In this document: positions 1 through 39,538 of the stretch, piece after piece | How the letters are laid out: each line of letters starts with the position of its first letter | Numbering within the stretch: the stretch's first letter is position 1 | DNA from: Betaproteobacteria bacterium | GTDB lineage: Bacteria; Pseudomonadota; Gammaproteobacteria; Burkholderiales; Usitatibacteraceae | Length of the DNA: 39,538 nt | Direction: 5' to 3' | Assembly (NCBI GenBank): GCA_019449455.1 | Contig: JAGRPO010000040.1 | Span: 1 to 39,538 of the forward strand | The notes under the pieces: model-generated | Database searches by the model: none | The model's input: the letters and a program-made list of their open reading frames with translations, nothing else | Told to the model about the DNA's origin: nothing | Position numbers and translations under genes: made by a program

Positions 1-2
1 CC

Positions 3-122
3 GCGCACCGCTGGCTCAACCTGCCGCTCGCGCGCGAGCCGCGCCCGCAGATGGCGCGCTGGTATGCGGCACTCAAGGCGAGGCCCGGGTCTGCGCGGGT
101 GCTGTCGACGCCGGTGACCTGA
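3..122 (+). CDS. Glutathione S-transferase family protein, C-terminal fragment (partial)
   Basis: Reading from base 3 gives 39 residues before a TGA at 120-122. They run AHRWLNLPLAREP, then MARWYAALKARPG. This is the usual end of a bacterial glutathione S-transferase: the last helix of the all-alpha domain, with a W-Y-x-x-L-x-x-R-P pattern. The N-terminal thioredoxin-fold domain lies outside the window, so substrate and subclass cannot be told. The 3' end overlaps the convergent gene ending at 73 by about 50 bases. The family call rests only on this tail. Confidence 0.6.
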   Translation, partial: AHRWLNLPLAREPRPQMARWYAALKARPGSARVLSTPVT

Positions 123-543
123 AGAACCCCGAATTCACCACCGCGGCTTGCCGTTCGCGCCACGACGCGCGGATCGCCGCGAGCGCCGCCGCTGCCGTCA
201 CCGGAACGCCGAACAGCAGCAACGGCGCCCACGGCGCCGCCGCCGCCTCGATGCCGGCCACGTCGGAGAGCCCGATCCCGGCCGCGACCAGGAGCCCCGC
301 GATGCCGGCTGCCGCCAGCCACCCGGCCAGCGCGCCGCGCCGGTCGAGCCAGCCGCGAACGCGCGGGTCCACCGTCACCACGCTCAACGCGAAGGCGATC
401 GCGAAGGCGGCGAGGGCCGCATAGGCCTCGGGTGCCAGCCGCAGGAAGATCCCCGACCGCGTTCCGGCCGAGACGGCGCCGCCCCACAGGGTCAGGGCGA
501 CGGCAAGCGTTCCGGGCACGTCGGGATAGTCGTCGTGTCTCAT
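73..543 (-). CDS. Small integral membrane protein, unknown function
   Basis: A 156-residue protein starting MRHDDYPDVPG. Four hydrophobic stretches are visible, at about residues 11-28, 41-58, 71-93 and 107-124, with a basic, Ser/Thr-rich tail. I do not recognise a named family. An AAGGA Shine-Dalgarno sequence lies about 8 bases before the ATG, and the gap to the upstream hydrolase is only 23 bases, so it probably forms the third cistron of the tetR-hydrolase operon. The last 50 bases overlap the end of the convergent glutathione S-transferase gene. The real stop could be questioned, but no earlier one exists in this frame. Confidence 0.6.
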   Translation of the reverse strand: MRHDDYPDVPGTLAVALTLWGGAVSAGTRSGIFLRLAPEAYAALAAFAIAFALSVVTVDPRVRGWLDRRGALAGWLAAAGIAGLLVAAGIGLSDVAGIEAAAAPWAPLLLFGVPVTAAAALAAIRASWRERQAAVVNSGFFRSPASTAPAQTRASP

Positions 544-566
544 GGCGTTGTTCCTTGTCGAAGGGT

Positions 567-1517
567 CTAGACGAGCGGAGCGGGCCCCGGAAAGGCGGAC
601 CATTCGTCGCGCGCGGGCGCCCGCGCGAACACCACCTCGCCCTTGAGGAAATCGATCGCGTCGCGCACCACGCCCGCGTCGCGAAGGATCGCGTTGTGCC
701 CGAGGCCCGTGGTGCGCACGAACCGCGCGTCGGGCCAGGCCCGCGCGATGGCGATGCCCGCCGAAATGCGCACGTCGGTGTCGCCCTCGTCGTGGATCAC
801 GAGCGCCGGCGCGGCGAGCGAATCGACGCTCGCCGGCAGTTCCAGCTCGTCCCAGCGCACGCCGTAGCGGCGCTCGATCGCCGATTGCACTCGCGCGCGC
901 AGCTTCTCGCCCAGGCCCAGCTTCTTCGCGAACCAGGCCGAATAGCCGATGAGGGAAGCCGGCGGCGCGATGAGCACGCCGCGCAGGCGCCGGCCCGAGG
1001 CGCGCAGGAACGGCGCGATCGCCGCCGCGCCCAGCGAATGTCCGACGACGCCCGCGACGGCGATGCCGCGCGCGTCGAGCGCATCGGCGACGGCGCCCAG
1101 GCCGCGGCCGAAGTCGATGAGCGAGGAATGCCTCCCCTCGGAGAGCCCGTGGCCCGCGTGGTCGAACACGACGGCCTGGAAGCCCGCGTCCACGAGCGCC
1201 GGCACGAACGCGTGGAGCTGCGCGCCGCGCCCGCCCCAGCCATGGCTCAGGATCACCGCCGGGCGGTCGCGGGAGCCGAAGCGCCACGCGGACAGACGGG
1301 TGTCGCCCGCGTGGACCACGAAGCCCTCGCCCCCGGCGAGGAAGACGCGGTCGCGCTCGCGCACCGCGCGCAGCGGCGGCGTGAGGAAGAGCCGCACGGC
1401 GTCGGCCACGGCGCGCTCGGGCGCGACGATCGCGCCGACCTGCAGCCGGGCACGCGCCGACAGCCACTTCATTGTACGAACGATCGTGCTATTAAATGAC
1501 AGCAGGGCGGCGGGCAT
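567..1517 (-). CDS. Alpha/beta hydrolase (serine hydrolase)
   Basis: A 316-residue alpha/beta-hydrolase-fold protein. The oxyanion region is the SHGWGG segment, the nucleophile elbow is GHSLG, the acid is in HDEGD, and the histidine is in GLGHN, so the catalytic triad is complete. A GGAGG Shine-Dalgarno motif sits 4 bases before the ATG at 1517. A second in-frame ATG at 1472 (MKWLSAR) would give a 301-residue protein but has no ribosome site, because an operator-like palindrome lies there. The gene follows tetR with a 21-base gap on the same strand, so the TetR protein probably controls it. The substrate is unknown; small esters or lipids are typical for this family. Confidence 0.85.
   Translation of the reverse strand: MPAALLSFNSTIVRTMKWLSARARLQVGAIVAPERAVADAVRLFLTPPLRAVRERDRVFLAGGEGFVVHAGDTRLSAWRFGSRDRPAVILSHGWGGRGAQLHAFVPALVDAGFQAVVFDHAGHGLSEGRHSSLIDFGRGLGAVADALDARGIAVAGVVGHSLGAAAIAPFLRASGRRLRGVLIAPPASLIGYSAWFAKKLGLGEKLRARVQSAIERRYGVRWDELELPASVDSLAAPALVIHDEGDTDVRISAGIAIARAWPDARFVRTTGLGHNAILRDAGVVRDAIDFLKGEVVFARAPARDEWSAFPGPAPLV
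1476..1487. promoter_or_regulatory. Candidate TetR operator, copy 1
   Basis: The 12-base near-palindrome ACGAACGATCGT matches the pattern ACGANCGNTCGT, also found at 2226-2237 upstream of tetR. It lies inside the first codons of the hydrolase if translation starts at 1517, or 4 bases upstream of the alternative ATG at 1472. Binding by the adjacent TetR protein is an inference from the paired sites. Confidence 0.45.
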
Positions 1518-1538
1518 GGAACCTCCGTCGATGGGGAA

Positions 1539-2192
1539 TCAGCGGCGCGCGGCCGCGGGGCGGGATGCGGGCTTCCCGGCGGTCGCGCGGTTCGCGTCCA
1601 CCAGGCGTTCGAAACCGGCGAGCGCGCGGGCACGGGCCCCCGCGTCGCCCAGCAGGCGTTGCGTGTGATAGCAGGCGAGCACGAGGCCGAACATCTCGAA
1701 GACGAACTGGCCCGCGTCGGTGCCGGCGCGCAGCTCGCCGCTGTCGACCGCCAGCTGCACGGCCTTCGCGAGCTCGCGGGCAAGGTGGCGCTGGCGCTCG
1801 GCGACGGCGACCCGCATCGGGCCGGGCTGGTCGTCGTACTCGGCCGAGGCCGCCTGCATGGGGCAGCTGCCGCGCAGCTTCGCGCGCTCCGGCCACACGA
1901 TCCAGTTCCCGAAAAGGGCGCGCAGCCGCTTCAGCCCCCGCGGCACCTTGAGCGCCGGCAGGAACACCGCCTCGGTGAAACGGCGCGAGGATTCGTCCAG
2001 CGCGGCGATCTGCAGGTCGGTGCGCGAGCCGAAATGGGCGAAGAGCCCGCTCTTGGAGAGCCCCGTGCGCTCCGCGAGCGTGCCGATGGTGAGCGACTCG
2101 AACCCGGCCTCGCTCGCCTGCTGCACGGCGGCTTCGAGGATCTGGGCGCGGGTCTCTTCCCCCTTGCGGGCCTTGAGGACTTGCGGCGACAT
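1539..2192 (-). CDS. TetR/AcrR family transcriptional repressor
   Basis: A 217-residue regulator. The N-terminal helix-turn-helix is clear: RAQILEAAVQQASEAGFES, then IGTLAERTGLSKSGLFAHF, at about residues 15-57. The C-terminal ligand domain carries the CPMQAA segment common in TetR proteins that regulate oxidoreductase or hydrolase neighbours. It reads leftward into the hydrolase and the membrane protein, and is divergent from a LysR gene 83 bases away. An operator-like palindrome lies 34 bases upstream of the ATG, so autorepression is likely. The inducer cannot be read from sequence. Confidence 0.9.
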   Translation of the reverse strand: MSPQVLKARKGEETRAQILEAAVQQASEAGFESLTIGTLAERTGLSKSGLFAHFGSRTDLQIAALDESSRRFTEAVFLPALKVPRGLKRLRALFGNWIVWPERAKLRGSCPMQAASAEYDDQPGPMRVAVAERQRHLARELAKAVQLAVDSGELRAGTDAGQFVFEMFGLVLACYHTQRLLGDAGARARALAGFERLVDANRATAGKPASRPAAARR

Positions 2193-2225
2193 GGCGTCTC
2201 CGGTCGGTATGGCCGGCAGAATAGA

Positions 2226-2237
2226 ACGACCGTTCGT
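2226..2237. promoter_or_regulatory. Candidate TetR operator, copy 2 (tetR-lysR divergent region)
   Basis: ACGACCGTTCGT extends to the imperfect 14-base palindrome AACGACCGTTCGTT. It lies in the 83-base divergent region between tetR and lysR. It has the same ACGANCGNTCGT pattern as the site at 1476-1487, and both are flanked by a TTAA-containing AT-rich stretch. It could repress tetR and also affect lysR. Confidence 0.55.
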
Positions 2238-2275
2238 TTAATGTCAAGCCCCCGGCCGGGCGCTACCATCCGGGC

Positions 2276-3202
2276 ATGGACCTGCGCCGCTACGACCTCA
2301 ACCTGCTCGTGACCCTGGAGGCGCTCCTCGACGAGGGAAGCGTCACCGGGGCCGCCCAACGACTGCGCCTCAGCCAGTCCGCCGTGAGCGCGGCGCTGGA
2401 CCGGCTGCGCAGCCTGTTCGACGACCCGCTGCTCGTACGCGTGGGCAACCGCATGGAGGCCACCCCCTTCGCCGGGCGGCTGCAGGGGCCGATCAAGACC
2501 GCGCTCGCCTCGGTGTCGCTGGCGCTCGCCCTGCCGCAGAAGTTCGACCCCGCCCGGGCGCGGCTGCACGCGCGCCTCGGTAGTTCCGACTACATCGGCC
2601 TGATGGTGCTGCCGAAGCTCCATGCCGCCCTCGCGGCCGAGGCACCGGGCATCTCGCTCGAGGTCCTCCCGAAGCCCCCCGACGAGACCGTGACGCCGCT
2701 GCTCGCGGGCAACGTCGATCTCATCACCACCGTCGACCCGCCCGAGGGGCGGGACCTCTTCAGCGCGCCGCTCATCGACGAGACCTTCGTCTGCGTGATG
2801 CGCCCGGGGCACCCGCTCGCGCGCGGACGGCTCACGGTGGAGCGGCTCCTGGACTACCCGCACGTGGTGGTCACGGCGCACGGCGCGAGCGCGGGCATCC
2901 TCGACCGGACGCTGGCCGCGCGCGGGCTGCGGCGCCGGACGCCGCTGAGCGTGCCGGTCTTCGCGACCGCCTTCGCGGTGCTGGCGGAGAACGACCTCGT
3001 CGCGATCCTGCCGGAGCGCGTCTCGCGCGCGCAGGCCGGCCGCTTCGGACTGGTGCTTCGCAAGCCGCCGCTGGCGGTGCCGGGCTACACGCTCTCCATC
3101 CTGTGGCACCAGCGCACCGCCCACGACCCCGCGCACCGCTGGCTGCGCGAGCGCCTCGTCGCCATCGCCGCTTCGCCGGCAGGTCATCGACGTCGTCGAT
3201 AA
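2276..3202 (+). CDS. LysR-family transcriptional regulator (NahR/NodD-like)
   Basis: A 308-residue full-length LysR protein. The opening DLRRYDLNLLVTLEALLDEGSVTGAA, followed by LRLSQSAVSAALDRLR, is the winged helix-turn-helix of the NodD/NahR/SyrM-like branch, which characteristically starts with DLNLL. The substrate-binding domain fills residues 90-295. A TACCAT box lies 6 bases before the ATG with no Shine-Dalgarno sequence between, which suggests a leaderless or near-leaderless message. It is divergent from the TetR operon, so it may act on that operon or be repressed through the shared region. The effector is unknown. Confidence 0.9.
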   Translation: MDLRRYDLNLLVTLEALLDEGSVTGAAQRLRLSQSAVSAALDRLRSLFDDPLLVRVGNRMEATPFAGRLQGPIKTALASVSLALALPQKFDPARARLHARLGSSDYIGLMVLPKLHAALAAEAPGISLEVLPKPPDETVTPLLAGNVDLITTVDPPEGRDLFSAPLIDETFVCVMRPGHPLARGRLTVERLLDYPHVVVTAHGASAGILDRTLAARGLRRRTPLSVPVFATAFAVLAENDLVAILPERVSRAQAGRFGLVLRKPPLAVPGYTLSILWHQRTAHDPAHRWLRERLVAIAASPAGHRRRR

Positions 3203-3221
3203 CCGTATCCACAAATATCGA

Positions 3222-3251
3222 TTGGACGGATCGCCCGCGCCCGCCTAGAGT
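3222..3251 (+). promoter_or_regulatory. Sigma-70-like promoter of the candidate small RNA
   Basis: TTGGAC at 3222-3227 and TAGAGT at 3246-3251 are separated by 18 bases. The expected transcription start is at about 3257. No protein-coding gene on the + strand follows before the terminator at 3331-3357. Confidence 0.4.
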
Positions 3252-3256
3252 GAAGG

Positions 3257-3357
3257 GGCGTGACGGATGCCCCGGAAGGGGCCGCAGAATTCGACGGAGT
3301 TGCGCTCGACCGTCGAATGCGTGGAGTTGGGGGCCCCCTCGAGGGGCCCTTTTTTTT
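3257..3357 (+). ncRNA. Candidate small RNA, about 100 nt
   Basis: The interval between lysR and the convergent Nudix gene has a promoter-like pair and three successive hairpins ending in a T tract. Hairpin 1 is GGGGC (3255-3259) with GCCCC (3269-3273). Hairpin 2 is a perfect 9-base stem, ATTCGACGG (3289-3297) with CCGTCGAAT (3310-3318). Hairpin 3 is the terminator. The next gene on the + strand is more than 700 bases away, so this is not an obvious leader. It may be an independent small RNA, or only the 3' untranslated tail of lysR. I recognise no known RNA family. Confidence 0.4.
3331..3357 (+). terminator. Rho-independent terminator
   Basis: A 7-base stem, GGGCCCC (3331-3337) with GGGGCCC (3343-3349), has a 5-base loop and is followed by eight T (3350-3357). 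It ends the candidate small RNA and/or lysR transcription. Confidence 0.8.
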
Positions 3358-3406
3358 CGCCGGCGGCGGCGGGCGATCCGCCTGGAGGCGACGCGGAGCG
3401 GGCCCC

Positions 3407-4030
3407 CTACTCCCCCCGTCGCGTTCCCACGATGCGCTGGAAGGTCACCAGCATCCCCGCGGTGGCACCCCAGATGAATCGCCCGCGCCAGGGCATCGCC
3501 CAGTAGTGGCGCAGCCGCCCCCTGTAGAAGGCGCACTCGTAGCGGTGGTTGGCCGTCTCCAGCAGGAAGGAGAGTGGCACCTCGAAGACGTCGGCGACCT
3601 CGTAGGGGTCGGGCGCGAAGTCGACGGGCGGCTCGATCCAGCCGACCACGGGACGAACGCGGTAGCCGGTGGACGTGTGGTAGTCGGGCAATTCCCCGAG
3701 GATCTCGATGCCCGCCGGGTCGATGCCCACTTCCTCCCGCGCCTCGCGAAGCGCCGTGTGCGCGGGGCCCTCGTCGCCCTCCTCCGCGCGACCGCCCGGA
3801 AAGCTGATCTGCCCCGCATGGTCGGCCAGGTGCGCGGTTCGCTGCGTGAAGACGACGGTGGGCTCGCCGGGACGGTTCACGACGAGGAGCAGGACCGCCG
3901 CGGGCGTGAGCTCGCCGGCGCCCGCGGCCGCCCGTTGCTTCTCGAGGTCGTCGGCCGTCATCAGGTCCTCGAGCGGCGGGATGTCGGAGAGTCGGCGTGC
4001 CAGTTCGTCGCGTGTCAGCAGGCGTCGCAT
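3407..4030 (-). CDS. nudL: Nudix hydrolase, CoA pyrophosphatase type (NudL-like)
   Basis: A 207-residue Nudix protein. The Nudix box GX5EX7REUXEEXGU is intact: it opens with GGRAEEGDE and closes with LREAREEVGI. The preceding HAGQISFPGG segment is the signature of the UPF0035/CoA-pyrophosphatase branch, which cleaves CoA and acyl-CoA to a 4'-phosphopantetheine compound and 3',5'-ADP. The start MRRLLTRDE at 4030 is chosen because the N-terminus then matches the family; an upstream in-frame start at 4105 would run through a palindromic repeat. A TATACT -10 box lies at 4060-4065 on this strand. Confidence 0.85.
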   Translation of the reverse strand: MRRLLTRDELARRLSDIPPLEDLMTADDLEKQRAAAGAGELTPAAVLLLVVNRPGEPTVVFTQRTAHLADHAGQISFPGGRAEEGDEGPAHTALREAREEVGIDPAGIEILGELPDYHTSTGYRVRPVVGWIEPPVDFAPDPYEVADVFEVPLSFLLETANHRYECAFYRGRLRHYWAMPWRGRFIWGATAGMLVTFQRIVGTRRGE

Positions 4031-4077
4031 CGGGGGGGTCGTGTCGCGCGTATTTCGCAAGTATAAGATGCGCCGGA

Positions 4078-4107
4078 GGGGACGGTTCCCAGGAACCGTC
4101 CCCAAAC
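4078..4107. repeat. 30-base palindromic repeat, copy 1 (REP-like)
   Basis: The arms GGGGACGGTTCC (4078-4089) and GGAACCGTCCCC (4092-4103) are perfect 12-base complements separated by CA, then AAAC follows. An identical 30-base copy lies at 4759-4788. This copy is 12 bases upstream of the maiA start and would fold in the maiA leader. It also overlaps the -35 region expected for the divergent Nudix gene. Confidence 0.85.
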
Positions 4108-4119
4108 TGGACCACGACC

Positions 4120-4758
4120 ATGATCCTGCACGACTACTGGCGGTCTTCCGCCGCTTTCCGCGTGCGCATCGCGCTGGCGGTCAAGGGCATCGAGCCGGAG
4201 CGGCGCTATGTCCATCTGAGGAAGGGCGAGCAGCGCGCCGGCGCCTTCCTGGCGAAGAACCCGCAGGGGCTGGTGCCGCTGCTCGAGGACGGCGCGCTCA
4301 CCCTCCCCCAGTCGCTTGCCATCATCGAGTACCTCGAGGAGACGCATCCGTCGCCGCCGCTCCTGCCCGCGAAGCCGGCCGAGCGGGCGTGGGTGCGCGC
4401 GGTGGCGCTGGCGGTGGCCTGCGACATCCATCCGCTGAACAACCTGCGCGTGCTCAGGTATCTCGACAGCGAGCTGCACGCGGACGAAGCGGCCCGCGAC
4501 CGCTGGTACGCGCACTGGGTGGCCGAGGGGCTCGCCGCCATCGAGAAGATGGTCGAGGCCCGTCCCGGCCCCGGGCCCTTCTGCCTGGGCGAGTCCCCCA
4601 CCATCGCAGACGTCTGCCTGGTTCCCCAGGTCTTCAACGCCTGGCGCTACCGCGTTCCCGTGGAGCCCTACCCCCTGGTCGCCGCCATCGTGGAGGAGTG
4701 CCTCAAGCTCCCCGCCTTCGACCTCTCGCAGCCCTCCCGGCAACCCGACGTGGAGTAA
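4120..4758 (+). CDS. maiA: Maleylacetoacetate isomerase (zeta-class GST)
   Basis: A 212-residue zeta-class glutathione S-transferase. It would catalyse the glutathione-dependent cis-trans isomerisation of maleylacetoacetate to fumarylacetoacetate in tyrosine/homogentisate breakdown. The N-terminal LHDYWRSSAAFRVRIAL holds the zeta-class SS-x-x-x-R-V-R active-site motif. NPQGLVPLLEDG and the glutathione-binding QSLAIIEYLEE follow, and the C-terminal helical domain is complete. Length is normal for the family. No other homogentisate-pathway gene is adjacent, so it stands alone here between two identical palindromic repeats; the second begins on the base after the stop codon. The Shine-Dalgarno sequence is weak. 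Confidence 0.9.
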   Translation: MILHDYWRSSAAFRVRIALAVKGIEPERRYVHLRKGEQRAGAFLAKNPQGLVPLLEDGALTLPQSLAIIEYLEETHPSPPLLPAKPAERAWVRAVALAVACDIHPLNNLRVLRYLDSELHADEAARDRWYAHWVAEGLAAIEKMVEARPGPGPFCLGESPTIADVCLVPQVFNAWRYRVPVEPYPLVAAIVEECLKLPAFDLSQPSRQPDVE

Positions 4759-4788
4759 GGGGACGGTTCCCAGGAACCGTCCCCAAAC
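4759..4788. repeat. 30-base palindromic repeat, copy 2 (REP-like)
   Basis: Identical over 30 bases to 4078-4107. The arms are at 4759-4770 and 4773-4784. It begins immediately after the maiA TAA stop (4756-4758). Its fold could end or stabilise the maiA message, but no T tract follows. Confidence 0.85.
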
Positions 4789-4800
4789 GGGAACTTTCGA

Positions 4801-4841
4801 GCGGTTTCGATGCAATAGGGGAAGGATCGATGCGAAACCGC
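4801..4841 (+). promoter_or_regulatory. Inverted repeat in the ECF sigma leader
   Basis: GCGGTTTCG (4801-4809) and CGAAACCGC (4833-4841) are perfect 9-base arms. The 23-base loop holds the only Shine-Dalgarno-like stretch (GGGGAAGGA). The stem ends 2 bases before the sigma-factor ATG at 4844, so folding could limit its translation. Role inferred. Confidence 0.4.
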
Positions 4842-4843
4842 CC

Positions 4844-5449
4844 ATGCCCCCCTGGAACATGCAGCCCGAGCTGACCCTTTTCGCCCGCATGAGGCAGGGC
4901 GACGAGGAGGCCTTCGTGGCGCTCTACCGCCGGCACAAGGACGCGGTGTATCGCTTTGCCCTGCTGCGCACCGGCTCGGCGGCCCAGGCGGCGGACGTGA
5001 CGCAGGAGGCGTTCCTGCATCTCATGACCCGCCCGGAGCAGTACGACCCGGCACGCGGCTCCATCGCTGCGTGGCTGTGCGGCGTGGCGCGCAACCTCGC
5101 CCGGCGCGAGACCGGCACCCGCGAGGATGCGACCGACCCCGAGGAGCTGACCGGCGACGCCATCGCCGCGCCCGAGCTGGTCGAGAACGTCGGTCCCGCG
5201 GAGAAGCTCCTCGCCCACGAGACCGCGGAGCAGGTGCGAGCCGCGCTCGCCGCCGTCGCCCCGCACTACCGCGACGTCCTCATCCTTTGCGAGCTTTCCG
5301 ATCTTTCCTATGCCGAGGCCGCGCACGTCTGCGGCATCGACATCGGCACCGTGCGCTCGCGCCTGTCCCGCGCCCGCGCGCAACTCGCCGACCGTCTTTC
5401 GCGAATGGGGCTCCTCCAGGGCCGCGGACGCGTGAAGGAGGCATCATGA
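4844..5449 (+). CDS. ECF-type RNA polymerase sigma factor
   Basis: A 201-residue sigma-70 protein of the extracytoplasmic-function type. Region 2 spans about residues 14-90, with GDEEAFVALYRRHKDAVYRFA, then ADVTQEAFLHLM and AWLCGVARNLARR. Region 4 spans about 130-185, with YRDVLILCELSDLSYAEAA and GTVRSRLSRARAQL. Regions 1 and 3 are absent, as expected. The start could instead be the ATG at 4859. The stop codon overlaps the next start as ATGA, so sigma and the membrane protein are translationally coupled. By analogy with other ECF loci, the downstream pair are its likely partner and a target. Confidence 0.9.
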   Translation: MPPWNMQPELTLFARMRQGDEEAFVALYRRHKDAVYRFALLRTGSAAQAADVTQEAFLHLMTRPEQYDPARGSIAAWLCGVARNLARRETGTREDATDPEELTGDAIAAPELVENVGPAEKLLAHETAEQVRAALAAVAPHYRDVLILCELSDLSYAEAAHVCGIDIGTVRSRLSRARAQLADRLSRMGLLQGRGRVKEAS

Positions 5450-5955
5450 GCACCCCGAACGACTCCCTGCATCCCGCCGTGCGCGATGCCCGTCTCGCCG
5501 ACCGGCTCGGCGAGCTGAAGGCCGCGCTCGCCGGCGTCGATGCCCCCGCCCGCATCGAGTCCGTCCTCGTGGACCGGTTCCGCGACCTCGCGAGCCGCCA
5601 GAGCCACGCCGCCCGTCCGCGCCTCTGGTGGATGCCCCCGCTCGCCATGGTGGCCACCGTGGCCATCGTGAGCTGGATGGTGCGCTCGCCCGCCATCCTG
5701 CCCGTGACCGAGCCCGCGATCGAGTACACCTCGGTACCCGCCACCGGTGGCAATCCCGAACCGTTCCTGGCGCTCAAGCCGCTGGAACGCATCGCGCTCG
5801 AGCCGCAGGCAACGGTCGTCGCGACCGAATTTCCGCGCGCGCTCCTCGCCCAATGGGGGCTGCCTGTCTCCCCCGAGCGGGCGGGCGAGCCGGTGCGCGC
5901 CGAGATGCTCTATTCCGCCGAGGGCGAGCCTCTCGCCCTGCGCATCCTCGACTGA
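5446..5955 (+). CDS. Membrane protein coupled to ECF sigma, probable anti-sigma factor
   Basis: A 169-residue protein whose ATG overlaps the sigma stop (ATGA), preceded by AAGGAGG. Residues 1-60 are a charged, helical cytoplasmic-looking part, about 61-79 (WWMPPLAMVATVAIVSWMV) is a single membrane segment, and the rest is periplasmic. Position and topology are those of an anti-sigma factor. However, no HxxxCxxC zinc anti-sigma motif or any cysteine is present, so if it binds the sigma factor it does so by another fold. The call is by context; direct homology is not visible to me. Confidence 0.6.
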   Translation: MSTPNDSLHPAVRDARLADRLGELKAALAGVDAPARIESVLVDRFRDLASRQSHAARPRLWWMPPLAMVATVAIVSWMVRSPAILPVTEPAIEYTSVPATGGNPEPFLALKPLERIALEPQATVVATEFPRALLAQWGLPVSPERAGEPVRAEMLYSAEGEPLALRILD

Positions 5956-5979
5956 CCGCAGCTTCCCGAAAGGACACCC

Positions 5980-7164
5980 ATGAACACCGGACTCATCGCC
6001 GCTGCCATCACCTGCGCCCTGGCCGCGCCCGCGCTCGCGCAGTCGCCGGGTGCCGACGGCGGGCACCGCCACCAGGTCATCATCGACGGCCACGATATCC
6101 TTGCCGAGGCGGCAGGCGCGAAGGCTTCCGCCCAGGTCTGGCGCCAGTGGGGCGACGACCTGCGCGCCTCGCTGGGAACGATGTTCGGCGATCACTTCGC
6201 CGCGAAGCCCGTGAAGGGCGCCCCCTACAGCGCCGAGGTGTCGACGCAGGTGAGCCAGACGCTCGCCGACGGCAACGTGATCGCCAGGCAGACCACCGGC
6301 CGCGTCTATCGCGATGGCGAGGGCCGCACGCGCCAGGAGACGGTGGTGAACGGGGAAGCCAAGTCGATCCAGTTGCGCGACCCCGTCGAGGGCTCCGCGG
6401 TGATGCTGCTGCCCGGCACGAAGAAGGCCGTGCGCCTGCCCAGGATCGTGCGCCACGACGAGCGCAAGGAGCTCAGGATCCTGCGCGTCGGCGAGAAGGA
6501 GATCCGCATCGAGGACGGCAAGGTCACCATCGACGGCAAGGAAACCGCCGGCACGGTCGCGTTGAAGTCCGCGGGCAAGGAGATCCGCATCGACAACGGC
6601 AAGGTCACCATCGACGGCAGGGAGATCGCGCCGGGCGAAGGCGACAGGAAGGTGGTCGTGAAGCACATCACGGAAGGCGAGACGGGCGACGGCACGCGAC
6701 GCGAGGAAGTGCGCGTGCACGTCGTGCGCAGCGTCGACGGGAAGGAAGCGCGCACGCTCGAGTCGCTCGTGCCGCCCGTGCCGCCCGTCCCGCCCGTCCC
6801 GCCCGTGCCTCCCGTTCCGCCGATGGCCAGCGCGTTCGAAGGTCGTTTCGACGGAGCGCTCCTGAAATCGAAGGCCACCACGACCTCTCTCGGCGTGAAG
6901 GAGTTCGACGGCGTGAAGGCCGAGGGCAAGTCGACCGTGCGCACCATCCCCGCCGGCGAGATCGGCAACAGGAACCCGATCGTGGTCACGTCGGAGTCGT
7001 GGTATTCACCCGACCTGCAGCTCACCGTGTACTCGCGGCAGAGCGACCCGCGCTTCGGCGAGACGACCTATCGCCTCACGAACATCCGCCGGGGCGAGCC
7101 TTCCGCCGATCTCTTCAAGGTGCCGGAGGAATACGCCGGCGGCGGCAAGCGCGGCAGGGGATAG
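5980..7164 (+). CDS. Secreted protein of the ECF cassette, unknown function
   Basis: A 394-residue protein with a signal peptide ending ALAAPALA (about residues 1-20). The middle holds a near-exact duplicated motif, KEIRIEDGKVTIDG at 173-186 and KEIRIDNGKVTIDG at 200-213, suggesting tandem beta hairpins. A Pro-rich linker of six V-P-P units spans 264-281. The conserved C-terminal part (about 305-385) includes TVRTIPAGEIGNRNP, then SESWYSPDLQL and SDPRFGETTYRLTNI. From memory, this block recurs in secreted proteins of several proteobacteria. It lies 24 bases behind the membrane protein, so all three genes are probably one operon. Envelope stress sensing is a guess from context. Confidence 0.65.
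   Translation: MNTGLIAAAITCALAAPALAQSPGADGGHRHQVIIDGHDILAEAAGAKASAQVWRQWGDDLRASLGTMFGDHFAAKPVKGAPYSAEVSTQVSQTLADGNVIARQTTGRVYRDGEGRTRQETVVNGEAKSIQLRDPVEGSAVMLLPGTKKAVRLPRIVRHDERKELRILRVGEKEIRIEDGKVTIDGKETAGTVALKSAGKEIRIDNGKVTIDGREIAPGEGDRKVVVKHITEGETGDGTRREEVRVHVVRSVDGKEARTLESLVPPVPPVPPVPPVPPVPPMASAFEGRFDGALLKSKATTTSLGVKEFDGVKAEGKSTVRTIPAGEIGNRNPIVVTSESWYSPDLQLTVYSRQSDPRFGETTYRLTNIRRGEPSADLFKVPEEYAGGGKRGRG
6769..6822 (+). repeat. Tandem 9-base repeat encoding (Val-Pro-Pro)6
   Basis: Six imperfect copies of a 9-base unit (GTSCCKCCS-like) code for six V-P-P triplets. They form a rigid proline-rich linker within the secreted protein at 5980-7164. Confidence 0.8.
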
Positions 7165-7211
7165 CCGTCGCGCGCGGGTATCATGGGCCCCCGCGCCAAG
7201 GAGGCGCGTCC

Positions 7212-7742
7212 ATGGTCCTGTCCACCGCCCGCCTGCGACTTCGCCCCTGGCGCGAGTCCGACCTCGCGCCGTTCGCGGCGATGAACGCCGATGCGCGCGT
7301 GATGGAGCATTTCCCGGCGCTCCTGGCGCGCGAAGAAAGCGACGCGATGGCCCGCCGCATCATGGCGAGGCTCGAATCGCAGGGCTGGGGACTGTGGGCC
7401 CTCGAGGTGGCTGGCGGCGAGCCCTTCATCGGTTTCGCGGGGCTCGCCACGCCGGCCTTCGAGGAATACTTCACCCCGTGCACGGAGGTCGGCTGGCGCC
7501 TGGCGCGCGATGCCTGGGGCCACGGCTACGCGACCGAGGCCGCGCGGGCGGCGGTCGCCTTCGGTTTCGGGAACCTGGGGCTCGCCGAGATCGTTTCCTT
7601 CACCGCGACAACCAACACCCGCTCGATGGCGGTGATGGAGCGGCTCGGCATGCGCCGCGACGGCGAGTTCGACCATCCCAGGATCGCCGAAGGCAATCCG
7701 GTTCGAAGGCACGTGCTCTACCGGCTGGGGCCGGGCCGCTAG
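7212..7742 (+). CDS. GNAT N-acetyltransferase (RimJ/RimL type)
   Basis: A 176-residue GNAT protein. It begins STARLRLRPWRESDLAPFAAMN, the typical RimJ/RimL N-terminus. Motif A is in EVGWRLARDAWGHGYATEAARAAV (acetyl-CoA pyrophosphate loop), and NTRSMAVMERLGM closes the fold. AAGGAGG lies 7 bases before the ATG. RimJ/RimL-type enzymes acetylate protein N-termini or small amines; the substrate is not predictable here. The stop overlaps the end of the convergent DUF924 gene by 4 bases. Confidence 0.88.
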   Translation: MVLSTARLRLRPWRESDLAPFAAMNADARVMEHFPALLAREESDAMARRIMARLESQGWGLWALEVAGGEPFIGFAGLATPAFEEYFTPCTEVGWRLARDAWGHGYATEAARAAVAFGFGNLGLAEIVSFTATTNTRSMAVMERLGMRRDGEFDHPRIAEGNPVRRHVLYRLGPGR

Positions 7743-8323
7743 AAACGGGAGCCCGGCTCCTTCAGGAACGCGACCTCCCCGGGCGTCGATTCGCGCCCGA
7801 GCGCGGCGTTGCGGTGCGGAAAGCGGCCGAAGCGACGGATGATCTCGCGGTGCTTCCCGGCCCAAGCGGTGAGCCCCCTCGTCTCGGGAAAAGACTCGAG
7901 CGCCGAGAAGAGCGCGATCGAGCGGTCCTGCACGGCGAGATCCTCGGCGTGCTCGAAGGGCAGGTAGGCGAACTGCCGCTCCACCGGCAGCCGCGCCACG
8001 TCCCATCCCGCCGCAACCATCCGTCGCGCGCAATCGAGCGCCATCGCGTCCTGCGAGAAGGCGCGCGGGTCGTCGCGGTAGAGGTTTCGCGAGAACTGGT
8101 CGAGCACGACGATCAACGCGAGCATCGAATCGGGGTCGTCGCGCCAGCGGTCGCGCTCGCCGAGCGCTGCGCTCGCGTGCAGCGCCAGGAAACGGCGCCG
8201 GATCTCCCCGTCGAAAGCGGGGTCCTTCCGGAACCACGCCTCCCGCGGCTTGCCATGGCCGGGCGATCCCGGCTCGCCGAACCAGAACGCCAGGACTTCG
8301 CCGGCCTGCACGCCGGAGTTCAC
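7739..8323 (-). CDS. DUF924 family protein
   Basis: A 194-residue protein with the family landmarks EVLAFWFGEPG, a basic WFRKDPAFD, LDQFSRNLYRDDPRAF, AYLPFEHAED and FGRFPHRNAALGR. Length is normal. DUF924 has a tetratricopeptide-like all-helical fold and no established enzymatic role. It is the last gene of the leftward block but lies 52 bases downstream of the metal exporter, so cotranscription is possible but not shown. Confidence 0.9.
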   Translation of the reverse strand: MNSGVQAGEVLAFWFGEPGSPGHGKPREAWFRKDPAFDGEIRRRFLALHASAALGERDRWRDDPDSMLALIVVLDQFSRNLYRDDPRAFSQDAMALDCARRMVAAGWDVARLPVERQFAYLPFEHAEDLAVQDRSIALFSALESFPETRGLTAWAGKHREIIRRFGRFPHRNAALGRESTPGEVAFLKEPGSRF

Positions 8324-8375
8324 GGCGCGCCCCGGATCAGCGCGGGTGGAAAGGGGCGCCGGAATGCCACCGGCC

Positions 8376-9404
8376 CTACGGACAGCTCAGGTGCGGGCAG
8401 CGGTTGACCTCGACCGAGACGTGGACGAGGGTCGGGATGCCGGCGAGGCGCTCGCGGTAGCCGTCGGGCGTCAGGGGCTCCTTCGCGACGATGGTCACGA
8501 TGCAGGCGTAGGATGCGCGGCCGACGCGCCAGACGTGGAGGTCGGCGATCTCGGCGTCGCCGTCGCTCTCGATGGCGAGCTTCACCTGCGCGGCCACGGG
8601 CGTGTCCATCTCGCGGTCGAGGAGCACGCGCGCCGACTGCACGACGAGGCCCTTCGACCACCACGCGATCACGCCGGCGCCGACGAGGCCCATCACCGGG
8701 TCCATCCACGCCCAGCCGAGCATCATCCCCGCGGCCAGCGCCACGATCGCCAGCACCGAGGTGAAGGCGTCGGCCAGCACGTGCAGGTAGGCCGCGCGCA
8801 GGTTCAGGTCGCCGTGACCGTGGCCGTGGCCGTGGCCGTGGCCGTGGCCGTGGCCGTGAGCGTGGCCGTGATCGTGGCCGTGATCGTGGTCGTCATCGTG
8901 GTCGTGGTCGTCATCGTGGTCGTGGTCGTCGCCGTGATCGTGCCCATGGTCGTGGCCGGCCAGGACGAACGCCGACACGACGTTCACCAGCAGGCCCACG
9001 GCGGCGACGACGAGCGCGGTCCCGAAGGCGATGGCGTGCGGATTGGCGAGGCGCAGCACCGATTCCACCGCCATCGCGAGCGCCACGATGCCGAGCACGA
9101 GGGCGCTGGAGAAGGCGCCGAGCACCTCGATCTTCCACGTGCCGAACGCGAAACGCTCGTCGCGCGACCAGCGCCGCGCCAGCACATAGGCGCTGCCGGC
9201 GATGGCGAGCGCCGCGACGTGCGTGCCCATGTGCCACCCGTCGGCCAGCAGGGCCATGGAACCGGTGAGCCATCCGCCGGCGATCTCGGCCACCATCGTG
9301 ACCGCCGTGATGGCCACCACGATCCACGTGCGCGACTCGCCCGCGCGGTTACCCGCGTCGAACGCGTGCTCGTGCCGCCAGGTGGTCAGGTCGTGCAGCG
9401 CCAT
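8376..9404 (-). CDS. dmeF: Cation diffusion facilitator metal exporter (DmeF-like)
   Basis: A 342-residue CDF transporter. The N-terminus HDLTTWRHEHAFDAGN and the segments SMALLADGWHM and FAFGTWKIEVLGAFSSA are characteristic of the DmeF branch, which exports Co2+/Ni2+ by proton antiport. Metal-site residues are visible in LADGWH (TM2) and HVLADAFTS (TM5). The loop between TM4 and TM5 (about 151-198) is a run of HDH, HDD and HGHG units, longer than in many relatives. The cytoplasmic C-terminal domain follows. It sits 46 bases behind the copper operon with a hairpin between. No RcnR/FrmR-type dmeR gene is adjacent, which is unusual for DmeF. Confidence 0.87.
   Translation of the reverse strand: MALHDLTTWRHEHAFDAGNRAGESRTWIVVAITAVTMVAEIAGGWLTGSMALLADGWHMGTHVAALAIAGSAYVLARRWSRDERFAFGTWKIEVLGAFSSALVLGIVALAMAVESVLRLANPHAIAFGTALVVAAVGLLVNVVSAFVLAGHDHGHDHGDDHDHDDDHDHDDDHDHGHDHGHAHGHGHGHGHGHGHGHGDLNLRAAYLHVLADAFTSVLAIVALAAGMMLGWAWMDPVMGLVGAGVIAWWSKGLVVQSARVLLDREMDTPVAAQVKLAIESDGDAEIADLHVWRVGRASYACIVTIVAKEPLTPDGYRERLAGIPTLVHVSVEVNRCPHLSCP
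8811..8960 (-). repeat. Tandem repeat encoding the His-rich loop of the exporter
   Basis: About 150 bases of 6-base CCGTGG-like units grade into TCGTGG/TCGTCA units on the + strand. On the coding strand they give (His-Gly)n and (His-Asp)n. The repeat is prone to length change by slippage. Confidence 0.85.
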
Positions 9405-9420
9405 GCCTGTGTCGTCGAAG

Positions 9421-9440
9421 CGGCGGCCGGGTGGCCGCCG
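9421..9440. other. Intercistronic stem-loop between copZ2 and dmeF
   Basis: CGGCGGCC (9421-9428) pairs with GGCCGCCG (9433-9440) around a 4-base loop. No T tract follows on the minus strand, so it may slow or process the transcript and not end it. Confidence 0.45.
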
Positions 9441-9450
9441 GGGGAATCGG

Positions 9451-9663
9451 TCAGGCGGGCGCGGCGCGGACCGGCGAGAAGCCGGCCCTGGCGATGGCGG
9501 CCGCGATGCGGTCGGCGGAGAAGTCGCTCTCCACCTTCACGCGCCGGGCGGCGATGTCGATGTCGCAGCGCCCGGCGGGGTCGACGGTCTTCACCGCGTC
9601 GGTGATGGTGGCGGCGCAGTGGCCGCAGGTCATGTCCTGAACGTCGAATTCGATCGTCGTCAT
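9451..9663 (-). CDS. Heavy-metal-associated copper chaperone, copy 2
   Basis: A 70-residue HMA-domain protein with the metal-binding MTCGHC loop at about residues 10-15 and the usual beta-alpha-beta pattern. It resembles the CopZ-like protein at 12703-12912: both read DMTCGHCA near the start and have a T-D/K-A-V-K helix. Its ATG overlaps the stop of the CusF-like gene (ATGA). It would carry Cu(I) in the cytoplasm. Two such chaperones in one block suggests duplication. Confidence 0.85.
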   Translation of the reverse strand: MTTIEFDVQDMTCGHCAATITDAVKTVDPAGRCDIDIAARRVKVESDFSADRIAAAIARAGFSPVRAAPA

Positions 9664-9962
9664 TTCGCCTTCGCCTTTTCGAGCCGGGTCACGAGATAGC
9701 CGCCATCGGCCTCCTCCGCGCGGAAGCGGATCTGCGCGCCGGACTCGAGGCCCTCGAGCAGGGCCGCGTCCTTCACGCGGAAGACCATCGTCATCGGCGG
9801 CATCCTGAGGTTCACGATGGGGCCGTGCTTGATCGTGAGCTTCTTCGCTTCCCGGTCCACCTTCTTCACCTCGCCCGCCGTCAGCGGTGCGTCCGCGGCC
9901 AGCGCGACCGCCGGGACGATGGCGGACGCGAAGGCCGCCGCGAGAATCCATTCGCGCTTCAT
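9660..9962 (-). CDS. CusF-like periplasmic copper-binding protein
   Basis: A 100-residue protein with a signal peptide ending about AVALA (residues 1-22). The mature part reads GEVKKVDREAKKLTIKHGPI and then NLRMPPMTMVFRVKD, the CusF-type OB-fold in which His, Met and Met residues bind Cu(I)/Ag(I). It is normally a chaperone for a CusCBA efflux pump, but no such pump is present here. It starts 34 bases after the cueR stop, and its own stop overlaps the next chaperone start. The start at 9962 is chosen because it gives the signal peptide. Confidence 0.88.
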   Translation of the reverse strand: MKREWILAAAFASAIVPAVALAADAPLTAGEVKKVDREAKKLTIKHGPIVNLRMPPMTMVFRVKDAALLEGLESGAQIRFRAEEADGGYLVTRLEKAKAK

Positions 9963-9996
9963 CAATCGCTCTCCTGTCGGGATTTCCGCTGCCATT

Positions 9997-10446
9997 CTAA
10001 GCCCGCGCGGCCCCGGCGAGGTCGTCGAGGATGGGACAGTCGGGGCGGCCGTCGCCATGGCAGCAGTGGACCAGGTGCTCGAGGGTGCGCCTCATGCCCT
10101 GGAGCTCGGCGATGCGCGCGTCGAGGTCGGCCATGTGCTTCGCGGCCAGGCGCTTCACGTCGGCGCTGGCGCGGCGCTTGTCCTGCCACAGGCCGAGCAG
10201 CCCGGCGATCTCCTTCATCGTGAAGCCCAGGTCGCGCGACCGCCGGATGAAGCGCAGCACGTGCACGTCGGCATCGCGGTAGATGCGGTAGCCGGCCACC
10301 GTGCGCCCCGCCTTGGGCACCAGCCCGATCTCCTCGTAGTGACGGATCATCTTGGCCGACACGCCCGAGGCCTCGGCCGCCTCGCTGATGTTGAAGAAGC
10401 CCTCGCGGCGCGCGTCGGACAGCTCGAAGTATTTCGCCTGCGGCAT
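9997..10446 (-). CDS. cueR: CueR-type copper-responsive MerR regulator
   Basis: A 149-residue MerR-family activator. The DNA-binding part is FNISEAAEASGVSAKMIRHYEEIGLV, followed by GYRIYRDADVHVLRFIRRSRDLGF. The Cu(I) loop CHGDGRPDC places cysteines 129 and 137 eight apart, as in CueR. It has about 17 extra N-terminal residues (MPQAKYFELSDARREGF) that CueR usually lacks. The start at 10446 has a GGAG motif and lies one base after the copA stop. Its likely target is the palindromic promoter at 12941-12971 at the head of the same operon, giving positive autoregulation. Confidence 0.92.
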   Translation of the reverse strand: MPQAKYFELSDARREGFFNISEAAEASGVSAKMIRHYEEIGLVPKAGRTVAGYRIYRDADVHVLRFIRRSRDLGFTMKEIAGLLGLWQDKRRASADVKRLAAKHMADLDARIAELQGMRRTLEHLVHCCHGDGRPDCPILDDLAGAARA

Positions 10447-10447
10447 T

Positions 10448-12700
10448 TCAATCTCCGGTCGTTCGGGGCCGTGCCGGCTTCCAGCGGCGAAGCAGCAGCG
10501 CATTGGACACCACGCTCACGCTGCTCAGCGCCATCGCCGCGCCCGCGATCACCGGCGAGAGAAGGCCCAGGGCCGCGAGCGGCACGCCCACCACGTTGTA
10601 CACGAAAGCCCAGAAGAGGTTCTGGCGGATCTTCGCATGGGTGCGGCGCGAGATGTCCAGCGCGTCGGCCACCAGCGACGGGTCGCCGCGCATGAGGGTG
10701 ACGCCCGCGGTGTGCATCGCCACGTCGGTGCCGGTGCCCATCGCGATGCCGATGTCGGCCGCGGCGAGGGCCGGCGCGTCGTTGATGCCGTCACCCACCA
10801 TCGCCACCGCGCCGTACGACCTGCGCAATTGCGCCACCACGGCGGCCTTGTCCTCCGGCAGGACCTCGGCGCGCACGTCGTCGATTCCAGCGGCGCGGCC
10901 CGCCGCTTCGGCCGCGCCGCGGTTGTCGCCCGTGACGAGGACCGGCACGATGCCGAGCGAGCGCAGCGTCGCGACGGCCGCGGCGGACTGCGGCTTCAGC
11001 GCGTCGCCGAAGGCGAGGAGCGCCAGCGCGCGGGCCCGCGGCGCCGACTCGACGAGCCAGGACACGGTCATTCCCTGCGCCTCCAGCCTCGCGGCATCGC
11101 TCTCGAGCCGCTCGATGCCCGCGACGTTCAGTTCTCCCGCCCAGCGACGGCTGGCGATCGCGATCGTGCGCGCCTCGATCACCGCCTCGACGCCGCGTCC
11201 TGCCACCGTGCGCATCTGCCCCGCCTGGGGGATCGGGACGACCTCGCGCCGTGCCGCCTCCGTCACCGCCCTCGCGAGCGGATGCGCGGAGCCGCGCTGC
11301 ACGGCCGCGGCCAGGCGCATCGCCTCGTCGCGCGCGATGTCCAGGGGCACGATCTCGGCGAGCGAAGGCTTGCCCTCGGTGAGCGTTCCCGTCTTGTCGA
11401 AGGCCACCACGCGCGTGCGGTGCGCGATCTCGAGCGCCAGCGCATCCTTGATGAGGATCCCGTGGCGGGCGGCCATTCCCGTGCCCACCATGACCGCCGT
11501 CGGCGTGGCGAGCCCCAGCGCGCACGGGCACGCGATGACGAGGACGGCCACGGCGTTGAGCACCGCGGCCTCCCAGTTTCCGGTGGCCAGTCCCCACGCG
11601 AGGAGGGTCGCGAACGCGATGGCCACGACCGCCGGCACGAACACTTCGCTCACGCGGTCGACGAGGCGCTGGATGGGCGCCTTGGCGGCCTGCGCCGACT
11701 CGACCGCGCGAATGATCCTCGCGAGCGTGCTCTCCGCGCCCACGGCGACCGTGCGCGCGACGAGGCGGCCCTCGGCATTCACCGAGCCGCCCGTGATGCG
11801 GCTGCCCGGCGACTTGGGCACCGGCAGGCTTTCGCCCGTCACGAGGGACTCGTCCACGTGGCTCGCGCCCTCGACCACCTCCGCGTCGACGGGCACGCGC
11901 TCGCCGGGAAGCACGACCACGACGTCGGTTACCCGGACCAGTGCCACCGGCACGACGCGCTCCTCGCCGCCCGCGAGCAGGCGCGCCGTCTCCGGGCGCA
12001 GCGCCGCGAGCGCCCGGATCGCTTCCGTCGTCTGCCGCTTGGCGCGCTCCTCGAGCCATTTGCCCGCGCGCACCAGCGTGATCACGACGGCGGAGGCCTC
12101 GAAGTAGAGATGCCCGCCCTCCTCGGCGAGCGCGAGGTACACGCTCAGCCCGTAGGCGGCGCTGGTGCCGATGGCCACCAGGAGGTCCATGTTGCCCGCG
12201 CGCGCGGCGAGCGCCTTCCACGCCGAGCGGTAGAAGCGGGCGCCGATCACGAACTGCACCGGCGTGGCGAGCAGCCACTGCAGCCAGACCGGCAGCATCC
12301 AGTGCGCGCCGAAGAGGCCCGCCACCATCGGCACGACGAGCGGCGCCGTGAGCAGGACCGCGGCCGCCAGCTCGAGCGTGTCGCGGCCGATGGCGGCCGC
12401 CGGCGCCCCGGGGATCGCCTCCTCCCTGACCGAGCTTTCGTATCCCGCCTTCCTGATCGCCTCGATGGCCGCCCGCGCGATGTCGCCGGAGGCGCTCAGC
12501 GTGGCCGTTTCCGTGGCCAGGTTGACGCCGGCCGCCACGACCCCGGGCACCTTGAGGAGCGCCTTCTCCACGCGCGCCACGCACGAGGCGCACGTCATCC
12601 CGTGCACGGACAGCTCGAGGACGTTCACGTCCAGCGGGCTGCCTCCCCCTCCGGGAGAGGGCCGCGGCGAGGCGAACGCGGGCAAGGCGCTGGCAGCCAT
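10448..12700 (-). CDS. copA: Copper-translocating P1B-type ATPase
   Basis: A 750-residue Cu(I) export ATPase. A single N-terminal metal-binding domain carries GMTCASC (residues 34-40), then eight membrane helices follow. Catalytic motifs are complete: TGES (about 288), CPC in the membrane (about 390), phosphorylated Asp in DKTGT (about 434), the HP motif SAHPLA (about 472), and [10 protein letters not shown] (about 633). The tail [10 protein letters not shown], after YN and MALSS-type residues, fits the Cu(I) subgroup. A Pro/Gly-rich segment precedes the first domain. The start lies 2 bases after the copZ stop. It pumps cytoplasmic Cu(I) to the periplasm, where the CusF-like protein could receive it. 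Confidence 0.95.
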
Positions 12701-12702
12701 CG

Positions 12703-12912
12703 CTAGATTCCCCCGCCGGCGAGCACCGGGGTGTACCCGGACTCCGCGATGGCGGCCACGAATTCCCCTGGCGCCTCGCCGCTCGCGATGCGCACCTTGC
12801 GCCCCGCGAGGTCGATCTCGCAGCTCGCAGCGGCGTCGATTTCCTTGACGGCTTTCGTGATGACCGAGGCGCAGTGGCCACAGGTCATGTCGTTCACGAC
12901 GATTTCGATCAT
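12703..12912 (-). CDS. copZ: Copper chaperone (CopZ-like HMA protein), first gene of the operon
   Basis: A 69-residue heavy-metal-associated domain with MTCGHC at about residues 9-14 and the ending [11 protein letters not shown]. It is the first cistron after the CueR promoter, with a 5' leader of about 20 bases and a GGAG-like motif before the ATG. It would deliver Cu(I) to CopA, which follows 2 bases later. The start at 12912 is used because longer reading frames run into the operator. Confidence 0.9.
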
Positions 12913-12940
12913 GGCGGCTCCTTGTTGGACGCACGCCGCC

Positions 12941-12971
12941 ACTCTCCACCTTCCCACCATGGGAAGGTCAA
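12941..12971 (-). promoter_or_regulatory. CueR-type promoter of the copper operon
   Basis: On the minus strand, the -35 box TTGACC (12966-12971) and the -10 box GAGAGT (12941-12946) are 19 bases apart. This is the long spacer typical of MerR-family promoters. The spacer holds a perfect 9-3-9 palindrome, ACCTTCCCA-N3-TGGGAAGGT (12948-12968), closely matching the E. coli copA CueR box. Confidence 0.9.
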
Positions 12972-12977
12972 GCCGCC

Positions 12978-13439
12978 TTATTCGGCGAGATCGGGGCCGA
13001 TCACCGCCCTGAGGAGGGTTTCACTGAGCCCGGCGCGCTTGTCGTACCGCCCGGAAAACCACCAGGCCGCCCCCTTCTTGATGGTGAGGTCGCCGTGGTG
13101 CCCCGTGAGGAGCCGCGCCGCCGCGCGCCCGAGGGTGGGCTGGTGGCCGACGATGATCACGCCCCCGTCGTTGCGGGGCCAGTCGGCTTCGCGGATGAGC
13201 GCGTCCTCGGTCGCCGAGGGCCCCAGCGTGACCCGCACATCGTAGTCGCGACCGAGGGCGTCCGCCGTCTGCCGGGCGCGCGCCGCGGGGCTCGCGAGGA
13301 TCCTCCACTCGCCTTCCAGGCGCGGGCGCAGCCACTTCGCCACCTTGGCCGCCTGCCTGCGTCCCTTGTCGGTGAGTTCGCGCTTCATGTCGAGCACGCC
13401 GTCTTCCGCCTCGGCGTGGCGCCAGAGGACCAGTTCCAT
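12978..13439 (-). CDS. sixA: Phosphohistidine phosphatase SixA-like
   Basis: A 153-residue histidine-phosphatase (phosphoglycerate-mutase superfamily) protein of SixA size. The catalytic loop LVLWRHAEAE is at the N-terminus, SPAARARQTAD supplies the phosphate-pocket arginine, and VGHQPTLGR holds the second histidine. SixA removes phosphate from histidine on HPt domains or phosphotransfer proteins. It ends 6 bases before the copper promoter and probably belongs to a separate unit. Confidence 0.88.
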   Translation of the reverse strand: MELVLWRHAEAEDGVLDMKRELTDKGRRQAAKVAKWLRPRLEGEWRILASPAARARQTADALGRDYDVRVTLGPSATEDALIREADWPRNDGGVIIVGHQPTLGRAAARLLTGHHGDLTIKKGAAWWFSGRYDKRAGLSETLLRAVIGPDLAE

Positions 13440-13533
13440 CGTTCTCTCCGGATGGGTGACGATGGCCCATTACATCACGGTCCACGCCGGGAGCGTCCCG
13501 AATGTGACAGCCTCGTTTCGCTCGGGGCGCCCT

Positions 13534-15969
13534 TCAGGATCCGGCAGCGGAACCCGTCGCGGGCACCGCACCGCCACTGGTGCCGGTCGCCGGCACAGCG
13601 CCGCCGGCGGAGCCCGTCCCCGGCGCAGCGCCGCCCGCAGCGCCGGCCGCCGACGCCCCCCCGCCCGCGCCCGCCGCGGCGACCTCGGCCTCCGGCACGA
13701 AGCCGTGGTGCCCGAACTGCCACATCAGGAAGGCGTAGATGTCGGCCAGCTCCTCGTCGCGCTGCGTGCGGGTGGCGCCCCGGCCGTGCCCGCCCTGCCA
13801 CTCGACGCGCATGAGGACCGGCTTGCCGCTCGTGGAGGCGGCCTGGAGGCGCGCGGCCATCTTGGCGGCCTGCCAGGGATCGACGCGCGGGTCGTTCATG
13901 CCCGTGGTGAGGAGGACGGCGGGATACGGCGTGCCGTCCTTCACCTGGTGGTAGGCGGACATCGTGCGCAGCGCCGCGAACCCCTCGGGCGTGGCGACCG
14001 AGCCGAACTCCGGGATGTTGGCCGGCCCGTTGGGCGCGAATTCGAAGCGCAGCATGTCGAGCACCGCCACGCGCGGCACGACGGCGGCGAAGAGTTCCGG
14101 GCGGCGCACCATCGCGCCGGCCGACGGAATGCCGCCGGCGCTCGTCCCCTGGATCGCGAGCCGCCTCGGGCTCGTGAAGCCGAACTTGATGAGGAATTCC
14201 GCGCACGCGACGAAGTCGAGGATCGTGTTCTCCTTCGTCGCCTTCTGGCCCGCGCGGTGCCAGGCCTCGCCGTACTCGCCGCCGCCGCGGACGTGCGCGA
14301 AGGCGATGATGCCGCCGTGCTCGAGCCACGCGAGGCGGGTCGCGTCGAAGACGGGCACCTGCGAGATGCCATAGGCGCCATAGCCGATGAGGAGCGTCGG
14401 GTTGTCGGCCGTGAGCATCGTCGACTTCTTGTAGAGGAGCGTCACCGGCACCTTGGTGCCGTCGCGGCTGGGCGCGTACAGGCGCACCTCGTCGATCGCG
14501 GAGAAGTCCGCCTTCGGCGCCGGCTGCAGCCCCGTATTGCGCAGGTTCCCGGTCTTCGCCTCCACCGTGATCACCGCGGGCGGCTCGATGAAGCCCTGGA
14601 GGTACAGCACGGCCCCGGGCCGGCGCGGGTGCGTGAGCATCTGCGTGATGGCCACGTCGAACGCGGTCTTCACGAACTCCGGCGTGCGCGAGGCCCCGAA
14701 GCCCAGGTTCAGCCGTTCCAGCCGCTCGAGGCCTCCCACCGTGGATCTCAGGTAGAGCGCGTCGGCCGCGAGCGCCATGCCGAGAATGACCGCCTCGCCC
14801 TCCGGAACCGCCACGCGCGGGCGCGAGAGGCCGTCCTTGCCCGCCTTCACCACCAGCACCTTGTTGAGGGGAGCGTCCTTGTGGGTGAGGAGGTAGAGGT
14901 CGTCCTTCCAGGCCTCGATGGCGGTCACGCCGTCCTCGAAGCCGATGATCTTCGTCCAGCGCGGAAGCCCCTTCGCGAGCTCCCTCACCGGCGTCATGTG
15001 GACCGAGATCTCGCGCCGGACGCCATGGCGCACGACTGCGTAGGCGTGCGTCGAATCCTCGGGGACCACGAGCGAGGGGTAGACGAACTCCGGCACGTCG
15101 CGCGCGCCGCCGACGCCCGAGGCGAACACGATCTCGTCCTGGGCGGCCGGACGGCCGATCACGTGGCGGTAGAGGCGGATGCCCGCGTAGCGATGCGCGG
15201 AGTCCGCGGGCCCTCCCTCGGGGATGCGCGCGTAGTAGAACGCACGGCCGTCGTGGTGCCACGATAGCCCGGTGTTGAAGCGGGCCCGGTCGATGGCCAC
15301 GCCGGTGTCGCGCGCGTCGCGCACCTCCAGCACGCGCAGGGTCGCGTCTTCCGTGCCGCCCAGGGAAACGCCGTAGGCCACGAGCGCGCCGTCGGGCGAG
15401 GGCCGGTACCAGTTGATCGCGGCCCGCGCCGCCTGCGTCGAAAACCGCGCGGGATCCACCAGCACGCGCTCGGCGCCGGCGAACCCGTCGCGCACGCACA
15501 GCACGGGCGTATCCTGCCCCGGGGCGAGCTTCAGGTAGAACACCTTCCCGTTGGCGAGCGCGAGATTGCGCACGGTCACCTGCGCGGCGGAAAGCTCGCG
15601 GATGCGCTCCACGAGCGCCGCGCGGCCCGGAATGCGCGCCAGCTCCTTGCGCGCCCGCTCGTCCTGCTCGCGGAAGAACGCCTGCGAATCGGGCGACTTC
15701 GCTTCCTCCAGCCAGCGGTAGGGATCGACCACTTCCACGCCGTGCAGCGTCTCGCGCACCTCGCGCACCGGCGCCAAGGGACGCGCGACCGCGGTCGCCA
15801 TCGCGGCTGCGGGAGCCGACGGCGGCCCGGCAGGCGCGGCCGGTGGCCCGGCAGGCGTTGCCGGCGGCTCGGCGGCCGTTGCCGGCGGCTCGGCGGGCGT
15901 TGCCGGCGGCTCGGCAAGCGCCGCCAGCGGCAGGACGAAGGCGAGGAGGAATGCGCGGGCGCGTCTCAT
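13534..15969 (-). CDS. Secreted prolyl oligopeptidase family serine peptidase
   Basis: An 811-residue S9-family peptidase. A signal peptide (about 1-18, ending LAALA) is followed by a Pro/Ala linker of EPPATPA-like units to about residue 56. The beta-propeller domain starts with HGVEVVDPYRWLEEAKSPDSQAFF, a hallmark of prolyl oligopeptidase. The catalytic domain shows Ser610 in GTSAGG, Asp693 in NDPRVDP and His728 in GGHG, so it should be active. The C-terminal 35-40 residues are another Gly/Ala/Thr/Pro repeat tail. Such enzymes cut short proline-containing peptides. The start lies 94 bases after the AsmA-like gene on the same strand. Confidence 0.92.
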   Translation of the reverse strand: MRRARAFLLAFVLPLAALAEPPATPAEPPATAAEPPATPAGPPAAPAGPPSAPAAAMATAVARPLAPVREVRETLHGVEVVDPYRWLEEAKSPDSQAFFREQDERARKELARIPGRAALVERIRELSAAQVTVRNLALANGKVFYLKLAPGQDTPVLCVRDGFAGAERVLVDPARFSTQAARAAINWYRPSPDGALVAYGVSLGGTEDATLRVLEVRDARDTGVAIDRARFNTGLSWHHDGRAFYYARIPEGGPADSAHRYAGIRLYRHVIGRPAAQDEIVFASGVGGARDVPEFVYPSLVVPEDSTHAYAVVRHGVRREISVHMTPVRELAKGLPRWTKIIGFEDGVTAIEAWKDDLYLLTHKDAPLNKVLVVKAGKDGLSRPRVAVPEGEAVILGMALAADALYLRSTVGGLERLERLNLGFGASRTPEFVKTAFDVAITQMLTHPRRPGAVLYLQGFIEPPAVITVEAKTGNLRNTGLQPAPKADFSAIDEVRLYAPSRDGTKVPVTLLYKKSTMLTADNPTLLIGYGAYGISQVPVFDATRLAWLEHGGIIAFAHVRGGGEYGEAWHRAGQKATKENTILDFVACAEFLIKFGFTSPRRLAIQGTSAGGIPSAGAMVRRPELFAAVVPRVAVLDMLRFEFAPNGPANIPEFGSVATPEGFAALRTMSAYHQVKDGTPYPAVLLTTGMNDPRVDPWQAAKMAARLQAASTSGKPVLMRVEWQGGHGRGATRTQRDEELADIYAFLMWQFGHHGFVPEAEVAAAGAGGGASAAGAAGGAAPGTGSAGGAVPATGTSGGAVPATGSAAGS
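13537..13647 (-). repeat. Low-complexity repeat encoding the peptidase C-terminal tail
   Basis: GC-rich imperfect repeats encode units of the form G-G-A-V-P-A-T-G-S/T. They lie beyond the catalytic domain of the prolyl oligopeptidase. Confidence 0.75.
15802..15912 (-). repeat. Low-complexity repeat encoding the peptidase N-terminal linker
   Basis: Seven-codon units on the coding strand encode EPPATPA, EPPATAA, EPPATPA, GPPAAPA and GPPSAPA, directly after the signal peptide of the prolyl oligopeptidase. Confidence 0.8.
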
Positions 15970-16063
15970 CGGGGCGAGTGGTCGATCCCGGCGGCGAGTT
16001 GCAGCGCGGGGCCGGCGGTTGCCGCCCGCGGCCCCGCCGGCCGGTGCGGGGGTCGACTCGCGG

Positions 16064-19051
16064 TCAACCGCCGCGACGCATGATGGGCTTCGCCACCGAC
16101 CCGGAGACGGCGAACACGCCGCGATCCTGGGCGACGGTGGCGCGGATCTCCACCGTGACCCGGCCCGAGAGGGCGCCGTTGGCGCCGATGTCGATGTTGC
16201 CGCCACCGCGCAGCACGCCGCCCTGCAGGACGAGGTTGCGGTAGGCGGCGCGCCCGTCGCCCGTGCCGAACTCGCCGGAGAGCTCGGCGAATTTCGTCAC
16301 GCCCGCGCGGCCGGCCGCGTCAGGCGACTGCATGACCGCCACGAGGTCGATGTTCGAGACGGATCCGTCGGTGAGGCGGAACTTGCCCTGCACGCGCGGC
16401 GCCTCGAAGAGGGTGGCGAGCGCCGCCGATTCGGCGGCCACCGCGAAGTTGCCCTCGACCTTGCCGGTCACGGCGATGTCGCGCGTGAACGCGCCCACCA
16501 GCTGGTCCGCGCGCACGCGGGCGAGGGAGAGGTCCGAAGCGAGCGTCACCGTCGGGCCCCAGCTCACCTTGAGCGTGCCGTTCACCTTGCCCTCGAGCAC
16601 GTCGGCCTCGAATTCCGAGAAGGTGATGTCCTTGGCCGTGAGCACCCCCTTGGCCGACACGTCGCTCACCGGCACCGCGGCGCCCATGGGAAGCTCCCAG
16701 TGGCGGGCGCTGAACGTCACCTCGTAGTCGGCCTCGCGCGGGACGATATTCGCCGTCCAGACACCCGCGCCCGCGAGGTTCGCGCTCCTGAACGCGCCAT
16801 CCCGCCTGAAGCTGATCGTGGCGTCGAACGGCTTGATCTCGGGTTTCACGTCCAGCTTGACGTTCTTCAGGCGCACGACCTCGATTTCCGCCGCGTTCTT
16901 CTTGCCTTCGGTCTCGCCCCACGAGAGGATGCGCCGGGGCGCGTCGCCCATGATGGAGACGTTGTCGAGCTCGAGCAGGTTCACCACCACGCGGTCGCCC
17001 AGGAGCGCGGGTATGTCGACGAAGAGCCGGCCGTGCGTCGCCTTCGCGTCGAGCGCCTTGCCGACCGTGAAGCCCTCGATCTTCAGGTGCGGCGAGGGGA
17101 TCAGCGAGAACTTGAGGCTCGAGATCGACACCTCGTCGTGCATCCAGCCGCCGATGCCCCTCTCGATCTTGTTGGCGTACCCGCGCAGCGGCACCACGTG
17201 CAGCAGGACCACGCCGATCACCGCGAGCGCGGCAACGCCAACCACGGAGTTCCGAACCCAGTTCACCTTCCGCCGCGGGCGGCGCTTGACGGGAGCGGCG
17301 GCCGCCTCGGCATCGGGCTCGACCTTCGTGCGCAGCACCTCGGCGATCTCGCGCGCCTTCCTTTCCTGCTCGGTGCGGATGCGGGCCTCCTCGTCGAGCT
17401 CCGCCTGCTCCTTGGCCTTCATGTACGCCTTGGCCTGCGCCTTGCCCTCCAGCTCGGCGCGGCGGGTCATGTCGCCCTCGATCTCGGCCTTCACCTTCTC
17501 GCGGGTCGTCTCCTCGACCGTCTCGCGGGCCCTGGCCTCGATGCGGGCCCGCTTCTCGGCCTCCTCGCGCCCCCTGCGCTCGGTGTCGATCTTCGCGGCC
17601 AGATCCTTCTCGCTGCGCTCGCGCTCCTCGGCCTCGACCATCGCGCGCGCCTCGGCCTCGATCTTCGCCTTGCGCTCGACGTCCAGGCGGGCCGCCGCCT
17701 CGACGCGGTCGCGCGCGGCCGCTTCCACTTCCTCGCGGGCGCGCGCCTCCAGGCGGCGCAGCCGGCGAGTCTCTTCCTCCGCCTTCTCGCGGGCGACGGA
17801 TTCGGCGGCCGCCCTCGCCTCCGCCTCGGCGCGAAGCTTCGCCTCCTGGTCGGCGCGCTCCCTGGCGGCGCGCTCGGCCTGGATGCGCACTTCCATCTCG
17901 GCCTTCTGCAGGACATCGCGCTCCTCGCGCAGCCGCTCCTCCAGCTCGGCCTTCGCGGCGAGGCGCGCCTCCGCCATGATCTGCGCCTGGATCTCGGAGC
18001 GGGCCTTCTCCTCGATCTCGTCGCGCAGCAGCGCTTCCATCTCGCCGCGGATGCGCGCCTCGATCTCCTCCTTGAGGCGGGCCTTGAGCTCCTGCTCGGA
18101 GGCCACCGCTTCCTGGGCCTGGCGCCGCGCGGCCGCCTCCGCCTCGGCGCGCGCCTTGGCGAGCGCCTGGGCCTCGGCTTCGGCGCGCGTACGCGCTTCG
18201 GTGAGCGCGCGGGCCTCCGACTCGGCCTTCGCCCGCAACTCGGCCATGCGCTGCGACTCGGCCTCTTCCTTGGCCCTCTCCGCGGCCGCGGCGCGCGCCA
18301 CCTGCTCGGCGACCGCGCGCTTCTTCGCCTCCTCCTCCCGCACCCGCGCCTCGAGCTCGGCGCGCGCGCGGGCATCGGCCTCCGCCTGCGCCTTCGCCCT
18401 CAACTGCGCCAGGTTGCGGCTTTCATGCTCCTCCTTCGCCTTGTTCTCGGCGGCGAGCCTCGCCTGCTGGTCGGCCACGGCCTTGCGGCGCGCTTCTTCC
18501 TCGCGCATCTTCGTTTCGAGTTCGGCCTTGGCGCGATCGGCGGCTTCCCGGGCGCGGCGTGCCTGCTCCATCGCGCGCATCTCGGCCTCGGCCTTCGCCT
18601 TCGCGTCCGCTTCCGCGGTGGCGCGCGCCTCGGCCTGGTGCCTGGCGTTTTCGCGCGCGGCGACTTGCGCGCTCGCGCGGGCCTTCTTCTCGGCCTCGGC
18701 CTTCTCCTGCTGGCGCGAGAGCTCGCCGATGTCCAGGGCCGCCGCCGCGACCACGCGCTGCGTGGCCCCCGGAAGCTTTCCGGGCGCGGTGAAGTCGAAG
18801 TCGTCCTCGCCGAAGGGGTCGGGCTCCTTGCGCGTCTCGAAAATGCGCGCGAACCCGTCCTTGATGAGGGTGTTCATCGCCTTCTCGAGCTGGATCTTGT
18901 CGAGCTCGGCCCTGTCCATGATCTGCGCGAACGTGGACTTGCCGTCGACGAGCTTGAGGACCTTCATCAGGTCCTTCGACAGGGACGCCGAGCGCTGGTT
19001 GACCTGCGTGATGCCCTTCGCGGTCTTGGTGAAGACGGTGGTGTTGTCCAT
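16064..19051 (-). CDS. Trans-envelope protein: winged-helix-like head, long coiled coil, one membrane helix, AsmA-like periplasmic domain
   Basis: A 995-residue protein, starting MDNTTVFTKTAKG at 19051. Residues 1-75 look like a small winged-helix module, with LSKDLMKVLKLVDGKSTFAQI followed by LEKAMNTLIKDGFARI. About 105-575 is an unbroken Ala/Glu/Arg/Lys-rich stretch with almost no Pro or Gly, strongly predicted by eye to be coiled coil. About 600-622 (SVVGVAALAVIGVVLLHVV) is one membrane helix after a basic PVKRRPRRK stop-transfer segment. Residues 623-995 have AsmA-type features: LKIEGFTVG, LLELDNVSI, and beta-rich repeats ending FAVSGSVAKPIMRRGG. By the positive-inside rule the coil is cytoplasmic and the AsmA part periplasmic. 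AsmA-like proteins are linked to lipid transport and outer-membrane assembly. Its specific role is unknown. Confidence 0.8.
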   Translation of the reverse strand: MDNTTVFTKTAKGITQVNQRSASLSKDLMKVLKLVDGKSTFAQIMDRAELDKIQLEKAMNTLIKDGFARIFETRKEPDPFGEDDFDFTAPGKLPGATQRVVAAAALDIGELSRQQEKAEAEKKARASAQVAARENARHQAEARATAEADAKAKAEAEMRAMEQARRAREAADRAKAELETKMREEEARRKAVADQQARLAAENKAKEEHESRNLAQLRAKAQAEADARARAELEARVREEEAKKRAVAEQVARAAAAERAKEEAESQRMAELRAKAESEARALTEARTRAEAEAQALAKARAEAEAAARRQAQEAVASEQELKARLKEEIEARIRGEMEALLRDEIEEKARSEIQAQIMAEARLAAKAELEERLREERDVLQKAEMEVRIQAERAARERADQEAKLRAEAEARAAAESVAREKAEEETRRLRRLEARAREEVEAAARDRVEAAARLDVERKAKIEAEARAMVEAEERERSEKDLAAKIDTERRGREEAEKRARIEARARETVEETTREKVKAEIEGDMTRRAELEGKAQAKAYMKAKEQAELDEEARIRTEQERKAREIAEVLRTKVEPDAEAAAAPVKRRPRRKVNWVRNSVVGVAALAVIGVVLLHVVPLRGYANKIERGIGGWMHDEVSISSLKFSLIPSPHLKIEGFTVGKALDAKATHGRLFVDIPALLGDRVVVNLLELDNVSIMGDAPRRILSWGETEGKKNAAEIEVVRLKNVKLDVKPEIKPFDATISFRRDGAFRSANLAGAGVWTANIVPREADYEVTFSARHWELPMGAAVPVSDVSAKGVLTAKDITFSEFEADVLEGKVNGTLKVSWGPTVTLASDLSLARVRADQLVGAFTRDIAVTGKVEGNFAVAAESAALATLFEAPRVQGKFRLTDGSVSNIDLVAVMQSPDAAGRAGVTKFAELSGEFGTGDGRAAYRNLVLQGGVLRGGGNIDIGANGALSGRVTVEIRATVAQDRGVFAVSGSVAKPIMRRGG

Positions 19052-19276
19052 CCGATGTTCCCGGGGAGAATTCTTCTTCGGTGGCGAAAGGCGTCTGGCA
19101 GGCGCGGAAACGGTGCCCAAGAGGTCAGGCTGCCGGGTTTCCCGCGCGAGCAAGGATGTCGGAGGCAATAATGGCATGAATTCAGGGTGTTGGAAATTGC
19201 CGACTGCCGGACGCGGCCGCCGCGGGCGCGGGCTGGAAAGAATTCGTTACAAGGAACGCTGTCCTCCGCGAGGCGG

Positions 19277-19293
19277 TCCCATGCGTTATGGGA
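19277..19293. promoter_or_regulatory. Inverted repeat upstream of the FecR/DUF6600 gene
   Basis: TCCCAT (19277-19282) and ATGGGA (19288-19293) flank GCGTT in the 290-base divergent region between the AsmA-like and FecR genes. It could be an operator. I see no convincing -35/-10 pair in this region. Confidence 0.3.
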
Positions 19294-19341
19294 TCATTGA
19301 ACCGGCCGTTCGCCGGCGATCGACGCGAAAGAAGGCTCGAT

Positions 19342-21237
19342 ATGAATCGATTGGCCGCAGTCCTGATGACCGTTGCCGTGGTTCCCCTCCTGGCATGGGC
19401 GGATCCGCCAGGCCGCGTGGCACGGCTCTCGCTAGTCGAGGGCCAGGCCGCGGTGTTCGCCGATCCCGAGCAAGGCTGGGAAGGCGCGCGCGTCAACACG
19501 AGCCTCACCAGCGAGAACTCCGTCTGGACCGAGCCCGGCGCGCGCGCCGAGCTTCGCTTCGGCTCCGCCGCCCTGCGGCTGGGCGAGACGACGCAGCTCG
19601 ACATCCTCCGGCTCGACGACGAGACGTTCCGCGCCCACGTCGCGCGCGGTTCGCTCGCGGTGCGCGTCCGCGACATGGGCAGGAATGAATCGTGGTACGT
19701 CACGACGCCGGAGGCGCGATTCCAGCTGCGCGGCAACGGGCGCTACCGGATCGAAACCGATCTCGAGCTCGGCCAATCGCGGCTGACCGTCTTCTCCGGC
19801 ACCGCGCGCCTCGAGGCCGCGGGCGGCTCCATCAACATCGACACCAGCCGCAGCGTCCGCGTGACCGGCGGCGAGCGCCCGAGATACGAGTTCGAGCCGG
19901 CCGTCTCGACAGACCTCGACGAATGGGCGCTCGCACGCGACCAGCGGCTCGAGGAACGCGAGGCGGCACGCTACGTGCCGCAGGAGATGACGGGCTGGGA
20001 AGACCTGGACGACTACGGGGTCTGGCGCAACGAGGCCGAATACGGCGTGGTGTGGTACCCGACCCGCGTCGAAGCCGGCTGGGTCCCGTACCGGTACGGC
20101 CGCTGGACCTGGGTGCGCCCATGGGGCTGGACCTGGGTCGACGACGCCCCGTGGGGCTACGCGCCGTTCCACTACGGCCGCTGGGTATACGTCGGCAACC
20201 GCTGGGGCTGGTATCCCGGCCAGTACACCTCGCGGCCGGTCTGGGCGCCGGCCCTCGTCGGGTGGGTCGGCGGATCGGGCTGGAACATCTCCATCTCGAC
20301 GGGTCTCACCGACGTCATGGGCTGGTATCCGCTCTCGCCCTTCGACCGCTACGAACCCTGGTACGCGGCCAACGTCACCTACGTGAACCGCGTGAACCAC
20401 ATCGTGATTCCTCCCCGCCGGGACCGCGACGGCCGCCGGGATGATCGTCGCGGCGACCGCGACGGCCGTCGTGATGGCCGCCACGACAACCGCGACCGCG
20501 GCGCCACCGTGATGCCCCGCGAGCACTTCGGCTCCCGCCGGCCGGTGCAGAACTTCGTAGCGCCCGTCGCGGGCGAGGTCGTCGCCCGGCAACCGCTCGT
20601 TTCCGGCTCCTCGGTCCTGCCGTCGCGCAGCGAATGGCGCATGCGCACGAAACCCGCGGACGCCACGCCGCTTCCGACCGCGCCCCGGGCACCCGTGCGC
20701 GGCGAACCCGCCGCAAGCCCGCGGCCGTCGTCGCCTGCCGCTCCCGCACCCCGCGCACCGGCGACTCAGCCTGCAGTGATCACGCCCCCGGCGCCCGCCG
20801 TGCCGTCGTCGCGCTTCGCGCGCCCGGCACCGGCCGAGCCGGCACCGCGCGTGAAGCCAGCCGAGCCGGCCGTCCAGCCGTCGCGGCCAGGCACCGTCAC
20901 GCGCCCTGCCGCGCCAGCGGAACCGGCGACGCGAGCGAAGCCTCCCGAAGCACGAGGCACCGAGTCGCGGGCACCGCGAGCCGTGGAACGGTCAGCCCCC
21001 GCCCAGCCGCAACCCGTCGTCCGGCCGGCGCCCGTGCCAACGCAACCCGCCGCCAGGACGGCGCCCGTCCAATCGCAACCCGCCGCCAGGACGGCGCCCG
21101 TCCAATCGCAACCTGCCGTCAGGCCCGCGCCCGTGCAATCGCAACCGGTCGCGAAGCCCGCGCCAGCCCAGGAGAGGCCGGCGGCGAGAGGCGCACCCAC
21201 GGTCGAGAAGCCCGGCAAGACCGACGACGCCCGGTAG
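19342..21237 (+). CDS. FecR-domain / DUF6600 secreted protein with Pro-rich tail
   Basis: A 631-residue exported protein. The signal peptide is about residues 1-20 (ending PLLAWA). About 25-150 is a FecR-like domain, with VARLSLVEGQAAVF, then ARAELRFGSAALRLGETTQL and FRLRG-like beta repeats. About 190-320 is a Trp/Tyr-rich region (VWYPTRVEAGWVPYRYGRW, then WGWTWVDDAPWGYAPFHYG), the DUF6600 signature. Then comes an Arg/Asp-rich RDRDGRRDDRRGDRDGR stretch and a 230-residue Pro/Ala tail with PVQSQP repeats. The start at 19342 gives the signal peptide. There is no FecI or TonB receptor nearby, so this is not a classical FecR signalling protein. Confidence 0.82.
   Translation: MNRLAAVLMTVAVVPLLAWADPPGRVARLSLVEGQAAVFADPEQGWEGARVNTSLTSENSVWTEPGARAELRFGSAALRLGETTQLDILRLDDETFRAHVARGSLAVRVRDMGRNESWYVTTPEARFQLRGNGRYRIETDLELGQSRLTVFSGTARLEAAGGSINIDTSRSVRVTGGERPRYEFEPAVSTDLDEWALARDQRLEEREAARYVPQEMTGWEDLDDYGVWRNEAEYGVVWYPTRVEAGWVPYRYGRWTWVRPWGWTWVDDAPWGYAPFHYGRWVYVGNRWGWYPGQYTSRPVWAPALVGWVGGSGWNISISTGLTDVMGWYPLSPFDRYEPWYAANVTYVNRVNHIVIPPRRDRDGRRDDRRGDRDGRRDGRHDNRDRGATVMPREHFGSRRPVQNFVAPVAGEVVARQPLVSGSSVLPSRSEWRMRTKPADATPLPTAPRAPVRGEPAASPRPSSPAAPAPRAPATQPAVITPPAPAVPSSRFARPAPAEPAPRVKPAEPAVQPSRPGTVTRPAAPAEPATRAKPPEARGTESRAPRAVERSAPAQPQPVVRPAPVPTQPAARTAPVQSQPAARTAPVQSQPAVRPAPVQSQPVAKPAPAQERPAARGAPTVEKPGKTDDAR
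21041..21160 (+). repeat. 33-base tandem repeat in the Pro-rich tail
   Basis: Two nearly exact 33-base copies start at 21041 and 21074, and diverged copies follow to about 21160. Each encodes QPAARTAPVQS or a variant. Confidence 0.8.
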
Positions 21238-21283
21238 CGCCGGGCCGGGCTGGCCGCCGGCGCGGGGATGATAATCTCCGCGC

Positions 21284-22492
21284 ATGCAGACCACCCGCCC
21301 GTTCTGGGCGCTCGCCATCGCGGGCGCGGCCATCCTCGCCGTCACCATGGGGATCCGCCAGTCGCTCGGGCTCTTCGTCTCGCCGATCAACACGTCCACG
21401 GGACTGGGCATCGTCACGGTGAGCTTCGCGCTCGCCGTGGGCCAGTTCGTGTGGGGTGCCGCCCAGCCGGTCTTCGGTGCGATCGCCGACCGCGTGGGGC
21501 CCGTGCGCGTGATGGTGGCGGGCGCGCTCCTGCTGGCCGCGGGACTCGCGATCACCCCGTTCATGGGCTCCAGCCTCGGCCTCGTCGTCTTCCTGGGCGT
21601 CGTGGCGGCCGCGGGCGCCGGCGCCGGCAGCTTCTCGATCCTCATCGGCGCGGCCGCCAACCGCATCGAGCCGCAGCGCCGCGCCTTCGCCTCGGGCTTC
21701 ATCAACGCGGGCGGCTCCTTCGGCCAGTTCGTGTTCGCGCCGCTTTCACAGGCGCTCATCGCCGCCATCGGCTGGGTCGCCGCGCTCTGGGCGCTCGCCG
21801 CCGCCGCGCTCGCCACGATTCCCATGACCGCCGCGTTTCGCGAGCGGCGCGGCGAACCCGCCCACGGCCACACCGCCCCCGGGCTCACCCTGCGCGGCCA
21901 GATCGCGGAGGCTTCCCGGAACCCGAGCTACTGGTGCCTGCACGCGGGGTTCTTCACCTGCGGCTTCCATATCGCGTTCCTCGTGACGCACCTGCCCGGA
22001 GAGGTGGACCTCTGCGGCCTGCCGGCTTCGGTGTCCGCGCTTTCGCTCGCGATCATCGGACTGGCCAACATCGCCGGCAGCCTCGGCGCGGGGTGGCTCG
22101 GCCAGACCTACCGGATGAAGTGGCTCCTGTTCTGGATATACGGCGCGCGCGCGATCGCGGTGGGCATCTATCTCGTCCTGCCCAGGACGCCGGCGACTTT
22201 CTACGCGTTCGCGGCCGTGCTGGGACTCACCTGGCTCGCGACCGTGCCGCCCACCGCGGGACTCGTGGGGAAGCTCTTCGGCACCCGCTTTCTCGCCACG
22301 CTCTTCGGGTTGACGCTGCTGTCGCACCAGATCGGCGGCTTCTTCGGCGCGTGGCTGGGCGGCCTCGCCATCCAGCACACGGGAAGCTACGACTGGATGT
22401 GGTACGCCGACATCGCGCTCGCGGCGACGGCGGCGCTGGTCAACGTTCCGATCCGCGAGGCGGTTCCGCAGCCGGTTCCGAAGGCGGCCTAG
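21284..22492 (+). CDS. MFS transporter
   Basis: A 402-residue major facilitator with about 12 hydrophobic segments. GAIADRVGPVRVMVAG is the loop 2-3 motif A (G-x-x-x-D-R-x-G-x-R), GIRQSLGLFVSPI is typical of the first helix in the OFA/monocarboxylate-related group, and FASGFINAGGSFGQFVFAP is helix 5. A GATAAT box lies 8 bases before the ATG with no Shine-Dalgarno sequence between. The transported substrate is unknown; organic-acid or drug efflux are both plausible. It stands alone between the FecR gene and the convergent KTSC gene. Confidence 0.88.
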   Translation: MQTTRPFWALAIAGAAILAVTMGIRQSLGLFVSPINTSTGLGIVTVSFALAVGQFVWGAAQPVFGAIADRVGPVRVMVAGALLLAAGLAITPFMGSSLGLVVFLGVVAAAGAGAGSFSILIGAAANRIEPQRRAFASGFINAGGSFGQFVFAPLSQALIAAIGWVAALWALAAAALATIPMTAAFRERRGEPAHGHTAPGLTLRGQIAEASRNPSYWCLHAGFFTCGFHIAFLVTHLPGEVDLCGLPASVSALSLAIIGLANIAGSLGAGWLGQTYRMKWLLFWIYGARAIAVGIYLVLPRTPATFYAFAAVLGLTWLATVPPTAGLVGKLFGTRFLATLFGLTLLSHQIGGFFGAWLGGLAIQHTGSYDWMWYADIALAATAALVNVPIREAVPQPVPKAA

Positions 22493-22502
22493 GCGCGCGC
22501 GC

Positions 22503-22712
22503 CTAGCGCAGCTTCCGGCCGGTGAACTCGTCCTCGATCGATTCGCGGTAGTAGCTCGCGGGCGACGGCGAGGTCATGAGGCGCCGGTACACCTCCGGGG
22601 AGACGTTCGCGTACTCGTAGGCGCCCGATGTCGTCTCCACGACGAGCTTGCGGCTGCGCTCGTCGTAACCCGCGGCCCTGAGCCCGGTGGCGCTCAAGCG
22701 CTTCATCTCCAT
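22503..22712 (-). CDS. KTSC-domain protein
   Basis: A 69-residue protein matching the KTSC domain, with YDERSRKLVVETTSGAYEYANV followed by SPEVYRRLMTSPSPASYY. KTSC is named for resemblance to the C-terminal part of some lysyl-tRNA synthetases; its function is not established. GGGAGG lies 6 bases before the ATG at 22712. It is 58 bases downstream of msrA on the same strand, so it may be cotranscribed. Confidence 0.85.
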   Translation of the reverse strand: MEMKRLSATGLRAAGYDERSRKLVVETTSGAYEYANVSPEVYRRLMTSPSPASYYRESIEDEFTGRKLR

Positions 22713-22770
22713 CGCGAACCTCCCTGTCGAACGCGGATCGCCCGCCCGCCGGCGGCGGCGACCCGCAGCA

Positions 22771-23373
22771 TCATTTTCCGGCCTTGTCGCCCCAGAGCTC
22801 GCGCAGCCGCGCGTCGCGCCCGCAGCCGTTGCGGTAGAACTTGTAGCGCACGGGGTTCTTCACGTAATAGTCCTGGTGGTACCCCTCCGCCGGGTAGAAC
22901 GTCCCGGCCATCTCGACGGGCGTGACGATCGGCGCCTTGAACGGCTTCGACTTCTCCAGCGCGGCCTTCGACGCCTGCGCCGCCGCCCGCTGCGCTTCCG
23001 AGTGGTAGAAGATGCCGGTCCGGTACTGGCTGCCGGAATCGCAGAACTGGCGGTCGCGAACGGTGGGATCGACGTTCACCCAGAACACCTCGAGGAGCCT
23101 CTCGTAGGTGACCTTCGCCGGGTCGTAGACGACCTGCACCGCCTCCGCGTGCCCCGTGGCGCCCGCGGACACCTGCTCGTAGGTGGGATTGGCGGTGCGG
23201 CCCCCGATGTAGCCGGAGGTGGTGGAGATCACGCCGGGCAGCACGTCATAGGGCGGCTCCATGCACCAGAAGCAGCCGCCGGCGAAGGTCGCCTTCTCGG
23301 TGGCGGCTTGCGCTGAGGCGCCGGCCGGCAGGGACAGGGCCGCGGCAAGGGTGAGCATTTCCAGGATTCGCAT
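22771..23373 (-). CDS. msrA: Peptide methionine-S-sulfoxide reductase, exported
   Basis: A 200-residue MsrA. The catalytic motif GGCFWCMEPPYD is intact, preceded by a signal peptide (residues 1-22, ending GASAQA), so it is likely periplasmic and not cytoplasmic. SGYIGG, YEQVSAGATGHAEAVQV and YHQDYYVKNP are further MsrA hallmarks. The likely resolving Cys is in RNGCGRD near the C-terminus. It repairs the S form of methionine sulfoxide in envelope proteins. No MsrB is adjacent. Confidence 0.93.
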   Translation of the reverse strand: MRILEMLTLAAALSLPAGASAQAATEKATFAGGCFWCMEPPYDVLPGVISTTSGYIGGRTANPTYEQVSAGATGHAEAVQVVYDPAKVTYERLLEVFWVNVDPTVRDRQFCDSGSQYRTGIFYHSEAQRAAAQASKAALEKSKPFKAPIVTPVEMAGTFYPAEGYHQDYYVKNPVRYKFYRNGCGRDARLRELWGDKAGK

Positions 23374-23435
23374 CGTGTTCTCCGGTCGGTGACAAGGGTA
23401 GCGCACGCCGGCCGATCGCGTCCGCCGCCACGCCG

Positions 23436-24059
23436 CTACGGACTCCTTACGCCCAGCTGGCTGTCGTGGATTCGCGCCAGGAGCGCCTGCGCGAGGATGG
23501 CGCCGACGAGGGCGAGGAACATGTCCCACTGCGTGTCCCACACGTCGCCCTGGGTGCCGAGGAAGGCGTCCGCCGCCTCGGACGAAGCCAGGGCCACCCA
23601 CCACTCGATGAACTCGTAGGTCGCGCTGATGGCGAGGCACACGCAGGTCACGAGGAAGAAGAGCCATCGCCCGCGCGGGAGCACGGCGTTCCTCAGCAGG
23701 ATCTCGCGCGCGACCATCGCCGGCACGAACCCCTGCACGAGGTGGCCCACGCGGTCGTAGTAGTTGCGGGCGAGCCCGAACTCGTCGCGCAGCCAGTTGA
23801 ACCACGGCACCTCGGCGTAGGTGTACTTGGCCCCGATCATCAGCACGACGCCGTGCAGGAAGACGAGCGCGAGGACGAGCGGCGTGAAGCGCCACCGTCC
23901 GTACAGCGCGGCGATGGCGACGAGGGCCGCCATGGCCGGCGCTGCCTCCAGGAACCACGTGAACCTGTCCTTCGGGACCCATCCGGTGGCCAGGAGGAGC
24001 ACGGCCCAGCCCGCAAGGAGCGCCAGGTGCAGCCGCGGAGAGGCCTGCACGACGTTCAC
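23436..24059 (-). CDS. DUF2238 (YjdF-like) membrane protein
   Basis: A 207-residue multi-pass membrane protein of the DUF2238 family: NYYDRVGHLVQGFVPAMVA, ATYEFIEWWVAL and GDVWDTQWDMFLALVGA are conserved landmarks. It has about six membrane segments. The start is taken as GTG at 24059, whose TG is shared with the kinase stop (GTGA), so it is translationally coupled to the ROK kinase. No ATG gives a better start. The function of the family is unknown. Confidence 0.82.
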   Translation of the reverse strand: MNVVQASPRLHLALLAGWAVLLLATGWVPKDRFTWFLEAAPAMAALVAIAALYGRWRFTPLVLALVFLHGVVLMIGAKYTYAEVPWFNWLRDEFGLARNYYDRVGHLVQGFVPAMVAREILLRNAVLPRGRWLFFLVTCVCLAISATYEFIEWWVALASSEAADAFLGTQGDVWDTQWDMFLALVGAILAQALLARIHDSQLGVRSP

Positions 24060-24958
24060 GCGCGCCCCCACAGCCACGCCGCGCCGCGCACGCCGCTGGA
24101 ATCGCCGTGCGCCGGCGGCACGAGGCGCGTGCGCACCTCGTCGGAGAAGACGTGCGCGCCCCACAGGGCCGGCACGCGCTCGTAGAGCCGCGACACCCTG
24201 GACAGGCCTCCGCCCAGCACGATCACGTCGGGGTCGACGATGTTCACCACGCCCGCCAGCGATCGCGCAAGGCGCGCCTCGTAGCGCGATAGCGTCGCCT
24301 CGCAAGCGGCATCGCCCGCCCCGGCCCGCGTCGCGATACCGGCCGCGTCGAGGCTCTCGCCGGTGGCGCGCCGGTGATCCGCGGCCAGCCCCGGGCCCGA
24401 CAGGTAGGTCTCGACGCAACCCGCGCGGCCGCAATAGCAGCGCGGCAGGGGAAGGTCCTCCTCGCCCGGCATCGGCAGGGGGTTGTGGCCCCACTCCCCG
24501 GCGATCGCGTTGGCGCCGGCGATGACGCGCCCGTCCACCACGATCCCGCCGCCCACGCCGGTGCCGAGGATCACGCCGAAGGCCACGCGCGCTCCCTTCG
24601 CCGCGCCGTCCACGGCCTCCGAGAGCGCGAAGCAGTTGGCGTCGTTCGCGAGGCGCACCTCCCGGTCCAGGCGGGACTCGAGGTCGGCCTTGAGGGCGCG
24701 CCCGATGAGGCAGGTGGAATTGGCGTTCTTCACGAGCCCGGTGGCGAGCGAGAGCGCGCCCGGAATCGCCACTCCCACGGTGCAACGCACGCCGCGTTCG
24801 CGCTCGGCCTCGCGCACCAGCCGCGCGATGAGCTCCAGCGTGGCCGCGTAGTCCCCCGCCGGCGTGGGCACGCGCCGGCGCACCGCCTCGGCGCCGGCGG
24901 CGTCGAGGACCGCGATCTCGATCTTGCTGCCGCCGAGGTCGATGCCGATGCGTTCCAT
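24056..24958 (-). CDS. ROK-family sugar kinase (fructokinase/NAG kinase-like)
   Basis: A 300-residue ROK kinase. IGIDLGGSKIEIAVLD is the ATP phosphate loop, LANDANCFALSEA carries the catalytic Asp, and GVILGTGVGGGIVVDG is the second phosphate motif. GEWGHNPLP with CYCGRAGCVETYLSG supplies the His and the three Cys of the ROK zinc site. Length is normal. The sugar (fructose, glucose or N-acetylglucosamine) cannot be fixed from motifs. A TATAGT -10 box lies 10 bases before the ATG, and a perfect CRP-like site lies about 45 bases upstream. Confidence 0.9.
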   Translation of the reverse strand: MERIGIDLGGSKIEIAVLDAAGAEAVRRRVPTPAGDYAATLELIARLVREAERERGVRCTVGVAIPGALSLATGLVKNANSTCLIGRALKADLESRLDREVRLANDANCFALSEAVDGAAKGARVAFGVILGTGVGGGIVVDGRVIAGANAIAGEWGHNPLPMPGEEDLPLPRCYCGRAGCVETYLSGPGLAADHRRATGESLDAAGIATRAGAGDAACEATLSRYEARLARSLAGVVNIVDPDVIVLGGGLSRVSRLYERVPALWGAHVFSDEVRTRLVPPAHGDSSGVRGAAWLWGRA

Positions 24959-24968
24959 GGGTGGCGCG

Positions 24969-24974
24969 ACTATA
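24969..24974 (-). promoter_or_regulatory. -10 box of the ROK kinase
   Basis: TATAGT on the minus strand lies 10 bases upstream of the ATG at 24958. The -35 region is weak, which fits a promoter that needs an activator. The transcript leader would be only a few bases. Confidence 0.45.
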
Positions 24975-24981
24975 GCCCAAT

Positions 24982-24995
24982 ATTTCAGGTGAAAT
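24982..24995. promoter_or_regulatory. 14-base palindrome between the kinase promoter and the CRP site
   Basis: ATTTCA-GG-TGAAAT is a perfect inverted repeat in an otherwise GC-rich region, just upstream of the kinase -10 box. It is a possible second operator; the binder is unknown. Confidence 0.4.
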
Positions 24996-25001
24996 CGGCG
25001 C

Positions 25002-25017
25002 TGTGATGCACGTCACA
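25002..25017. promoter_or_regulatory. CRP/FNR-superfamily binding site
   Basis: TGTGATGCACGTCACA matches the CRP consensus TGTGA-N6-TCACA exactly. It sits in the 190-base divergent region between the sugar kinase and the c-di-GMP protein gene. Its centre is 42-43 bases upstream of a plausible start for the rightward gene (GATAGT at 25040-25045). Confidence 0.6.
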
Positions 25018-25148
25018 ACGCCTTCCCGGTGCCGGGACGGATAGTGGGCGCACAAGCAGTGAACAACCCCGCAAGCGCGCACTTTGGCACACGCCCGGAT
25101 CGGGGAACCGATCCGGGCGCGCCATTTCTGGAAGCCGTCTCTTCGCCA

Positions 25149-28043
25149 ATGACCGAGTCCCTTCGCATCGTCTCCTCGTTTTCGCTGCGCGCGAAGATGG
25201 TGGCGTTGCTGCTGCTGGTCGAGGCCGCGGGACTCGCCTTCCTGGTCTGGCAGGGCCGCGACGAGGACATCGCGCACACGGAGGCCGAGTTCCAGTCCTC
25301 GATGGCCCAGATCCGCCCGCTGGTCAACGCCGCGCTCGCCCCGGCGATCGCCGGGGACGACGCGATGCAGATCATGGCGGTGCTCGACGCGGCGCGCGGC
25401 GCGCGCGGCATCGCCTACCTCGTCGCGAAGGACACGCAGGGCCGCGTGATCGCGGCCGTCGGCACGCCGGCCGGGGAGGCGCTGCCGGGCCTGGACCCGT
25501 CGCTCGAATCGTCGTTCTCGGACGAGCGGTTCGACACGATCGTCCCCCTCGCCCTGGGCGCGCGCCCCGTCGGCGCCGCGTACGTGGGGATCTCGACCGC
25601 GTCATGGCGCGTGGCCATCGACCGCCAGTTCCGCGAGGCCGTGTTCAAGGCGACGAGCGCCTTCTTCATGTCGGTCCTGGTCTTCCTCGTGGTGATCAAC
25701 CCGCTCGCCCGCCGCCTGGCGAGGCTGCGCGGCGCCTCCGAGGAGATCGCGGCGGGCGATTACGCGACGCGCATCCCCGACGACGATCCCGACGACGTGG
25801 GCCTCCTCGCGCGCGCCTTCAACAAGATGGCGGAGCAGGTGCAGGGGCGCATCGCCGAGCTCGAGGAGAGCCGGCTGCGCTTCCACAACATCGCCGACTT
25901 CACCTACGACGTCGAGCTCTGGTTCGGTCCCACCGGGCGCCTGCAGTGGATCAACAAGTCGGTCGAGCGGCTCACGGGATACACGCCGGAGGAATGCCTG
26001 GCCGACCGCGAGTTCCCCTTCTCGCACGTTCACCCCGAGGACAAGGAGGCCGCCTACCAGGCAAGCGCGGCGGCGCTCGCGGCGCAGTCGACCGGATCGG
26101 ACTTCGAGTTCCGCATCGTCAAGAAGGACGGCTCGTCGGAGTGGGTGACGAATTCCTGGCAGCCGATCTACGGGCAGGGCGGCGAGTTCCTCGGCCTTCG
26201 CGCGAGCCTCAACTCCATCCAGGCGCTCAAGGACACGGAGATGAACCTGCGCAGCACGCTCGCGCGGCTCGAGGAAGCCGGCGACCTGCAGGCGAGGACC
26301 TCCGAGAGCCTGCGCACCGAGCGCTCGCGGCTGCTCTCGCTCCTCGGGGCGATGAACTTCGGCGTGGTGCTGATCGACCCCTCGAGCCGCATCATCTACT
26401 CCAACCCGGCGTTCGCCTACGTGTGGTCGATCCCCCGCGGCGAGGCGCTGCTGGGGCTGAGCCTCTTCGACGCGCTCGAGCTCGCCGAGGACGTGGTCTC
26501 CGACCTCGGCGCCTTCACGTCGCAGCTGCCCGGGCTCGTCGCGAGCCGCCACGTCTCGGCGGCCCAGGAGCTCAGGCTCATGTCGGGGCGCATCCTGCGG
26601 GTGCGCGTCTGCCCGGTGCAGGACGAGTCGGGCGCGAGCCTCGGCGCGGTGCTCATCCACGAGGACATCACGCTCGCCCGCGAAAGCGAGACGCAGCTCG
26701 CGTTCCTCGCCGAGCGCGACCCCCTCACCGGCCTGTACAACCGCCGGCGCTTCGAGCGCGAGCTGGCCGAGCGCATGGACGGCGCGGCGCGCGACAGGCA
26801 GCGCCTGGCGCTGCTCCTGTTCGACCTCGACGAGTTCAAGAGCGTGAACGACCTGTTCGGGCACCGCATGGGCGACACGGTCCTCCTGCAGGTGGCCGGC
26901 GAGATCCGCTCGCACCTGCGCAAGAACGAGTTCTTCGCGCGCATCGGCGGGGACGAGTTCGCCCTCCTCGTCGCCGACGTCACCGACGAGCAGCTGCACA
27001 CGCTCGCCGACAGGCTGATGCACGTGGTGGGGGCGATGAGCTTCAGCTTGGGCGAGGTGCGCCTGTCCCTCACCGCGAGCCTGGGCATCGCGCTGTACCC
27101 CGCGCACGCGGCCACGCCGCAGGAGCTGATCGCCCACGCCGACGCGGCCATGTACCAGGCCAAGGACGCCGGCAAGAACACGTGGCGCACCTACCGCCCC
27201 GACCACGTCGCGACGCTGCGCCAGCGTTCCCTCGTCACCTGGAACGACCGCATCCGCCACGCCTTGAAGAACGAGGGCTTCGAGGTCCACCTGCAGGGCA
27301 TCTTCGACACGCGCACGCGCGAGCGGCGCCACAACGAGGCGCTCGTGCGGATGAAGGACGGCGACGACAAGCTCCTGCCCCCGGGCGCGTTCATCGGCTA
27401 CGCCGAGAAGTCGAACCTCATCATCGACCTGGACCACTGGGTGGTGGCGCACGTGATCGAGGCGCTGGCGGTCGACCCGACAATGGCTCCGGTGGCCGTG
27501 AACATCTCCGGCCGCTCGATCGACGAGCCCGGCATGACCGATTTCATCCGCTCGCAGCTTTCGGCGCGCGGCGTCGACCCGGCGCGGCTCTTCGTCGAGA
27601 TCACGGAGACGGCGGCCATCCGCGACATGCGCGACGCCCAGCGCTTCATCCTCGACCTGCACGACACCGGCTGCAAGGTGTGCCTGGACGACTTCGGCGC
27701 CGGCTTCTCGACCTTCGCCTACATCAAGCAGCTGCCCGTCGACGTGATCAAGATCGACGGCCTGTTCGTGAGGAACCTCGCGCGCGAGCGCGACAACCAG
27801 GTGTTCGTGCGCGCCATGCTCGACATCGCCCGCGGCTTCGGCAAGCAGGTCGTGGCCGAGGCGGTGGAAGACGAGCACACGCTCGACATCCTGCGCAACT
27901 ACGGCGTGGACATGGCGCAGGGCTGGGTCTTCGAGGCGCCCTTCCCCATCGTCCGGCCGGCGGTTCCCGCCGCCTTGCGCCCGGACAACTCCGCCATCGT
28001 CGTTCGCCCCAACTTCGTCGAGCGCCGGCGGGCCCGCAGCTGA
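25149..28043 (+). CDS. Membrane-bound PAS-GGDEF-EAL c-di-GMP signalling protein
   Basis: A 964-residue protein. Membrane helices are at about 17-35 and 166-186 and enclose a periplasmic sensor domain. A HAMP linker (about 187-240) follows, then PAS 1 (about 245-360), PAS 2 (about 396-510), GGDEF and EAL. The diguanylate cyclase motif GGDEF (about 600) is intact. The EAL domain shows EALVRM (about 730), VNISGRS, FVEITETA, DDFGAGFS (about 848), KIDG, AEAVED and QGWVF, so phosphodiesterase residues also appear present. No RxxD inhibitory site is obvious. The start at 25149 is chosen because the longer GTG start at 25029 would add a Pro-rich non-family extension across the promoter region. Confidence 0.9.
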   Translation: MTESLRIVSSFSLRAKMVALLLLVEAAGLAFLVWQGRDEDIAHTEAEFQSSMAQIRPLVNAALAPAIAGDDAMQIMAVLDAARGARGIAYLVAKDTQGRVIAAVGTPAGEALPGLDPSLESSFSDERFDTIVPLALGARPVGAAYVGISTASWRVAIDRQFREAVFKATSAFFMSVLVFLVVINPLARRLARLRGASEEIAAGDYATRIPDDDPDDVGLLARAFNKMAEQVQGRIAELEESRLRFHNIADFTYDVELWFGPTGRLQWINKSVERLTGYTPEECLADREFPFSHVHPEDKEAAYQASAAALAAQSTGSDFEFRIVKKDGSSEWVTNSWQPIYGQGGEFLGLRASLNSIQALKDTEMNLRSTLARLEEAGDLQARTSESLRTERSRLLSLLGAMNFGVVLIDPSSRIIYSNPAFAYVWSIPRGEALLGLSLFDALELAEDVVSDLGAFTSQLPGLVASRHVSAAQELRLMSGRILRVRVCPVQDESGASLGAVLIHEDITLARESETQLAFLAERDPLTGLYNRRRFERELAERMDGAARDRQRLALLLFDLDEFKSVNDLFGHRMGDTVLLQVAGEIRSHLRKNEFFARIGGDEFALLVADVTDEQLHTLADRLMHVVGAMSFSLGEVRLSLTASLGIALYPAHAATPQELIAHADAAMYQAKDAGKNTWRTYRPDHVATLRQRSLVTWNDRIRHALKNEGFEVHLQGIFDTRTRERRHNEALVRMKDGDDKLLPPGAFIGYAEKSNLIIDLDHWVVAHVIEALAVDPTMAPVAVNISGRSIDEPGMTDFIRSQLSARGVDPARLFVEITETAAIRDMRDAQRFILDLHDTGCKVCLDDFGAGFSTFAYIKQLPVDVIKIDGLFVRNLARERDNQVFVRAMLDIARGFGKQVVAEAVEDEHTLDILRNYGVDMAQGWVFEAPFPIVRPAVPAALRPDNSAIVVRPNFVERRRARS

Positions 28044-28094
28044 TTCTCCCTGCGCGGGCGGCCACCCGGCCCGCCTCGTTTCGCCACGCCGTCG

Positions 28095-28113
28095 ATATAC
28101 GCAGCGTGTATAT
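28095..28113. promoter_or_regulatory. Inverted repeat upstream of pyrB
   Basis: ATATAC (28095-28100) and GTATAT (28108-28113) are perfect arms around a 7-base spacer in an AT-rich island ahead of pyrB. Another TATATC lies at 28133. Possible operator, conceivably for the HTH-like part of PyrB itself (inference). Confidence 0.35.
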
Positions 28114-28172
28114 TTCAATTTCGACTTTTGGAATATATCATCAACGCATTGCGTACACTCCTGGAGGCCGCC

Positions 28173-29447
28173 GTGGAAGACCAGCAAGCCACCCTGCGAA
28201 ATGCCATGACGCGCCTGGACCTCACCCGCGACTCGTTCGCCGACCGGCTGGGCGTCTCCCGCCGCGCCCTCGACTCGTGGCTGCTGCCGGCCACCTCCGG
28301 AGAACACCGCCGGATGCCCGGCGTGGTCGCGAAGCTGCTGGCCGGGCTCCCCGAGGCGCCACCCGTGGCCGCGGGCGCCCCGGGCGAGCTGCGCGCGCGT
28401 TTCACCAAGCGGGGCAAGCCCCACCTGCTCTCGGTGGCGCAGTTCGACCGCGAGACGGTGGAAGCGCTGCTGCGGGTGGCCGAGGCGATGGAGCCCATCG
28501 CGCGCCGCCGCAAGGTGACGCGCGTGCTGGAAGGCGCTGTGCTCGGCAACCTCTTCTTCGAACCCAGCACGCGCACGCGCGTGAGCTTCGGCGCCGCCTT
28601 CTGCCGCCTCGGCGGGTCGGTGTGCGACACCACGGGCTTCACGTTCTCCTCGATGGTCAAGGGGGAGTCGATCGCCGACACGAGCCGCGTGATGAGCGGC
28701 TACGTGGACGCGATCGTCGTGCGCCACCCCGAGCAGGGGTCCGTGGCGGAATTCGCCCGCCACACGCACCTGCCGGTGATCAACGGCGGCGACGGCACGG
28801 GCGAGCACCCCACCCAGGCCCTCCTCGACCTCTACACGATCCGTCGCGAGTTCGAGCGCCTGGGCAAGAGCGTGGACGGGGCGCGCGTGGCGATGGTGGG
28901 CGACCTGCGCCACGGCCGCACGGTGCACTCGCTCATCCGCCTGCTGTCGCTCTACCGCGGCCTGACCTTCCGGCTGGTCGCGCCGCCCTCGCTGGAGATG
29001 CCGCCCGCGCTCGTCGAGGCCGCCGCGGCCGCGGGGCACAAGGTGGAGCAGGTCGCCACTCTCGCCGACGGCCTTCGCAACGCCGATGTGCTCTACGCCA
29101 CGCGCATCCAGAAGGAGCGCATGTCCGGCGAGGCGCTGGAGGCCTACCCGGCCGACTTCCGCATCGACCGGCGCGCGCTCGCCACCCTGTGCAGCCCGGA
29201 CACCGTGGTGATGCACCCGCTGCCGCGGGACGGATCCGCGGGCGCGAACGACCTCTCCACCGACCTGGACGACGACCCGCGCCTCGCGATCTTCCGGCAG
29301 ACCGACAACGGCATCCCGGTGCGCATGGCGGTGTTCGCCGTGCTGCTGGGCGTGGAGCACCTCGTCGGGCGCGACCTTCGCGACGCGCCGTGGATCTCGC
29401 CCGCTCGCCTGGGCCCCGGCGACGCGCCTTTCCACCGCCTCGCCTGA
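28173..29447 (+). CDS. pyrB: Aspartate carbamoyltransferase with N-terminal HTH-like extension
   Basis: A 424-residue ATCase, which joins carbamoyl phosphate to aspartate in pyrimidine synthesis. FFEPSTRTRVSF (about 128-139) is the carbamoyl-phosphate loop; FSSMVKGESIADT, HPTQALLDLYTI and MHPLPR complete the active site. About 60 extra N-terminal residues look like an XRE-type helix-turn-helix (LTRDSFADRLGVSRRALDSWLL). The usual chain is about 300-330 residues. GTG at 28173 is chosen because GGAGG lies 6 bases upstream; a TTG at 28128 would add 15 residues. No pyrI or pyrC homologue is adjacent. Confidence 0.88.
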   Translation: MEDQQATLRNAMTRLDLTRDSFADRLGVSRRALDSWLLPATSGEHRRMPGVVAKLLAGLPEAPPVAAGAPGELRARFTKRGKPHLLSVAQFDRETVEALLRVAEAMEPIARRRKVTRVLEGAVLGNLFFEPSTRTRVSFGAAFCRLGGSVCDTTGFTFSSMVKGESIADTSRVMSGYVDAIVVRHPEQGSVAEFARHTHLPVINGGDGTGEHPTQALLDLYTIRREFERLGKSVDGARVAMVGDLRHGRTVHSLIRLLSLYRGLTFRLVAPPSLEMPPALVEAAAAAGHKVEQVATLADGLRNADVLYATRIQKERMSGEALEAYPADFRIDRRALATLCSPDTVVMHPLPRDGSAGANDLSTDLDDDPRLAIFRQTDNGIPVRMAVFAVLLGVEHLVGRDLRDAPWISPARLGPGDAPFHRLA

Positions 29448-29451
29448 CGCT

Positions 29452-29823
29452 TCATCGCCGCGGCCGGTCGCGGGAGGGGACGCGGTAGAGCCACACGGCC
29501 AGCACGACGCCGAATGCGGCGAGCGCCGCCTTGAGCCACGGCGGCTTCACGAAGAAGGTGATCGAGACGGCGAGCGTGCCCGACATGAGGGCGATGGCCC
29601 ACAGCTTCGTCTTCCAGGGAATTGCGCGGTGGCGCTCCCATTCCCCCACGATGGGGCCGAAGGTCCTGTGATGCAGGAGCCAGCGGTGGAATCGCGGCGA
29701 GGACCGCGCGAAGCACGCCGCCGCGACGAGCATGAACGGCGTCGTGGGAAGCACGGGCAGCACGAGGCCCGCGACGCCCAGCCCCACGCAGGCGAAGCCC
29801 GCCACGAGGAGCACGATGCGCAC
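29452..29823 (-). CDS. DUF454 (YbaN-like) inner membrane protein
   Basis: A 123-residue protein of the YbaN/DUF454 family: VLPVLPTTPFMLVAAACFARSS, then RFHRWLLHHRTFGPIVGEWE, is diagnostic. About four hydrophobic segments are visible. The start is taken as GTG at 29823 (VRIVLLVAG), because no ATG exists at the right place and YbaN proteins begin MRI at this point. The function is unknown. It converges on pyrB with 4 bases between the stops. Confidence 0.8.
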   Translation of the reverse strand: MRIVLLVAGFACVGLGVAGLVLPVLPTTPFMLVAAACFARSSPRFHRWLLHHRTFGPIVGEWERHRAIPWKTKLWAIALMSGTLAVSITFFVKPPWLKAALAAFGVVLAVWLYRVPSRDRPRR

Positions 29824-29883
29824 GGCGCGCGAATCGTGGAGCTGCGCCGGGGGCTTGCGCCTCGCGGGGCTAGAATGCGGGCC

Positions 29884-30591
29884 ATGAACGGGCTTGTCGT
29901 CGCGACCATCGTGCTCGGACTTGCCGTCGACCGGCACGGCGGCGCCCACGGCCAGCTCGCCGTGAGCGTCGGCGCCTGGGCCCTGCTGGCCCGGTTGTGG
30001 CTCGTTTCCCTTCCCGCGCAACGCCCCGCCCTCCTCGCCTGCCTGGTCTACGCCACCGCCGGCGAAGTGTTCCTGTCGCTGGTGTGGGGCCTGTACGACT
30101 ACCGCCTGGGCAACCTCCCGCTCTTCGTGCCGCCCGGGCACGTGCTGCTCTTCTACCTCGGCACTCAGCTCGCCGCGCGGCTCGACGACGGCGCGCCATG
30201 GTGGATCGCCGCGGCGGCCCTTCCCGTCGTGGCGGCTTTCGCGTGGACCGGCCGCGACACGCTGGGACCGTTCCTCTACGCGCTTTTCCTCGCGTGCATG
30301 GTCCTGTCCCCCTCGCGAAAGCTCTACGCGACGATGCTGGCGCTCTCGCTCGCGATGGAACTGTGGGGAACCTGGCTCGGCAACTGGACCTGGCGCCGCG
30401 AGGTGCCGTGGCTGGGGCTCGTCACCGACAACCCGCCGCTCGCTGCCGGCGCCTTCTACGCCGCGCTCGACATGCTCGTGGTGAGCACGGTCGGCGCCCG
30501 CCGCCGTCAATCGCCGGCGAGGCCCATCCTCACGCCCAGCACCGCCTCGCACCAGGCCGCGACCTGCAGCGCCCGCTCGTCCTCGCGGTAG
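29884..30591 (+). CDS. Integral membrane protein, unknown function
   Basis: A 235-residue protein with about seven hydrophobic segments, such as GLVVATIVLGLAV, ALLARLWLVSL, LLACLVYATAGEVFLSLVWG, WIAAAALPVVAAFAW and FLYALFLACMVL. Motifs LYDYRLGNLPLFVPPGHVL and WGTWLGNWTWRREVPWLGL are distinctive, but I cannot name the family with confidence. A TAGAAT box lies 7 bases before the ATG, so the message may be leaderless. The last 85 bases overlap the end of the convergent amidase gene; the final 28 or so residues are therefore probably non-conserved. Confidence 0.65.
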   Translation: MNGLVVATIVLGLAVDRHGGAHGQLAVSVGAWALLARLWLVSLPAQRPALLACLVYATAGEVFLSLVWGLYDYRLGNLPLFVPPGHVLLFYLGTQLAARLDDGAPWWIAAAALPVVAAFAWTGRDTLGPFLYALFLACMVLSPSRKLYATMLALSLAMELWGTWLGNWTWRREVPWLGLVTDNPPLAAGAFYAALDMLVVSTVGARRRQSPARPILTPSTASHQAATCSARSSSR

Positions 30592-31853
30592 CGGCCCACG
30601 ACCTGCATGCCCAGCGGCAGGCCGCGCGGGCCGCGACCGGAGGGCATGGTGATCGCCGGGAGCCCCGCCATCGACCACAACGAGCAGAAGGTGGCGTCGC
30701 CGGTGTTGCCCAGCCCCTCGGGCGCCTCGCCCACGGCGGGGATCGTGACGATGGCATCGCACCCGTCGTAGAGCCCGTCGAGCCAGCGGCGATACTCCTC
30801 GCGGCGCGCGAGGTTCTTCGCGTGCTGCTCCGGGGCGATGGCCTTGCCGCGGTCGAGGGCCTCGGTCAACGGCCGCGACATCTGCAGGCGGTGCCGCGAT
30901 TCGAGCGAGGCGAATCCGCGCGAGGCGTCGTAGTCCATGATCGCCCCGACCACGGTCCACGCCGAGTTGAAGGCCGGCGGCAGCGGCACGTCGCGCACCA
31001 GCGCCCCCGCGTCCTTGAGGTTGGCCACGGCCTCGGTGAAATTCGCCTGCTGCGCCTCCGAGGCCAGCGACCACTTCGGCGTCCTCACCACCGCCAGCCG
31101 CGGCGCATGCCCGAGCGGGGCGAGGGGCACGGCGAGCGAGCGCATGCCGGCACGGATGCCGGTGGCCTCGTCGCGCAGGTCGAGCCCCATGAGGCAGCAG
31201 CCGAACCAGGCCGCGTCCTCCACGGAACGCGCGAAGACGCCCACGTGGTCCAGCGTCTTGCTGAACGGGAACACGCCGTCGCGGGAAATGGCGCCGAAGC
31301 TCGGCTTGTACCCGACGACGCCGCAAAACGCCGCCGGCCGGATCACCGAGCCCAGCGTCTGGGTGCCGATGGCCACCGGCACGAACCCCGTTGCCACCGC
31401 CGCCGCCGAGCCGCTCGACGAGCCGCCGGGCGTATGCGCGTTGTTCCACGGGTTGCGCGTCTTGCCGGGCTGGCGGAAGGCGAACTCCGTCGTCACCGTC
31501 TTGCCCATCACCAGCCCGCCCAGCGCCTCGAGGCGGCGCACGAGCCCGGCGGAGCGCCCCGGCACGTGGTTCGCGAAGATGCGCGAGCCCATGCGCGTGG
31601 GGATTCCGCGCGTGGCGATGATGTCCTTCACGCCGACCGGAACGCCGTACAGGGGCAGGTCCTTGAGGATTCCGCCGGAACGCTCCTCGGCCTCGGCCAT
31701 GGCGCGCGCGGGCTCGAACCATTCGAAGGCCTGGATGCGCGGCTCGAGGGCCGCGACCCGGTCGTTGAGGGCCTGGACGTAGTCCGGAACCGTGAAACGG
31801 CCTTCCTTGAAGGCGGCGTGAAGGGCGCGAAGGCCGAGGGTGTGGGGTTCCAT
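30507..31853 (-). CDS. Amidase (amidase-signature family)
   Basis: A 448-residue amidase-signature hydrolase. The Ser-cisSer-Lys triad is visible: Lys76 in GVPVGVKDII, Ser145 in the GGSSSGSAAAVA signature, and Ser169 in TQTLGSVIRPA, with the 24-residue spacing typical of the family. It hydrolyses amides; the substrate cannot be told, and its membership does not imply GatA, since no gatB/gatC genes are present. It starts 44 bases after the GlcG/HbpS gene and may be the third gene of the riboswitch-headed operon. Its 3' end overlaps the convergent membrane protein gene. Confidence 0.92.
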   Translation of the reverse strand: MEPHTLGLRALHAAFKEGRFTVPDYVQALNDRVAALEPRIQAFEWFEPARAMAEAEERSGGILKDLPLYGVPVGVKDIIATRGIPTRMGSRIFANHVPGRSAGLVRRLEALGGLVMGKTVTTEFAFRQPGKTRNPWNNAHTPGGSSSGSAAAVATGFVPVAIGTQTLGSVIRPAAFCGVVGYKPSFGAISRDGVFPFSKTLDHVGVFARSVEDAAWFGCCLMGLDLRDEATGIRAGMRSLAVPLAPLGHAPRLAVVRTPKWSLASEAQQANFTEAVANLKDAGALVRDVPLPPAFNSAWTVVGAIMDYDASRGFASLESRHRLQMSRPLTEALDRGKAIAPEQHAKNLARREEYRRWLDGLYDGCDAIVTIPAVGEAPEGLGNTGDATFCSLWSMAGLPAITMPSGRGPRGLPLGMQVVGRYREDERALQVAAWCEAVLGVRMGLAGD

Positions 31854-31897
31854 CCCGCTATTCTGCCCGCCGGATCGGGCGCGGCCAACCCGCACGT

Positions 31898-32326
31898 TCA
31901 GGCGAGGGCCTGCCTGAGGGCGTCGATCCCGGCCTGGGCGACGATCTCGTCGTCGCTCGCTTTGACCCCCGAGACCCCGATGGCGCCCACCAGCTGGCCG
32001 TCGATCTCGACGGGGAGCCCGCCCTGCAGCACCACCGGGTCGCCGCCGGCGGACAGGAACGAAAAGCGCCCCTTGTTCACCATTTCCTCGAGGATGCGGG
32101 TAGGCCGCTTGTAGGCGACCGCGGTCCTGGCCTTGCCCATGGCGGTGGCCACGCTGGAGTACTGGGTGCCGTCGATGCGGTGGACGAGGAGCGCGTGGCC
32201 CCCGTCGTCGGCCACGGCGATGACCACCTTCCATCCGTTCTTCGCGGCGCAGGCCTCGGCGGCCTCGGCCATGAGCCTGGCCGCCTCGAGGGTCAGGGCC
32301 TTTTTCGTGTGCAACGTGACGGGCAT
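31898..32326 (-). CDS. GlcG/HbpS family (DUF336) protein
   Basis: A 142-residue protein of the HbpS-like fold: TLEAARLMAEAAEACAAKNGW, KVVIAVADDGGHALLVHRIDGT, ATAMGKARTAVAYKRPT, VEIDGQLVGAIGVSG and DDEIVAQAGIDALR are typical. Members bind haem or small molecules, or sit in metabolic operons without a known role. Length is normal and no signal peptide is seen. It starts 16 bases after the small LysR-type gene, and GGAGCG precedes the ATG, so the two are almost surely cotranscribed. Confidence 0.9.
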   Translation of the reverse strand: MPVTLHTKKALTLEAARLMAEAAEACAAKNGWKVVIAVADDGGHALLVHRIDGTQYSSVATAMGKARTAVAYKRPTRILEEMVNKGRFSFLSAGGDPVVLQGGLPVEIDGQLVGAIGVSGVKASDDEIVAQAGIDALRQALA

Positions 32327-32342
32327 GGGGCGCTCCGGGGTG

Positions 32343-32696
32343 TCAGGCGCCCGATGATACCTCCACGGGCGCGGCCGGCCGTTGCACCGGCCCCCCGGTC
32401 GCGAGCAACGCCTCGCGCCGCCCGTCGAAGCGGTCGATGGAGTCGAACATTTCCTCGCAGAGCGCGACGACCTCGCGCCCCAGGGCCGTGGGTTCCATGC
32501 GCCTGCCCTGAGCCTCGAGCACGGCGCCCCCCACCGCGTCGGCGAGCTTGCGCACCAGGCAGGAAACGGTGGGCTGGGCGAGGGAGAGCTCCTCCGCGGC
32601 GCGGGTCACGCTGCCGTGGCGCACGCAGGCCTCGAAGGCGACGAGCTGGGGAAAGAAGCCGTGGCGGAAGAAGCGTCGGAGTCGGGTGCGGGTCAT
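32343..32696 (-). CDS. Stand-alone LysR-type DNA-binding domain protein
   Basis: A 117-residue protein. Residues 14-85 match the complete N-terminal winged helix of LysR regulators (FFPQLVAFEACVRHGSVTRAA, then LSLAQPTVSCLVRKLADAVGG, then GRRMEPTALGREV). There is no co-inducer domain: the chain ends after the linker helix with a Pro/Ala-rich tail. The next gene begins 16 bases later, so there is no room for a frameshifted remainder. AAAGGA lies 5 bases before the ATG. The leader carries a manganese-type riboswitch. It may bind DNA constitutively as a dimer through the linker helix, or be a degenerate relic. Both are inferences. Confidence 0.8.
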   Translation of the reverse strand: MTRTRLRRFFRHGFFPQLVAFEACVRHGSVTRAAEELSLAQPTVSCLVRKLADAVGGAVLEAQGRRMEPTALGREVVALCEEMFDSIDRFDGRREALLATGGPVQRPAAPVEVSSGA

Positions 32697-32752
32697 CGCG
32701 TTTCCTTTCAGGTTGGCCAGCCGATCCGCCCCGCTCCCGTCGCCGGAAACGA

Positions 32753-32786
32753 AGCGGCCTTTGCCCCGGTCGGGACAAAGGCCGCT
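32753..32786 (-). terminator. Second hairpin of the riboswitch expression platform
   Basis: An 11-base perfect stem, AGCGGCCTTTG (32753-32763) with CAAAGGCCGCT (32776-32786), has a 12-base loop. On the minus strand it is followed by a weak U-rich TTCGTTTC. It repeats the CCTTTG/CAAAGG core and the GAAACGAA flank of the upstream hairpin, 41 bases away. Possible second terminator. Confidence 0.45.
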
Positions 32787-32796
32787 GAAACGAATG

Positions 32797-32925
32797 GACC
32801 TTTGCCGCGAACTGGCAAAGGTCTCGCTAACAAACCTGCGCGTCACGCCGCGCCGCTTGCCGATGGTACCGGGGCGAATGCCCGTCTTGACGACACCACC
32901 GTAAAAGCTACTCCCCTTTGTAGGG
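32797..32925 (-). promoter_or_regulatory. yybP-ykoY-type (Mn2+) riboswitch
   Basis: On the minus strand the leader has CAAAGGGGAGTAGC (GGGGAGTAGC at 32907-32916), a GTCGTCA element, and GCGAGACCTTTGCC ending at 32814. These are the conserved 5' and 3' ends of the yybP-ykoY aptamer. Stem P1 pairs CAAAGG (32915-32920) with CCTTTG (32816-32821). The same CCTTTG is part of GACCTTTGCC (32814-32823), which pairs perfectly with GGCAAAGGTC (32797-32806) downstream, giving two exclusive folds. In known cases Mn2+ binding stabilises P1 and switches on export genes. Here the next gene is a LysR-type domain. Recognition is by memory of the consensus, not by a covariance search. Confidence 0.78.
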
Positions 32926-32952
32926 CTGCCCCGCTCTTCGCGGGGCAGGCGA

Positions 32953-32981
32953 TTTATAAACGCAATGTCCCCACCGCGCAA
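32953..32981 (-). promoter_or_regulatory. Promoter of the riboswitch transcript
   Basis: On the minus strand, TTGCGC (32976-32981) and TATAAA (32953-32958) are 17 bases apart. The expected start at about 32946 lies directly before a 9-base GC hairpin (32926-32934 with 32940-32948) and then the aptamer. It is a strong, correctly oriented sigma-70-like promoter. Confidence 0.65.
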
Positions 32982-33158
32982 CTCCGGGCGCTGCCGCGGG
33001 GCGCGCCGGGCTTCCGCGATCGCGTAAGATGGCGCATCGCAACCGATTGTATCCAAAGCGCTTTTTATTCCAAGGGTCAAGCCGCGCCGGGCCCGGTGCG
33101 ACCTCGGTCCAACGGCACGGCCCGGAACCTGTGGGAAAATTGCGCGTCACAGTTAACT

Positions 33159-33686
33159 ATGACCGCCATGCTCAACCGCCTGCCTTCCCGCGTCCTCTTC
33201 GCTGCCATGTTCGTGGCGAGCGCCTCCCTCATCGCCTTCGGCCTCGCCTTGCAGCACGCCGTGGGGCTCGAACCCTGCCCGATGTGCATCCTGCAGCGCT
33301 ACGCGTTCGTGACGATCGGCGTGGTGGCGCTCATCGCCGCCATCCACGGCCCGGTGGGCATCGGGGTGCGCGTCTACTCCCTGCTCATCGCGGGGCTCGC
33401 CATCGCGGGCGGAAGCGTCTCGGTGCGCCAGTCGATCCTGCAACGATTCCCCGCCCCGGAGGCCGCGAACTGCATGGCGGGCGACCTCGATTTCCTCCTC
33501 GGCAACTTCCCGCTGGCCCAGGCCCTGCCGAAGATCTTCGCGGGCACCGGCGATTGCGCCAAGGTCGAGTGGAGCCTCCTCGGGCTTTCGATCGCGGAAT
33601 GGGCGCTGGTGTGGTTCCTGCTGTTCGTCACGACGGCTGCCTGGCTCGCGTTCTTCCGCAAACGCGCGGCCGCGGCCGTTGCCTGA
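33159..33686 (+). CDS. dsbB: Disulfide bond formation protein DsbB
   Basis: A 175-residue inner membrane protein with four hydrophobic segments. The first periplasmic Cys pair is CPMC in GLEPCPMCILQRYAF. The second pair is Cys in AANCMAGDL and Cys in GTGDCAKVEW, as in DsbB. It reoxidises DsbA and passes electrons to quinone. Two ATGs are possible (33159 or 33168). No good Shine-Dalgarno sequence is seen; the short TTAACTATG stretch may indicate a very short leader. The stop overlaps the PhoD TTG start by 8 bases. Confidence 0.93.
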   Translation: MTAMLNRLPSRVLFAAMFVASASLIAFGLALQHAVGLEPCPMCILQRYAFVTIGVVALIAAIHGPVGIGVRVYSLLIAGLAIAGGSVSVRQSILQRFPAPEAANCMAGDLDFLLGNFPLAQALPKIFAGTGDCAKVEWSLLGLSIAEWALVWFLLFVTTAAWLAFFRKRAAAAVA

Positions 33687-35220
33687 CCGCCGCGTCTTCC
33701 TCCGGCGCGCCCTCGCGCTCGCCGCCTCGGGCTTCCTGGCACCGGCCATCGCACGCGCGCGATCGCGGGCGAGGTTCTCCGGCTATCCCTTTTCCCTCGG
33801 CGTCGCCTCCGGCTCGCCCACGGCCACCGGCTTCGTCCTGTGGACCCGGCTCGCCCCGGAACCGCTCTCCGGCGGAGGGCTCGGCCCGGAGTCGATCGAG
33901 GTCCGCTGGGAAATCGCCGACGACGAGAAGTTCTCGCGCGTCGTGAAGCGCGGCACCGCCAGCGCCGACGCCTCGCGCGCGCACGCCGTGCACGTCGAGG
34001 CCGAAGGCCTCGAGCCGGCGCGCTGGTACCACTACCGCTTCACCTCGGGCGGCGAAGCGAGCGCGGTGGGACGCGCGCGCACGGCGCCGGGCGCGGGTGC
34101 CGGCGACGAAAGGCTGCAGCTCGCCCTGGGCTCGTGCCAGCACTACGAGCAGGGCTACTTCGCCGCCCATCGCCACCTCGCGGCCGAGTCGCCCGATCTC
34201 GTGGCGTTCGTGGGGGACTACATCTACGAGTCGAGCCGGCGCAGCGGCAGGGTCCGCGAGCACCGCACGCCCGAGCCGAGGACGCTTGCCCAGTACCGCG
34301 ACCGCTACGCCCTGTACAAGACCGATGCCGACCTGCAGGCCGCGCATGCCTGCGCCCCGTGGCTCGTGACCTGGGACGACCACGAGGTGGCCAACGACTA
34401 CGCCGGCGACCGCGGGCAGGACCTCGACCCCGGCTTCCTCGCGCGCCGCGCCGCGGGCTATCGCGCCTGCTTCGAGCACCTGCCGTTCCGGCCGAGCGTG
34501 CTGCGCCCCGACGGGGAATACCGCCTCTACGGCACGCACGCGTGGGGGGCGCTCGCGAGCCTCTTCGTGCTCGACGACCGCCAGTACCGCGCGCACCAGG
34601 CCTGCCCGAGGCGCTCGCGGGGAGGCAGCAACGTCGTGGGACCGGACTGCGAAGAACGCACCCGGGAGGGCCGCACGATGCTGGGCGCGGCGCAGCAACG
34701 CTGGCTCGACGGCGAGTTCGAGGCGTCGAAGTCGCGCTGGAACCTCATCGTGCAGCAGACGCTGATGGCGCCCGCGGGCCGCCCGACCGCCGGCGGCGTG
34801 CAGCACTGGACCGACGGCTGGGACGGCTATCCGTGGGCGCGGGCCCGTCTTCTCGAGTCGCTCGCGCGGTCGGGCGCCGCCAACCCCGTCGTGCTGGGCG
34901 GCGACGTTCACGCCAACTACGTCGCAAACCTGCATGCGCGGCCCGGCGACGCGCGGTCGCCGGTCCTCGCCGCCGAGTTCTGCGGGACATCCATCTCGTC
35001 GTCGGGACCGAATCCGAAGGTGGTCGCGGCGATCCGCGACGCGAACCCGCACATCGTCCACGCCGATGGCTCGAGGCGCGGCTATGTGATGCTCGACATC
35101 GGCCGCGAGCGCCTCGAGGCGCGCCTGCGCGTGCTCGACACGGCGGCGCGCGCCGACGCCGCCGTTTCCACCGCCGCCACCTTCGCGGTGATCGCCGGCC
35201 GCCCGGGTCTCGCCGCCTGA
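33679..35220 (+). CDS. phoD: Alkaline phosphatase D-type phosphoesterase, Tat-exported
   Basis: A 513-residue PhoD-family metallophosphoesterase. The N-terminus DRRVFLRRALALAASGFLAPA is a twin-arginine signal, so it is exported folded. The Fn3-like PhoD_N domain covers about 30-140. The metallophosphatase core shows LGSCQHYEQGYF, VAFVGDYIYE, TWDDHEVANDY and LGGDVHANY. PhoD enzymes hydrolyse phosphodiesters and monoesters with Ca2+/Fe3+. The start is TTG at 33679, overlapping dsbB by 8 bases; no ATG lies before the Tat motif. No Pho box is seen, and expression probably depends on dsbB read-through. Confidence 0.9.
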   Translation: MPDRRVFLRRALALAASGFLAPAIARARSRARFSGYPFSLGVASGSPTATGFVLWTRLAPEPLSGGGLGPESIEVRWEIADDEKFSRVVKRGTASADASRAHAVHVEAEGLEPARWYHYRFTSGGEASAVGRARTAPGAGAGDERLQLALGSCQHYEQGYFAAHRHLAAESPDLVAFVGDYIYESSRRSGRVREHRTPEPRTLAQYRDRYALYKTDADLQAAHACAPWLVTWDDHEVANDYAGDRGQDLDPGFLARRAAGYRACFEHLPFRPSVLRPDGEYRLYGTHAWGALASLFVLDDRQYRAHQACPRRSRGGSNVVGPDCEERTREGRTMLGAAQQRWLDGEFEASKSRWNLIVQQTLMAPAGRPTAGGVQHWTDGWDGYPWARARLLESLARSGAANPVVLGGDVHANYVANLHARPGDARSPVLAAEFCGTSISSSGPNPKVVAAIRDANPHIVHADGSRRGYVMLDIGRERLEARLRVLDTAARADAAVSTAATFAVIAGRPGLAA

Positions 35221-35228
35221 AAAAGAAA

Positions 35229-35255
35229 AACGCCGCGGGACTCCCGCGGCGTTTC
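35229..35255. terminator. Bidirectional terminator
   Basis: A perfect 12-base stem, AAACGCCGCGGG (35229-35240) with CCCGCGGCGTTT (35244-35255), has a 3-base loop. On the minus strand it is followed by a long T-rich run (TTTTCTTTTT), on the plus strand by TTT only. It serves phoD and the convergent small gene. Confidence 0.88.
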
Positions 35256-35284
35256 ACTCGCTCCGATTGCGGCTGGAAGCCCGG

Positions 35285-35527
35285 TTACTTGACCGCGAGG
35301 ATCTTCATCGCCTTGGCCAGGGTGTCCACGGAATCCTGGTGCTTGCCCGCCTTGTGCAACGCCTCTCCGTCGGCGCGGAATTTCTTCACGTCCTTCATCT
35401 GCGCTTCCGAGAGCTTCGGGTTCTTGGCGAGCGCTTCGTCGATCTTCTTCATGTCGGCCGGGCAGTGGAATGCGAGAGCCGAGCCGGCGAACAGCATCGC
35501 GGCGACGGCGGCAAAGGCGCGTTTCAT
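35285..35527 (-). CDS. Small secreted helical protein, unknown function
   Basis: An 80-residue protein with a signal peptide (about 1-19, ending GSALA). The mature 60 residues are charged and mainly helical: FHCPADMKKIDEALAKNP, then LSEAQMKDVKKFRADGEALH and a KAMKILAVK end. One Cys is kept after cleavage. The pattern resembles a degenerate helix-repeat (TPR-like) peptide, but I cannot name a family. GGAG precedes the ATG at 35527. It is a single-gene unit ending at the terminator at 35229-35255. Confidence 0.78.
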   Translation of the reverse strand: MKRAFAAVAAMLFAGSALAFHCPADMKKIDEALAKNPKLSEAQMKDVKKFRADGEALHKAGKHQDSVDTLAKAMKILAVK

Positions 35528-35596
35528 GGATGGAGGCTCCTCTACGGTTATGGTGGGTGAAACGGGCGGAGTCTAGCGCAGCGCCGGCGGCAGTGC

Positions 35597-37201
35597 ATGA
35601 TTGGGGCTGCGATGCCCGAATCCCGCCTTTCCCTGCCCGACGCACCCGTCGGCCCGTACGACGCTTCCGGATTCCGGCTGGCCACGGGCGCGACGGCGGG
35701 TGAGACACTCATCCCGGCCGCCCGGTTCCTGTTCGCCTCCGAGACGATCGCGGTCCCCGTCGCCGGCCCGCACGCGGGATTCGCGAGGGGGACCGACCCC
35801 TTCGCCGACATCGCCGCCTGGGCCGCCACGGGCGCCCCGCTCACCCGGCCGCCGCTGGTGTGGATCGCATCGCCGGAGCGAAAGACGGGTGCCGGGATCG
35901 CGGCCGACGGCAAGTCGTTCGGGGAATCGGGCCCGCGCGCGCCCCTCGCCCTCGTGCCGAGGATCGCGCTCAACCGGTCGTGGGTCGACGCGTCCACCTT
36001 CGCCTACCTGTCGCGGCGAACGGTGACCATGCGAGGCGAGACGAAACCCGGCGGCGAATTCGTCGCGCGCACGCTCTGGCCGGAAGACTGGCGGCTCGAC
36101 GAGGGCGCGCCGGCCGTCCGCCTTTCCGGGTCGCCCACGCCCAGGCTCGCCATCCGGGGCCTTCTTCGAAGCGCGCCGCGCGGCGGCGCCGATTCGCCTC
36201 CCGAGACGCACCCCGTCTGGGAGCGCCAGCCCGGCCGTCGCGATTGGGCCGGCCGCCCGGTGCTCGCCTTCGTCCTCGATGGCGCGCAGGGCGACGACGA
36301 CGAGGCTTGGGGCGGGCACTTCGCGCTGGCCACGGGGCGCATTCCCGCCGGCGGACGCCTCTCCGACCTCCTCGTGGCGAATTTCTACACCCTCGACACG
36401 GAGAGCGAGAAGGGCATCCTTCCGGCGCCGGCGCCGCTCGACAATTACCTTGCCGACCTGAACAGCGGCCAGGCGTGGTACCGGCCGTCCTACGTGATGC
36501 TCGCGATCCTCGGCGACGAGCGCGCCCCTGCCCTCGTGCAGGGCGCCCTCAACCGCCTCTACCTGCAGTTCTGGCGGCACCAGCTCGAGTACCGGCACTC
36601 GACGATGAACTGCGCCGCGATCAGCGTGGACGTGCTGCGCGCCCTGGGCTGGGCGCTGCCGCCTCGCGGGCCCTCGGGCCCGGCGCGCGCCTGGCTGTCG
36701 ATCCCCGCGAAGATGTTCGCCGAAGGACGGCTCGCGGCCGCGCGAACGGCCTTCGAGTACCTGAGCGAGGACCGCACGCGGCTCATGCCGTCGGCGGCGT
36801 TCGAGGAAGCGGTGTTCGGCCTGATGCAGCTCGGGGAAAAGGGCGCGGGTCCCGCCGACGGCGCGCTCGCCCGGATGCTCGCCGATGACCTCGTCGCGCT
36901 GGCGGGCGTGCGGCTGCCGCAGTTGCCGTCATCGCGCCCGTTCGGGACCTGGCCCGCGGCAAACCCGCGCGAATACCTGGGCGCCTTGCCGACCGACCCA
37001 TCCGACCTCAAGGTCGTTCCGGTGCCGCCGCGTCCATTCCCGCCCGAGCTGCGCGACGCCGATCTCCTGCCCGCTCCGGCGCGCCGCTCCACCTGGCCGA
37101 TCGCGATCCTGACGCTCGTCGGCATCGTGCCGATCGCGTGGCTCGCGGGCGTCGCATGGCGCGCGCTCCTGCGCGCCCGGCCCCAGGGGCTCGTCCGCTG
37201 A
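35597..37201 (+). CDS. Membrane-anchored protein with Cys/His motif, unknown function
   Basis: A 534-residue protein (529 if the ATG at 35612 is used). It has a largely soluble body and one C-terminal hydrophobic helix (WPIAILTLVGIVPIAWLAGVAW, about 507-528) followed by RALLRARPQ, so it is probably tail-anchored. In the middle, DNYLADLNSGQAWYRPSYV, then YRHSTMNCAAISVDVLRALGW, contains His-Ser-Thr-Met-Asn-Cys, which resembles papain-like or NlpC-like active-site layouts. This is only a pattern. No named family is recognised. No signal peptide is seen, which leaves the topology open. Confidence 0.62.
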   Translation: MIGAAMPESRLSLPDAPVGPYDASGFRLATGATAGETLIPAARFLFASETIAVPVAGPHAGFARGTDPFADIAAWAATGAPLTRPPLVWIASPERKTGAGIAADGKSFGESGPRAPLALVPRIALNRSWVDASTFAYLSRRTVTMRGETKPGGEFVARTLWPEDWRLDEGAPAVRLSGSPTPRLAIRGLLRSAPRGGADSPPETHPVWERQPGRRDWAGRPVLAFVLDGAQGDDDEAWGGHFALATGRIPAGGRLSDLLVANFYTLDTESEKGILPAPAPLDNYLADLNSGQAWYRPSYVMLAILGDERAPALVQGALNRLYLQFWRHQLEYRHSTMNCAAISVDVLRALGWALPPRGPSGPARAWLSIPAKMFAEGRLAAARTAFEYLSEDRTRLMPSAAFEEAVFGLMQLGEKGAGPADGALARMLADDLVALAGVRLPQLPSSRPFGTWPAANPREYLGALPTDPSDLKVVPVPPRPFPPELRDADLLPAPARRSTWPIAILTLVGIVPIAWLAGVAWRALLRARPQGLVR

Positions 37202-37207
37202 CCCGGT

Positions 37208-37966
37208 TCAGGCGGCCAGCGCGCGCGCGCCGTCCCAGAGGAGCTTCATCCCCACCAGGGTGAGCATCGTGTAGGCCACCCGGTAGAAGGCGTTCTGCGA
37301 GATCCGGCGCATGAGCCACACGCCCAGCCAGATGCCGAAGGGCGCGAGCGGCGCGAGCACGAGCGAGGTGAGGAGATTGCGCGCGTCGAAGAGGCCGAGC
37401 CAGACGTAGGGCACGAGCTTCACCGCGTTGATCACCGCGAAGAAGATCACCGTGGTGCCCACGAGGATCGCCTTGTCGAGCTTCTGCGGCAGGAGGTAGA
37501 CGCTGAGCGGCGGCCCGCCCGCGTGCGCGATCGTGCTCGCCAGCCCCGAGAGCGTGGACCAGAGGAAGCCCCTGGACCGGGAGGGCGTCACCGCCGGCGC
37601 GCTCGTGCCGCCCTGGTGCATCCGGTGCGCGACGAACGCAAGGGCCATGGCGCCGAGCACCGCGCGGATCACCGCCTCGCTGAAGTAACGGAAAGTGAGC
37701 GCGCCCAGCGCGATGCCCGTCACGCCGCCCGCGAGCAGCAGCCCGAGGTTCTTCCGGTGGAAGGTGCCGCGATAGGCGACGAGCCCCGTCGCGTCCATCA
37801 CCAGGAGGATCGGCAGCATGATGGCGGCGGCCTGCGGCGTGGGAACGGCCAGCGCCACGAGCGGCGTGGCCATGATGCCCAGGCCGCTTCCGAACCCGCC
37901 CTTGGACACGCCCATGATCAACACGGCGGGGATGGCCACCGCGAAGAAGAACGGGTCGGTGATCAC
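37208..37966 (-). CDS. TauE/SafE family sulfite/anion exporter
   Basis: A 252-residue membrane protein of the TauE/SafE (DUF81) family. Two repeats of four helices are suggested by VLIMGVSKGGFGSGLGIMATP near the start and SGLASTIAHAGGPPLSVYLLP in the middle, each carrying the family's G-x-G and A-x-x-G-G signatures. Members move sulfite, sulfoacetate or other small organosulfur anions. The GTG start at 37966 overlaps the SDR stop (GTGA), so the two are coupled. The cargo is unknown. Confidence 0.88.
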   Translation of the reverse strand: MITDPFFFAVAIPAVLIMGVSKGGFGSGLGIMATPLVALAVPTPQAAAIMLPILLVMDATGLVAYRGTFHRKNLGLLLAGGVTGIALGALTFRYFSEAVIRAVLGAMALAFVAHRMHQGGTSAPAVTPSRSRGFLWSTLSGLASTIAHAGGPPLSVYLLPQKLDKAILVGTTVIFFAVINAVKLVPYVWLGLFDARNLLTSLVLAPLAPFGIWLGVWLMRRISQNAFYRVAYTMLTLVGMKLLWDGARALAA

Positions 37967-38700
37967 GCGCCGAGCGTGCGCAGGTCGGCGACGGGCTCGG
38001 CGAAAAGCTTGCCGGATCTCTCGTGGCGAAGGATGTCGGCGGCGACGTCCGCCGGGGGGCGAAGCTCGCCCGCCGCCTTCATCTGGCGGAAGCGCTCGAC
38101 GTCCACGAACTCCTCGGGGCTCGCGCTGCGGACGACGCCCTGCATGGGCGTGTCGATGACGCCGGGGGCGAGGCTCACCACCTGGACGCCCGTCCGCGCC
38201 GTCTGCGCTTCCAGCGCCGCCACGCGCGACACCATGTCGATGGCGGCCTTGGCCGCGCAGTAGGCGCCCCAGCCGAAGATCGGGCGGCGGCCCGCGCCGG
38301 AAGAGATGTTGATCACGCGCCGGACCTTCGCGGTGGTGGCGGTGGCGATGAGGAAGCGGCGCATGAGGAGGATGGGCGCGGTGAAGTTGACGGCGAGGTT
38401 CAGCTCGAGCTCCGCCGCATCCACGCGGTCGATCATGCCCACGGGCGAGATCATCCCCGCGTTGTTGATGAGGACGGCCTTCGCGAAGCGCTTTCCGCGA
38501 AGGCGCTCGTCGACGCGGTCGCAGACGGTCTCGACGGCGCGCGGCGCGGCCAGGTCCACGAAGAGCTGCGCGCCCCCCGGGATCGGCCCGTCCTGCGCCC
38601 GCCCGAGGGCGATGAGCTCGATGTCCTTCTCGGCGCCCAGTTGGGCGACGAGCGCCTGGCCGAGGCCCTTGGTGTGGCCGGTGACGATGTAGAGATCCAT
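37963..38700 (-). CDS. Short-chain dehydrogenase/reductase (SDR)
   Basis: A 245-residue classical SDR. TGHTKGLG is the TGxxxGxG cofactor loop, INNAG is conserved, INISSGAG supplies the catalytic Ser, and YCAAK the Tyr/Lys pair. The sequence style (short N-terminus, RRPIFGWGAYCAAKAAIDM) recalls sepiapterin/benzil-reductase-like SDRs. The cofactor is likely NADPH, judged only from the lack of an acidic residue after the second strand. Its stop overlaps the TauE/SafE start. Confidence 0.88.
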   Translation of the reverse strand: MDLYIVTGHTKGLGQALVAQLGAEKDIELIALGRAQDGPIPGGAQLFVDLAAPRAVETVCDRVDERLRGKRFAKAVLINNAGMISPVGMIDRVDAAELELNLAVNFTAPILLMRRFLIATATTAKVRRVINISSGAGRRPIFGWGAYCAAKAAIDMVSRVAALEAQTARTGVQVVSLAPGVIDTPMQGVVRSASPEEFVDVERFRQMKAAGELRPPADVAADILRHERSGKLFAEPVADLRTLGA

Positions 38701-38818
38701 GGTCTGGAAGGTGTCCGGTGCCCCGCCGCAACCGATCCCGCATGGCGCCGGACACCGTGGATAATGTGTCGCCCATTGTCCCATGCCGGAGTCGTTCGTC
38801 GCAGGACCAAGGAGGCAC

Positions 38819-39343
38819 ATGAAGGCAACCGATCCCTTTCCCCTCGATGGCGGCTGCGACTGCCGCTTCGTCCGCTACCGGATGCAGACGCGCCCGCTCT
38901 TCGTCCACTGCTGCCACTGCCGCTGGTGCCAGCGCGAGTCCGGCGCCTCGTTCGCCCTGAACGCGATGATCGAGGCCGACCGCGTGGCGATCCTCGGCGG
39001 CGAGCCGGATCTCGTGAACACGCCCACCGAGAGCGGCCTCGGCCAGCAGATCGCCCGCTGTCCCCGCTGCCGGATCGCCGTCTGGAGCCACTACGCCGGC
39101 GCCGGCCCGGCGGTGAAGTTCGTCCGCGTCGGCACGCTCGACGAGCCCGACCACCTGCCGCCCGACATCCACATCTTCACGGCCTCCCGGCAGCCCTGGG
39201 TGGTGATCCCGCCCGGCCAGCCCGCGGTGCCGGAGTACTATGACCGCGAACAATTGTGGCCCGCCGAAAGCCTCGATCGCCGCAAGGCCCTTCTTCCCCT
39301 GATCGAGGCGTGGAAGGCGATGCCGGACCGGTCGAAAGCCTGA
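38819..39343 (+). CDS. GFA/CENP-V-type zinc protein
   Basis: A 174-residue protein of the glutathione-dependent formaldehyde-activating (Gfa)/CENP-V superfamily. Zinc-binding cysteines appear as GGCDCRFVRY, HCCHCRWCQRESGASF and CPRC, the expected spacing. Its C-terminal part, HIFTASRQPWVVIP, is also typical. AAGGAGG lies just before the ATG, and a GATAAT box lies about 55 bases upstream. True Gfa activity is proven for few members, so the name should be read as a family label. Confidence 0.88.
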   Translation: MKATDPFPLDGGCDCRFVRYRMQTRPLFVHCCHCRWCQRESGASFALNAMIEADRVAILGGEPDLVNTPTESGLGQQIARCPRCRIAVWSHYAGAGPAVKFVRVGTLDEPDHLPPDIHIFTASRQPWVVIPPGQPAVPEYYDREQLWPAESLDRRKALLPLIEAWKAMPDRSKA

Positions 39344-39385
39344 GCCGCCGGGAGCCACGAGGCGTCCATCGCCGAGCGTGCCCGT

Positions 39386-39414
39386 TTGACCCGGCTCCTC
39401 GCCGTGGGGAGAAT
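39386..39414 (+). promoter_or_regulatory. Promoter of the gene at the right edge
   Basis: TTGACC (39386-39391) and GAGAAT (39409-39414) are 17 bases apart. The expected start is at about 39421, leaving a 25-base leader with AGGGG before the ATG at 39446. Confidence 0.6.
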
Positions 39415-39445
39415 GCAGCCTTCCCACAACCAGGGGTCATTCCCG

Positions 39446-39538
39446 ATGAGGGCCTTACTAGTCGTGGTGTTCGTCGCCACCGGCGCGCTGGCCGACGACG
39501 CGGGCATCCTGCGCTGCCGCGCCATCAAGGATTCCGCC
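39446..39538 (+). CDS. Secreted protein, N-terminal fragment (partial)
   Basis: 31 codons run to the window edge: a signal peptide (MRALLVVVFVATGALA), then DDAGILRCRAIKDSA. The mature start resembles small exported proteobacterial proteins in which this segment continues into an R-L-A-C-Y-D motif, but that part is outside the window. The gene is complete at the 5' end, with its own promoter and Shine-Dalgarno sequence. Confidence 0.6.
   Translation, partial: MRALLVVVFVATGALADDAGILRCRAIKDSA

Follow-up and report, generated by a model that had tools for sequence, protein, structure and literature searches.

Riboswitches of the yybP-ykoY class (RF00080) are built from P1.1-L1-P1.2, P3 with a seven-nucleotide L3 that carries an invariant adenosine, and P4; they possess an alternative hairpin that uses the 3' strand of P1.1, and they co-occur with genes for TerC, UPF0016 and P-type ATPases. 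Crystal structures show L3 as a 7-nt bulge in which the invariant adenosine, at the third position, senses Mn2+ via N7; the bulge reads UC-A41-AUUC in L. lactis and AC-A48-UACU in X. oryzae (PMC6754395). In the descriptions given so far, Mn2+ riboswitches directly regulate the mRNAs of transporters, and in the TerC-linked cases (B. subtilis meeY/ykoY and E. coli alx) the riboswitch resides on the terC mRNA itself; TerC proteins have been tied to Mn2+ handling (PMC10550928). A riboswitch placed before a regulator gene is found in Vibrio, where a c-di-GMP riboswitch (Vc2-type) lies upstream of tfoX orthologues (PMC6366702). CbbR-like LysR regulators, represented by 5y2v and by the DNA-binding domains of CbnR (5xxp) and BenM (4ihs), combine a winged helix-turn-helix (HTH) with a linker helix, are arranged divergently from their target and use T-N11-A dyads.

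The window analysed here is a 39,538-nt stretch of betaproteobacterial DNA (contig JAGRPO010000040.1), in which an RNA leader precedes a gene for a short LysR-type protein, hereafter sLysR. The leader shares the stems, the loops, the alternative hairpin and the gene co-occurrence listed above with the yybP-ykoY class, and the short-LysR leaders differ from it in that they lack P2, fall under the Rfam cut-off and control a transcription factor instead of a transporter. With meeY/ykoY and alx, the locus has the RNA class and the apparent end-target protein family in common, whereas in the window's family the riboswitch is on a divergent regulator and terC has none. The Vc2-type/tfoX pair likewise constitutes a riboswitch-to-regulator relay, but with another RNA class, ligand and protein family, and without the loss of a protein sensor domain. 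In common with CbbR-like LysRs, sLysR has the winged HTH, the linker helix and, in relatives, a divergent arrangement with its putative target, T-N11-A dyads being candidate operators; it lacks the effector-binding domain, and the classical inducer mechanism is therefore impossible. Prior knowledge covered the RNA class, its TerC targets and, more generally, regulators under riboswitch control. A search of the open-access literature returned no paper linking a Mn2+ riboswitch to a LysR regulator, and a sensor-less LysR under a riboswitch was undescribed there, with incidental or no matches.

Organization of the RNA leader

All leader features lie on the minus strand. A sigma-70-like promoter, TTGCGC-N17-TATAAA (32953-32981), was assigned from sequence and coordinates, and sequence comparison located its CATTGCGTTTATAAATC core also in G004, G005 and G006. 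It is followed by a 5' hairpin, CUGCCCCGC-N5-GCGGGGCAG (32926-32948; -19.9 kcal/mol), directly before the aptamer. This hairpin was seen ahead of the aptamer in 12 of the 12 leaders inspected (the window and 11 others, from several families), at a constant place and with varying sequence; it lies outside the covariance model described below and may serve in 5'-end protection or as a folding aid.

The P2-less aptamer of yybP-ykoY type (32816-32923) was delimited by RF00080, by covariance model R1, by the minimum-free-energy (MFE) fold and by covariation, and comprises P1.1 (CAAAGG/CCUUUG), L1 (GGGGAGUAG), P1.2, P3.1, L3, P3.2 and P4. The motif GGGGAGTAGC is located inside 32920-32907, CGTCA is present together with L3 (TCAAGAC, UCAAGAC in the RNA; 32890-32884), and GCGAGACCTTTG ends at 32816, on the 3' side of the aptamer. 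An alternative hairpin, GACCTTTGCC-N7-GGCAAAGGTC (32797-32823; -16.1 kcal/mol), overlaps the 3' strand of P1.1 and is terminator-like with a weak U-run, CAUUCGUUUC; the same hairpin carries a clean U-tract in the TerC leaders of sister species and likewise before sLysR in G006. Thereafter, a second, perfect 14-bp hairpin, GCGGCCUUUG...CAAAGGCCGC followed by UUCGUUUCC (32754-32785; -28.3 kcal/mol), is kept in all same-genus leaders, and the sLysR start codon is reached at 32696. Both hairpins (32823-32754) repeat the P1.1 strands CCUUUG/CAAAGG, and pairing of the first hairpin's 3' arm with the 5' arm of the other is feasible (-14.3 kcal/mol); a cascaded double switch is conceivable. The promoter, aptamer motifs, P1 pairing and alternative hairpin listed in an initial annotation of the window were thus all found on this strand.

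Assignment to the yybP-ykoY class

The Rfam scan at the gathering threshold returned nothing in the window. The full RF00080 model aligned to 32928-32814 with 24.9 bits (E 5e-5 over 451 nt, 9e-5 genome-wide), which was the sole significant RF00080 match in the window's own genome (3.48 Mb, 341 contigs). The gathering score of 45 bits was also not attained by most relatives' leaders (15.8-39.1 bits), and short-LysR-type leaders score low against RF00080 as a group, a likely cause being the members without P2, which is missing from the window aptamer and seen in some relatives. The Rfam model misses such compact betaproteobacterial members of the class. As the score is sub-threshold, it is the fold, the core residues, the covariation and the gene association that carry the assignment.

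Covariance model R1 was built from relatives of the window leader with the latter included, and the score of 93.5 bits for the window leader therefore arises partly by construction. An alignment of 22 related leaders, preceding short LysR, full-length LysR and TerC genes, was used for structural comparison. In 22/22, the unconstrained MFE structure equalled the fold with P1, P1.2 and L3 imposed, which is the Mn-aptamer architecture, with P1.1/L1/P1.2, P3 with its 7-nt L3, and P4 disposed around a multi-way junction. Covariation amounted to 0.378 vs 0.155 for shuffled alignments (0/500) and at most 0.098 for slid controls, with 93.7% of cells paired; the 15 short-LysR leaders alone gave 0.392 vs 0.170 shuffled (0/500) and 95.8% paired. 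Within the 22-leader alignment, P1.1 and P1.2 are invariant, and P3 and P4 covary. Each of the 29 LysR-linked aptamers carries an L1 core of GGGGAGTAG type and an L3 of the form TCANNNC, whose position-3 adenosine matches the Mn-sensing A41/A48; seven of these L3 loops read TCAATTC, identical to L. lactis.

Judged from these sequence features, the leader is a riboswitch of the yybP-ykoY (Mn2+) class with a compact, P2-less aptamer and Mn2+ as its putative ligand. The initial annotation had proposed the same identity and had staked it on a RF00080 match above threshold; the match obtained lay under the cut-off and, by that criterion, formally speaks against the identity, but this sub-threshold result was overridden because of conservation and covariation. 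The identity is upheld by the MFE folds, the covariation, the core residues and the conserved position before orthologous genes.

Genes downstream of the RNA across the order

Of the 300 genomes of the order searched with R1, 60 contained the RNA. The first gene behind the matches mostly encodes a TerC-family protein (PF03741; long, short and TerC-Usp forms), and the others encode LysR, CitMHS-like transporters, outer-membrane efflux proteins, UPF0016, a P-type ATPase, recognised by sequence and not by a Pfam search, and an ion channel. The RNA is thus associated with Mn-related genes, with TerC, UPF0016 and P-type ATPase downstream and, in relatives, terC divergent. LysR genes follow 29 of the 101 distinct aptamers, and all belong to one branch (15 short, 12 full-length and two partial LysRs).

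The relatives surveyed were betaproteobacterial metagenome-assembled genomes (MAGs) and the closed genome of Betaproteobacteria bacterium GR16-43. The riboswitch precedes sLysR in eight of the eight family relatives with upstream sequence, as well as in other betaproteobacterial families, so that the comparison of the riboswitch-winged HTH pair suggested by the initial annotation came out in favour of conservation. Among 80 named LysR loci, those closest to the window protein are preceded by the riboswitch on the same strand, the exceptions being L201 and L203, both cut by contig ends, and the riboswitch is absent from 65 more distant loci; the LysR gene is therefore a conserved target and no accident of the window. 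No leader was found at a full-length LysR gene of the same clade in G193.

Several further associations were recorded. TerC proteins of ~405-428 residues, apparently fused to Usp (L160, L178, L183, L172, L144 and L135; L056, L058 and L059), are encoded under Mn riboswitches or adjoin riboswitch-sLysR, the Usp domain being shown for L160. The riboswitch also stands ahead of CitMHS/NhaD-like transporters of 460-516 residues (L141, L145, L154 (two), L163 (two) and L171), sometimes in tandem, which possibly constitute a further Mn-related transporter family. R1 matches were found upstream of an Ion_trans channel (L186, 842-943) and of three genes of outer-membrane-efflux type (L155, L181 and L185; OEP in L185), L155 and L181 being the weakest. 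In the window's own genome, the flanking stretches examined for the two other TerC genes and the UPF0016 gene yielded no Rfam match.

The DNA-binding-domain-only regulator

sLysR (32343-32696, minus strand) has 117 residues and comprises a LysR-type N-terminal winged HTH, detected as PF00126 only (E 3e-15), and the linker helix characteristic of LysR regulators. The effector-binding domain PF03466 is absent from it, and no convincing remnant was found downstream in the window. Its best match in the PDB is the CbbR-type 5y2v, and stand-alone LysR DNA-binding domains are represented there by 5xxp and 4ihs.

The 15 distinct short LysR proteins (105-176 residues) likewise consist of the winged HTH and linker helix alone, and the 12 LysRs under the riboswitch classed as full-length were recognised by PF03466 in two cases and by alignment in the others. 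Short forms occur in the window's genus, the GR16-43 genus, a second family (G232 and G261), G043, where the 136-residue protein is encoded beside a riboswitch-bearing TerC-Usp gene, and three named MAGs (122 residues). In a tree of the DNA-binding domains, they occupy three or more separate positions, modestly supported, which makes it likely, without proving it, that the effector domain was lost repeatedly. Most dN/dS values between sLysR orthologues lie at 0.12-0.45, which indicates proteins maintained under purifying selection; the window sLysR gave 0.14-0.19 against G002, G003, G004, G005 and G007. The LysR gene that the initial annotation had described as truncated does encode only a DNA-binding domain behind the riboswitch, but as a conserved protein and not as a one-off truncation.

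Loss of the divergent terC gene

In seven relatives (G003, G005, G006, G007, G022, G023 and G024), a terC gene without a riboswitch of its own is divergent from riboswitch-sLysR, and at nine loci of other families a riboswitch-bearing LysR gene likewise diverges from a TerC gene, the latter under a separate riboswitch copy. The terC gene stands between sLysR and dsbB in G003, G005, G006, G023 and G024, and the full order amidase-hbpS-sLysR-riboswitch / terC-dsbB-phoD is present in G006, G023 and G024. This ancestral neighbour has been deleted from the window: the flanks of the junction (32983-33072) align to points ~1.96 kb apart in G006, which holds ~1.9 kb extra, including terC, at this position. 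A search for a terC remnant in the window found none, and G004 also lacks terC at this locus. In the window, the sLysR promoter now faces a dsbB-like gene (33159-33686, plus strand; start at 33159, 33168 or 33207).

The initial annotation had noted the lack of a metal transporter in the operon, where indeed there is none, and had suggested that an exporter gene was lost and the leader captured new genes. A gene of exporter type, terC, was in fact deleted nearby, but it was divergent and outside the operon. Capture of the leader after exporter loss was ruled out: the pairing of riboswitch and LysR gene is shared between families and older than the loss, and the regulator already had its riboswitch when terC disappeared.

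Candidate operator

The terC-sLysR intergenic regions contain repeated dyads, ATTGCG-N3-CGCAAT or GATTGCGAWWCKCCATCG, that fit the T-N11-A LysR box. Allowing at most one mismatch, ATTGC-N5-GCAAT was present in 10 of 29 LysR-linked upstream regions vs 2 of 72 others, for a motif defined post hoc. The window retains a degenerate LysR-box-like dyad, GGTTGCGATGCGCCATC (33028-33044, minus strand), with three mismatches to GATTGCGAWWCKCCATCG, which is a candidate remnant operator and is not significant alone; the operator search with at most one mismatch gave no match anywhere in the window's genome. In the genome of G004, which did not contribute to the loci behind the motif's intergenic copies, the only exact GATTGCGAWWCKCCATCG match precedes another terC gene, itself behind an unrelated LysR gene. 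A genome-wide search with ATTGC-N5-GCAAT was too unspecific, with many matches in genomes of genus g3 without sLysR, and an 18-mer operator search returned mostly chance two-mismatch matches inside coding genes. The dyads may represent the sLysR operator, which, for a motif found after inspection of these regions, we regard as a lead and not as proof.

hbpS and the amidase gene

Downstream of sLysR, on the minus strand, lie genes for an HbpS/GlcG-like protein (PF03928, E 4e-35; 31898-32326) and an amidase (PF01425, E 5e-83; 30507-31853). The order sLysR-hbpS-amidase is found in all same-genus relatives examined and in G023 and G024, and not in G022, a closed genome in which riboswitch-sLysR is present and hbpS absent. 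At the 3' end of sLysR, just before hbpS, a conserved -10-like GGAGGTATCATCGGG (32350-32364, minus strand) constitutes a candidate promoter element. These 15 nucleotides are identical in seven same-genus genomes, silent sites included, and TATCAT also precedes hbpS in G023 and G024; GGAGGTATCATCGGG is probably a promoter element of hbpS. As it points to a separate promoter, membership of hbpS and the amidase gene in the riboswitch operon is not established, and of the operon initially annotated, the gene succession stands, but cotranscription with hbpS is uncertain.

Proposed relay and alternative explanations

We consider it probable that a LysR devoid of its sensor is under the control of a Mn2+-ON riboswitch and conveys the signal to terC, and that the window shows this unit after its local target was lost. 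We infer the ligand, switching direction, DNA binding, operator, terC regulation and present target in the window as follows. By analogy with the described riboswitches, Mn2+ binding at L1/L3 would stabilise P1.1, which would block the hairpin at 32823-32797 that uses the same 3' strand, and the sLysR mRNA would be completed. The weak U-runs of the window's own hairpins count against a clear switching mode. sLysR made at high Mn2+ would then bind the T-N11-A dyads between the divergent genes, DNA binding by natural LysRs of this one-domain type being extrapolated from excised domains, and would control terC and probably itself. Activation of terC would fit a detoxification circuit, in which the RNA would act as the sensor and the protein as the relay. 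In the window's lineage, deletion of terC beside the unit has left riboswitch-sLysR-hbpS-amidase, with sLysR itself, hbpS or a distant gene as candidate present targets.

The same deletion raises the prospect of a relic, with riboswitch and sLysR persisting after terC loss and regulating nothing in the window's genome, as the degenerate operators and the lack of a genomic match with at most one mismatch would suggest. The aptamer is nevertheless intact, and the dN/dS of the window sLysR in most same-genus pairs argues weakly in the same direction, since the divergence may mostly predate the loss; we judge a relic unlikely. Somewhat less credit is given to a genuine riboswitch that serves to regulate hbpS and the amidase gene, with sLysR as a passenger or small co-regulator. 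HbpS-like proteins are associated with haem and iron and could plausibly be affected by Mn stress, and the gene order is kept in the genus, G023 and G024; yet G022 retains riboswitch-sLysR without hbpS, homologues of hbpS and of the amidase gene are missing from the vicinity of the riboswitch-LysR pairs in other families, a separate conserved -10-like element precedes hbpS, and sLysR is under purifying selection.

Equally improbable is an aptamer variant that responds to a divalent metal other than Mn2+, or to a pH-coupled signal, which the compact P2-less form, the low RF00080 score and the association with a regulator and TerC-Usp fusions would accommodate. Against it, all metal-site features of the crystal structures are kept, some L3 loops are identical to that of L. 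lactis, and RNAs of this kind are found before genes for TerC, UPF0016 and P-type ATPases. That an unrelated structured leader merely carries short matching motifs finds a foothold in the sub-threshold Rfam score and is scarcely credible, as it is contradicted by the covariation, the unconstrained folds, the core residues and the conserved gene association.

Within the Mn2+-ON relay, the origin of the one-domain protein may be sought in the riboswitch itself: once fixed on a LysR mRNA, it could have rendered the sensor domain dispensable, and this was apparently lost more than once, leaving a LysR whose activity would be set only by its riboswitch-controlled abundance and which would relay Mn2+ to the terC promoter. 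For this sequence of events, we see the chances as evenly balanced.

Implications

If true, the arrangement would be a conserved riboswitch-to-regulator relay, through which one RNA sensor controls genes in trans and amplifies or delays the response. That LysRs with and without the sensor domain occur side by side under one kind of riboswitch offers a testable case of an RNA sensor replacing a protein sensor.
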